DNA from: Telopea speciosissima
Taxonomy: Eukaryota > Streptophyta > Magnoliopsida > Proteales > Proteaceae
DNA length: 64,000 nucleotides
Reading direction: 5' to 3'
Assembly (NCBI RefSeq): GCF_018873765.1
Contig: NC_057917.1
Span: forward strand, 56,788,464-56,852,463
The notes beneath the pieces were generated by a model that searched no databases, was not told the origin of the DNA, and saw only the letters and a list, made by a program, of their open reading frames with translations. This document shows positions 1 to 64,000 of the stretch, in pieces. Position 1 is the first letter of the stretch; each line of letters begins with the position of its first letter. The translations under genes were made by a program, and so were the position numbers.

Positions 1-2
1 CG

Positions 3-638
3 GAGTATTTTAGCCTGCTGCGGGGATGCCCTGGGATTTCACATAGTCTTTTTGCTGATGACACCATCATTTTCTCGAGGTGTTTAAAGCATTCTGTGAA
101 ATGCATAGTACGCTTGATAAATAGATATGAAAAGGCTTCTGGGCAGTTGGTGAATAAGCAAAAAAACTGCTTTGTGACAGGCAACAAGACCACTGATGTG
201 ACTAGTCATATGGTGGAAAGAATCACAGGTTTCAAGAAGAAAGGGCTTCCATGTACATACCTGGGCGCTCCACTTTACTCGGGGAGGCTCCGCATATCCT
301 TCTTCAATGATTTTTTGGCTAAGGTACGCCTTAAAATTGCAGGTTGGAAAAGCAAGGTTCTTTCTGCAGGAGGCAGGGTGATTTTATTGAAGCATGTCCT
401 ATCTTCTATGCCAGTTCACATAGTTTCCACCCTAGACCCCAAAGCGGTGGTCCGGAAATTCAATACAATATGTGCTAATTTCTTATGGGGTCAATCTGAA
501 TGGGGAAGTCGCCATCATTGGGTGAGCTGGAAAAATGTCACAAGACCTGAAGCTGAGGGAGGCCTAGGGATTCGACGCATTGAGGACATGGGCAGGGCAT
601 TGAGATTGAAGGCAGTTTGGAGAACTATGGAGGGATAG
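3..638 (+). pseudogene. LINE ORF2 fragment: reverse transcriptase C-terminal half
   Basis: The reading begins EYFSLLRGCPGISHSLFADD, the RT palm around the two catalytic aspartates. It continues through QLVNKQKNCF and TYLGAPLYSGR, both standard in plant L1 RT, to HHWVSWKNVTRPEAEGGLG. It ends at a TAG where related elements continue with a Trp or another residue before FLW. The RT would copy LINE RNA at a nicked target site. It has no start codon here because the window cuts it. Confidence 0.88.
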
Positions 639-845
639 TTTCTGTGGAGAGACTTTTTCAATGCCAAATTTCTAAAACACATGCACCTCTCTTTGGCCAC
701 ACCAAGAAATACTGGTTCATTATCTTGGAAGAGAGCGCTGATTGACAAGGAGCTTTTGATCACTAATTCTCAATGGCTGATTGGGAAAGGGGAGCCGCTT
801 TTCTGGTAGGATAATTGGTCGGGCTGGGGGCCACTAATTGACTAT

Positions 846-2150
846 GTGGATGGTGGGGGCATCAGTCTGAATTTAGAGGCTCGTGTTAAGGATTTTATTG
901 ATACTGATGGGTCCTGGAAGCATAACATTGCCATATGGATAGACTCTAGTGTGGTGTTGGATGACATTCTTTCACGCAAGCTTAACCTCTCGCAAAAGGA
1001 GGATAAACTAGTTTGGGCGCCTGCAAGCGATGGTAAGTTCTCTACAAAAGCCGTTTGGGATGTGATTAGAGAGAGAACCACTTTAAAGCCATTCGCAAAA
1101 TGGTGTTGGAACCGATCTCTTCCTACCAAAATTGGTTTCTTTTCCAGGCAAATTCTAACAGGAGGTATTCCCACTGATGATGCCTTGCAAAAGTTGGGGA
1201 TACCGTTGGTGTCTAAATGTCAATGCTGTGGTGACCCTAACACGGAATCTGCCTCCCACTGCTTGATGAAAGGGAGAACGGCTTCTAAGGTATGGAGAGC
1301 TTTTGAAAGATTTTTTTATTTCCCTGTTATTCACTTTCAATCTGTTCGCAGCAAGATTCTCTTTTGGCACGAGCAGGCTGGGGGGAGGAATTTAAGCGAG
1401 GTAATTTTAGGCCTAATTCCCTCGTTCATCATCTGGGAATTATGGAAGAAAAGGAACTGGAGAAGACACAATGAGAAACGTCGACCTGCCACGATGATTG
1501 TTGAGGTGGTCAAAAATTGGGTGAGTGAGATCCCCATCTATGGGTCATTCCAGAATCAGCACTCAATGAGTGAACAACTGCTCCTCCAAATTTTTAAGGT
1601 TCAACAGCAACCGTTGAAGGTGAAGCCCCCTAGGGCGGTGGCTTGGCGCCCTAATTCGAATGGTTTCAGGCTTAATATCGATGGGGCGTGCAAGGGGAAC
1701 CCTGGTATAGGGGGAGGTGGGGGAGTCATAATGGATAGTGATGGTAAGGTCCTTGCGGCATTCGCCAACCCCTATGGAGAGTGTACGAACTCCATCGCTG
1801 AATTTAGGGCATTGAGGGATGGGCTCAAGCTTTGTGAGGAGATGAGCATCAGAGATGTTGCTGTAAATTCGGACTCGGCCTTTACAGTGCAATGTGTTCT
1901 CATGAAAAAATGCAATGTGTGGAAGCTTTGGTACTGGTACAATGAGATAGAAAGGCTCATGGATGATTTGCAGGCAGAGACTGCTTTCATGTACAGAGAA
2001 GGAAATAGAGCTGCAGATTGGCTTGCTAACTATGCGTGCACTTCTGAAACTAACATTAGCTTCGGTCCGGACTTAGCCCTCCCGGAGGGCCTCAATTGCA
2101 TCATTTGGGAGGATTCCCTGGGAATCCCAACTATTAGGCGGTTAGTCTAG
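846..2150 (+). pseudogene. LINE ORF2 fragment: zf-RVT and RNase H domains
   Basis: This 434-codon open frame continues the RT frame. A zf-RVT region lies near residues 75-150 (SLPTKIGFFSRQ, then C-x-C-C and a later H-C pair). A type I RNase H lies near residues 275-400 and shows the acidic residues in NIDGACKGNP, SIAEFRAL and VNSDS, with the closing NRAADWLANYA motif. Such a C-terminal RNase H is typical of one group of plant L1 LINEs. The ATG at 846 is not a real start; the frame is open upstream to the TAG at 807. Confidence 0.88.
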
Positions 2151-2339
2151 GGGGAATTTTAAGGGAGTGAGGGTGTCTCATGAGAGAGAGAGAGAGAGCT
2201 TTCTGCTTGTGATAGGTTGGGGTAAGGCGGGTATGTCCCCCTCCCCCCTTGTATTCTATATTAGTTTTTGGAGTATTTATAAAAGCTTAGGGGCCAGCCC
2301 GGGTCCCAGAGAATATTCGGGTTAAGAAAAAAAAGAGGA

Positions 2340-3270
2340 ACATAAATGGTTTCAAAGAAGGGATTCATGTTGTCTAATTGATTGGATGGGTTGGACCCTC
2401 TGATCAAAATTAAAATTTGGGTTTTATTCCAACTCAAATTTCGTATACTGGGTCGGGCCTACCACCTATCTCTTATGGTTCATAATGGGCCTGGGCTTAA
2501 ACATCTCCAGCTAATTACTTCATGGGTCATTCTTAAAAAGAGCCCATTATGGCCTTCAGAACTCTATCCATTTGATTGCAATGTAAATGCAAATATTTTC
2601 TTGACAAGTGAAAATATATTTTACAGAAAAAAAAAATCATTTTTGGTGTTTAATTGTAAGGAAAATATCAATATTTCATTGAAAAGTAAAATATATTTTT
2701 TACAAAAAAATATAAATATTTTCCATCACTTTTGTTCTCTTCACTCCCTTGCAACTGGAGCATGTTTTTAGCTTCACTATTTATCCTCAACTTGATGCAA
2801 TTGCAAAGCCAGACAGATTTTTGAGACTCCCCAAAACAAAAAGGGTGTGGTATTTATAGGCCGGTGGCTTGGAGAGGTTCTCCAAACAACCCTTGGTTCT
2901 ACTTTTGCGTGGTAGATCAGATAGGGCTATAATTTTATAACTGTTGGCCTAAGGTTTCTTACTCACATATCAAGTTTTATCCAAATCGCGTTTGGCTAAA
3001 TGGCAAAAAATTAAATATTGAAAATACTATGGAAAGAGTGTACGCCAAAAAATGGACACACATAGTGGTGTATATGATTGAATAGAGGTCTGAAAATTAA
3101 TACTTGATTAATCTTAGACCATTCACTCAATATCCAACGGTCAGATTTATCAGATGACCCCTTCATGTAGCAGAAGTAGGTGGTTCCTTAGAAAACCTCT
3201 CCAAGTGGGTGCAGGAAGTGTAGAAAACCTTTGCCTCCCATTTGAAAATACATTTCTCCATTCGGTTGAA
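2340..3270. other. Intergenic, AT-rich, with a local repeat
   Basis: No gene is seen. The segment at about 2585-2740 resembles 3420-3600: both contain AAACATTTTCTTGAGAAGTG-like motifs, then a CATTTTTGGTGT stretch. The two look like diverged copies of one short module, each also repetitive inside. Confidence 0.5.
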
Positions 3271-3286
3271 AGGGAAATGTAAACAT

Positions 3287-3423
3287 GGGGTGCTGTTCTC
3301 TGTACCGCAGCGCAGCCTGTGCCCAGGCACATGGGGGTGGGTGCAATGACAACCCTGCCCCTCTGCACAGGCTGCCCATGTTCCTGGGTGTAGTCTGCGC
3401 TGCGGCACAGAGAATAATCTCCT
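3287..3423. mobile_element. MITE, Mutator-like (family A, copy 1)
   Basis: A 137-bp palindromic element. The left end has TGTTCTCTGTACCGCAGCGC and the right end CTGCGCTGCGGCACAGAG, facing each other. It is flanked by TGTAAACAT (3278-3286) and TATAAACAT (3424-3432), a 9-bp target duplication with one mismatch. The neighbouring module at about 3490-3510 reads straight through AAACATTTTCTTGGGAAGTG and acts as an empty site. A 9-bp duplication is the Mutator superfamily pattern. A second copy lies at 18794-18920. Confidence 0.75.
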
Positions 3424-3716
3424 TATAAACATTTTCTTGAGAAGTGAAATATAGTTTACAGAAAAATCATTTTTGGTGTAAAATTGCAAGGAAATGCAAA
3501 CATTTTCTTGGGAAGTGAAATATATTTATAAGGTTCACAAAAAAAAATATATATATATATATATATTTATAAGAAATGTAAATATTTCCCTTTCCTTCCC
3601 CTACTTCCCTCGCAATCAAATGGAACCAATAGATCCACTTAGTTTTACAATGGATATGACAGTAAAGAAATTTCATGTAAGGGGAAAAGGGGGGGGGGGG
3701 ATAAGAAGCAAATATT

Positions 3717-3791
3717 GAAAAATACATACAATTATCAAGAATCCAATCATAACGGAAAATACATACAATTATCAAGAATCCAATCATAACG
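3717..3791. repeat. Tandem duplication, about 37-bp unit, two copies
   Basis: Two nearly identical copies in a row of a unit containing ATACATACAATTATCAAGAA and CCAATCATAACG. The unit lies downstream of the polcalcin gene (minus strand), outside its coding part. Confidence 0.85.
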
Positions 3792-4108
3792 TTACATCAC
3801 CATTGGTGAAGATATTCCTTTTACACTGCGGGTGAAGAAAACCTTAATCCTACATACAATAATTATCACACATGAAATTGAAAAATGGATCATCAAGATT
3901 GTGCTACTAAAATCACAATCCAAAAGGGAATGGAATGAAAAGAATCATATTTAGTGAAATTTCCCTCTGTTCTCAGATTTTTTTGGGGGAGATTCAAAAT
4001 GTGGGAAGCAATTCAAATTATCTTACAAAAGTGAGTTGGGTCTTGGGTCTTGGGTCGGGTTGGGATCTTGGGTGGGTTTTATTGTATTGAAGTAAGAGGA
4101 AGAGAAGT

Positions 4109-4357
4109 TTAGAATATCTTAGCGACATCCTTCATTAAACCAGGGTTGGCCTGGTGGAATTCGGTGAACTCCTTGAAAGAGATGAAGCCATCACCATCTG
4201 TGTCTATCTCAGCCATCATACGCGTAATGTCTTCCTTAGTAACCGACCCGAGTTGTTTTAAGGTTTCACCAAGCTCCGAAGAAGAGATCATGCCATCACC
4301 ATTGGTGTCGAATCGCTTAAAGATCCTCTCCATCTCTCCCTGGGCGTCTCCGGCCAT
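4109..4357 (-). CDS. Polcalcin, two EF-hand calcium-binding protein
   Basis: A complete 82-residue intronless protein. Polcalcins are small cytosolic Ca2+ binders, mostly of pollen, and known cross-reactive allergens (Bet v 4 and Phl p 7 type). EF-hand loop 1 is residues 17-28 (DTNGDGMISSSE) and loop 2 is residues 52-63 (DTDGDGFISFKE). Both keep Asp at loop positions 1 and 5, Gly at 6 and Glu at 12, so both should bind Ca2+. The C-terminus GLMKDVAKIF is a family signature. The length matches the usual 78-86 residues. The leader just upstream on the minus strand (4358-4410) is GAA/AAG-rich, and ATG 4357 is the first Met in frame. Pollen expression is expected from the family; the sequence itself does not show it. 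Confidence 0.95.
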   Translation of the reverse strand: MAGDAQGEMERIFKRFDTNGDGMISSSELGETLKQLGSVTKEDITRMMAEIDTDGDGFISFKEFTEFHQANPGLMKDVAKIF

Positions 4358-4429
4358 CTCAGATTGATAACTTTTCCTCTCGATATTCTCTTCTTCTTCT
4401 TGTTGAAGGTTGAAGATTAATTGGTGATT

Positions 4430-4908
4430 AATTTAAACGGTCTGAAAGGAACAGTTTTAAAAGGAATGGAATGGCAGAGTGTATGGTCTTCCTCAGGGTT
4501 CGGGCTTTAGGCCTTTTAAAAGGAAAAGTTTGATCCGGGAGACCCGTTCGTGGATTACCCATTTTACCTTCAATAATTTTTGGCATAGTTGGGCTATGTT
4601 TGTGGTGTCAAAAAAAACAAAAAAAAAAAAAAAAAAATTCTTTGACTTCTGAATATGGAGAAAATTTTCCTCCACCATGGGTAAATGAAAATTACACTCA
4701 TCTAAGGTCATAACTGCTTCGCCCCTTATGGAATGAAGTTGATAATATTTTCCCATTGTTTTCAGATACTCTTTACAATCCATCCGTACCCCTCGATTGT
4801 GGGTGAAGAAAAACTGCCGTCTATAAATTTTCATTTATAATTTTATACCATTTAATATTTTTTAGGTTGAACATGACTAAGAAGCACGTGATGAATTGAA
4901 TCCAACTC
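4430..4908. other. Upstream region of the polcalcin gene
   Basis: This is the probable promoter side of the minus-strand polcalcin. I see an A-run at 4617-4637 and a MITE-like phrase (CACCATGGGTAAATGA), but no clear TATA box, and the ORFs here are low-complexity. Confidence 0.35.
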
Positions 4909-4916
4909 TACGATGG

Positions 4917-5790
4917 GTAGGGGTGCCGATTTCCAAACCAAATCGGGAGGACATCTGGAACCAGTCAGTTCAGTCCGAACGAACCAAATGCTTATTGATT
5001 TGGTTTTGGTTTGGGTTTTTTCCTAATCAAACTAGTAGAAGCCAAACTAGATTGCCTAGGGGTGAAATAGGGTCGGGTTGGGCCTGGTTTCTTAAAACCT
5101 TAGCCCAACCTTGAGTCATCTTAGCTCAACCCAAGCCCAACTCAGCCCAGGCCCAACCTTCTCGGGCTCAGCCCAGACCATCCCAACCCAGCCCTAATTG
5201 ACTTTGATCGGCCGAGCTAGGCCAGGTTGGTCTTGATTGACCCTATTTTTTGCCAAGGGTTGGGTTGGCCTTGACTTGCCTAGTTTTTTTGTCATTATGC
5301 CGTCCTATGCATTAAAAAAATGAGACATATGTGTTTGAGTATTGGTTTGTTTCATACTCAATTGACTATTAGACTTTTCTGTGGGTTAAAAAAACTTAGT
5401 CCAATCTTAAATTGTAAATATTTTCTTTCAATAGATAATTAGTTTTTTTTTATTTTTTGGTGAACCAATAAATAATTAGATACCAAACAAAAATTGCAAA
5501 ATATAAACTAAATTGTAAAACATAACCTAACACAAGACTAGGTCAGGTTGGACTTAGCCAGAGGCCTCAACCCTGACTCAGCCCGACCCTAACTTAGGGC
5601 CTGAAAATTTCAACCTTAACCCATCCTCAGGTTGAAAAATAATCTAGCCCAGGCCCTATTCGGGTCAGGGTGGGCCAAACTTACACCCCTAAGATCAACC
5701 GAGATCAAAATTGGAAACCGAACTGATCTCAAAAAACTGAGATAAAAAGCCGAACTTTGGCTTAATGGTTTGGTTGCCTATTAGACACCC
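4917..5790. mobile_element. hAT-like MITE (outer element of a nested pair)
   Basis: The ends are TAGGGGTGCCGATTTCCAAA on the left and GACACCCCT on the right, the TAGGGGTG/CACCCCTA ends seen in many plant hAT-like elements. The flanks read ACGATGGG before it and ATGATGGG after it, an 8-bp target duplication with one mismatch, which fits hAT. Another element sits inside it at about 5058-5691. The arms are rich in AACCGA/TCGGTT motifs. No transposase is present. Confidence 0.65.
5058..5691. mobile_element. hAT-like MITE nested in the outer element
   Basis: It starts TAGGGGTGAAATAGGGTCGG and ends TACACCCCTA. The body is rich in the motifs GGGTTGGGCC/GGCCCAACC and in GCCCAACCTT-like repeats. Its presence splits the outer element into a left part (4917-5057) and a right part (5692-5790). 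It has no coding capacity. Confidence 0.6.
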
Positions 5791-5799
5791 CTATGATGG

Positions 5800-7340
5800 G
5801 GGTGGACTCCTCCATGGATGCAAGAGTACCAATTATCAAGATACCATCACTATTGTGGAGAAATAACAACCTAATTTTGAATGTTTTCGAGTTGAACTCA
5901 CTACGTCTCGATTATGAGGTGTTGGTCCTTGCCAACTAAGTGACCAGGTGGGCCGTTTGGGTTGAATGTAAGTTGTTTTCAATTTCTTGCATTAAAATTT
6001 GGCAAAAAGTTCTATGCATGACAGTGCATGGTGCATGATTTTGCCTGCAACCGTTGGATGGGAATGATGGACTTGTACACGATCATATCCAACCAATGGT
6101 TTCAAAGTACGACTATGCATCATGCACGACCATATACAAGAACTCTCCCCTTAAAATTTAGCAAAAAATTAATTATTCTTATATTAGTTTTAGTTTCAAC
6201 CAATCTCTTAATATATTTGCAGCCATGGCAATCTTGTCTAAGTTTTTTTTTTTTTGATGAAAGTGTAATCACATAAACCACACATCAATCTCAAAAGGTT
6301 AACCAACTTTTAGGATTGTGAAATGGCGAATATATACAACACAGCAATCCTGTCTAAGTTGAAACTCGATACATGGTAGAAACTAGAATTGATATAACAA
6401 GTTTATTAGGTGTCCTGTCTTCAACACTAATCTAGCTCCCATGGTGTAGATGTAAACAACCACGCATGAAAGCATGACTTCATCTGTTACCCATGTCCCT
6501 ATAATGAAAATTAAAATGAAAAACTCCATCAAGTAAACATTTAGGGGTACATTTGGGGCTGATAATAATTAGAAAATGGATGAATTTTTAACTGAGTTTT
6601 CCTTCAGTCATGGTGAATGAGAATTCATTCTCCCATTCATCATGGGTCCGTCCTCATATGCACGTGGGAGGGTCTCGCGAGGCATTGTGGAGAATATATT
6701 AAAACCATATAGGGTTTGCGGACCCTAGAATGGCGTAGTGAAAAAAAACTTTCAACATATTAAAACCATACAGGGTTTGCGGACCCTAAAATGGCGTGGT
6801 GAAGAAAAACTTTCTCCAATTTTTAATAAGAGCAAACCTGTTGTACTTCCAATTTTAACCAAAATTTCATAATGGCCCAGCTGAAACCAGAAGGTAGAAG
6901 CCAAGTATAATTCTGTATTCAAGTTTAGAACAGATGGTAACCCTTGCATGCAAATATGCAATTCTACACTGTGGGTTGGGCTTAGGCTTGTCCCCTTATC
7001 CGGTCCAACCCACTCAAGTTGCAGTCCTACAGAATAGAAAATTTTTGTCTGAAAGTAATGTCAAATCTTGTTGGACCGGTGGTCTTTCAATTCTTAGCTT
7101 GATCTATGTAGATGAGCTTTGTCCTAAATATAGTCCCTTGAAAGAAAGAAATTAACTTCTACCAAAAAAAAAAAGAAAGAAATTAACATATTTAATTCAA
7201 TTCCCCTGTTATCATTTTTAAGGTAATGACTTGCTAACAACTCAACTAATCATTGGCCCGCATTCCTAACCTGTCCAAATGCCAAAAAGGTTTGGCTCAA
7301 AGTTTCAAACCGGACCATTTGAGGTCCTTATACCTGGATT
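5800..7340. other. Intergenic, no gene seen
   Basis: The stretch holds AT-rich sequence and a 61-bp tandem duplication at 6696-6817. The latter lies in a piece that begins with AGGGGTACATTTGGGG and contains MITE-like GAATGAGAATTCATTCTC. The ORFs are short and unrelated to known families. Confidence 0.4.
6696..6817. repeat. Tandem duplication, 61-bp unit
   Basis: Two copies (starting at 6696 and 6757) of a unit that begins ATATTAAAACCATA and contains AGGGTTTGCGGACCCTA. They differ at only a few positions, so the duplication is fairly recent. Confidence 0.85.
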
Positions 7341-7341
7341 A

Positions 7342-7578
7342 AAATCCTCTTTGGTGTCCGCATATGCCAGTGCGGTGCAGTGCGGGCATCGGAATTCGAC
7401 ACCTGGTAGATGCTATCCAACAGTGCCGAACTCGATTAACCCAGGTATTTTTTTTTTTTTTTTTTTTTGTTTTTCTTCTTGAGCTCAACACTGTTAGATG
7501 TAGCATCTGGGTGGTGTTGAGCTTCAACGCCTACACTGCACCGCACAGACACATGCGGGCACCGGAGAGAATCTTTTT
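7342..7578. mobile_element. MITE with long inverted arms
   Basis: Two arms of about 95 bp face each other. The left arm contains GTGCGGTGCAGTG, and the right arm contains the complement CACTGCACCGCAC. The outer ends are AATCCTCTTTGGTG and CACCGGAGAGAATCTT. A 21-base T-run lies in the loop. No protein is encoded and the family is not recognised. Confidence 0.6.
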
Positions 7579-7859
7579 CCCTTTACCCATCAATCAACTT
7601 TTTAAAACTTTGGTTAGGCTATTAATTCCATGTTTTTAGGTGAATGACTATTAATTTCATGTTAATATCCACAAGGATAGTGATGCTAGAATTCTTTTTC
7701 AAAGGTTTTACCCCAAAGAGTGTCGATCAAGTCATCTCGCTTCCTCAGATGGAGTGCCCTGGCTAACTCCGAGGAAAGCGGTTCAATTCACTAAAATTCT
7801 ATTTCTTAGCCAAAAGAGAAAAGCTATGCCAGCTTATCCATCTCTCTTCCTCAAGCAAA

Positions 7860-8735
7860 TAGGGCCCACCTTGCCCTACTTAACCCTGTAACCACGAACT
7901 TCAATAAGATGGGTTTGGACATTATTGTGTCAAAGCCACATGGACCCTGATACATCCAATATTCACCGGGCCAATCAACGATCGCCACTTGTCAACAGGT
8001 GACCCATTCCATAGCCAAGGAGGACGAACCGAGTCCCAGCACCCGGGGGCGCGGCCTCACCTAGGCGCGGCCACACATCAGGGCGCGGCCACACATCAGG
8101 GCGCGGCCTCACCCAGGCGCGGCCACCCCGCGGGCGCGACCTCACCCAGGCATGGCCACCCCTCGGGCGCGGCCACACATCCGGGGCGCGGCCTCACCTA
8201 GGCACGGCCACACATCCAGGCACCGCATCGTGGGCACGTGAGGTGGGGGCTACCCATCTACGATCCGATCGTATCGCTAAGACTCATGCCACTATCAGGA
8301 CTCTGGACCGCTGCTTAGAGGTCACGTCACCCAGACGGATTCAAGCACCAAGGACGTTATCACCACACGCGGGTATCTATCCACCAAGGATCCTGATGCC
8401 ACCAGGACACTCCCTCCCACGGGGAGATGGCCAATCAGGATAGAGCCCCGTTATCCAGGGCCTCTATCCATTCAACGGCACAATCGCCATCAAACTGGGA
8501 CTCTCCACACCGCCATATGCTACTATAAAAGGCAAGGTACACAACCCCATCGGGGACATCTAAACTCATATTGAATAGTCACTATTCATCTGTTTGCGCC
8601 AGGAGATCTAACTTTGGCATCGGAGAGCCCTAGGCCGGGACCACATCGGTTCTCTCTGTTGACCCCTTTGGTCCACTTGCAGGTGACGGCACTCGCAGGA
8701 CCGCTCGATGATTTCTTGACGCAACAGACCCACCC
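7860..8735 (+). mobile_element. LTR-like segment, probably gypsy (Tat-like), fossil
   Basis: The segment reads like a plant gypsy LTR: a GC-rich U3 with a minisatellite (8045-8220), a TATA box at about 8523 (ACTATAAAAGGC), then a segment containing CTTTGGCATCGGAGAGCCC, and an end near TTTCTTGACGCAACAGA. No internal coding region follows, so it is a solo LTR or fragment and is not functional. The left boundary is approximate. Confidence 0.5.
8045..8220. repeat. GC-rich minisatellite inside the LTR
   Basis: About ten imperfect units of 16-18 bp, alternating GCGCGGCCTCACCYAG and GCGCGGCCACACATCAGG forms. It contrasts sharply with the AT-rich surroundings. Confidence 0.85.
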
Positions 8736-8949
8736 AAATTACTTCCGATGAGTCTTGCATTACGGGTAACCATTGTGGACCCAAAGTTTTTTTTTTTCGG
8801 GTAAAAATGTGGACTCAAAGTTAGGGTCGGATGATCTGGCATATGTTTGTTTTGCATACATTTATTGAGAAAAAAAGAAAACCCATTCATTACTAATTTT
8901 TCACCACGTATTCAGTTGATGTTTCAAATTCACAATCTAATTCAATTAG

Positions 8950-9399
8950 GACTTGATTTGGTATGATTTCTATTTCAGTTTCATGGGGTGGTTTCTGTTT
9001 CAGAGATTGTTTGGTTTGATTTTTACACCATATTTCAGTGTAATAGAAATCAAATAAAATAGAAATTTTGAAATAGCTAAAGAACTGTTTCAGAATATGT
9101 ATATCATTTGTTTTTTCTCTTGTTCTTTATTGAGCACATGGTTAATTTTATAGGTAAAGTAGTAATTTCATATTAAAAATAAAGCACCACCTTTATTCTT
9201 CTCCTATTGGTCCCGCCACTGCCTCCGTTACCAACACCACCACTACCACCACCACCTCATAGATTATTTTTATGCTTGAATTATTTCATATTGATACAAT
9301 CAAAACAATTTTAATTACTTGAGAAAAAAAAATATATTTGGTGATTATTTTGTGAAATCAATTTGAAATTGAAATAGAAATCATACCAAATCTAATCTA
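8950..9399. mobile_element. MITE with about 35-bp terminal inverted repeats
   Basis: The left end has ATTTGGTATGATTTCTATTT and the right end AAATAGAAATCATACCAAAT, a near-perfect inverted pair 450 bp apart. Internal copies of GAAATAG and CTATTTC suggest further palindromy. There is no coding capacity. The target duplication is not clear. Confidence 0.7.
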
Positions 9400-10850
9400 A
9401 GGGAGAGGGTTCTCCATAACGCTAGTGTGAAAAAAAATTTACACGCCACATCAATGGTAGTATAAAGAATGATATATATACATATGAGCCCACATGGGGA
9501 CCTAAAGAGAGAATGTCAATGTGCTTCTCAACATCTAATAATAAGAGAAGACACATGTTAGAATCTGCACTTCATCGTCGTGTGCTTCTTTTTTCCTTCA
9601 ACTAAATAATTTTCCAAGTAACGGTGTTAAATGCTAGCCCGCACCAGGTAGGTCTAATCGGTTACAGCTCGATACACTGAACTGATTGTTAGTAAATAGT
9701 CCGATGCAGGTCTAACCCGATTATGGAAAAGGTCAATAATGATGTTTGGCTGTAGCCCAATGGGTGCCTAACCGAGACTGATTAACACCATTATCCCACT
9801 GATTATAGCCTGGTTAGTCTTTTTTAAGCTAATTTAGCCAAATGAAGCCTGTTTAAGTTCTATTTATGGCTTGATTAGTCAATTAGTCTGATTACCATGA
9901 GCCCGATCTTGTACTGATAATTGACCAACAGATCAAATAGAAGCATGTCCATGCTCTATTCCATGAGCCTAATCTTGTACTAATTACCATGAGCCCAATT
10001 CATCATCTATTTTATGCTCTTTTCTATCCATGCCCAATCTTCTTTTTTTTTTAAGAAGGGAGATATATAAATCAATTATTATCTCATCGTTATCTTTGAG
10101 GAGAGAGAAACACACATAAAACAATTAGGGAAGTTTTTAATCATCTTATAAATTCAACCTCCTATTTATATATATTTTTTATTTAAAAATTTCAACTTTG
10201 TTTGTTCATAGGTTCTCCTTATTTTGTAGCTGGCCCCAGATCTGAGTACCTCCTTCCTCGCTTCCTCTTTTTGCTGCTTCTTTATTGTTCATAAATTTTA
10301 TATTGCCCCTTGAATGCTAGCGTTCTTTCTCCTTGCCTCTGCCTTTGTGGTTGTTGCATGCCTTAAACCAGAACCAGCAACGACATAAGTCTTGCCAGAC
10401 CTCAGCCCCACATCAACGTCATCACCACCATCACCACTACCACATCTCCACTCTCCAGGTACTCACATCAGCCCTGCAAATGGAGTTGCAGGTGATCGGA
10501 ATGGGCTGAAGTAACGATTGAAGTCATTTAAAAGAAAGGGCATTTTGGTGAAAGGATAAAAGGGTCACTTTATTGCCTTATAATGTAGGAAATCTTATAA
10601 TGTAGGAGGTGTTCAAGTAATAGTTTCAAAATTTGGGGGGGGTGACAAGCAATCGAACCATAGTACATGAGGTGTTTCCCAAACAATTATTATACCGTCA
10701 TAATTTTTGACTTATAAAATATATTTTTTCTTTTCTTTTCTTGGCTTCCAAACATAGCCAATTTCATCTAATTTTGTCCCCAAATAAAATAATATAGCCA
10801 TTTATCATTGGATAGTACCGACATGCATGAACACTAATCATTACTGTGCA
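9400..10850. other. Intergenic, no gene seen
   Basis: AT-rich sequence. A block at 9625-10010 is rich in repeated short phrases (TGATTAGTC, GAGCCCGATC, AATCTTGTACT) and looks like decayed repeat. No supported ORF. Confidence 0.4.
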
Positions 10851-10863
10851 CATCCATTGGGAT

Positions 10864-11026
10864 CCGGCTCCTCTATAGGGAGCTTAGTGCCCAAGGAGTG
10901 CCCAGGGGGCATCCAAGGGTTGGGCTGTGCTGCACACATCTTAGCGCATACCTAGGGATGTGTGCGGCACAGGCCAACGGCTGGATGCTCCTTAGGCATG
11001 CTAGGCTGCTTGAAAAGGAGCTCAAT
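10864..11026. mobile_element. Hairpin MITE
   Basis: The arms face each other: GGCTGTGCTGCACACATC on the left and GATGTGTGCGGCACAGGCC on the right, with outer parts GAGCTTAGTGCCCAAGGAG and GGAGCTC. The layout resembles the hairpin in SULTR3;3 intron 5 (31092-31254). No target duplication was recognised. Confidence 0.5.
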
Positions 11027-11650
11027 TTCACTCGTTGTCCTAGACTTTCAAAGCTCTATTTTAGCACTTGGTAAATTCCGTGTGAGTAGCAACTAAACAT
11101 ATGAGCAAAGAACCTAGAGTTGGTTTATCTATCGCAATATTTTTAAACTAGGAATTGAGATCCAAATCGGATCCACTTGATTCCGATTATGATTCAATCG
11201 AGGATTGGCCGGAATCAACATGAACCCTAGAAACTAGTTAGAATTGGCCATTCAAATCTGCTGCAGTCAATCTGATTCCAATTCTTGAAACCGTGATCTA
11301 TCCACAAAATTCCTTCTTGTGTTTTTTGTTGTTTTGTTTCACCCTCAAAAAAATTTTTTTTTGTTGTTTTGTCCATTTCTGGTATTAACATAGGAAGCCA
11401 AACACATGAAACCTTTGTAAATTTCAATCTTATTTTATGAAGAGGAAAAATATGAACCAAAGAGACTTGACCCAAGACCTCCTAGAAAACTTAATCCAAA
11501 AATAAAAATAAAAATTCCAGGTCACAACTCAAAACTGCAAAAATTCCATGTGACACAGTTCTATTGCTCCGCTACATCTAATGAAATCGTTTATGATTGA
11601 TCAAGAGACCATACGTGGTCCATACCCAGTTGTGCTAGTTGATCTGAAAA

Positions 11651-11810
11651 GGAAAATTATCTCCTGCAATTCCCTAGTGCCTGTAATAAGAGGGGGGCTG
11701 GACCCCACTTGGATAGAGTGTTCGGGCAGGGGTGGAATGGTTAGTGTGCCTCCCTGTTAAAAATACTAGGGGAACTAGACCGGACAGAGATTTGCATGAG
11801 ATAAAGATCC
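11651..11810. mobile_element. MITE of the GTGTTCGGGCAGGGG family, copy 1
   Basis: A diverged hairpin with outer arms ATTATCTCCTGCAA and TTGCATGAGATAAAGATCC. Its centre, GAGTGTTCGGGCAGGGG, is shared with the elements at 20927-21118 and (as complement) 22498-22680. Confidence 0.55.
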
Positions 11811-12149
11811 ATTTGAAATTGGGCCAAATATGAACCACGTTCCTACGTAATCACGAAAGAATCAGGACCATCTAATGGTTTACCCTTCTTGTCCAAATCA
11901 CAAGAAGAAGATTTTTTTACGCTTCACACTCTGATTGGGAGAGAGCTTAGCCGCCTCACTTCTTCCAACGGACAAGAAATGGAAAAGAATATGTCAAAGA
12001 GTGTAAGAGAGAAAGAGAAACTCCGATCCGTATCTGGTTAGAATCAGAATCCATAGGAATTAGTTGGGAATCAATAGAATCAGCCTGAACCCTACAAAAC
12101 ACAATGGGAATTAATTGCTTCAAAATAATGAGAATCAAAATCCGCCATG

Positions 12150-13439
12150 TGGCCTGACATTTTCCTTTTTCTCAATAAATAAATATTTAATTAAAGAGAA
12201 TATTCCACTTTGAGAGATGTTGGTTAAGTACACTATACCCCACTCATGTTCAATTGTAAGTTGATGATCACCCCTATTTATATGGGTTGCAGAATTGTCT
12301 CCTTTCATGTATGACTAAATTACCAGGACCACTCTTATTTATAAGGGTGGGTTGGCTCCGTTCCATTGTTTCATGTTTATGTGATATGGAACTAAACTAC
12401 TATGTTGTAAGATTACTTATCCTCTTTTCTAGTAATGACTGTCATCAAAAGATTAAATTTTTTTTTTTTTTTTTTTTGTGAAGCCAACAAAAGACCAGTT
12501 AATTAGCATTTCTTGGGTAAAACCTTTGACAAATTTTATTTTATTTTTTTGGTAAAAAGCCTTAAACATTGAGTAAACCTAAAATTCAATTTTAAATATT
12601 AAAAACATTTACATCTTTTTTGGAGATGTAATTATTGTTATGATTTTAGGTATGGTTTGCTTTACTTTATATTATTTATTTTGCATAGATGATTGTATTA
12701 AGTGGTTTGAATGTTATAGTTTTGTATTTTTATTATGCTTTGTGATTTAATAAAATAAATGTTATTTCAATTTTTATATTACTTGTGTATCATGAACATA
12801 TGACAATTGATTGATAATGTTATATATGTATTAAAAACATTAAAAATAACATCCAAGTTTTCTGAATCTCAATCCGAATTTTATTTTGTTTGCTTTTTTT
12901 GACTGAATCTTTAAATTATCCAAACAAAACATTCCGAATAATTCCTAAATCCGAACTTGCTAACCATGATTTTGATTGGAATTGGCCAAACCTATTTGAA
13001 TTCTTGAGAGAGAGAGAGAGATTAATATACATGAAAAAAGGGTTCCAAATCGATTCCCAACTTAGAATTGGCCGGAATATATCCATCAGGAATCAGCCTA
13101 AACCCTAAATACATGGTAGGAGTCAGTCATTTTGTATTGGTGAGAATCGGGATCATTGGCCGATTCCAATTTGAATTGGCTGATTCGATTCCAATTGTTG
13201 AGAGCAGAGATTTAGTAATCGGTTTCGTGATTGGTATCGATCTCAGCAAATACTGATACAATATCAATCCAGATTGGTCCGAATCAGATGGTTTGACCCT
13301 AATTTTTATTAAAATAATAACTTTTAATTACACTTTTACCCTTGATAAGTACCCTTGGATCAGTATCTTATTGATCAAGAATCGGCCGATCCCATACCGA
13401 TTCCTTAAACCATGGTACTATAGAGAGAGAAGAGAAAGA

Positions 13440-13474
<35 letters not shown>

Positions 13475-13500
13475 ATGGATTACTTCTCACCTACTGATAC
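12150..13500. other. Intergenic repeats upstream of RABA6
   Basis: AT-rich to 12850, with a T-run at 12460-12476. From about 12860 to 13415 the sequence is dense in AATCGG/CCGATT phrases and ends AAACCATGG, like a decayed TIR element. A GA microsatellite lies at about 13436-13475. No gene is seen. Confidence 0.4.
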
Positions 13501-13506
13501 TCCTTG

Positions 13507-13514
13507 TATAAAAA
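13507..13514 (+). promoter_or_regulatory. Candidate TATA box of the RABA6-like gene
   Basis: TATAAAAA lies about 230 bp upstream of the start codon and would leave a 5' UTR of roughly 200 nt. A CT-rich stretch (TTCTTCTTCTTTC) precedes the ATG, which is common in plant leaders. This is inferred from sequence only. Confidence 0.35.
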
Positions 13515-13739
13515 TACCAATTACAGAATTCTTTCTCCCAATTCTTCTTACTCCAATTTTAAATCCCAAACCCTTGGCGTGATAACAATCTTTGTTTCTC
13601 TTGTCTCTTTCATCACTCGAGCTCATGCTTTACAGAGTTTCGTATCTTCGTTTCTGCGACATTCTCTTCTTCTCCAAATTCTTCTTTTTCTTCTTCTTTC
13701 TTTCTTTTGAGTTTTAGTTTGTAAAACTGATCATCACTC

Positions 13740-16700
13740 ATGGCGTACTCCTTCGACGACGAGTGTGATTTCCTCTTTAAAGCAATTCTTATAGGAGACT
13801 CTGCTGTTGGTAAATCGAACCTTCTCACAAGGTTTGCTCGGGATCATTTCCGCCTTGATTCCAAGCCTACTATTGGAGTTGAATTTGCTTATCGGAATAT
13901 TAAGATCGGTGATAAGGTCATCAAAGCTCAGATATGGGACACAGCCGGCCAAGAAAGGTAAATTTTAAGCATCTCCTCGTCTTATCTTTTTCTTCTTCAT
14001 TCTTTGAATTAAATTGTCTTGCGTTCGTGGGTGTTTAACTGCGTTAGAATCTTGGATGTGATCTTATCCATAATCTGATTCTAAATATAGAGATTTCAGG
14101 GATTTACAACCAACAACCTAGACTCTGTTTCTTAAATTTAGGGATTCTAGCTATTTCACCTCAACACAGGGGAAGAACAAGTTCAAGTTTAAAACAGGAA
14201 GAAGAACAAGAACAAGAAAACAATCAAAGAACAGATAACTTAATAAGTCTACGCATTAGTAATACCTAATTTTCAATGATTTTGATCTCTGTCTTCCATT
14301 AGTTTTATGAATTTGGTAACGAAGAAAACCTAATTAAGTGAATTTCTCAAATCTCTGTAAAAATTTCTGTCATTCTATCTGGATTTCTTGTAGTTCCAAT
14401 TAACCTTTTCTTCGTACTTCATTTTCTTGGATTGGGCAAGTTGATCTTGAACGCATGACCTGTTTGATGAAATTCAATAACTTCAATCTGGAAACTGTTT
14501 GGGTTCTCACAATTCTGACAATTATTTTGCAAGTTATGCAACTTATGTTGTAGCTTGGCAGTACTTCTTCTTTAGGGTTTTAGTGATCATAGTAATAATA
14601 AGATTAACAGAGAAGCAGAATGAGAAAGTAACACTAGCAAAATAAATCAATGGAAGTTAATTAGAAAGAGTTGCAGATTGGGCAGGGTTTTAAAACAAAG
14701 AACCGGTATCTGAATTGGGTCCAATTGATTCCGATTCGATTATGTTCTGAATCAGATTCCTTCTGAACCCTAGAAACAGAGTTGAATCAACTGTTCCGAA
14801 ATGGGCCCAATCGGACCGGTCGAATCGACCCGATTCTGAATTTTGAAACTGTTTCCACATCTATGAGGTGTCATTAGATGTCTAACTTCAATAGGTAAGG
14901 GCATCATTAGACTAGTGAAACTTTTCCTTTTGTTTTTTTTCGCTTGAGTGCGAAGTTGGGAAGGTTGGGTTACTTCCTAACCTTAATTATCTTTATAATT
15001 TTCGGTGATTAAGATACAAATTTGATGTACCAAACCAAATGAATAGAAATCATTTTGTTTCATATGGGATCATTTCAAAAGTAGGTCCTGTGTCATTTTA
15101 TCAAATCCTTGTTGGTAGTGGAACTGTGGAGGTGGCAGGACATGCGTGATATAAGAGAAGTTCATCCAAGATCTTTCTTTGTGGAAATTATGCCTACCAG
15201 TCATGTACATTTATGAGTGAACTCAGAGAATCAATTGAGATAAAGTCAAAAGTTACAAAGATGAACATAGATAGATTAGACATGTATTACATAGAAAATA
15301 AAACTTTTAAGGTAAAAAAAATGAAAATATTAGTTAAACATAGTAAAAGTGGTCACCATATTTATCACAAGGGAAAAGGCTTTATGAGCCGACCGCGAAA
15401 GCCGAAAGGTACACTAGAACCCCCCCTCTCTCTCTCTCTCTATCTCTTTCTCTCCCTCATATGAACTAACTTTTCTACCCCCTATGGTGAAACAGATTCC
15501 CAATTTTACTCATAACAGTCTTCCCTCTAAATTAGCTAAATTAAGTTTTTTGCTTTTGCCGTCTTAGTAAGACTCGGACATAAGAACTAAAAGATAGATT
15601 GCTTCTCAACTAAACTAATGTTCACGGGTTGTGGGTAGTTTTGTTAATCATTCACTAGAGAGCGATGATGTTTCTTCAACCTAGCTTTATGCATATGCGA
15701 TGGTGGTAGTCGGTAGGGAACATGATTATAATTCAACAAAGAAAACAAGTGTATCAAAAAACAAATAAAAAATCTGGGGTGGTTGATTATAACATGCGAA
15801 GGAAAACTCTCTATCACTCATGGGTTTTGGTGTTTGGATAGGATTCTGGGAGACCGTGCCAAAGGTAGTTCAAACATTCATCATTTTAGGGAGAAGTATT
15901 ATGAAATGGTAGCAGCCGGTTTCTCAAGTGGGGGAGGGAGAGGGGCGAGGAGGTAATCTTTGGATCTTTAGCTCCCAATCTGATAACCCACTTGAAACTG
16001 ACCTAATTGATAAACAGGCAAGCTTTGAATTAAACCAAAGCTGTTATCATTTGTGCTCAAATGGACCCATTGCTAATACTAATTGGTAATCGATGGTCTA
16101 CCCGTAACCATCCCTAAATCATCCCCCAATCAGAAGGATGAAAATATACATACATGTAAAGTTTTTAACCTTATAAAATTTGTGATGTCACAATCGAATC
16201 CTATATTAATCAAATCTAATTTATTTTGAGGATACTCTGCAAAGATTGGAAAACCTTGGTCGATTCACCTGGTTGTGCCATGTGGAAATGGACAATTATG
16301 ATCATTGTACATTTAAAAAAAGTATTCTAGATTGGTCATGTTCCAAATTTCAAACAATAAATTCAATTAGGAAAAAAATTTTCTGTCGGGAGTGTGGCCT
16401 ATAGCACTCTCATGGGTATATCTCTCTCCTTTCCATGTGAAAAGACATCTCTACCCTCTTATTTTAAAAAGGAGAGATCATGTACAGAAAACTGCTTTCT
16501 ATTCAATTATTAAAAAAATAAATATGACAGGGTTTTGAGAACCATGATTGCTCATGGAATCCTCTTCCCTCAATTCTATAGCTCCTCGTTTGTGTAACAT
16601 TTGAACCACATATATACTGACATATATCCTCCCAAAATCCTGAATTGATTGCCATGCCGACCGTGTGTAATGAAATCCCCATCCCCTATCCATAAGAGAG

Positions 16701-17731
16701 TATGGGAGAGGGGTGGAACATAATTCGTATATGGATAATAGAGTGTCAACGAGAAGACAGAATGTAAGGCGGTCTCTCTTTTTATGTTTTTTGTTTTTCC
16801 TTTCCCTTGGCAACCCCCATTTAAACTGAAACGTGGCTCAAACAAACAGACCTTGGGGTCTAAACTACCTACCTACAAATTTTCACCCTTGTGGAGAAAC
16901 AATCACATTCCCAAAGATTAGAATTTAAACGTTCCTTCCTTTGCCCATCACTTTACGAAGTTTCCAATGGCCAGACTCTTTAAACCCTAATAATAGAGTG
17001 GGGAAAAAAATTTCAATCCGTAAGATGTTCATGTAGACCGTAATGCATTACCTAGAGTGAGTGAATTATGAGGATTTTTTTGCGTTGGATTAGTGAAACC
17101 ACGGTTTTAAGAATCATAATCAATTCCCCAATTTCGGTCTCACTTCAATAAATTAATAGGGCTTTTTCTAGGGTTTAGGCCAATTTCTCTCGCAATTACA
17201 TCCAGTAAGGCTTTATTGTTAGCCACACAAGCACACATACCGACACAAAGAAAGAGTTTAGTAGTTGATGATGTGAATGGGGTAATCTTTTACAGATTTA
17301 GAGCAATCACAAGCTCTTACTATCGAGGAGCACGAGGTGCATTACTAGTCTATGATATAACACGACGATCAACCTTCGATAATCTAGCAAAATGGCTGAG
17401 GGAGATAAGAGAGTTTGGTGATTCTGATATGGTGATTTTGATGGTTGGGAATAAAACCGATCTAGGTCATGCCCGAGAAATCAGTGAAGAAGAAGGACAA
17501 CGCCTTGCAGAAAAAGAAGGTCTTTGTTTCATGGAGACATCTGCTTTGGAGAATTTAAATGTGGAAGAGGCATTTCTACAACTCATTACTCGAATTCATG
17601 AAGTTACTAGCAAGAAGAACCTGGAAGCAAAGGCCAATCAAGTTCGGACAACCACACCCTCTGTTGGGAATTCAATCCTTAACTTGGATGAAGTCTCAGC
17701 TACCAAACACACTGGTTGTTGTTCTTGGTAA
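13740..17731 (+). CDS. RABA6: RABA6-like Rab11-class small GTPase
   Basis: Two exons, 13740-13957 and 17296-17731, give 217 residues; the intron is GT-AG and 3338 bp long, and splits the Arg codon in GQERF. Rab11/RABA proteins direct vesicle traffic at the trans-Golgi and recycling endosome. The motifs are complete: P-loop GDSAVGKS (19-26), switch I Thr44, WDTAGQE (66-72) with Gln71, NKTD (125-128), ETSAL (153-157), and a C-terminal CCSW for geranylgeranylation. The N-terminus [20 protein letters not shown] and the phrase [10 protein letters not shown], where other RABA have FQTR, point to the RABA6 subgroup. Oddity: Arg86 in [10 protein letters not shown], where the family usually has a hydrophobic residue. 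The intron holds no other gene. Confidence 0.95.
13958..17295 (+). other. Intron 1 of RABA6
   Basis: GT-AG intron of 3.3 kb. A decayed repeat at 14690-14830 is rich in GATTCCGATTCG phrases. A CT microsatellite lies at 15427-15455. There is no supported internal gene. Confidence 0.7.
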
Positions 17732-18793
17732 CCACACCCCCACCACCACTACCAGTTTGAGATATACTTGAATCAAATTCCATTCTTTCTGCTTACACTG
17801 CTTTTATTCTTTCTTTGTTGCTTACTTAGCACTAAGCACCCTTACACAAATCCAATGGAATACTGTAATTGGAAAAGGGAATATATTTCCCAAAGTTTTT
17901 GGCCTTTTTTTTTTTCATCATTCAATGTATGAAGTTAGAGAGGAGTGTTTGTGTGGAGGATTCATTGAGAGTGAAATAGAATTATGTTTTTTTTTTCTTC
18001 CCCACAATACTATTCCCAAAATATTAATTATCAGTGCAAAACTAATCCTTTCAACATCTACTAACCAATAATTAATCTAAGTAATTCTAATAGTACTACC
18101 AATTATAGTATTCTTTTTTTGAAAGAAAAATGTCACAAGTTATCTATTCTATCATGTAGATAGATGATATATACATTCTGACCCTTGGATAGAGAGAGAG
18201 AGAGAGCATGATCTAGATTAGCTTTGTGTCAAATTCAATCAAATACTCCCTTTTGTATCAGCACAGATCGATATTCATGTGTATCAATACTCTAGCCATT
18301 ATTGTGCACTCTCCCAACTTTGACTGAGAACCAATGATTTAGATTAAAAATTTTGTAAAAATAAATGGTTAAGATTTATCTTGTGATTTTTAGAAATATC
18401 ACCTGTCATTGTTATATGAATAATTATTACTAATAAAAAATCGTTATATGAATTATTAACTACCTAAAAAAAATTAAAAATACTAATTCATTTTTTATGT
18501 AATTATACACATTTACACTTTACGATCTAATTAATTTATGTCCACCCATGGTGAATCTCTTCATCCATCTGACCTGACCCTTTGATTTTGACTCAAGAAG
18601 GGTAATTCGGACTTTGAACAATAAAATCATTGTATGTTGAAATTCATTACAACCTGCAACGTTAGAAAACATGGTTGGGTTCAAGTCCACAATCATCTCT
18701 CAGTCTAACTAATAGGATAAATGCCTTAAAAGTGAGTTCAAATTTACAATGAAATAATATTTTTGTAATCTTATGAAACTTTAATTTAAATTT

Positions 18794-18920
18794 GGGGCGT
18801 TGTTCTCTGTACCACAACGCAGGCTGTGCCCAGGCACATGGGGGTGGGTGCAATGACCACCCTGCCCCCCTGAGTGGCAGGTCCATGTGCCTCGCGCTGC
18901 GGCACAGAGAACATTCTCCC
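18794..18920. mobile_element. MITE, Mutator-like (family A, copy 2)
   Basis: A 127-bp element. The left end is GGGGCGTTGTTCTCTGTACC, and the right end read in reverse is GGGAGAATGTTCTCTGTGCC. It is flanked by TTTAAATTT (18785-18793) and TTTAACTTT (18921-18929), a 9-bp target duplication with one mismatch. The duplicated segment at about 41590-41610 lacks it and holds a single ATTTAACTTTT, the empty site. Confidence 0.8.
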
Positions 18921-19564
18921 TTTAACTTTTTAACATTTTTTTGTGTGCTTGTTTTAGACTGAAATTTGACCCATGAAATGACTTATAGGGTATGGGATCC
19001 TCTATAAAAGAATCCACCCTACCATGTAAAAAAAGTACATGATTCATTTAGAAGTCTAGTTAGGTCCAAACACTTCATGATACTTGTTGAATGGGCCAGT
19101 CCAGGGAGGGTTAGGATCATCCTCGATCCTTGGGCCCAAACATAATGGGATAATAATCCAATATTGGGTCTGGAGTCTGGACCGTGTTTGGACACGGACT
19201 TCACCATGTAGGGCAAGCAGACACAGGCCCTTATTAAATGGATGGGTTGGTTAAGGACGACAATTTGTCTCCTCAATGCATCAAACTGGGCTTATTCATG
19301 GCCTTCAAGAAATGCCACGCTTGAGCCTAGCCCGCTTGGACGTGGTGAGCTACAAACTTGGAAAGCATTGAAGGAGGTTAAAGGCCAAAGATGGTGTACC
19401 TCTTTTACCAGAACTATATATACATATATAGTTGAAGTCCGGGCATGCCGCAAGGGTGCCCAGCCTGTCTGCCTCTCCCTTGACCCCTTTCCCATGTGCC
19501 TGCCTCCCACAGGTGACGTGCCTATCCCTTCCCTTACATATACATATAGGGAAAAGAATATTGT

Positions 19565-19680
19565 TAGGCTGCATAGCGTATGCTAGTGCCTCCCTGTATC
19601 TATGTCTCTCCTCTCTCTTCTCTCCTATGAAATGACAGAGAAGAGAGATAGACAAAAGAAACACTAACATAAGCTACGGA
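19565..19680. repeat. Short hairpin repeat, also present at about 42198-42315
   Basis: TCTATGTCTCTCCTCTCTCT faces GAGAAGAGAGATAGACA around ATGAAATGACAG, with outer phrases CATAGCGTATGCTAGTG and CACTAACATAAGCTACG. It is MITE-like and lies at the right end of both duplication copies. Confidence 0.5.
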
Positions 19681-19689
19681 GTCGGACAA

Positions 19690-20172
19690 TGTCATTTCTT
19701 GCTATACATATATACCCAAGATATAGTGCAGAGGTTCTGACACCAGAATCCTTCCTCGTGACTTTTATTACCTTAATTTTCTCAGTTAAATGGGAATAGA
19801 GGTCTTCATAGTCCAATATGAATATCCCATCATGTATGGTGATGGGAACCCAAATAGGCAATCCAATTACATAGAAAAATATTAAAAAAATTGAAAAGAG
19901 AAGTTTTCTTTCAGTGAGGTGGATGGTTCACCCACAAATCTAAGGCCATTATTATCCTCGCTACTAGTTGGAGGCCTGAAATATCCTTCAAGCTATCATA
20001 ACATTCATTCCACCCTCATTAATGCTATCAATAAGGGAATTTCTTCTTCACCGTAGCTTGAGGAAAACTATGTCCAGAATGAAAAATGAAATGAATATTA
20101 CATAGAAGGATTCTAGTGCTATCCAAAGAAAGCAACCAAAGATAAAATGAAGTGTGGAGCTATACTGGGAAC

Positions 20173-20204
<32 letters not shown>

Positions 20205-20640
20205 CACACAGTTCATTGACGCAAGTTGTAGCTATTTCCCTCTGATTTTGAGGCGATGATATTAATTTCTTAATTGGTAGTTTGGTTCCACAATATTATT
20301 ATTATTATTAAGTCGCATGGTCTCTACACAAGCGTCTGGGCCAATGGAGGAACATATCTGGGTATCTACGAGGGGGCAGAGGTGTCATTTCATGGTGCCT
20401 TGTGAGAAGGCATAGGAAACACCACTATGTAAAGATTTTTTTCCCCTTAATTATTATTATTATTAATAATTTAATTTTGGGTTTCACAAGTCTATTAATA
20501 TTATCCAAACGTCATAAATGGAATGGTCCCAACCTAAAATATAGGTTGAATCATGTCGTTGGTGGTTACGTCATTTCCTAATATTGACGGTTAGGTAAGC
20601 AATTTTGTCCTAATAATATCTCCTATACAAAACATTTGGC
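19690..20640. other. Intergenic, no gene seen
   Basis: AT-rich. A (CT)n microsatellite lies at 20169-20200 and short ATT repeats at about 20295-20310 and 20450-20465. Confidence 0.5.
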
Positions 20641-21443
20641 CAGGTTCAGATTTTGATACATTTTTGGTCCTACTTGAATCAGATTTGCTTACTCCTCTAC
20701 CAAGAAGGTGGTTCAGATTTGGAAGGTGGTTCTTCAGTGTCACCCTTTCAGATTATCTAGGAAGAGTGCTGTGCTAGAAATCTCAGTGGATTGGGACAAA
20801 TTTCCATGAGGATTCTATTGGAAGGACTACCAATCTGGCCTTTTGTTGTATCATTGCCCACATCTGAAAGAAAAGAAATTGCAGCATATTCAAGAATGTG
20901 ATCCGCTCTAGTTCGACTATCATTAGAGGAATTTTTATCCTCTCAATTACATTGTCCGTACTTGACCTCAAATACATCTAATAGAGGGAGGTGGATCTCA
21001 TGTGGACCACACCTCAGGCAGTGTGTTCGGGCAGGGGATAGGATAGTTATTTCTGCCTCCTATGTTAGATGTACTTGAGGTCAAGAATGGACAGTGTAAT
21101 TGAGAGGATAAAGATCCTCGTGGAGACATTTGCAATGATGTTGAGGACCTATATCATAGTGTCTCTCCTAAATGGCCCAGGTCTTCTAGGAATATGTTCT
21201 TGACCGACAATTGGGATATCCATCCCATCTGATCTATTGGTTAGCATGAGTTCTCCCCTCTTCTTTAATGGTAGTTTTGTGGCCTTCAGATTTTCCCTTT
21301 TGGGATCCCTTGATCATGTGGCTTAATGGAGACTATGTTTCTTTTCCAAGGGTCTATCCTTGAGACAGAGTTCGGCCTCCTTTCGGTTGTGTAACTATCT
21401 TTTCTTTCTTTTATAATAAAGTGATTTAATTAAAAAAAATAGT
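20640..21443 (+). mobile_element. LINE 3' fragment, interrupted by a MITE
   Basis: Broken frames resemble the zf-RVT end of a plant L1 (AYSSTKKVVQIWKVV, then IIAHI, KKRNCSIFKN and RSSSTIIRG). After the MITE at 20927-21118 the text goes on with ICNDVEDLYHSVSPKW, then NMFLTDNWDI. The end has TGTAACTATCTTTTCTTTCT, then an AATAAAGTG-like signal and an A-run at about 21433-21440. It carries many frame breaks and is 5' truncated. Confidence 0.55.
20927..21118. mobile_element. MITE of the GTGTTCGGGCAGGGG family, copy 2, in a LINE
   Basis: Long arms: left TATCCTCTCAATTACATTGT and CTTGACCTCAAATACATCTA; right TAGATGTACTTGAGGTCAAG and ACAGTGTAATTGAGAGGATA. The centre is GTGTGTTCGGGCAGGGG. This is the best-preserved hairpin of the family in the window. 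Confidence 0.75.
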
Positions 21444-22497
21444 AATAATACTTAAAGAAATTTTTTTCCAATTAATCATGTAGCAAAATAATTGAAGAAC
21501 ATTAAAAAAAAAAAAGGTCATGCATCTCTTCTCCACCAGTTGTCTGGCTTGTATTAGAAAGTGACTTCAACCATTGCTACGAGGCATGGTTGAAAATCAA
21601 GGGCCACCTTTTCTCCCCTTTTTTTTTTAATAGTCACTGAGCTTTTGCAAGAGAATCATATCTCCATGTACATTAAAGCTAATTCTTTATTAAAAAAAAA
21701 AAAAAAAAAAAACTTTTTTTTTTTTTGAAGTAATCTTAAAGGAAAAGAAATATTACGACCAACACAAGTAGACTGATAAAGGGAATAACAGGGAATGGTG
21801 TACAAAGGTGGAAGTAAAGGGGACAACCTTTCATCATATGGAGAGGGCCTGTACTTCAACTAGATTCTGATTTTTCTAACTTATAAGAATCCTATCCAGA
21901 AATCCTATCTCTTATTCACAGAAGTATCATGACCATATCCAATGGCTTTAGCACATTTAATCATGACATGAACCAGTGTTTGAAGTACACGTGGAACGCG
22001 TTAGTGGGTCGGTGATCCTCCACTTTAGTGGCCCCACATTGTTGCATAGTCTCCTACCCCTCAAAATTCATGCTGGGAATTTACTAACTTTTGGTCCCTA
22101 GAATCTGCATTTGGAAACTCTTTCCATTTGTTACTGATAATGTTTGGTTCTGTTTTTTTTGGAGTCAAAACTTCATAATTTGTCACCAAACTAGTAAACG
22201 AAATGGTCAAGATATAGATTGAATCCTTGTTGACTTAAGTAAGTGACCGATTTGGATGTAAAATACAAACAAATAGGAGATCTTAGTCAACTTTCAAAAT
22301 GGAATCAACATAATTGCTAATAGGAGATTAATCTGTAAATATCTAATCCAAAAGCTATAATCATTGGGTGGAGGGATTCGCAGAGCTTTATTGTAATTGA
22401 TGTGAAACTATTATCTTAATACTTATCCTCATGTGTAGATAGGACGGAATTGGGTACTACACAAATGATGGAATGGGACGGAGGTAAGAATGAGTTG
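21443..22497. other. Intergenic, no gene seen
   Basis: AT-rich with long A- and T-runs at 21692-21727. No supported gene or repeat. Confidence 0.45.
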
Positions 22498-22680
22498 GAT
22501 CTTTATCTGCTTCATTTTCTTGCCCGGTCCATCTCCCCAAGTCCCTCTAATAAGGGGGTTGGGTGAATAACCACTCAACCCCTGCCCGAATACACTGTCC
22601 GAGTGGAGTCCACCCCCCCCCTATTAGAGGGACTTGGAGAGCTGAACTGGACAAGAAATAAATGGAGTAGATAATTTTTC
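22498..22680. mobile_element. MITE of the GTGTTCGGGCAGGGG family, copy 3
   Basis: Arms: left CCCAAGTCCCTCTAATAAGG with GATCTTTATCTGC; right CTATTAGAGGGACTTGGAGA with AGTAGATAA. The centre carries the family core in reverse (CCCCTGCCCGAATACACTGTC). Confidence 0.7.
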
Positions 22681-22906
22681 GAATGAGCTAGACTGCTCTA
22701 ATACCATGTAAATTTCGATTCAACCTAAAAGCTCGAACCATTAAGTGGAGGGATTCACTAGTTTATGAGGCAATGAAAAGATTTAGGGTAACCGATGTAG
22801 GACTATTCTTCCAACATTGTCAAGGTCCATGGTCTGATCAAGTATGAATTGGAAATGGAAAATAAACCAGAAGAAATCGAAGTTGACTCAATGAACTGGA
22901 TGAGAT

Positions 22907-23066
22907 CTAGGCTGTGTTTGATATGCATTCTTGGAATGCATTCTATGTCAATTTTACATTCTCAGATAATAAAAATAATTATTTTTATTGTCAAAAAATA
23001 CCAAATTGACTTAGAATTTATCAAGCAATTATGTTATCTCAGTAGATCAAACTGTGTTTTTTTCTT
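22907..23066. mobile_element. MITE related to the element at 35181-35297
   Basis: It begins CTAGGCTGTGTTTGATATGC, then ATTCTTGGAATGCATTCTA and GTCAATTTTACATTCTC, with an AT-rich centre (AATAATTATTTTTATTG) and a diverged right arm. The same phrases occur at 35181-35297. Confidence 0.45.
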
Positions 23067-23722
23067 TTTTCTATTTCTTAAAAAAAATCATAATAATAAT
23101 TATGGTGTTAGATAAAGTATAAAACAACAACCTAATCAAGGGCATGGGAACTTGAAAGTTCATGAGATATTTTTGTTTTCTTTTCTTCCTTTTAAAGAAA
23201 GGCCCTTTTCATCATCATCTTTCTTAGATTTTTTGACGTGAAGAAGGAGTAGTGAAGGAGGAAGGCTCTTTTCATCATCATATCCTTCTTCTTGCTATCG
23301 TGCACCTACTTTCAGATTCTTTATGTTTCTTTAGAGGTCTATCCATGTCTGGTGAGCCCACCAATATCTCGGAATCCCAAAATCTGTCCCACACTGACAA
23401 CATCTAAATTTTCTTTTATCATGTTTTTCTTTGGGATTTCAGCCAAACACTTCGGTTGACCTTCTTAGGGTATTTCTTTGGAATGAGTTTCAAGGGAGAA
23501 TCTCTTAATCTAGGGATTGATAAGTCTCCTCGAATATATAGTGTCAAAAGTATTTCAGAATTCAAAAAACAAGGGTACAAGAAATAATGACACCCCAATG
23601 GGTAGATTTTTTCATATGCGGTGAAGAAATTTTTTTTCAAATCCTAGGTTTAATGTTTATTTCATTTTGGGAACTAGCCAAGTCAGAGTGATTATCGGTA
23701 GAGCAGCAAGTGAAATCCTTAT

Positions 23723-24128
23723 CTTTTTTTATTTTTTTGGATGAAAAGAAATTTATTGCTTTGAGTGTGAATAACTCATGACATCTAGATTACAAAGGTG
23801 GATAAGCCATGGGGTGGAGTGTGGTCAATTTGTCATCCACTCAAAAGACGCGGCCTTCGTGGCCAAGGCATCAACTACTTGATTGATGCAACTTGGAATG
23901 TAAGAGAAGGACCAGTTCTCCAGATACGGAACAAGGAAGTGAATGTCCTTAACAATAGGTTGGATCTCCACAGGGGTAATCTGCTCTTCTGATTGAAGGA
24001 TATCGATGAGCTCTTTGCAGTTCGATTCAATGATCAACTTGTCAAGACTATCTGCGATGGCATGGAGGATCCCTGATCTTACCGCCACAGCTTCCCCTAG
24101 AAGGGCTGAGATAAAACCACTGAGAGAG
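23723..24128 (-). mobile_element. 5'-truncated LINE with RNase H domain remnant
   Basis: On the minus strand an open frame (24088-23825, open further up to about 24120) reads GEAVAVRSGILHAI, IIESNCKELIDIL and a closing NQVVDALATKAASF. This is the second half of the RNase H domain seen in plant LINEs, but of another family than the copy at 59.3 kb. The tail is AATAAATTTCTTTTCATCC, then an A-rich end at about 23723-23740. The 5' side is cut where a hAT-like repeat begins (TAGGAGTGTCAATGGG, 24131). Confidence 0.75.
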
Positions 24129-24130
24129 GA

Positions 24131-24400
24131 GTAGGAGTGTCAATGGGTCGGGTTGGGCCGGGCCTACCCTAAATCCTAACCCAACCCTAGGGGCCTTAAC
24201 CTAAACCGAAGCCCAACCCAACCCTGGCAGGGCCTAAGAAACCCTCAACGCAGTCTGACCCTGCTAGGATTTTCCCTATCCCTAACCGACCTGACCCTGA
24301 TTGACTCTGATTGGGTCTGGCAGGGTTGGTGGCCCTAATTGACCCTGTTTGACTCTAACCTTGATTGACCCTGACCCTGGTTTTTGTTTTTAATCCCATG
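24131..24400. repeat. hAT-like repeat, one recognisable end
   Basis: It begins TAGGAGTGTCAATGGGTCGG, then has many CCCAACCC and TTGACCCTGA phrases, like the 5058-5691 element. I found no matching right end, so it is partial. Confidence 0.45.
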
Positions 24401-24520
24401 AAATTAATACTTGCAGCTAGATCAAGTAATTGTCTATATGAAAAAAAATAATTTCTTTTAAAGAAGAAGAATACGAGGGGAAGGAGAGAGAGAGGGAGAG
24501 AAGGACCTGTAAATTAATAA

Positions 24521-25060
24521 GGGTAATTTACACATACCACCCCTGAGGTTTAACGAAAGTATAATTATACCCCCCAGTTTTGGATAATTCTACGTACCCC
24601 GTTGAGGTTCACAAACATTAACACATACACCCATTCTGTCAATTTATGACTAACAACGTTAAAAATATGACGTGAACTGATTAAAATGCCCTTGTAAAAA
24701 AAAAAAAACCTGCAACTCATCTTCCCCAAATTGATTGGGAAGATGAGCTGCAGGTATCCTTGTAGGGAACACCATGGAACCAATCCTAATTCACTCTCCT
24801 TCCTTTCTCTCCTCTGCAACCCTCGGAGACGATGGCAACTCCGATTTGAGGAAGATGAGTTGTAGGTTTTTTCTTTTTTTCTTTTTTTACAAGGGCAATT
24901 TCGTCAGTTCACCTCTTATTTTTAATACTGTTAGTCATGAACTGACGGAATGGGCTTATTTATTACTGTTTGCAAACCTCAGGGGGGTACGCAGAATTTT
25001 TTAAAATTGGGGGGTAAAATTATCGTTTCATCAAACCTCAGGGGTGGTATGTATAAACCC
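24521..25060. mobile_element. MULE-like TIR element, non-autonomous
   Basis: 540 bp with inverted ends of nearly 200 bp. The left end is GGGTAATTTACACATACCAC and the right end, read in reverse, GGGTTTATACATACCACCCC. Both arms share CCACCCCTGAGGTTT and the run to TGCCCTTGTAAAAA. The long ends and the GGGTTA-A-ACACATACC start resemble the Pack-MULE at 43050. The 10-bp flanks (AAATTAATAA, AAATTTTTTT) are only a partial match, so the target duplication is unproven. Confidence 0.65.
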
Positions 25061-25375
25061 AAATTTTTTTTATCAATCAATTACAAGACAGTATAACAAG
25101 AAAAAAAATGATGATTATTGGAAGTCTTTTATGATTTTCAGCAAGTAATGGTGTCTTCTTCAGCGTCTTTTGTTCAAGAATTGGCATGTATGTGGAGTAC
25201 GGAATGTTTGTGAGGGTTTAGAGGTTCCTCATTTGTTCAGTTGAGTAATTTGTTTCGACTTTGGATCTTCATCTTGGTCAGTTGCAGTGGGGTCTCTGAG
25301 AGTTGTAGAGAGAGGGGGGGGAGGAGGAGGAGGAGGAGAGAGGAGAGAGAATGTGTAACTCATGTTAGGTGTAGA

Positions 25376-25665
25376 GAAGGAGGGAGGAGAGAGGAGAGGA
25401 AAATTTTTTAAGGACTATATGGGTATTTTGGTAAATTTTCTGTATAGGGTTTTCGCTATAAATATGTAGCGAGAGTTCTTTCTCTGTATTGAAAAATCTG
25501 AGAGAGATGTGAGGAACGAGCGATTATAACCCTATTCTCCATTGATAGTGAAATAGATCTCATCTCATCATAGACGTAGGCAACCTTGCCGAACCTCGTA
25601 AATCTTTGTGTGCATTGTGTGATTGTGTTTGCGATTTCCATTCTTCTCTGCATCGTATTAGGTTT
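25376..25665 (+). mobile_element. LTR fragment, probably copia, fossil
   Basis: TATA-like GCTATAAATATGTAGC at about 25455, then a transcribed-part-like run that includes CATAGACGTAGGCAACCTTG and GTGCATTGTGTGATTGTG, phrases common in plant copia LTRs. It ends near TTAGGTTTAACA. There is no internal coding region, so it is broken. The boundaries are approximate. Confidence 0.4.
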
Positions 25666-25779
25666 AACACAAACATCTATAAAAATATTGTCACAATCAT
25701 CCATAGTAATCTACCACAAACATCCATATAAATACTTCCACAAACATCCATAAAAATACTAGTACTGCCACAAACATCT

Positions 25780-25783
<4 letters not shown>

Positions 25784-25855
<72 letters not shown>

Positions 25856-25858
25856 CAT
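25784..25858. repeat. (TAA)n(TTA)n palindromic microsatellite
   Basis: About ten TAA units run directly into about fourteen TTA units, making a perfect inverted repeat with no spacer. Confidence 0.9.
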
Positions 25859-25869
25859 CATCCAAAAGA

Positions 25870-28345
25870 AAGAACTATTTCATGGCTCCATTTTTGCATA
25901 GTAGAAAGAAGCGTTAGGTTCTACCTTAATATCATGTTAGATTTCTATTCGCTAATTAAAAATAATATTTTTATGATTTAAGATAAAAAAAAAATATCTT
26001 AAAGGTCTAAGAAAAATATACACTTACTAAATTAGTTTTCTCCAATGTCTTAGTCTTTGCATTTAAAAATTTATCATCGTTATTCTTTCTAATATTCTAG
26101 CGGCATACATTTTGATAGAAAAATGATAGTAGAAAAAAGGTGGCAATGTGTAGTTATAACCATAATTCATGCCAACAACGCATAGTGTGTTTGTATTCCA
26201 TATTCATAACTAAGGCATACCTTTTAATACCTGTTTTAACAACACATGAATTGCATCTTATGAAGGCAATAAAGTTTCTATTTTATATAATTTTATTTTC
26301 TGTTAGAAAGGCAAATGTTACTTTAGATAGGCCGACCTAATAAGCTAATCAGGGTGTCTCACCAACTTTTAATCACATGGCGGGATGAATAAGATATGAC
26401 TAGAACAGCAAAAGTGACATGGTGATCAACCTAAGTAAGACATAACATGAAAACAACATGCAAACATGAAAGAAAGCCTATCATGGAACTAAAGCATATG
26501 TAAGAAACTTTTAACATACTACTATAACAACTAATTAGACATACTAAACAAAAGAAATAATCCAAGGCATAGACATTAATAACCCTACCAAGGAAAGAAG
26601 TATACCACCACCCTGTTTTTGCCGAAATGATCGACGGTGGAATACTCATGACTACAAAGGATTTGATGTTTAGGTTGACTCGAGATCGAAGATTACGGAA
26701 GGAATTAATTAACTAGATGAAAATACTCACACCTATGGGAGAATGGGAGAATGATTCAAAGATTGAAGCTGGGATCCTCTAAAACGTTAATAAGCGCCCT
26801 TTCTTTAATAGATTGAGACTGTCCTAGAGCTTATCTAAGTCAAATAGAAACAAACCTCACTCAAAGATGCTTTACAAAAAACAGAGAGTAATTTTATTTT
26901 GGTCAATAGTTCACTTGCCATCTCTATGCTCCCGCCATTGTTGGGTCTAGGGAGGGTTGGAGGGCCTTTCTTGGGCTCTGGTTTATATTTAGGGCCGTTG
27001 CCTGTTTTGTTTTATTCGCTCCGGAGTTTGTAGGGAGTTGTTTGCCTTTTGGGCACTGCTCCGCTATGCATACTGGCATTATGCCATATCACAGAAGGCT
27101 GAGGATTTTTGGTAACCTATCAAGATCCTCCGCCAAAATGGTACAATCATGATCTAGAGTCAAGCACGCGCATTCCCACATCAAAGCATGCTAACACGAC
27201 AAGAAAATCAAAACTATGTTGCAACTTCTTCTTCTTGATTCCCACCAACGCTCAAAGTATAACTCTGAGGGAAGCATGTGACGACTAATGAAAGGTTTGT
27301 ATATTCGTGTGACTCCTCCCTCCCTTGCCATAGCAATGACAGCCCCAATAGAAGTGGTAATCACAACTCCATTCCCTCCTTCCCAAATAGAAATTGGTAG
27401 TCTCACTTGGTGGCATCAACCAGAATGAAATATTATTTGATCATAAAAATACCATGTTAAGTCATAATGTATGCATCCTTGTCCAATGCACTATCAAATT
27501 ATTTTTGAAAACCTTGTTTTACCTTTCACTTAAAAAATAGTAGAAGACAAGGTAAAAAGAAGGTGGTGAACTCTAAATACATATATATATAGACATTCCT
27601 TTTACAATTTTAACCTCTTTTTTTCTATAGTAGAAAACTTATCTGTTTATTCCTCTTCCCCGCCACTTTTTGTAGGTTTCAATCAATCATTGCAGCAGTT
27701 TCATTGCTCAAGGCATTATAATTTCTTATCTCCCCATTTTTCTTATGGTCTAAAAGAAAAACTTAATAAATTTTAAAAAAGAAAGATGGCTTTCTAAGGT
27801 TTCATGCTTTACTCTATTCTGGAGGCCCACATCTCTCTTATCACCTTTGTTGTAGGGTAGCCAGATTGAGAAGTTCATATTGTAGTCACACTCACACAGA
27901 CTTTTCTTTTTCTCCTTTGTTTTACTTTTTGGTGTGTGTGTGTGTTAGGGGGGGGGGGGGGTGTAAACTTCTCCTCCTTATGCTGAGAGGATCCTAAGAT
28001 GAGTGTCTGGACTTGAACCAGACTCATTACTTTTGCTAGAAAATGTTATGAATTTATGAGCTACAGGAGGTAACCCAGATCCTCCAATTGTCAAAATCTA
28101 TTTAACCCATTTCTCAAATATTAACTTTGGTTTGAGTTTGAAGTTTGATTAATTAAATAAAGGGTTAGAGATCGCTGTCTGATTGTACGTAGCATCTGCA
28201 CGCCCAGTGTCAGCCAATGAGGGGTATCAACATAGATGCAATTTTGATTTCCTAAAGGGTAGAACGGTACTTACATGCGCTCATGTGTTTGGACACAGGA
28301 GCCACACCACCAGGTAGTTTTCCTTTTTCATTTAAATTAATTATT
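25870..28345. other. Intergenic, no gene seen
   Basis: AT-rich sequence. There is a G-run at 27950-27961 next to a (GT)n stretch. The ORFs are short with no family resemblance. The 71-codon minus-strand ORF at 27191-27406 is not supported by any motif. Confidence 0.4.
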
Positions 28346-28364
28346 CACTTGATTATTGAATAAA

Positions 28365-28510
28365 AGGCGCACGTTCTCTGTCCTGTCCGGGAGCACATTT
28401 TTGCACAGTCAACACCTAGACACATGGGGTGGGATTTTAGGCATTTAGGTGGGGGCATGTCGATCATTTTGCCTACCCCATGTGTCTGGGCACACCCGTC
28501 CGCCAATGCA
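28365..28510. repeat. Inverted-repeat element, weakly like family A MITE
   Basis: GTTCTCTGTCCTGTCCGGGA opens it and ACACATGGGGTGGG faces CCTACCCCATGTGTCTGGG. The opening GTTCTCTGT recalls the 3287 and 18794 elements, but the target duplication is not visible. Confidence 0.4.
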
Positions 28511-28635
28511 AATACTTTTATCCCATAAATACGTATATACACATAAAGGGTGCCGTACAGTTGGAGAAATCTAAAGAAGAATGACATGTTCTAATCAGAA
28601 CAGTAATAAGAATGGTTCACAGGTATCCAGTTCCT

Positions 28636-28636
28636 G

Positions 28637-28676
<40 letters not shown>
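28636..28676. repeat. (CT)n microsatellite
   Basis: About 20 CT units. Similar CT or GA runs occur at 2181-2198, 13436-13475, 29406-29428, 35467-35491, 42662-42698 and 46028-46054. Confidence 0.95.
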
Positions 28677-28678
<2 letters not shown>

Positions 28679-29054
28679 TTGTGTATTTAAGGATCACTGC
28701 TACCGCCTTCATAAGTTTGCAGAAGCAGTGCTTAGAGAAGTGTACCATACATGAAGAAGAAAGCGAATATTCCGAGGAATATTTCATATTGAGCAACCGA
28801 CATGAGCCAAGTTTCCGGCACACTTGTCTAAAAGTTTCCTCAACGACTCTCCATCGATCGCTTTAACTCCCCTCTCTCTCTCTCTCTGTCTCTATGCGTG
28901 TGTCATATGGCCTTATAACTGTTACGGATAGACTTAATTACCCCCATAATAAGCTTTTCCAGAAAAAGAGGGTGGGCTCACGTACTGACCATCCACAAAG
29001 CTCAAGCACTTTATACGGCTCATCATCCCATACCCTCACCCACACCATGGTTCG

Positions 29055-29280
29055 TAATCTCGGATCGGATCGGATCGGCCGAGGCTGATCTTGAGATGCA
29101 ATCGATCCTTGATCGATCTGATGGAACAGCTACAAGATTGAAAAATACGGTCCGATCAGACGACCTGATCCGATCCGATCCGATCCTTGACCAATCTGAC
29201 TGAAGTATTTTGGATTTCTTTTTCAGAACAACGATTTTGGAGGGTTTTTGACCGATCCTGATCCAGAAAGATATCGGCCA
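29055..29280. repeat. Decayed TIR repeat rich in GGATC/GATCC
   Basis: CGGATCGGATCGGATCGG on the left and CCGATCCGATCCGATCC in the middle. It lies about 200 bp upstream of the SULTR3;3 start. A (GA)n leader follows at 29406-29428. Confidence 0.4.
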
Positions 29281-29471
29281 TAACCCACACACACACATTT
29301 CGCTTTACCTGAGTAGTAGTACTATGTTTGGTGGCGGTCCCTTATAGAAGATGAGGATGATTGATTGGGGAGCAGCTCAAACTTCTTATTAGTTCAAATA
29401 GAATAAGAAAGAGAGAGAGAGAGAGAGACGACAGAAGAAACATTACAATTCCATTTTCTCTCTACTCAACT

Positions 29472-32400
29472 ATGGAGCCTACACAACCAAATGTGAATAA
29501 TTTGAGTTCTCCATCCTTGGAGATATCCATGCCTATGGAGTATCATAAGGTAGTCCCACCTCCACCTAAGAGTACATTAGAGAAGCTCAAGAACAGATTC
29601 AAGGAAACCTTTTTCCCTGATGACCCTCTTCGTCAATTCAAAGGTCAATCACTCAAAAGGAAATGGATTCTTGGAGCTCAATACTTCTTCCCCATTCTTC
29701 AATGGGGTCCTAATTATAGTCTCAAGCTCTTCAAATCTGATATTGTCTCTGGTCTTACCATTGCAAGCTTAGCCATTCCCCAGGTCTCTCACCAAATTAA
29801 ACCTTAATTTTTTTCACTTCTGCTCTTTTTGGTTTAATTAATTGTTATATCAACACATTTATAAGCTCTGTTTTTTTTTTTTACTTTTTCAGGGAATCAG
29901 CTATGCTAAGCTAGCCAATCTCCCACCAATTATAGGTCTTTGTAAGTCATACCTTGTTCATTCCCTCATCTTGCCTTGGTTCATTTGATTCTGTTATATA
30001 TATATATGTATATATATATCTCTCTGCCTCTGCAGATTCTAGCTTTGTCCCACCTCTCGTGTATGCTGTGTTTGGGAGCTCAAGGGACCTTGCTGTAGGT
30101 CCAGTATCCATTGCTTCTCTTATATTAGGGTCAATGCTTAGGCAAGAAGTATCCCCTACCAAAGAACCTCTCCTGTTTGTTCAGCTGGCCTTCACTTCAA
30201 CATTCTTTGCTGGTCTTGTCCAAGCTTCTCTTGGAATTCTAAGGTAAAATTAGAATTGAATCAATCTTCTTCTTCTTCTTCTTCACTTTGTGGGGGTTTT
30301 TTTTTAAGGTTTGAAAGGTTATATAAAGTGGTTTGATTGATCTTTGCAGGCTTGGATTTATAATAGATTTCCTATCAAAGGCAACCCTTATTGGATTCAT
30401 GGCAGGTGCTGCAATAATAGTCTCTCTGCAACAACTGAAAAGCCTTCTTGGAATCGTTCATTTCACCAAACAAATGGGTTTGGTTCCTGTTTTAAGCTCT
30501 ATCTTTCATACAACACATGAGGTGATGATTTCTCTCTCAAAACCCACAAAAAAAAATTAAACTTCGCTGATCTTCTTTCTTTTTTTTTTTTTTGTTTCTT
30601 GGTGGCTTTTTGTGCAGTGGTCATGGCAAACCATAGTTATGGGCTTCTGCTTCCTTTTGTTACTTCTTGTGGCGAGACACGTAGTATGTAATTGAAGCAT
30701 ATTTTATATAATCCTATTCCTGCATGTACATACCTTGGTATTTCATAGAAATTAACCCTCAATTAACTTATATTAGGTTCTTAATTAAAGGTTAAAACTT
30801 AAACCCACCTGCAGGTGCAGGTATGGCTTCCTTTAGACAAGTGGTGTATATTCATTGGTGGGACTTGGGACTCATGTTCCACTCACTGTACCTGAATCCT
30901 GTAACTAAGAATTATTGGCCAGAAAAAGGTCTACATGATTGCATGATGGGCCAGATTCTTGCCAAGATTGACCCAAACAGAACAAGGCTGGGGTCTTGCT
31001 CTCATCAGTTAATGGTACAATTTGTCTAAACCAAAATTTGATGGTGAGACCCATCTGTGAAAATTTAGTACAAATCAAGTTCTTAAGTGTAGATCCTCTT
31101 CGGCGCAGCTGCCCGTCCTGCCTGTGCTGCACAGAAACAGGGTCGCATGCAAAGACCATCTTACCCCCACTCGGGCAGGGGTAAGGCGGTCTTTGCACCC
31201 GGCCCTGTGTCTGTACAGCACAGGCAGGACGGGCAGCTGCATCCTAGAGGATCCAAAACCATAGTTATATACTTCTTAGGTGAAAGTGTTTTTTTTCACT
31301 GTAGGTGAAAAGAATTGAAAAAAGGGCCAAGCCCAGGCTTCCCTAAAGCCCACAAGGCCCGGCCTAGGCAGAGATATCTCAACCCAACCTTGGGCTGGCC
31401 TGGCCTAAGCCTGAGCCCTGAAACCCTGGGCTGGGCCTGAATTTTCAAAAACCCCGGACTAGATCTGTTGGGGTTCACCCCTGTCCCTGTCTTATATACT
31501 AATTTCTTTCTTCCAGTGATTTTAACCATTAGATTTTGTAACCCCTCTGTTCATAACAACTTGGTGCATATGCAGAGCTTGAAAAAGCCGAAGCTCTTTT
31601 GGGTTTCAGCTGGTGCTCCCCTTGCGTCTGTAATTCTTTCTACTCTGTTGGTTTTTGCATTCAAAGCTCAAAATCATGGCATCAGCGTAGTAAGCTCAAA
31701 GCATCAATCTCCATTAATTCTTTCCCATTTTCATTCGATCTGTGTACATCTTGTGCAAATCTCATGCGGTTCCATCCATTTCACATGACTTTTTCAAAAA
31801 AAAAAAAAAATTAGATAGGGAAGTTACAAGAAGGAGTGAACCCTCCCTCATGGAACGTGTTAACTTTCCATGGAAGTCACTTAGGGCTGGTTATGAAGAC
31901 AGGCCTCATCACTGGAATCATCTCCCTCACAGTGAGTTCTTCTTCTTTAGTCTTCCCCAAATAGACGATTAACTCTGTCTTTTTATTCCAGCTGATCAAT
32001 TTGTTATTAAATCTCATAAGAATTTACTTAACCCAGGAAGGAATAGCAGTGGGAAGAACTTTTGCTGCACTCAGGAACTACCAAGTGGATGGAAATAAGG
32101 AAATGATTGCAATGGGATTGATGAACATAGTTGGCTCCTGCACCTCTTGCTATGTTACAACAGGTAAGCATCACTCCACTCTCTGCCACCCCCTTAATTT
32201 ACTTGTTTCACAGTCACATCTCATATGAGAAATGTACCCAACTTCAATTTCCATGTCAAAGCCAATCTTATTCTTATATGTTGTGATTCTGTATGGGTCC
32301 CTGTGTTAGGATTCATGTAGGACTCATCCTTAAAAGGTAGCCATTAAGGAGAAGATTACAAGTCTTCACATTAGGTTACCCATATCCAATGTAGGATTGT

Positions 32401-34421
32401 TGCTTATCTCCCCAACTAATCAGGAGTACATGTGGGAATTGAGATCTTTCCCGATGGATGTTCTCCATCCTCGAAGGAACACAGGAGTAGCCAAGCCCTA
32501 GCTCTTATACCACCATACGGACTTGGCCAAAACCCACTTTTAAAAGCTAGCCACTAAGAAGGTGTCTTTAGTCCTTATAAGCCTTCACATTAAGCTACTC
32601 ACATGAAACCCCAAGACCCTGATAGAGTTATATGGGTTGCAGGTGCTTTCTCTCGGTCGGCTGTGAATCATAATGCTGGAGCAAAAACTGCTGTCTCTAA
32701 CATAGTAATGGCAGTGACAGTGGTGGTGACACTCCTCTTCCTCATGCCTCTGTTCCGCTACACGCCTAATGTTGTATTGGGTGCAATCATAATCACCGCA
32801 GTCATTGGCCTAATTGATATCCCCTCAGCTTTTCTCATATGGAAGATTGATAAATTTGATTTCTTAGTGTTGATATGTGCATTCTTGGGTGTCATCTTCA
32901 TCTCTGTTCAGGATGGACTTTGCATTGCAGTAAGTTCCTCACAGTGCAACTCAAGCAAAGCCTTTTTGAAGCCACTGTTCTGTTTTAGTTAGAACTTAAT
33001 TATATATGATCCATCATAGTGTGTATTGACCTTAATGCTTGTAGGTGGGGATGTCTCTATTCAAGATTCTCCTGCAAATCACTAGGCCTAAAACAGTGGT
33101 GTTAGGAAATATTCCTGGAACTGACATTTATCGCAATCTTCACCATTACAAGGAAGCCAAAAGAATTCCAGGCTTTCTGATTCTAAGCGTCGAAGCTCCA
33201 ATTAATTTCGTGAACTCCAACTACCTCAATGAAAGGTTTGTCATGATCTTGTTGTTTTCCAAAGGGGTGCATGAAACTGATAGAGATTCTTTTAAGTATT
33301 TGCCAATTATTCTTATCCCTCACTTCATTTGCAGGATGTCAAGATGGTTGGAGGAATATGAAGTAGAAGAGGGAGTTGAAAAACATTCAGATCTTCAATT
33401 TGTAATCCTAGACATGACAGGTATGTGACATCAATGTGCAAACTTTAGTTTCCTCTTTTTGGTTTGCATTAAGTGGAGATAGCTCCTCAAGTATATGAAG
33501 GTACCAAAGATCTGAACAAATCGATATGGGAATATAACTTTATCACTCCCAACATCTCTACAGCCAAATCACCTAAATTTTGATAAAGACTTGATAGTAG
33601 TCATCATGTACCATTAAGATGGCAACTAGTTGGTGTTGCTGTTAAAATCATCTTTTCAAAAGAATTTATGAAGCTAAAGTTCATTAGTCTCTTTCAGTTG
33701 ATAAGTGACCCATTACCAAATCTTTTGAGATCTTGACTCACATTGGATCCTTGTTCAACCCTTGGGGGTAGGTGAACCACTTGAATTAACTTGTGTTAGG
33801 AGACAAAGTTTGCTTGTCCACAATAATGTTTTAGAGATTAGATTACCAGTTGAATCCTTTGGGGTGAAGGTTGTGTTATATATGCTTATTACTTCTATGA
33901 CTAGGACATCTCAGTACTAGTTTTTCATGTTGTTTTTCAGCTGTTAGCGCTATCGATACCAGTGGAGTTTCACTAATAAAGGATTTGAAGAAGACAATGA
34001 TGAAGCGTGGTCTTGAGGCAAGTATTGAATTTATTCTTAGGAAACTGATCCCCATGATGCCAGAGTCGTGGGGATTCCTTTCCACTCCCTCTCACATCAT
34101 GAGCTGTGGGGCCTATACTGATATTCTCTCCTCGGACAAAATGTGGCCCCTTGAACAGTCTATCTCCTACCCTTTCATCTTCTTCCTATGCTCTTTCTTC
34201 TTTTACTAGTACATGTTGACTTGATTATTATTTGCTAATGATATAAGAGGTTGATTAATGGTTCACAGCTTGTGTTGGTCAATCCTGTGGGTGAGGTAAT
34301 GGAGAAATTACAAAAGGCAAATCAAGCACAAGATATAATGCCGCCAGATTACCTCTTCTTGACTGTTGGAGAGGCTGTGGCTTCACTGTCATCCATGATG
34401 AAGGGAAAGGCATCAATTTAA
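29472..34421 (+). CDS. SULTR3;3: SULTR3;3-type sulfate/anion transporter
   Basis: Thirteen exons: 29472-29783, 29893-29941, 30036-30243, 30350-30521, 30618-30683, 31576-31689, 31815-31931, 32037-32163, 32643-32929, 33045-33235, 33335-33420, 33941-34017, 34269-34421. Together they give 652 residues without a break. The SLC26-type membrane domain covers about residues 85-500 (IASLAIPQGISYAKLANLPP and AVGPVSIASLILGSMLRQ are signatures). The cytosolic STAS domain covers about 520-645, with IDTSG at 581-585. Group 3 SULTRs move sulfate or phosphate within the plant. The match to the Arabidopsis SULTR3;3 I recall is close throughout; that protein starts at the equivalent of Met22, so the first 21 residues may be optional. 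Intron 12 is GC-AG. Confidence 0.96.
31092..31254. mobile_element. Hairpin MITE in SULTR3;3 intron 5
   Basis: Two arms of about 76 nt face each other: left GCAGCTGCCCGTCCTGCCTG, right CAGGCAGGACGGGCAGCTGC, an exact 20-base complement. Outer ends are GATCCTCT and AGAGGATC. It is transcribed with the gene and would fold into a long hairpin. Confidence 0.8.
31310..31480. repeat. GGCCC-rich repeat in SULTR3;3 intron 5
   Basis: A string of GCCCAGGC, GGCCTGGCC and GGGCTGGGCC phrases, like the inner hAT-like element at 5058-5691. It has no clean ends. Confidence 0.35.
34018..34023 (+). other. GC splice donor of SULTR3;3 intron 12
   Basis: Exon 12 ends ...CTT GAG at 34017 and the intron starts GCAAGT. 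Exon 13 starts at 34269 in phase 0 (LVLVNPVGE), so only this donor keeps the frame. GCAAGT after AG is the known consensus of GC-AG introns. Confidence 0.85.
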
Positions 34422-34589
34422 TTTATGTATAAATGAAAGAGAATTTTACCATATTATTATCTTCTGCACTAGGGCTAAGAAATACAAACTACTTGAAATG
34501 TATCTAGTACTAGTTCTAAGCTTTAATTCTAACCTCTATGTTATTGTAGCATAATTTATTTTTCTTAAATTTTCAACTATGTTGAGAAA

Positions 34590-34916
34590 GATATGCTTAG
34601 CTTAGGCCTTGCTCCGAGTATGACTTCAAATAGAGTTGATTGGAGATCAAAGATTCATGCGGTCGACCCCATTTAGTTGGTCTTTGTTGTGTGTTGCCGT
34701 TGTTTGTATTCACCCCTATTCGAGACCTAGCGCAGAATGTTGGGCAGTTAAGAAATGGTATATAGTTATGAAAGTCAATACCCTAGAGATTTGTGTTGAT
34801 GTTGTTTGCCCCCCCCCCCCGGCGGTCTTTTTTTACTTCTTCTCACCTATTTTCTCTTATAGGCTCCATGTAGTTGGCCCCATTAAGTTGGGATAAGGCT
34901 TGGATGTTGTTGTTGT
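34590..34916 (+). mobile_element. RTE-clade LINE, two 3' fragments side by side
   Basis: The first (about 34590-34705) reads RVDWRSKIHAVDP-like and then CGACCCCATTTAGTTGG. The second (about 34730-34916) contains AECWAVKKWYIVMKVN, close to the GAECWAVKK motif of plant RTE reverse transcriptases, then GGCCCCATTAAGTTGGGATA and a (TTG)n tail. Both are short and broken. A C-run interrupts the second at 34809-34820. Confidence 0.6.
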
Positions 34917-34949
34917 TTCAACAACTTGCATCTGGTGATAGAATTCTTC

Positions 34950-35180
34950 CCCCCCCCCCCCCTCTTCTTTTTGTGCAAGACAATAATAAATTAATATCAA
35001 CTTGATCAATTGTAGTTGATTGTCGGTCAATTCTGACAAAAGAATCGATGAAGGCCGATTCAAGGCCGATTCGGTTGTCAATTCTACTTCCTTGAACAAT
35101 GGTTGCATCTATTAGAGAGCTTACTACATGCGTTCCTCCTAACATTGCTCATTTACCAACAAATAATAATACTGAAGAAT
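34950..35180. other. Intergenic, no gene seen
   Basis: C-run at 34950-34963, then AT-rich sequence with CCGATTC phrases. Confidence 0.4.
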
Positions 35181-35297
35181 TTGTTGGAATGCATTCTTGG
35201 TCGATTTTGCATTCTCGGAAGATAAAAACAACTATTTTTATCAGTCGAGAATGCAAAATCGACTCAGGATGCATTCCAAGAATGCATACCAAACATT
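35181..35297. mobile_element. Hairpin MITE, relative of 22907-23066
   Basis: TTGTTGGAATGCATTCTTGG and GATTTTGCATTCTCG on the left; CGAGAATGCAAAATCGACTC and GAATGCATACCAAACA on the right. The centre is AT-rich. Confidence 0.6.
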
Positions 35298-35299
35298 GC

Positions 35300-36180
35300 C
35301 TTAGAGAAAAATTGCAGTTTATATTTTAATTGCAGTATGAAAACACTTGCCACCCCATAGCTCAAATTGATGTAAACAAAAAAAAGAAAGGGAGAGGGTT
35401 TTGTGAGCAAACAGAGTAGGATATGCAAGAAAGAGACACTATGGGTTTTATACAGGTAGCGAAAGAGATAGAGAGAGAGAGAGAGAGAGAGTCAGGGGAG
35501 AAAAATAAAAATAAAAGGCATTGGCATATTCTATACCTCTTGCTTAGAGAACCTTATCCTAAGAGTAAAATGGGTTTTCTACCAAAGCCAACTCATTTAG
35601 TTGATGAGAAGCAAGCCCAAAATCAGCATATGTACATTGTTGAACCATCACTCCTCCCTTTGCTTTTAGGGTTTTTCTAGCGTTTGGTGGTAAAGATTTC
35701 AAAATAAATGTTCTTATCAAGGCACCTCTTTTAAACCTATAATCAATGGCAACTAGCTTCTAGAACCCCTAAAAGATTAGCTAAATATGCTCACAATGTT
35801 ATCCATATCCTCATCCAGTCCTAGGTTAATTCTCAAACTAGTGTAATTTATCCATGAGCCATTGTGAGATGTTATTTAGATAGTTTGAATACTTGACTCC
35901 TATTCAAGACTTCTTGAAGAATAGTGATTTTTGGGGACAAGATAGGTTTATGGCCCTGGAATTGGGCATGAGATTGGCCTTCATCGATTTTGATTCTGAT
36001 CAGCCCGAAATCAATTGGAATAAAAAGATAGAATTAATCATCAACAAAAATCGTTCAAAAGGCGCAAATCCCGCCCCCATGATGTTCCAGCACGCACATT
36101 CATTGACCCCATGCGTGCAGAAACCATCCTCCCCCCCCTCCCCCCCACAAAGAATGCTCACCCATAGAGAACGCTCACCC
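35300..36180. other. Intergenic, no gene seen
   Basis: A GA microsatellite at 35467-35491 and C-runs around 36130-36147. The ORFs are not conserved. Confidence 0.4.
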
Positions 36181-36184
36181 ATAA

Positions 36185-36445
36185 ATGAAATAACATTACA
36201 AGCATTTCAAAGCTAAAAGATCTCCGGCTTATTAGGGTCTTCCACACATTATCACAGGATTTGTAAAAAGCAACCTCCATTGATGACCATCTGAAAATCT
36301 GCTCACTATGACCTTACCCTTTTTCTTTCTTTGGGGGGTGGGGGTTAAAACTCGCTAAGACCTTACCCAAGTACTTGATGTTGGCTACAATTCACTTTTG
36401 TCATTCCCACTATTCAAGGGCGCATCTTCTGTTAATTTAGTGTTA
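36185..36445. repeat. Dispersed duplication, copy 1 (see 62797-63180)
   Basis: TACAAGCATTTCAAAGCT, then AGCAACCTCCATTGATGACC, CTGCTCACTATGACCTTACC and TACTTGATGTTGGCTACAAT, in the same order as at 62797-63180. The other copy has about 190 bp extra in the middle. Confidence 0.75.
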
Positions 36446-36449
36446 AATT

Positions 36450-37150
36450 TATGGGTGAGAATGCTAGGTCATGTAGCCTCTGTACCAGTGGATGATGACT
36501 GTCTATAATCCGCCCGCGGTCAATGTAATCAAGGGGATTTTTTTTGAAAATCTTGAATTAAGACTTCTGAAAACCCTAAGGATTTGAAAAAATCCAAAGG
36601 GAAATTTTTTTTGGGAGGTGCCACAAGCATCCCCCTCCACTACTACTATATATACCCCCTAAAATAAAGGTGGGGATCACTATTGTAGGGGGTTCACACA
36701 CACCTTTGCAACAACATTTAGGAGGGTTGGATAAATACAAAACTTAAATCCCTAGTTTTTGAACCATTAATTTTTGCCCAATCATATTTTTTGAAAATAT
36801 TTATGAAAATTTAATTTTTGTCCCACCGAAATATGAGATGTATAACAGGTAAATTAGGGTTTTTAAATGTTTCCCCAAAACACAAAATTATGTCTAAAAA
36901 TAGGCAATTTAAAGTTCTCAATTGTTTGCTCAAAACATGTCAAATTATGATGTACAGCAAACAACATGGGTCAAGAAATACGGATCACCGGCCGGGCGAG
37001 TGGTAGCAAGCGTGCTGCTGTTTTTTGTACACCATTGGGCATATGCTTTTCAGCAATCGCCATAACATGGTAAGCATAGAGTATCTGTAGCTCCTCACAC
37101 ACCAGATATTGGAAATCCAGACCGAAATTGATACGGAATTGATATACAAT
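36450..37150. other. Intergenic, no gene seen
   Basis: AT-rich. No feature is supported. Confidence 0.4.
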
Positions 37151-37152
37151 CT

Positions 37153-38280
37153 ATGAGAATTTGATACCAACTGTTGGTGGCGAAAATGTCCAACACTCTC
37201 ATAGAATGGCGCGGGCTAGAAAAGGTGCAGGGCGTGCCAGAACCTTTGACACAAGCTCAAACGGGTTGGGATCTTACCTATCTGACTTTCAACCAGGGAA
37301 TCTAGGGTTCCCTCGTGCCTGCGTAGCTCTAAGGACCTTTGGGTTAGACTTCAAAGATATCGATCTCGATGAGATTCTTAACAAAGCGCAAAACTGCTAA
37401 CAGAGATTTATATGATGCAAAAAGACAAACACAAAATCTTGAATAAATTGATTGAATAATAAAAAGTAAACAAGCCAATATCAGATCATACCAAACTGTT
37501 GAAGTGGACGAACTCCTGACTCCTCCTCCCAATGGTTAATCCGTTGACTGCAACGTACACTTCCCAGAAGAGAAAGACAAAAGCAAAATAGAAATCTAAC
37601 AAGTAAATTTTGAAAGAAAAATAAATGCTAAAAGTAGTGTATTAAGTTGTTGTGTCTGTCTTTATGCGCGACAGCTCCTTGGCTTTTATAGATGGTCCCA
37701 ACTCTGTTTGACGGTTGCAACCGCCATTCTCCCATAGTGGCCTTCGTGCCCTACCCTTTTGCTTGCCACATGGCCCTTTGCTAAAGCACTCCCTGATCAT
37801 GCCACTTCGCCCATGTTGTCGTGGATGTGGTGGGCCTCATCCCTTTTGCTTGGAAATAGGAAGCGTCACTCCTATTTGGAGATATTCTCTCAACTGCCTC
37901 CTTTGACCTGCTCAGCTTACGTTATCCTCACCTGATGACGTGTCCAGCCCAATATTGAGCGTGAAACGGATCCCAACACCAACATGAAAATCATAAAATA
38001 TGTTTTCGCATTGTGAGCACACACAAAAGCATCACCTGGGCAACTATCCTTATCTTCAAAAGAAGCAGGATCTCTGGGCGCACCCTTCACAATTCGTTCG
38101 ACCGCCGGGCTACAAACTAAAACAATTTTGAAATTCACCTTTGCCTCCTGTTGGCCATCTCTTTAGGTCTGCTGTCTCTTTTCCCGCTTCCAATGCCCTT
38201 GCTTTCGACATTGTCATTTCACCAGACATAAGAGCCATACTCTTGGACAGGGTCCTTTTTCCCTTAAATATATATATTCA
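37153..38280 (-). mobile_element. LTR of a copia-like element, minus strand, fossil
   Basis: Read on the minus strand, an LTR ending GCCACCAACA is followed by TTGGTATCAAATTCTC, close to the tRNA-Met primer-binding site of copia elements. A TATA box (CTATAAAAGCC) lies at about 37686-37694 in the LTR. The U3 start near 38230-38280 is uncertain. Only a short internal stretch remains, so the element is broken. Confidence 0.45.
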
Positions 38281-38975
38281 TGGTAAACAGAACCCACAAT
38301 TGGATGGAATCTGATATCAAACCGATAATAGAAAATCAAAATCAGACCTAAACTGAACCTTCCTTTATTAGTTTGGTTTTTAATTCACCCATTGTTACAC
38401 CGAAAACCGATTCAACATGATTGAAACCAAATTGGTGCAAAAGATTGACAGCCCTACCCAAAGGTTCCCCAACACTTTTTGTCCGAGCTTTGATCGAAAA
38501 CATGTTGATTATAATGGCGCGTCGAGAAGAAGAATAAAAAGCAATATTAGGAAGAAAGTTCTCTGTAGAGGAGTGTATTGTCCGTGTCCAAACATAGACA
38601 GAGATAAATGATCGCTCCACCCCCATGAAGAGTGAAAAATCCTACCCTCCATGATGCCAACACGCCATGCTCCCCCTCAGAGAACAACAACCAAAAACAT
38701 TAAATAAAATGGTTTTTCTGACGGTTGCGTGAACAAGAATTGCATACATATAAGTGATTACCATTTCGAATGCTACAATTGAATGAAGAATTGCATACAT
38801 ATAATAATATGAGGTTTTAAATCCAAATGTGAAGTTAAGTTTATTGGGACCAGAATAGGGGAATTGGGCCATGTACGGTTGTGCACAAAAGAACTTTTTT
38901 GTGTTAGACATCCTTCATTGGGCCTGGGACATCTTCAAACCAAATCTATTCTGTCTCAACATCATTAGCCATTCT
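38280..38975. other. Intergenic, no gene seen
   Basis: Decayed repeat with AACCGATT phrases at 38310-38430 and a direct repeat (AATTGCATACATATAA) at about 38740 and 38793. Confidence 0.35.
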
Positions 38976-38980
38976 ACCTT

Positions 38981-39499
38981 AGGGTGTCAATTGGGCACTA
39001 GAACCGAAAACTGGATCGAACCGGACTGCAAAAACCAGAACCGATCCACCCAATAGTCTATTGGGTCGGTCCTAGATCTAACAATAATTTATTGGTCTCT
39101 TTTTGGATTTACCGATTAAATTATTGGTTTTCCAACGGTTCTAGAATCGATAGACCAATTAGGAAACATTGGAACCGGAACCGGTGGAATCGGAATAAAT
39201 CCACATCTTTAATTTTTTTCGTGATTTGAGGAAAAAAAAATGATGATAGGTTACATATCTCATGTGATTGAAATTAGTGTCTTACTATATTATTAAATGT
39301 ATGTAGCATGTGTTAGGGAATTTTTATTTTTTATTTTTGAATTTCGGATTGCTTGGAACTAATTAGAAACCGGAACTGGCCTAGTTATTAATTAATGGTC
39401 CTGGATCTCAGTTTTAGAGCCGATTAGTTTATTGGTTTGGTTCTGATCCTGAACCCTTAGGGCCGGAACCGTTAATGAATCGGACCAATTGACACCCCT
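38981..39499. mobile_element. hAT-like MITE
   Basis: The left end is AGGGTGTCAATTGG and the right end CCAATTGACACCCCT. The body is rich in GAACCGGAACCG-type phrases. The flanks TACCTT and TACATA are only roughly alike, so the target duplication is unclear. Confidence 0.6.
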
Positions 39500-40169
39500 A
39501 CATAAGGGTATACATATTTCATCATAACGACTACATGACTACGATGTTTATGCTTGTTAACCAACCACTTCTGAGATAGAAACCTATTGAAATCTGAATG
39601 CTCCAAACCAAACCGGGATAAATCGGTATTAAACCAATAACATGAGACTGAGAAAAAACTGAAACCCTATCAAATCGAAACCAAAAGTTGGCTAATGGTT
39701 TGATTTCGGATTCAACCGAAACTGGACTGAACCGACCGATTGACACCCCAATGAGTATGATATGCAAATTCACCTTTATCTAGTTTCATCAAATACTACA
39801 TGAGCGTACATGTAAAACTAATGAATCTTCACATGAAAATCAGTTATAAATATCATGGAATTACCATTAGATATGATGGAATTCTACACATAAAACTATT
39901 CAATCTCCACCAACATGAAACAGATGAGTTCTGTTGATGTGGCTTCTATTATTGCTTGGGAAAAGATTGTGACATGGGAGGAAACATGATCATGGAAAAG
40001 TGATCGATCCAGAAGCTAGAATGCAGCAATAGTTTTTTTTTTTTCCTACTATTTTAATAAGGATTCTTATTGAAGCATATATTATACATGAATTTCTTCT
40101 TGATATATATTAGACGGTTAACTGTTAAAGTTTTTCTTAGATACACCGTAGTAAGAAAAAATTGAGTTT
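39500..40169. other. Intergenic, no gene seen
   Basis: A second partial hAT-like end (CCGATTGACACCCC, about 39735-39750) with AACCGAAAC phrases upstream, then AT-rich sequence. Confidence 0.4.
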
Positions 40170-40178
40170 GGCTGAAAC

Positions 40179-40365
40179 CGGATTATTATTCTTTCCAATT
40201 CCTAAAGTGTGGAGGTGTGTGCGGCAGTGCGGCAGTGTCAGGTGGAGATGTTGACACTTGGCAGCCTATGCATCCAACGGTCTAAACTCATTGATATGGA
40301 TAGTTGGATGCGATAGCTGCCAGGTATCAACATCTCCACCTCGCACTGCCACACTCCAATTTTCC
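40179..40365. mobile_element. MITE, Mutator-like, with perfect 9-bp target duplication
   Basis: Flanked on both sides by GGCTGAAAC (40170-40178 and 40366-40374). Inner arms: AGGTGGAGATGTTGACACTT and GCATCCAAC on the left; GTTGGATGCGATAGCTGCC and TCAACATCTCCACCT on the right. It ends one base before a copia LTR. Confidence 0.75.
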
Positions 40366-40375
40366 GGCTGAAACA

Positions 40376-40860
40376 TGTTAGCTGTAATATTCTGTGAATA
40401 TTAGATTACCTTGTATAGTGATCTACCATATATAGATCATCAATTCTTCTGTATTTATTGGCAACTAGTTGAATACAATACATATGATTTTACCTCGTTC
40501 ACATGATATCAAAGCCTCTCACCACTACTCAAACGACTCTACAACCCATATTGTTGAAACCCAGAACCCACCCATTTGAAACCATTGTTACTGAAGCAAT
40601 CACACTTTACCACTCTGCAATTTTTGTTATTGAAGCCCAGCTGCTGTCTGATCTGCAAGAGAACCCACCCCTGTTGGACATGCAAAGCGAACCAGAACAC
40701 CACCTGTCTTTCTTATTCCTAATCTTTCCATGAATCTACTCTCTGTTGGTCAACTATGTGAACAAGGTTTTTATGTTTTTTCGCTCCTTAGATTATGTTG
40801 TTGCAACCACTGCTCTGTCCTCTCTTTTTCCATTTGCCACTCCTGTTTATGTCATGTTTC
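40376..40860 (+). mobile_element. Copia LTR-retrotransposon remnant, fossil
   Basis: A 128-bp LTR (40376-40503) starts TGTTAGCTG and ends TTCACA. It is followed at once by TGATATCAAAGCC, close to the tRNA-Met primer site. Further on is a piece reading NLLSVGQLCEQGF, typical of the copia GAG-pre-integrase region. Most of the element is missing and no right LTR was found. It is broken. Confidence 0.65.
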
Positions 40861-40917
40861 TTAATCTCACATGCAATATTTACTTTCTATTGGAAAACTT
40901 GTATCTACAAAATCGAA

Positions 40918-42326
40918 AGGAATACTGTAATTGGAAAATGAAATATATTTCCCAAGGTTTTTGCCCTTTCTTTTTTTAAATTATGAAGTTAGAGAGGAGG
41001 AGTGTTTCTGTAGAGGATTCATTGAGAGTGAAATAGAATATGTTTTTTTTTTTGTCCCCGCAATTATCAGCACTAACAGTTGGATATTCATGTGTACCAA
41101 TACTCTAGCCATTATTGTACACTCTCCCAAAGTGAGAACCAATTATTTAGGTTAAAAAAATTTGTAAAAATAAATGGTTAAGATTTATCTTGTGATTTTT
41201 AGAAATATCACCTTTCATTGTTATATGAATAATCATTACCAATAAAAAATTGTTATATGAGTTATTAACTACCCAAAAAAAAAAAAATTTACTAATTCAT
41301 TTTTTATGATAATATACACATTTACATTTACGACCTAATTAATTTCTCTCCACCCATGGTGAAAAGAGAATCTCTTCATCCATCTGACTTGATCCTCTGA
41401 TTTTAACTCAAGAAGGGTAGTTCGGATTCTGAACAATACAATCATTGTATGTTGAAATTCGTTACAACCTGCCATGTTAAAAAGCATGGTTAGGTTCAAG
41501 TCCACAATCATCTCTCAGTCCAATTAATAGAATAAATGCCTTAAAAGTGAGTTCAAATTTACAATGAAATAATATTTTTGTAATCTTATGAAACTTTGAA
41601 TTTAACTTTTCAACATTTGTTTTTGTGTGCTGTTTTAGATTGAAATTTGACCCATAAAATGACTTATAGGGTATGGGATCCTCTATAGAAGAATCCACCC
41701 TACCATGTAAAAAAAGTACATGATTCATTTAGAAGTCTAGTTAGGTCCAAACACTTCATGATGCTTGTTGAATGGGCCAGTCCAGGGAGGGTTAGGATCA
41801 TCCTCGATCCTTGGGCCCAAACATAATGGGACAATAATCCAATATTGGGTCTGGAGTCTGGACCGTGTTTGGACACAGACTTCACCATGTAGGGCAAGCA
41901 GACACTGGCCCTCCCTTTCACATAGACTCCCTTATTAAATGGATGGGTTGGTTAAGGACGACAAATTTTCTCCTCAATGCATCAAACTGGGCTTATTCAA
42001 GGCCTTCAAGAAATGCCACGCTTGAGCCTAACCCGCTTGGACCATGCCGCGAGGGTGCCCAGCCTGTCTGCCTTTCTCCACCCCAGTTCTCCTGGTGAAA
42101 GATCCTTTGCCCTCCCTTGTCTCCCCTCCCATGTGCCTGCCGTCCACAGGTGACGTGCCTATTCCTTACCCTACATATACATATAGAGAAATGAATGTTG
42201 TTACGCTGCATAGCGTACGCTAGCGCCTCCCTATATCTATGTCTCTCCTCTCTCTTCTCTTCTATGAAATGACAGAGGAGAGAAATAGACATAGGAAACA
42301 CTAAGGTAAGCTACGCAATCGATCAG
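40918..42326. repeat. Segmental duplication, copy 2
   Basis: Direct-orientation copy of 17858-19687. It starts in sequence equal to the RABA6 3' UTR, but no RABA6 coding sequence is present. It lacks the MITE of copy 1 and has about 45 bp of its own around 42075-42120 (CCCAGTTCTCCTGGTG). Confidence 0.9.
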
Positions 42327-42329
42327 TGC

Positions 42330-42660
42330 CCTTTTAGGAGTGACAATGCCTATATCAATACAATAAAGAACCGTATTTGATACCAAATAAAAAATGTTTT
42401 TAATATCGAATACAAACCATACCAAGTCAATACGATATCGATATTGGAAATACAATTTGTATTCAGTACAGTACGATTTTGATATCTACTTTCTATCTTC
42501 TGTACCATACCGGATTCCCGATACCGTATTGTCTATTGAACAAAAGTATCTAACATTTTAAGTTTTTGAGTTAAATCGTAAGAAAACATCTCATTAGAGG
42601 TTTTCATTTTCTTTAGAATTGTGATGCAAAGTTGTATGTGTTCAAGATGCGATGCCAATC

Positions 42661-42700
<40 letters not shown>

Positions 42701-43040
42701 AATGTATAGAATCAGGGATCAATCAAGGCCAACCCAGCCCGATCAAGATCAATCAGGGCCGAACTGGGTTGGGAGAAGGAAAGGAGGAAAGGTAAAACAG
42801 TCATTTTATGTCAAGTTTAAATTCCACGTCATCACTTGACATTTACTTGCTAACGGACTTTTAATTTTGTATTTTTTTGAAAAATAAAGAAGATGTACAA
42901 GTACATTTTTTGACATTTCGGGTTTATAATTACTTTAGACAAAATACAATGGGTATACATGTAATTTTCCCTTATTATTATTTTGCTTTCATGACAAGTG
43001 GAACACTAATTGACTAGTTGTGCGGCAGAGGTTGGATGGA
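42330..43040. other. Intergenic, decayed TIR repeat and microsatellite
   Basis: 42340-42540 is rich in GATATCG/CGATATC and AATACGATAT phrases, similar in style to 52524-53294. A (TC)n run lies at 42662-42698. No gene is seen. Confidence 0.45.
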
Positions 43041-43049
43041 TTAAAATTT

Positions 43050-44424
43050 GGGTTAAATACACATACCCCTTAAAATGTATTCAATATTCCTCATGCCCTG
43101 CTAAGATTTTGATAATTTCACACGCACCCCTTGAAAATTGCACGTACATCTCTTATTTTCAACCTAAAGTCATTTAAGTCCATTCCATTAATATCAGGCA
43201 TTAGACGTTAAAAACTTTTTTTTATTGACCAAACTACCTTTTCTTCTAACGACCTTTATAATTTGAAAAGACCTTATTGCCCTGTTGCAGGTAAATTTTG
43301 CTTCTTATTCTTCTTCTCAACCGAACCAAGAAATCAAATTGCCAATGAAAAAAAATCAAAGGGAAATGAAGAAATCGAAGAAAGAAATTTCGGGAGAGAA
43401 CAAAATGAGAGAGAGAGAGAGAAAATAGACTATGAGAGCACAAAATAGGGAAGGGCAAAACCTCGAACCAGGTGAGTTTTCTCCTGTACCAATAGTTTGA
43501 TTGTCATGAACTTTCAGCCGAAGAATCCTACTCCAAAGCCCTCCTGAATGCAAACCCTAGTTGCTCCAACGTTCAACAACTGAGCGAAATATAAATCTCT
43601 AAATCAGACTTGGCGGTAAGGGCATGACCAGACCTGTTCTTCAGTGAAATATCTCACAGAAGACGATTTGGTTGGGGCAGGGAAACAAGGATTGGAATCA
43701 CATCTTATACCCAAGATGGGAAAAGAACAGGGAAGGGGTGAGGGAGAATCGAACCAGCGTGTGAAGGTTAGACAGTGCCGCTATAACAGGTCAACAGGGT
43801 TAAGTGTAGTAGGTTTCAGAAATTAAGGGGAAAAGAATGAAGGAATACGAAGATAGAAAAACCCACAAGAGGGGTGAGATACCGTAAAAAAAACACAACC
43901 TCAATTTGACCATTAGTAGCAGCGATATGAAGGGCAGAGAGCTTATCATAGATGGAGTTCTGATGCAATAGAGTTGGGCCTCTCTCCAAAAGAGCAACAA
44001 CGGTGTCCAGGTCCCCAATCTGAACAGCACGGAAGAGACCATGTTCGTAAATGGCTCTGCAACTCAGTCCCTGACCCATCTCCTTCCCCCTGCCCTCTTT
44101 CTCTCTCTCTCTCAAGTCGTTTTACATCCAACAGCGGGAACCGGAGAGGATAAATCGCCAGCGCCGCTGAGCTCCAAGTCTCGAAGCTCAAATCTCTATC
44201 TAGGGTTGAGGGAGTGTTCGCTCGAAAAAGGGAAAGGACAAAGGTTGTTTTGGGTATTTATCTTTTTCAATTTTTGTCGTTTTTATTTTTTAATTTAAGG
44301 GTATTTTGATAATTATACCCAGGGTATAACTGTACATTACATTCTTCAATTTTAGATTCGTTAGCATTTAACGCCTAATACGCAGAATATTGGGTCCATT
44401 TTAAGGAATATGTGTATTTAACCT
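43050..44424. mobile_element. Pack-MULE carrying an XBAT31-like exon
   Basis: A 1375-bp non-autonomous Mutator-like element. The ends are GGGTTAAATACACATACCCC and, in reverse, AGGTTAAATACACATATTCC. It is flanked by perfect 9-bp duplications, TTAAAATTT at 43041-43049 and 44425-44433. Inside, on the minus strand, is the first exon of an ankyrin-repeat E3 ligase (43900-44079) with its likely leader and intron start. No transposase is encoded, so movement needed a source elsewhere. Confidence 0.85.
43900..44079 (-). pseudogene. Captured first exon of an XB3/XBAT31-type ankyrin-RING E3 ligase
   Basis: Sixty codons start MGQGLSC and run EHGLFRAVQIGDLDTVVALL, then PTLLHQ and SALHIAATNGQIE, the N-terminal ankyrin repeats of XBAT31/XB3 ubiquitin ligases. 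The sequence stops matching at GAG followed by GTTGTG, a plausible donor, so the fragment seems to be exon 1 plus the start of intron 1. A GA-rich leader lies upstream (44080-44115). The RING domain and the later repeats are absent. Translation past the donor adds unrelated residues (VVFFLRYLTPL). It could be transcribed but cannot make the ligase. Confidence 0.8.
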
Positions 44425-44455
44425 TTAAAATTTTAGGTACTTGATTCTTGGGTCT

Positions 44456-45160
44456 ATGCTCTTTCATCTGCTGGCAGATTTGGATTGCAAGGAATGATCA
44501 TATATTTAAAAGAAGGAAATGGACTCTCCTATAGAGGTCAATATTGCTGCAACTAAAGCGTTTGGAAATTTTCACGAGGCAAACCGAAAAAGATTACCTC
44601 CTACTACACCAGTCCAAAGTCCCCCTCAAGCTAAATGGAGCAAACCTCCTCCAGGTTACTTTAAAGTCAACTGTGATACCTCTTTCCTTCAGCATAATGC
44701 CTCGGGAGGTCTAGGCTACATCATCAGGGACTCGCTTGGGAGAGTGATAGCAGCTGTATCTCAACCCAGCCAATTCACTTCCCCTCTTCAGGGTGAAGCT
44801 CTTGCGCCGCGCACTGTGCTTCTTGAAGCCATCTCGGAAACTCTCGATAGAGTTCATGTGGAATCAGATAACAGGGATCTCATTCTCTACTTGGAGAACC
44901 CAGGAAAGGCTCCACCCTCCACATTGAGCCCCATTTTAGAGGACATCAGATTCATCGCCTCTCAGTTTGAGACTTGTTTGTTTTTTCACATTTCAAGGGA
45001 TATCAACTCAGTAGCTAATTACCTTGCCCAGAAAGCCTCATCCCTAGCATGTAGGACGTCATGGTCTATTTCCACTGCCTGGCTTCGGGATCTATGTAAC
45101 TCAGATGCCTCGGCTTTTGCCGCTTCAATAAATTTTTAATCAACCACAAAAAAAAAAGAC
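44456..45160 (+). mobile_element. 5'-truncated LINE with target-site duplication
   Basis: Flanked by TCTTGGGTCT at 44446-44455 and 45161-45170, an exact 10-bp direct repeat. It starts inside ORF2 (CWQIWIARNDHIFKRRK, a zf-RVT tail), shifts frame by one base at about 44517, then has an intact RNase H ORF. It ends TTCAATAAATTTTTAATCAA and an A-run at 45148-45157. It lies just outside the Pack-MULE, so the LINE landed 31 bp from that element's end. Confidence 0.85.
44519..45139 (+). CDS. LINE-derived RNase H domain ORF (206 aa)
   Basis: An open frame with GYFKVNCDTSF (first Asp), GGLGYIIRDSLGRVIA, LQGEALAPR (Glu), VHVESDNRDL (Asp) and a closing SRDINSVANYLAQKAS. This is the plant-LINE type of RNase H. 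The intact frame in a truncated element suggests recent insertion; nothing shows it is expressed as a host gene. The ATG is inside the original ORF2 frame. Confidence 0.7.
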   Translation: MDSPIEVNIAATKAFGNFHEANRKRLPPTTPVQSPPQAKWSKPPPGYFKVNCDTSFLQHNASGGLGYIIRDSLGRVIAAVSQPSQFTSPLQGEALAPRTVLLEAISETLDRVHVESDNRDLILYLENPGKAPPSTLSPILEDIRFIASQFETCLFFHISRDINSVANYLAQKASSLACRTSWSISTAWLRDLCNSDASAFAASINF

Positions 45161-45170
45161 TCTTGGGTCT

Positions 45171-45953
45171 CATGTTCACATTCAACTCAAATGGATTTGG
45201 AAGTGACAAAATTAGAAAATCCAACTATCGAAAAAAAGGAGAAGAGTTATCTGGAGCACCAGACCACCTAAGTCAAACATATCTCCCATCAATTTTTTTT
45301 TTCTCAGTAATATCTCCCCTCAATTTGAAATAGGATCGAATCGAAAATGCGTGCCAACATTTGGAACATAGAAAGTATAGAGGGTGCACACCAAAATACA
45401 TGGATGGGTGAAGACTGAACAAGCGGCATAGAGAGCACACCAATGCGGATCAGCAACCATTTTTCTTACATAGAGAGTACAGAGGTCATTTTATGCGAGG
45501 AGAAGATAGAAAGAGAAGGTGCCTAGATGCTAGTATACCCTCTGTGGTTGGCTCAATCAAAATGAGCGAGGTGGATTCCGATTCAGGCCTATCTGGATCG
45601 GTCATCGCCACTGGATTTTTATGATTCAGGGCATATTTTGACCGATTTCGATCGATTTCTGACTATCTAGGCCGATTCCAATCAGAACAGTGGATAGATC
45701 TGAATCCCGATTCTTAAACGTTGTATCATATTTGGTTTCATTTCACCTGCAACACCAAAACACATGGAAGTGAAAGACACTTCAACATCTCTATTCTTAT
45801 TCTATACTTTTAAGGTTTGTTTTTTCCCTCTCTTCTCTGATCTCTCTTGAGTCTTGATCCTTGAATTTTTATTTTCTGAATTCCATCATGTGTGAATACC
45901 AACTCGAAGACTAAGCAGTTCGAACGATCTCGTAGCGATTTGTTCGTACCATA
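45171..45953. other. Upstream region of golgin candidate 2
   Basis: No gene is seen. A decayed repeat at about 45560-45715 contains CCGATTTCGATCGATTTC phrases. The putative promoter lies just below it; no strong TATA box was found. Confidence 0.4.
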
Positions 45954-48900
45954 ATGTCGGGATGGATCTCCTCCAAACTCAGAGTTGCGGAAACCTTCCT
46001 TCAACAGGCAAGCATTCTTTCCTTTTTGCGCTCTCTCTCTCTCTCTCTCTCTCTTTGTTGTATCCATGGATCGATCTGAATTTGCTTTATCATCTTCAAG
46101 CTATCCCTTTTCAGTCCAGCTTTAGCTCCAATGTGGAACTGGTTATACCATTAGGTTTTAATTTGAGTACGAAAATCAAAATTTTTTTTGGGGTAAATTA
46201 TTACGAGAATTCAATTATCTACTTTACTTGCTTCTTTAACGAAAACCCTCTTTCCTTGAAATTTATTCACCCAATGTTCTGCAATTGAATTCCTTTTCCG
46301 TCTCGATTTAGATTGATCAGCAAGCGGCAGAGTCGCTTGGGAAGAATGAGAAAACTCAATCCGATGAATTGAATGATAAAACCCCGGCGAGAACCGGGGA
46401 AGTTGTTCCTCTGAAGGATCAGCTGAAGAAGAAGACGCCCGACAACAATGATTTGTATGGGTATTCACGCTCAGATTCCAATTCTGATAGAAACCAGGAC
46501 AAGCAATTTGGAACGCCTCTGAAGACGTCTCCGAAGTCTACGCCAACTCTTACAGACAGTGACTGGACAGAACTGCTTAGTACTCCTAAGCAACCACCAG
46601 CCTCTGACGTCAATCGCACTAATGGGATATCTGCAATCCGTGGACCACGGAAGGATGGGCGAAAGCAGGGGAATTCTAGTTCATATTCTTTGTCTTCTGA
46701 AGGGAAGAAAAATCATAACAGGCCTACCGTGGTTTTCAAATCTACGAGGAGGTCAGACACTGAGCCAGGGTATAAATTAAACGGTGGCGTTGCTTCTCCA
46801 GATGGCAGACAGATTGATTCAGAAGATTCTGGTTTCTCTGATTCTACACAAGCCAAATCCAGTTCTGAATCACAAAACGGTGATCATTACGTTGAAGGAA
46901 GAGAAAGAGGTGCTAATCTTCTGTTGGAACCCAAAGGTGATGCAAGTCAGGATTCCAAGTATGTCCTGGAAACTGCTGGGGATGGAAAGCTGTCTCTTTC
47001 TGAAAATTATAATGAAAAAAAGGGTGGTGTAGGGAATGATGCTTTTCAACCAGCAGTTGGGAAACATGCAGCAGAAATTGTACCAGTCTCAGGTACAATT
47101 GATGACATAGTTGATATAAAGAGGCAACCTGATGGTGATCATGATGCATCCAGTAGTGCTGCAGGGAGAATTGATAAATCAAATGCAGCTGTGGGAAATT
47201 CTGTTACTCATGACTTGCAGAGACATTCTTCATCATTGAGTGATGAAGAGTCTGATTCGGACACAGATTCAGCTTCAACATCTGATTCTGAAAATGAACG
47301 TGAAAGGAGGGCAGAAAAGGCAAGGCAAAGGGAACGGATTATGGCTGAGAGAGCTGCTGCTAAAGCTATTGAGGCTATAAAAGAGCGTGAGAACATTGTT
47401 GCCAGATTGGAGGGAGAGAAGCAAAGCTTAGAGAAAATACTTGAAGAAAGGGCAAGGCAACAAGCACAAGAGGTATATCGTGTGCTTATTGTAACTGTTG
47501 TTGTATCTGTTTTGTTCACTGTACTGGTTAAGTATGATGAACCTAGTGTGTCTTGCTTAACTGAAATATATCTGTCTCTTGAAATTAGAAATTATGTTTA
47601 TTACGAATTCTTATTTACCCATTAGAAAGTACATGATATGACCTTGTTTTAACCCATTACAAGTACATGCCCGGCTGTGTGATTACAAGTTCTTTTTTAT
47701 TTTAAAATTTCCATTAATGCTATCATAATAAGACTGCCGGTCATCTATCTTGAACACGTGTTTATGGACACCATAAATTATTCTTACCTTAAACTAGAAG
47801 CTAATGAATTCCTAACAACCCCTCCAAAAAAAAAAGAAAACTACAAGCTCTAGGTGGAAGAAAAAAGAAAAGCATTTTGTGAGAGATTTTAAATCAAAAA
47901 CCTCCAAAAAAAAAACCCAAATACCAGCAAGTTAAACCAACCAGTGATGGCCACAAGTGAGCCCAAAACCCCTGCACTCTCTCTGATTAAACATAAGAAA
48001 AAACCTTCATAATAGAATAAAGCAAAACCAAAATACAAATACTGTTCCAAATGGGTAGAGTGGAAGAAGTAGGGAAAAAATACCAAGAAGCAATCTTCTA
48101 CAAAGCATCCTTCCATGACCCTTCTTAGCATTCCTTTTGGAGACCACTGGACTGATGTCATACAGCAAGGGGTCTTCTGATTATCATTATTTCGTGGAAC
48201 TCTGCGATCTCTTATGAGCATTTGCAGTTTTCTTCATCGCATCCCTTCCCTACAGCATTCTAGGAAGTCCTAAACATGCTCATCTCCAATAAATAAGAGA
48301 CCAAACTTTGAGAAGTCCTATCATCATTTTCCTTACCTCAGAAATGTTTTTACTGTGACTCTACCTGTACAGCTCTATCCAACTCTGAAGTCAACTAAGA
48401 CCCAGCAAGAGACCTGATGTGGAAACATTGTGATAGTAACACTAAGTCTTCTGGTAATAGGCCCTCAGGTACTTAATTAGGAAGGTCACTGGCTAACACA
48501 GTTCAAGGAGCTCCACAAAGAGGAAGACAACCAGGAACGAGCAGTGAAATCAGTGAACTGATCAACAAATCAACATATAATAAGAGAAGCAGTGGTTCAG
48601 ATCTAAGGAACTCAAATCAGACACTCCATTAACACAATAAACAATTCTCCCTTTTTCTGAATATGGTTGTGAGACCAAGATTATCGAAATCAACCACACA
48701 ACAATCTGGAATCAATTGCAATGATTGATGAACTAATACAGATCTCCTTTCTGAAAATATACTTTTACATCATCTAAAAGACAATATCCCTCATCAACAG
48801 AAAAAAGAGAGTGTCCCCGTGCACGAGGCTCCTGCTACAGCAGGATCTGGGAGGGGCAAATGTACGCAGCCTTACCCCTTGCTTCACAAGAGAGGCTGTT

Positions 48901-51900
48901 TGCAAGTTTTGAACCCACAACCAACTGGTTGCAATGCCGCAACTCAACCATTGTGCCATGGCTCGCCCTCTATATAATCTTCAAACGAAGCCCGCTGATG
49001 CTGAACCCGGATCACAAAACCTGTTTGGGTTTGCTATGGGCCCACCAAATTAACAAATAGCTCAAATTTAAGAATAAGTGACAATCTCGTAATAAACCAG
49101 AATTTTCAAGTGGCAATTTGGTAGCTAAATAGGGAATGGACAAGAGAGGCAATAGTATTTATTGATCAAAGACAAACTTGGAAGCAAATATAAGGTAAAG
49201 GCCAGGGGGTATTAAGGGAGAAAAGGAGAGGTATTTTGGAAAGTGAGTGAAACAAGACCAATAAGTAAGGAATCATGAAGGTTGTCTTCAACCTTGTGCA
49301 CAGAACCATCGGTAACCAGTTGGGTTTCGATCATCAAATCTCACCCAATATCAATCTAAACACCACGAAATTTGGGCAGAGATTATTAAATCAAAGATCG
49401 ATTGATAACAAATAACAGTCGGACCAAGGAACCAGTTATCAAAAGATTTGAGGTTGCTGAAAGTAATCTGGTGGAATAAGTTAGGACCAGCCTAGTTGCA
49501 GGCCGTTGCACCAACTATGAATGATTCTATAATCAAGGTCAAACACATTCAATTTTTTTTTTCTTCCTGATTTTCTATTCATAATGGAAATTCTCCAATT
49601 TTGGGAGATCTAATTTTTGGGGTCGTTCCAGCCTTTGTTAGGAGTGTTTGAGTTGGGTAATTGGGTTTATATTGAGTTTATTTAATTTTTAGGACAAGTT
49701 TAGTCTTGTTCACATAGGAGTCTTTATACACTATCTTAGAGGGTGCCTCATGTTTCTTGATGAATCTTACTTCATTTTAACCTTTTTGAGGACGTCCCTG
49801 AGTATGTAACGAGAATGGTTGTCTTAGCTGCTTTCAGATAATACCCCTTGACCTCAAGGGTTTGATCTTATTCCCGTTTTGTTATTTAGTGTTGTCATTT
49901 ATGCATTTCCTGTAACTTGATCCTTCAACTTGTTTAGCATGCCCATATTACTGCTGTATGAGACTGATACCGTCATTGTATAATATATGCCTTTTCATTT
50001 TCTCTTAAACCTAAAAGTCCAAGGGAAATTTAGAAAAGGAAATTGCTGTCCACCTTTGCTATTTCTTCCATAAATTTTTATACATTGGCTTTTCTTAGTT
50101 TTTGTTTCTTAATTTACTAGTCTCTTAGGCCATTTGCTGTTTATGTAATTTGGCAATTTTTTGTTTAATCTTTTTTCTAAAATCTTGAGCATTCTGTATA
50201 GTTTCTTTTTGCATCAGGCTTCTGAGCTGCAGATGAGTATGATTGAAACAATGGAAGCTGTTGATCTGGAGAAGCAGAAACATAATAGTACCAGGATGGA
50301 AGCCCTTGAACGATTAGCTAAAATTGAGGTCATGCAGCCATTTTGAGTTATATGCATTTTATTTTATAGCTAGGCTGTGATCCATCTATTGTAGGTCTTT
50401 CCACTGATTCCAGTATAGAAAGCTGTCACTGTTTCATTGAAGTTTGGTGGAGCAGGTTTTTGGAGTTTTTATTCCTGGACTAAATGTAGAGATCTTGCAG
50501 ACTGCAAATCTTGACCTTGCGAGATCCCTTGCATCCACACAAAGGAATCTTGATTTGGGGGTAATAGTCTTGTCCTTGTTCAAAGAGTTAGTCTTTGTTT
50601 TTATCACAACTTTTTTCCATTATCAAATTGGACAATGAGCTGTACTTTGTTCCTCTCCATTTCCTAGTTGATTATTGAAGTATAATTTGTAATTTTAGGT
50701 CAAAAGGCCAAATTAAAGCCATGTAGATGCCATCCTCACAATTAAGTTGCATTCATTTCTTTTTCTCATCTCTGCTGGATCTTTTCCCTCCCACATTTAA
50801 GTTAAGTTTTAATGTTAGGGAAGCAAGTAGGAAAGGAAGAAGAGATTGGAGGAGGAAGAAGAAGATGGAGACAAAGAGAAAAGAGAGGAGTGTATTTCGG
50901 TGGGAACACTTGTATGTTGAGAGACTTCTCAACACACCTAAATAACTTCATTACTAGATAAAAGATAATTACATTCAACTCCCTAGGGAGGTAAAAGATA
51001 ATAAAGGATAAAAAACAGAAATTACATAAAGAGGAAACTAGACATTAAGCTAGTTCCAAAACTACCCTTCTTCCAACAACTCTAACAGTTTATAGTGTTG
51101 TCTGTGTGTCTGCTTATGGTTGCTTTTCTTGATAGGATTTTCATATCAGTTAAGGGATTCTACAACTTTTGGTGTTATTGTTTTTATCTGAACCTTATTT
51201 GTTGCTCTCATTGATCTAGATTGTGGACGTTAATGCATTAACAAGTGTTTCTCATACATTCTCTGGTTATAAAACTATTGGTTAGAGTAGTGCCTGGAAG
51301 ATGCATTAGTGCAAGTTCAGCACGTTATTTGCTAGTTTTCATGTTCCCTAGATTATGAAAGCTTTTCAGACTATTATTCTAATGTGAGTTCTAAACACAT
51401 ATTTGTGATAATTTTTTCTACAAGATGGTTGCATATATCCTGCTGTGGCCACATTATTGAGTGGCTATTATGGCAATATCTGGAGCATATTCAGTAGTAC
51501 AGGTACTAGCGTAATGGAGTTGGAAAATGCTGATGCATAAGATGGACAGGCTTAATATCGAAAGGGGGAAAAAAGGATGTATAAATAATTTAAGGGATAG
51601 ACTCAAAATCTTGACATGAATCTTATATATAGTAAACTAGCTAGCTCAAATCCATCCCACGAGTCAATTTTCAGCCCCAAATGAGCAGGGAAAGTGCCTC
51701 AAAAGTCAATCAAATGTTTCACAATATGACAAAATGGCATTTTGTTATCATGGAACTGAGTGGAATGTTTGAAATTTTTTGCCACTTTACATACTCTTTT
51801 TAGCTACCTACCTTGTTTGGGGCTCAAATTTGGTCAAAAGGATTAGTGTTATACTTCAACTTGCATTATGAATGCAAGATAAAAACCCCATAGGGTCCTA

Positions 51901-54900
51901 TCAAATCAACCAGAAAATACTGTTGTAGGACACATACCGAACAATTCTGCATAGACACTGAAATACCTTGAAAAGCCCTCCTTAGCCTTTCCTGTTATTT
52001 AACATATGAGATTCTTTCAAGCTGAAAATCCAGAAACACTGCCACTGAACCCCCCCCCCCCAGATTTCTGGGCTTCTTGAAGTCTAGGGAAGCTTAATGC
52101 ACCTAAGGTCTTCTAGACCTCTCTACCTCACTCAAACTCTTGTCTATCTTCATAATGAGTCTATTGCCTGCTAAACAATCCAATCTGCTTAGATTGATCC
52201 CAAGGATCCACCACTGGTGGAGGAATCTTCCTTTAGATCAGAATGTCTTATATGGAACTGTTCCTCTTCTCAAATGTCACACTGGAAAAAAACATGAACA
52301 TAAAGGGTTCATTATCAAAATTGTTGGGGTGGGTATAAGAGGATCACTTTGCTTCCTTTCGTGAGTTCAGTCCTTGTTTTAGTCTGCCCCATTAACTTTG
52401 AAATTGCTTAGTTGAGTGGCTTCTTGACCTCTCTAGAGTTGTGCCTTTTTGTTTTCATTCTTCTTTGGTGTTTCTATCTGTCAATTCTCCCTTCCCCCTG
52501 TCCAACTTGGGGGGTTTGGGCAAGGTTTAAAGTATCGGTATCAGGTATCGTATCAGTCGGGTGATTTTAAGAGATGTATTGTATCGTATCGTATCGGAGA
52601 TATGTATCGAACAATACAGATACGCATAGAAATGGTCAAGAATCAAGATACACATGGAAATACACTTTTGGAACAAAAAACAATATAAATAAGCAATATA
52701 TAACAAGCGTCATGCATAAACACTAAAATGGTGAATAATGTATAACCAAACAAGTGCATTAAATTGAAATTGTTATAAAAGATGAGCTTTCCTACATGTT
52801 GTAATCGTCTATAGCCATGAAGAGTATTGGATGATGCAAAGGATGATGTTGTAGCACTCCTTGATTTGTTTTTTGGTCTAAAAGTGTGAAAAACCAAGAT
52901 TAAATGGAAGATTTTAGACTCTTGTTTGAGAGTTTTCATTTTTTTGTTAGATTAGGAGTTGTATCGAGTCTGTGAGTGAAAATGGCTTTTTTATGGAATG
53001 TCTCGGTATGTATTGGTATGTATCGATAATATATCGGTATGTATCGAGCCGTATCGGCCGATACGTATTAAACCACCCGCCGAACCCTTTACTGGACGTA
53101 TCGATAGTATCGATACATATCGGTCGTGTCGTATCGTATCGTATCAGCCCATATCAGCCGATACATTTCAATACAATTCAAGACAGTCTATTTAAAAAAA
53201 AAAAAAGAGATGTATCGATATGTATTGTATTGGTATCAACCAATACTGATACATATCGGTCCGTATCGTATCATATTGGCGGATACTTTAAACCATGGGC
53301 TTGGGTGGGGATCCTTGGTTACTCTTCACCATCAGGGAAAAGAAATGTAATTTTGACATCTACTACTTCATTAGCTGCTTAATCTATAGAAACTTTACAT
53401 TTACTGTGTTCCTTTCTGATCAACGTATAGAACAGAACTTTATATGGTCAGATCTCTTCCTGCAATTGTGCTCATGTGTTTGCATTTTCTTTCTTTGTGG
53501 ACTAAAAGGTTGATCATGTAGTAGCACTTCGACGACAAATTGAGTTGAAAGAAGCTGAACAGGAAGGTATGCCAGTTTGAAAATTTTGATAAGTTGATCA
53601 AAACATGTCTAAAGCTCGAGTCATGTAAGAATTTCATGGCTATAAAATAGATGATGCACCAGAGTACCATATCTCATATATTGTATTTAGTGTTGATTTT
53701 GGCTTCTTCTGATGCCCTTTTCCTGCCTCTAGATCTCAAAAGGAGATTCTTCAAGGTTCATCAGAGTGAAATATCATCAAACCAAGTGAGTAATCTTTCA
53801 TGTAGTTGTAATAACTTGGGTTTGTCAGGCATCTGTTTCTTACACAAATTAAGTTTTCACCCGATATATGATGTTTATTTGCAACTGTTCAGGAAATATC
53901 TAGCCAATAATTTGTTCCTGACCTGCTTGTCCAGTAACTTTCATTTTCTTATGGAGTTATTTCTCCCCCCTTCCCCCATAATTTTGGTTGGTAGTCAGAA
54001 GCTTCCAAAGGAGTTGAGTTTGAACGGGAGATACTTGAGGCAGAGTACACTTTTGTATGTGATAAAGTTGGTCAGCTTCAGGAGAAGGTTAGTGCTAACT
54101 GTGATATTGTTCCCTAGATTTTATTTGAGGTTAGTTTGTGTTAAACAGTATATTTTTACTTTAAAGGTCATTGAGGTTAGTGTGTATGAAACAGAATATT
54201 TTAACTTCTATGGTTGATATTTATAGGTATTCCTAGATTGATCTGATAATCAGAATTGTCCAGGGATTACTCCATGCTGAATAAATGGATGGATGGTCAT
54301 TTCTATATCCTAGTCTGTCTTTCCTAGTGGGGTAGCTAAGATTAAACATGTGCCTAAATAAATTCATTTCGTTATTGGTTTATTTTTCAATTTAGCATAC
54401 TAATCTAGATGCTTCTTACTTTTGTCCTTGAGTCCCTATATGTAGGATTACTGTCATGGAAAAAAGGTAGTTGCTCAACATGCTGCCACATGAAACTAAC
54501 TATTGCTTTTCCTGGACAGGCACAGAAACTAGAAGAAAACATTGAAACGACACACAAAGAGATAGAGAATTCAACTGAAGTAGAAATTGAACTCAAGAGA
54601 AGGCTTGGGCAGTTGACTGATCATTTAATTCAGAAACAAGCTCAGGTTTTTCTCCCAATCATTAGATCTCCTTTCTATTACTTATAGTGAATGGTGTCTT
54701 AAAATATTTTTTAGTCATTCCAGTTTTGGATGTTATTGGAAGCTTTTATTATTCATTATCTGAACCTGAAGTTATATCTTAAATATGCCAACCCATTATC
54801 TTATTTAATTTGAAATAGGAGGATGAGTGTGTTCCCATAGTAATGTCTGGATGTGTTCCAGTCCTGCTACTGCCACTATTCTGAACACATTCTGTGTGGT

Positions 54901-57535
54901 AGATACTATGAAAAACAATCAGGGATACTCATCTTCTTATATTGTGGCCATGCTAGACTGCAATGTGTTTTAGTCACATGTCAAAGGCTTGGAGCGATGC
55001 CTGTTCACTCAAATCCAACTTTTATAATTTTCATTTTTCTAATGTTGCTGCATACAGCTTGTGATATTCTTGTACATGAGCTAATCTATATCCAGTATGC
55101 TGTCTTGAAATATGCATCTCTTAGCTTGTGGAATAATCTGTTTGGATGACCAGATATCATTGCAGATCTGTTAGGGTTGGTCTTTTTGACACATCAAGCC
55201 TGTGTGTAGACTACAAGTGTTTGTGTTTTTGTGTCTGAGGGTCAATTTGGTTGGTAAACAAAAATTGAGTGGCAGTCAGTTAGCCCACTTGGCCACCCCT
55301 GAGCCCATAGCATTTGCCAAGGCTGTTTTGAGGTGAACCTTTGTGTCATAAAATTGAAATTGGAAGCATTTATATGGTTATTGGAGGAAGATTACTCAAG
55401 TAGAATGGATGTTACTGGGTGGATCATATTATCCATGCTCATTCTGAGGCATTTACATCCAAATTTGGCCAATGCATGGGTACATTTGTTTCAATGCCTA
55501 GGACTATAACTTAAGAATGACATTTTGTAGATCCTCGTTCTCTCTCTGCAGTCAGTAATGTTATTCTTTGCTTTACAAGCTGGTTCAGAAGTTCTATCAA
55601 GAACGGAGTTCAAATACTTGTAGAATACCCATCAATGAACATATTGTCCTATATGTCTTTGCAATCTGAAGCACCTCTCAAACTACTTTTCCTTGAAGGT
55701 CTTCATGGATCCAAGATTCTATCCTTTGGTCTGAGAAAGTGCACTATTGAATCTTTTGCAACTGCTTGTGTATCTTTCACTTTCCCAGTAGCACCATCAA
55801 CGTTAGATTTAAAAATAGCACTCAAAGTGGGGTTTGCCATTTCTTCTCTATTGATACAGGTTTTTTATTTATTTATTTAATTTAGAACCAGATTGTCAGT
55901 CCTAATACTTTTACTAGTGCTAAAATTTGATTGGCGCTTGCGATGACTTCGATCACACTGACAATGCTCAGAACCTTTCTGCGGGATTTCCGAAAATATG
56001 ATGGATTTACTAATTCTAGGGGTATTCTGTCAGAAAACAATACTAGGTTTTTTTCTTAAGCAGATAAGCACCAAACCGATTTTTGCGATTGATTTAACCC
56101 TCTTACCTCTTACATTAACCGATTGCAGTCAAACTTAATAAGGAAGATCATATCTGTGATTAGAAGTTTGTCGTTCAGACCTTAAAACTGATCCGTTTGG
56201 GTATAATCTAAGCTACCATTAAGACTCTGATCCATATAACTAAAATATATGTTGCTTTCACATGTAAAACAGATATGATACTGATATTGTCATTTATGAA
56301 AAAAATAGAAATAAAAATAACGAAAGGAACACCTCTAAATGGTATGATAGTAATAATGTCTGGATATTGCTTGGCTTACCTCTAGATTGCAATTTCAAGT
56401 TTCCTATTTGTTTTATCATTTGTCTTTTATTTTTTAAACTTTTTTGATACTTTTATCATCTTTTGCTGAGGAAATATTCTCATATCTTCTACTCATAGAA
56501 GTCTGTACGTATACTGTGACATTGTTATATTTTTATTTAATAAACCGTGCATTTAAATGTTTCATTAAATGCAGAATTATTACACTTTGTAGCTTACACA
56601 TGACAAGTTTTTCATTTGTTTTTCTTATGTTCTTTTAGGCAGATTTATTCTTGTACTTTTTGTTGGCATTTGTATGTGGTGGTGTATTGTAACAATCTTA
56701 ATTAAAAGACAATGCATAAATAAATTGTTTCCATTATATGTGACTTGATCACGAAATAGTTTATCGGTATTAGTGAAAGGAGGATAGCATCCATATTGTC
56801 ATCTTGACAGTCATAACTGGCTTGTAAGGTTAATAGGGGTAATGCATAATGGTTGTTTGTCCATTAAATGCAAGGTTTGATTTCCACTTGTGATTTCAAT
56901 TCCTTGTTCCAAATGTCTACTTACCTAGCCCTTGATCTGGAGATTCTGCATATTTCAGTTCAAAAACCGAGATACTAGAAAGATATTGATAATTACAGAT
57001 TGGCTCTTAAATCAGGTTGAGTCTCTCTCCTCAGAGAAGGCAATGCTTCTGTTTAGGATAGAGGTAAGGTGTTCATTGAGGAGCTGAGTTATTTTTTACT
57101 GCCACCATGATTGTTCTCCATAATAAACACAGGATTCGACATTTCTGTTTCACTGTGCAGACGGTTTCTAGAATGCTAGATGAAAACAAGTCAGCAATGC
57201 CATTGGCCGATTTGGCAGGTCCCTCGGCAAGTGATGACCTGGAAGCAGGGATGTGGCATACTTCCAATTCGAAGCTGAAGCCTTTGCTTGAGGCCAGAAT
57301 CCGGTCTGGAGGAGAACACTTTGGATCTTTGCTTCGGCAGTTGGATGCTATCTTTTCCGCGGGAGCTGCATTTATCCGGAGGAATCCAGCTGCAAAGTTG
57401 TGGTCACTTATTTACCTTGTATGCCTTCATTTCTGGGTGGTATATATTCTCATGTCACATTCTCAACCATCTGATGACTCCAAATCTGGGGCAATCATCT
57501 CCTTGGAAAACATCAATAAGACAGGGAGTATCTAA
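45954..57535 (+). CDS. GC2: Golgin candidate 2, Golgi coiled-coil membrane protein
   Basis: Ten exons: 45954-46007, 46312-47472, 50218-50328, 50501-50560, 53509-53566, 53733-53785, 53995-54087, 54520-54645, 57016-57063, 57161-57535. They give 712 residues with no break. Golgin candidate 2 is a tail-anchored coiled-coil tether of the Golgi. The protein starts MSGWISSKLRVAETFLQQID, nearly as I recall the Arabidopsis protein. A Ser-rich low-complexity region covers about residues 40-310 (DWTELLSTP is conserved). A coiled coil covers about 320-600, including TEVEIELKRRLGQLTDHLIQ. The single membrane span lies at about 668-687 (LWSLIYLVCLHFWVVYILMS), followed by a short tail with GAIISLEN. The Arabidopsis protein is about 670 residues. 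Intron 1 uses a GC donor. Confidence 0.96.
46008..46013 (+). other. GC splice donor of golgin candidate 2 intron 1
   Basis: Exon 1 ends CAACAG at 46007 and the intron begins GCAAGC. The acceptor is at 46310-46311 (TTTAG). No GT nearby would join LQQ to IDQQ in frame. Confidence 0.8.
47473..50217 (+). other. Intron 2 of golgin candidate 2
   Basis: GT-AG, 2.7 kb. It contains the SINE at 48801-48966; otherwise AT-rich with no gene. Confidence 0.75.
48801..48966 (-). mobile_element. Au-like tRNA-derived SINE in golgin intron 2
   Basis: On the minus strand: GAGCCATGGCACAATGG (A box TGGCACAATGG), then GTGGGTTCAAAACTTG (B box GGTTCAAAACT). The 3' part, with AACAGCCTCTCTTGTGAAGC, GGTAAGGCTGCGTACATTTG and GAGCCTCGTGCACGGGG, matches the known Au SINE body. 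It ends in a T-rich tail (CTCTTTTTTCTG). About 165 bp, near full length. The flanks share only GAGGG, so the target duplication is weak. Confidence 0.85.
50561..53508 (+). other. Intron 4 of golgin candidate 2
   Basis: GT-AG, 2.9 kb. It holds the TIR element at 52524-53294, a C-run at 52050-52059 and a GAA-rich stretch at 50830-50890. No other gene is seen. Confidence 0.75.
52524..53294. mobile_element. TIR element rich in GTATCG, non-autonomous
   Basis: 771 bp with perfect 13-bp ends, GGTTTAAAGTATC and GATACTTTAAACC. Both subterminal parts are crowded with TATCGTATCG/CGATACG repeats, as in hAT- or CACTA-like elements where such repeats bind transposase. The target duplication is unclear (TTTGGGCAA against ATGGGCTTG). 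It has no transposase. Confidence 0.7.
54646..57015 (+). other. Intron 8 of golgin candidate 2
   Basis: GT-AG, 2.4 kb, AT-rich. An 81-codon ORF at 55635-55880 has no recognisable motif. Confidence 0.7.
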
Positions 57536-59299
57536 TTCATGGATTGTTGTTGTTTGATTATTCATTTGTGGTACTTGTAGCCTTGCCAGAGATTACCATT
57601 GTAATTATAAAGATACAAGAGGCCCTTCAATGTGAGGTTCAAGGATGGTAACATGATCATCCTTGTTTTGTTGTCTGGCAGCAGCAACCAAATAGGATTC
57701 TTTATGCCTTAAGATGTTTCATGGAAATATACTAACTTTTAAATCCTGAAAGAAGCTAGTAATGATAGGCCAAAATATGTTGTCATCCTATTCCAAATCT
57801 CCCCTCCGATGTGGCAAGTTTGAGCCAGTGACTCTGCTATGCCTTTGTACTGAAAACTAACAAAGGGCTCTGGCACTCTTACATGAATAATTGAGAAAGA
57901 TAAGACATCTCCTGCAATCTTAAGTTTACTACCGTGGACTGGGACTGAATTCCATCTCCTACATTATATCGCCTAGCCTTAGACCTGTTGCCTACTCGGT
58001 TGCTCCACAATGTGTTCAAGGGTACCCCTCATAGTAGGCAAACAAAACCAAAGGCTCCATTTGTTTAAAAGAAAAAAACATTCCTGAAAAATAAATGGTA
58101 ATTTATAATAAAAAAAATTGATCATACAGGTGACAAGAAAGAATGTCTTGGTATTGGTTGAGTGAGAAAAAGAATCGAGACATATGTACTAGAGGTGGTG
58201 GTGTCCTGGACACAAATGGAGAAATTTTTTATTTTGATTTTGTTTTCGTTTCAAAATTGCTTATATGAAATATCTAAAGGATGCATCTAACAATCGTCTT
58301 TATCAAAGTACTACCAAGGGATAGAATAGATTTCAAAATGTCATGGATCACGGTGAATGAGATCCGCGTTCCGTTCGTATTTCTAATAATACATTCACTT
58401 AATAGACCAATCTTTTGAGATGGAAATCTAACATGGTATTAAGGCAGATCCAACCCTGCTTCTTGTGACAAATAAATACTACTTATGTTCAGCTACGTTA
58501 ATATGTATCCTCCATGGCTCCATCCCCAGTTGCACTGATAGTTCCTTCTTTTGGATTTTTTTTGGGGGACAATTTGTTGTGTGCTATGAAAACTTTCTAC
58601 CATCACGAATACAATCGACAGGCTCACCCACCGGAAAATGCTTCAATTTCTTATCTAAATGCTCAGAAGTTCAAACCCTCAATAGCAGTATAGCACTTGC
58701 CTCTGTTTCTCATTACAATTACTCCACAACCTAAACCAAATAATATAAAAAGACAAATGTGTTTTTTTTTTGTTGGGGGCGGGGGGGGGGGGGATAATAT
58801 ATCAATACCACTATTCCACAAAATTAGGAAAAACCAATTTAGTAGAGCCATTATCTTTAATTCATGGAGTTGGGAGAACTGTTCCAAAACCAAGGTACAT
58901 AAATCTTATATTATATCCGAAGTAAGTTGTTTCCTATAGGAGAACAACTACACCACCTAACTTACCCACCCAAACACAGATTTACAGAAAATCTCCAAAC
59001 TGCAGTTCTACATTTGTCCTGTGCTGAGCAAGAGCTTAATTATGTGCACTTAGTGCATAATGGCCAACAGGATCCAATACATAGCAGAGTAAGGAAAAAT
59101 TGTAGAATCCAAAGTCATCAAGTGATTAATGAATCCCACTATATCATCCAAGTGTTCATCGCATCTTCGATTCTTTGCTGCCATCTCTCTGGTTTTTTCT
59201 ATACCTTGCACAGATATGAATCCCTTTTAAAAAAATAAACTGATACAATCAATAAAATTCAGAAACTGACTAATGAATGCAAAATAATGCAATCACATT
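57536..59299. other. Intergenic downstream of golgin candidate 2
   Basis: The golgin 3' UTR occupies the first few hundred bases. A phrase at 58431-58450 (AACATGGTATTAAGGCAGAT) resembles a copia primer site, but no LTR was confirmed. A G-run lies at 58776-58793. No gene is proven, although this may be intronic to a minus-strand gene (see 62210-62338). Confidence 0.35.
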
Positions 59300-59457
59300 A
59301 CACAACCATAAAGGGTTTCATTAGCCTGTGCAACTTTTCTTATAAGATTATTGCAAAGCTCATTTCAACCAGACTGGCAAGGCTCCTGCCATCTTTGGTG
59401 GCGAAGGAGCAAGGTGCATTCGTATAGGGTAGATGTATCCATGACAACATATCCATT

Positions 59458-60276
59458 GTGCAAGAGGTCACTCAGGAGCTGAACAGGAGAACAAGGGGAG
59501 AAAATGTGATTCTTAAGCTAGACATGGCTAAGGCCTATGACCGGCTGGAGTGGAATTTCTTATGGAGGGTTTTCGCAAAATTTGGGTTTTGTGGCAACTG
59601 GATCAATCTGATCAGGAAGACGGTTGAGAACTGTTGGTTCTCTGTTGTTCTTGGAGGCAGGCAGGCTGGTTCTTTCAAGTCCTCCAGAGGTGTGAGACAG
59701 GGGGATCCTTTATCGCCGGCTCTTTTTACACTGGCAGAGGAGGTGTTAAGCAAGGGGCTTAAGGAGTTATTCGCTGAAGGGCATGCCTCCTACTTCAGGC
59801 TCCCAAGAGGATGTCCGGGGATCTCTCACAGCCTATTTGCAGATGACACTATAATTTTTTCCAGGGGGTTAAAGAGCTTGCTAAAACAGATTATGGGTTT
59901 TCTCAACAGGTACGAAAGTTTCTTGGGTCAGCTAGTCAATAAGCAAAAGAGCTGTTTTGTAGTAGGAGCCAGGTCTTCGCCGTCTCAAACCAGAATGGTG
60001 GCAATGGTCTCTGGTTTCCCACAGAAGACATTGCCTATCACCTACCTAGGGGCACCACTTTACTATGGAAGGTTGAAGATCAACTTCTTTGATGGGCTGG
60101 TTGATAGGATCGGCAACAGGGTTGCCGGGTGGAAGGGGAAGCTGCTCTCAGTAGGGGGACGACTCACCCTCCTGAAGCATGTCCTCTCCTCTATTCCTAT
60201 CCATGTTTTGGCCACGATGGATCCCCCCAAGGCTGTTTTGAAGAAAATTTACGGCATTTTTGCAGATTTTCTCTAG
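59458..60276 (+). pseudogene. LINE ORF2 fragment: reverse transcriptase
   Basis: 272 codons with the RT palm: VILKLDMAKAYDRLEW (first catalytic Asp), SSRGVRQGDPLSPALF, and ISHSLFADDTIIFS with the FADD active site. It ends at TAG inside FLWGSTDWGS. All catalytic motifs are intact here, but the frame is closed on both sides by stops. Confidence 0.9.
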
Positions 60277-60324
60277 GGAAGCACAGACTGGGGAAGCCAG
60301 AAGCACTGGGTCAACTAGCAGAAG

Positions 60325-61632
60325 GTGTGCAGACCAATGGATGAGGGAGGCCTAGGGGTGAGATTACTGGAGGATGTTGGGCTCTCACTGAGGCTTAAGG
60401 GATTGTGGAGGGTCTTGACAGATCAATCTCTTTGGAGCGAGTTTTTTAGGGCCAAGTTCTTTAAAGGCCTTCATATCTCTCTGGTAGATTCGAAGGGGGT
60501 AAGCTCAAGATCCTGGAAGAATGCCTTGGCCTACAAAGGGCTGCTGTTGGACAAATCACGTTGGCTGCTTGGGTCTGGGGAGGTCTTCTTCTGGCTGGAC
60601 AATTGGACCGGGGCTGGTCCGTTGATTGATGCAGTGGATAATGGCCTTCTGGTTGATGTGGAGCTGCGCCTAAAAGATGCATTGGAGAAGGATGGCTCTT
60701 GGAAGCAGGATTTACTGGACCAAATTGATGAGGTGACCATAAGGAACGACATTACTTCAGGTGTTTTTCACCTTTCTGATAGGGAGGACGTGCTAGTGTG
60801 GACCCCCACAAGTGATGGAGTCTTTTCGATTAAATCAGCCTGGAATGAAATAAGGAGAGCATCACCTGCTGATTCATATGCCAAATGGATTTGGAATCAA
60901 TCCCTTCCCGTGAAGGTGGCTTTTTTCACTTGGCAACTGATGAATGGTAAAATACCAACTGATGACGCTTTAATGTCGGTGGGGATTCCGTTGGCTTCCA
61001 AGTGCCTATGCTATGGGGCGCCTAGGATGGAGACAACAGACCACTGCTTGATTTCGGGTGGTACTGCCACAAAGGTTTGGGCCTTTTTCTCCCAGTTGCT
61101 TGACATTGAGATGCTGCCAGCTCAAGATGTAAGAAGTTGGATTACTCAGTGGCAAGGATTAGCAAACAGACGCTGCCTCAGTGCTTTTATTACAGGTTTA
61201 CTCCCTTGTTTGATTGTCTGGGAGCTTTGGAGGGAAAGAAACAACAAGAAGCATGACGAGCACAGGCGCACGGCGATCACGATTATTGCGCGCATTATGT
61301 CCTGGGTAAGAGAACTCCCATTACCGGTGAAGGTGAGCAGAGGGGGGTCTTCTAGAGACAGGTTAATCCTGCAATGCTTTGGGCTTGACGCAGCACCAAT
61401 CAAAATTGCACGCCCCCTCCTGGTATACTGGTGTCCCCCCTTTTTTTTTTCTAGTAAAGCTCAATATCGATGGGGCGTGTCGGGGCAACCCTGGAGTTGG
61501 TGGGGGGGGGGGGGAGGAGTTATTAGAAATACAGGTGGTGCTGTCCTGGCAGCTTTCTCTAACCACTACGGGTTGTGCACGAACTCATTGGCAGAACTAA
61601 GGGGCTTGAGAGACGGTCTTAGCTTGTGCTAG
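60325..61632 (+). pseudogene. LINE ORF2 fragment: zf-RVT and start of RNase H
   Basis: The frame continues MDEGGLGVRLLEDVGLSL, FFWLDNWTG and a zf-RVT (SLPVKVAFFTWQLMNGKIPT). Around 61440-61515 the true text (VKLNIDGACRGNPGVGGGG) lies in the next frame, then returns to this one at GVIRNTGGAVLAAFSNHYG. Two opposite slips therefore flank this short part. It stops at TAG 61630-61632. Confidence 0.88.
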
Positions 61633-61653
61633 GAGCTGGGGTTCAAAGATGTA

Positions 61654-61938
61654 GTGGTGAATTCAGATTCAGCCAACACAGCAAGATTGGTGAACCCGAA
61701 GAGGTGCAGTCTATGGAAAGGGTGGTATTGGTTTAATGAGATTATAGTGCTGATTGCTATGATTCAGGCCACGGTTGTTTTTGCTTACAGAGAGAGTAAC
61801 AGGGCTGCTGATTGGTTGGCCAAGCGGGCTTGTGAGACAGGGTCTTCTGTCACTTTCCAGCAGGATGATTTACCCTCGGGAACTTTTCAAGTGATCATTA
61901 GGGAGGATAGGGAGGGTCTGCCGATCCTTAGAGTTTAA
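61654..61938 (+). pseudogene. LINE ORF2 fragment: end of RNase H
   Basis: Same frame as the previous piece: VNSDSANTARLVN (catalytic Asp), then VFAYRESNRAADWLAKRA. It closes RVL-like at 61936-61938, in line with the 2150 end of the first LINE. Confidence 0.88.
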
Positions 61939-62077
61939 AAGTTGGTGTTGGAAAGGGTGAAAGAGGTTGTTCTCTTGGGTTTGGGGTAAGGTGGAATGTC
62001 CCCCCCCTGTATTCTTTATTCTTTGATGATTTAATAAATTCTAGGGGCTGGCCCGAGTCCCAGGTAAGTTCGGGTTT

Positions 62078-62116
62078 AAAAAAAAAAAAATTTTTTTTTG
62101 GGGGGGGGGGGGGGGG
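62078..62116. repeat. A13-T9-G17 homopolymer junction at the LINE 3' end
   Basis: The poly-A tail is followed directly by a T-run (62091-62099) and a G-run (62100-62116) before unique sequence resumes at CACGGATGCAACC. Confidence 0.9.
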
Positions 62117-62209
62117 CACGGATGCAACCTCAAGGAAATGGTAATACAGCACCATAATGTTAGAAATTGCCAAGGCATCTGGGCCATATGGTAGACAACC
62201 CTTACAAGT

Positions 62210-62338
62210 TGGATCTTTCATGTTGAGGAAGATTTCGACTGTAGAGGGGAAACTCAAGAAGGACAGCCGCTTTGAACCACGCAGGCAGGTTCCCATAAAC
62301 AGCTGAGGGCAGCGGAATGAGGGGGCTGCGACACAATA
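62210..62338 (-). CDS. Possible internal exon of an unidentified minus-strand gene
   Basis: On the minus strand a TGTGTCGCAG acceptor is followed by about 129 bp open in two frames (PLIPLPSAVYGNLPAWFKAA or CPQLFMGTCLRGSKRLSFL) and a CTTGTAAGG donor. I do not recognise the protein. If it is real, the LINE at 59.3 kb may lie in an intron of this gene. It may also be a decayed gene piece. Confidence 0.22.
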
Positions 62339-62796
62339 CATTAGCATTAGTACCTAGCTCTTTCCAGCAAATACTCAAATCATCAAAAAAACAAAGCAAG
62401 ATGAATCTGACCTAGTCTTTCTTTTATAAATCTTGTACTCGGCCAAATTACCAAATTTCTTATCTGCTGATTCCTGCTTCAATATATTTTTTACAAATAT
62501 GAGAAAAAATTTAAAAGATGGCTATGATAATTTGAAGCTGTATTGAATGAAAAAAGATAAACTAACCTCAAGTAATGGTATGCCACTTACAAAAAAAAGC
62601 AACAGAGTGAGAAAGATTGGTCCTAGGATTACAAGCCATTCATTGCTTTCTAATACTGGTGCAGAAGCCACAAAGATACCCCACCAGAGGAAAATCTGTG
62701 CATATCATTGATATGAAAGGATGTAATTTTTTTTTTTCATTCTATAAATTAATACTGTCAGTACCATGTGAAAACTGTGCACACCATTCATATAAA
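62339..62796. other. Intergenic or intronic, no gene seen
   Basis: AT-rich; a T-run at 62728-62738. Confidence 0.35.
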
Positions 62797-63180
62797 TGAA
62801 ATAACACTACAAGCATTTCAAAGCTGAAACATCCCCTGCTTGTCTGGGTCTTCTACACTAACTATTTAACATACCAACAAAACTATACAAGGTAAGCATT
62901 AACTGTGTCAAATTATAGTGCCATATTCAATCAGGTCCCAAGTGGTGATATGAAAAACAATAAGTACTGGAACCAACATTTGGCAATAAAGGCAGCAAAA
63001 CAACGTGAACTTAAACATACGTTTATCTGTGTCCCATGTGGCTCAAATCACAGCAACTGTAAAGCAACCTCCCTTGATGACCATTCATCTGCTCACTAAG
63101 ACCTTACCCAACTACTTGATCTTGGCTACAATCCAGTTTTGCTGTTTCGCTTTTTAAGGGCATAGCTTCTGTTAACTCAG
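62797..63180. repeat. Dispersed duplication, copy 2 (see 36185-36445)
   Basis: The longer copy of the repeat. It has about 190 bp (roughly 62866-63058) that the copy at 36 kb lacks. It could be a transcribed 3' region of a minus-strand gene, but that is a guess. Confidence 0.7.
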
Positions 63181-64000
63181 AAAAAGTCATAACCTCTCAT
63201 CGTCTCTTCACCACCTCAACGGCATGATGGGGTGATCCGATACATGTATATACATATACGCTCTATTAAGGAGGATTTCCGGCCAGCTTTGGGGAGTTAG
63301 TTAATATAGGTGATGAGGTGGCAAAGTAAAAAAAACAAACAAACAAAGGAGAAAGGATTTGGATCCTTTCCAACCCGGGGTAGCTGGGATCTCCCTGTGA
63401 GGTTTCTCCATCTGCTACATGTACTAGAGATAGGGATGTAAATGGATATTCGTAAATCCGTATTCGATCCGCGTTCGTATCCGTTTAGGAGAATCCGAAT
63501 CTGTCCGAAACTAATCGGATACGAATATGATAATCCCCCTATCTGACCGATTATTATCCGATTCGTTTAGCAGTCCGACGGTAATAAAATATCTGAAATA
63601 TAGGTCATTTCAATCTTCCCACTACAATTTTAACACCTCAAATTTGAACCATACAATTCCCATTGATGCTTCTCCTAATTTCCCTTCAATACATTCACTA
63701 TTATTCCGTCATTGTCCTGCCACTCATCAGTCTCTACGTCCTAAACTCAGATACACTACATATTCTGTATACATTATTTCATTGTTTCCTAATATTCAGC
63801 TCCATAGAGCAATGGTGACCTTGCAGCCCCTACAAAAAAATTAACAGCGAGTTTAATTGACATATGTTGATCAAACAACACTAGAGTCTCATTTCCTCTT
63901 CTTCCATTCAACTCCAAAGGGAAAATACCCTTCAGTCCCCCTCCTTAATTATCATAGAAACCATGAAAAATAAAGGAAAACTGTAGGGTATCTCCTGTTC
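63181..64000. other. Intergenic, start of a repeat, no gene seen
   Basis: At 63430-63570 the text (GGGATGTAAATGGATATTCG, then CCGTATTCGATCCG) looks like one end of a TIR element rich in CGGAT/ATCCG. No matching end was found in the window. The 105-codon ORF at 63527-63844 has no motif. Confidence 0.35.

Follow-up and report, generated by a model that had tools for sequence, protein, structure and literature searches.

The window analysed here is a stretch of 64,000 nucleotides (C2:56788464-56852463), whose genes mark its source as a plant. It contains a 1375-bp element at 43050-44424, which is flanked directly by two identical 9-bp copies of TTAAAATTT. Its terminal inverted repeats (43051-43089 and 44385-44423) are 39 bp long, match at 34 of the 39 positions and are perfect over the outermost 15. 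A first-pass annotation of the window had described this perfect duplication, these matching ends and a 60-codon ankyrin exon on the minus strand (44079 down to 43900), all of which are confirmed. It had read them as a Pack-MULE, a non-autonomous Mutator-like element (MULE) with a captured gene fragment. Pack-MULEs are reportedly the subject of Jiang 2004 and Jiang 2011. The features of the locus are as follows.

43041-43049, no strand: left target-site duplication TTAAAATTT, from the window sequence.
43050-43457, plus strand: MULE left end, comprising the terminal inverted repeat and the left subterminal region; family matches 81-86%, right edge approximate.
43458-43848, no strand: second captured segment; best outside match C9:5296646-5297446, partly common to the sister element L013.
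43849-43899, minus strand: captured XB3 intron 1, 51 bp, from the alignment to the parent gene L009 and its intron border.
43900-44079, minus strand: captured XB3/XBAT31 exon 1, 60 codons from the ATG at 44079, with an open frame and an altered donor.
44080-44150, minus strand: captured XB3 5' leader, 71 bp, including ATGTAA, from the parent alignment.
44142-44150, minus strand: 9-bp stretch TCCTCTCCG at the XB3/MULE junction, found in the parent and in MULE relatives.
44151-44424, minus strand: MULE right end, with a subterminal region to 44380 and then the shortened inverted repeat 44385-44423, from comparison with relatives.
44425-44433, no strand: right target-site duplication TTAAAATTT, from the window sequence.

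The family ends and the two captured pieces account for the element, with approximate borders. The captured sequences are GC-rich (exon 48%, leader 55%, second segment 44%) relative to the MULE ends (34-35%) and the window (39%), as is characteristic of Pack-MULE acquisitions. Identical 9-mers at the spacing of the element occur at 2 of 62607 positions in the window. Among 1318 inverted pairs of 12-mers in the window (100-8000 bp apart, flank offset up to 3, homopolymers excluded), three have identical 9-mer flanks and all three are overlapping parts of the element's repeat.

The inverted repeats of MULEs are usually 100-500 bp long and their target-site duplications are 9-11 bp. A repeat of 39 bp is short for a MULE and counts against the assignment. 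A longer repeat within the element was considered and rejected, as the internal end-to-end match is no better than that of shuffled sequences (172 of 500 reached the score). An explanation for the shortness comes from relatives that have longer repeats. The left inverted repeat of the relatives is about 150-160 bp. Their right repeat is also about 150-160 bp (about 149 bp in L015) and runs directly into the sequence whose counterpart here begins at 44380. Because the longer repeat of the relatives abuts this sequence, the element appears to have lost about 110 bp and kept the outer 39 bp.

No empty site was found elsewhere in the assembly, as the sole match of the right flank is the flank itself. 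Of the 40 matches listed for the flank query, 38 are to other places in the genome (77-84% identity), and all of these fall in the left part of the query, 42781-42984, which is another dispersed repeat. An RNase H-like open frame (RVT_3, 7.7e-21) occupies 44510-45139, directly to the right of the element. Further to the left, 42108-42315 matches 19470-19678 at 88.5%.

The ends belong to a dispersed MULE family, which the first-pass annotation had proposed to search for. A whole-element search of the 823-Mb assembly listed 68 matches (40 of 1075 candidates were scored), and 32 of these cover the left 200-240 bp of the element at 81-86% identity. The subterminal piece 43299-43446 is common to the element and L019. 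Target-site duplications were surveyed at 18 loci, eight of which have both ends. Three of these eight have perfect 9-bp duplications, all different (TTAAAATTT, TTTATTTAA and TTATTTTAA), and two have a single mismatch, in both cases within a homopolymer run. In the remaining three no convincing duplication is visible (2, 4 and 5 mismatches), a point against the assignment. Scored in the same way, random pairs match exactly over 9 bp in 0.05% of cases.

The longest stop-to-stop frame overlapping the element is 108 aa. The element appears to be non-autonomous, with no internal transposase, as expected of a Pack-MULE. Mobilisation would have been in trans, by a MULE transposase. Matches to PF10551 (MULE transposase) number at least 150, scored of 827 candidates genome-wide. 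An autonomous partner was not found among them, as none of the 150 scored matches could be tied to the element's ends.

The region 43849-44150 derives from the 5' end of an XB3/XBAT31 gene. The search for a parent that the first-pass annotation proposed led to L009 at C2:2.618 Mb, on the same contig as the element and 54 Mb apart. The parent aligns with 280 of 317 columns identical, and its first intron ends in AG, 92 bp after exon 1. By frame inspection, exon 1 is followed by further ankyrin exons and then by a RING exon, which matches Pfam RING_XB3-XBAT31 (PF24921, 8.3e-23, 80.7 bits against a cut-off of 50). Of the four pieces of the gene that were scanned, one other passes an Ank cut-off (30.9 against 21.1); the exon-1 frame falls short of the Ank cut-offs, and no Pfam match was obtained for the exon-7 frame. 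Possessing both ankyrin repeats and the RING finger of the family, the gene is predicted to encode an XB3/XBAT31 E3 ligase. A PDB search returned ankyrin-type chains only and no XB3. L011, a paralogue, shows 81% identity across the part that matches. No family ends were detected in the 9.9-kb locus of the parent. A captured fragment whose parent lies elsewhere and is free of element ends is what a putative Pack-MULE should display.

The exon frame of the element scores 27.9 bits with Pfam Ank_4, above the cut-off of 22.7. It had been described as stopping at a splice donor. Its end does coincide with that of the parent's exon 1, but the donor itself has changed from GAG/GTTAGT in the parent to GAG/GTTGTG in the element. 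The frame from the XB3 start continues past the exon end into the junction and reaches 87 codons. The 51 bp of intron 1 indicate that the capture was from DNA and not from mRNA; retained intron sequence of this kind is a mark of the DNA-level capture seen in Pack-MULEs. That a MULE took the leader and exon 1 of an XB3/XBAT31 gene is borne out by the parent and by the family, but only 71 bp (44080-44150) of what was called the leader are XB3-derived. Residues 1-65 of the parent protein match the window, with nothing beyond exon 1, and the element has no RING finger. The first-pass annotation had named three findings that would speak against it: no parental gene, an intact locus without element ends, and continuation of the exon into the rest of the E3 gene nearby. 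Instead the parent exists, element ends flank the exon, and the window gives no match to later parts of the parent protein.

An ATG followed at once by a stop codon is present in all five XB3 leaders (the element, L009, L011, L012 and L015), 43-63 nt before the main ATG. It reads ATGTAA in four leaders, including the element (44122-44127, minus strand), and ATGTGA in the paralogue. A literature on boron and AUG-stop upstream frames exists.

The first-pass annotation described a single captured gene piece. The XB3 exon is indeed such a piece, but the account was incomplete. A second captured segment (43458-43848), which it missed, makes the element a chimera. The segment matches contig C9 at 93% over 326 columns and at 90% over 69 bp; in C9, about 410 bp absent from the element separate the two matching parts. 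Spliced capture was considered and rejected, as inspection of the 410 bp reveals no GT-AG borders on either strand. Since four other copies (L024-L027) also run across this point uninterrupted, the extra sequence is taken to be a later insertion in C9. This insertion (L010:4470-4878) has an A run at one end and looks like a retroposon. Sequence of the second segment occurs at 20 candidate places in the genome, including that of the element. One frame of this sequence (L033) was scanned against Pfam and gave no match.

A search with the XB3 part gave 11 matches from 10 candidates. These are the element, the two host genes, L012, L015 (two matches), and five short MULE right-end sequences with no XB3. 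L012 (C1:25.396 Mb; L012:3646-4429) is MULE-derived and no intact end was found in it. L015 (C10:28.760 Mb; L015:1808-3189) is about 1.38 kb long and has both ends, and its XB3 exon 1 is internally deleted. The MULE/XB3 border is identical in all three XB3-bearing copies. All three also have one derived base that is absent from both host genes. The common junction points to a single capture that was later amplified, and the capture is therefore older than the spread to three places. Neither this amplification nor the loss in the right inverted repeat had been noticed in the first-pass annotation.

The second fragment differs in each of the three XB3-bearing copies. In L012 it is the leader of a TRAPPC1-like gene, placed 3' of XB3 and, by inspection, in the same sense; the donors are 87-88% identical and the coding part of the TRAPPC1-like donor matches Sybindin (4.6e-16). 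In L015 it comprises the leader of a DUF212 gene together with the first-exon region, also in the same sense as XB3 by inspection, with donors 81% and 77% identical. Close to the second junction of the element itself, its two donors share a 10-bp stretch, but the element's sequence has diverged at this point and no clean border can be drawn, which counts against the reading.

The XB3/MULE border falls within the 9-bp stretch TCCTCTCCG, which is exact in the XB3 parent and in two of the five non-XB3 MULE relatives (L041 and L045). Randomly placed breakpoints gave a shared run of this length at a frequency of about 6e-5. The position of the border inside shared sequence is consistent with template switching. 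The other three relatives do not have an exact TCCTCTCCG, which counts against this mechanism.

The evidence argues strongly that the locus is a non-autonomous Mutator-like element, a Pack-MULE, which captured the 5' end of an XB3 gene at the DNA level, spread, inserted here and decayed. We propose the following history. An ancestral MULE would have copied the leader, exon 1 and the start of intron 1 of an XB3/XBAT31 gene from DNA to a position beside its right end; a template switch within a short stretch of common sequence during break repair is the most likely route. The ancestor with the XB3 piece would then have spread to at least three places. The lineage of the element would also have come to carry the segment that matches C9, part of which it has in common with a sister element. 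One copy would have inserted here with a 9-bp duplication. About 110 bp of the right inverted repeat would have been lost before or after the insertion, and the sequence would have drifted since.

One variant of this history stays within the same class. The element may be a recombinant, with its right half from the XB3 line (L012 and L015) and its left half from a line with the C9 segment only (L013). L013 shares the left end, the left junction and the segment up to 43737 and has no XB3, and L012 and L015 have the XB3 junction with other second pieces. Loss of an XB3 half from L013 would be the alternative, as the match of L013 stops inside the segment beside a small internal repeat. The recombinant origin is a possibility to be taken seriously, albeit tentatively. 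A further suggestion, which we consider improbable, is that the XB3 5' end (ATG-stop leader, start codon and first ankyrin region) is a portable promoter-leader cassette whose downstream partner is swapped. The partners would be the C9 segment here, the TRAPPC1-like leader in L012 and the start of the DUF212 gene in L015. If so, this MULE family would make fusion transcripts driven by the XB3 leader.

It is quite unlikely that the element is a working chimeric gene or regulator, either as a RING-less 87-aa XB3 N-terminus or as a source of RNA that silences the XB3 parent. The ATG and the 87-codon frame are intact, and the element and parent have 79 of 282 21-mers in common, with a longest identical run of 58 nt. 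Many Pack-MULEs of rice are transcribed, and Pack-MULEs may regulate their parental genes, according to the excerpts available (PMC8277862, PMC3310237). Exon 1 of the element and of the parent differ at 11 of 180 sites (dS 0.15, dN 0.037); with the paralogue as outgroup, seven changes fall on the element side and four on the parent side. When seven random substitutions were simulated under neutrality, the frame stayed open in 80% of cases, so the open frame is expected by chance and says little on age or function. The first-pass annotation had concluded from it that the capture is not ancient, an argument weakened by these simulations and by a capture that predates the spread to three places. 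On the element side, four of the seven changes alter the protein and five of the seven are C>T or G>A, the pattern expected of methylated DNA under silencing (both are small numbers). The donor site is altered and the right inverted repeat is damaged. Judged from its sequence, the element is probably a silent passenger with no current function, and small RNAs from it that act on the XB3 parent are possible. The suggestion in the first-pass annotation that an antisense or sense transcript could affect the parent is speculative.

Carriers of another superfamily fare worse. Helitrons also capture gene pieces, but they create no duplication; hAT elements create 8 bp and PIF/Harbinger elements 3 bp. 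The duplication of L013 is an 8-bp match, which taken alone would not separate a MULE from a hAT element. Given the inverted repeats and the 9-bp duplications, a Helitron or a transposon of another superfamily is very unlikely. A processed pseudogene of XB3 lying by chance between unrelated repeats would explain the non-XB3 sequence after exon 1, but it is refuted by the 51 bp of intron 1 and is scarcely credible with only the 5' end of the gene present and the same junction in two other MULE-derived copies.

Taken alone, the element is an ordinary passenger and its capture event is of a well-known kind. Its significance lies in the sister set, in which two copies have the same XB3 junction and one has the other capture. 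With the parent, the paralogue, the sister copies and the XB3-less relatives in one assembly, both the breakpoint sequence and the order in which the events took place are open to direct reading. This bears on how Pack-MULEs acquire DNA. The acquisition was called yet to be understood in the available part of a 2012 report (PMC3310237). Template switching is supported for animal Pack-TIRs and left open for plants in the excerpts of a 2021 report (PMC8277862). A literature search turned up no published XB3-bearing Pack-MULE; what it listed was a survey of Helitrons and, for Pack-MULEs in Proteaceae, a lotus genome paper.

The captured exon corresponds to the N-terminus and first ankyrin region of the XB3/XBAT31 ankyrin-RING E3 ligases, as outlined in the accessible parts of the sources (PMC3661601, PMC3596331). 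Unlike those genes, the element has neither the other exons nor the RING, and is no E3 ligase gene. For the XB3 family in N. benthamiana, the portion of the report available states that the RING is needed for cell death and that no single domain gave measurable death (PMC3661601). A RING-less fragment is therefore not expected to act as XB3.

The element resembles the Pack-MULEs of rice, tomato and other plants, so far as the excerpts describe them (PMC3310237, PMC4858842, PMC8277862), in being a non-autonomous MULE with a duplication in the range of 9-11 bp, a GC-rich gene piece, a parent elsewhere, several copies and two-donor chimeras. Chimeric MULE-derived genes with two donors are also known, in the part of the source available (PMC4858842). 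It differs from those Pack-MULEs in the inverted repeat, cut to 39 bp, and in its donor, an XB3 gene. The closest parallel is the PM-ZIBP family of tomato, in which, from the same partial source (PMC3310237), one host fragment is amplified in several elements. Tandem inverted repeats are described there in 13 of 14 copies and none are seen here. Unlike PM-ZIBP, each of the three XB3-bearing copies has a different second fragment.
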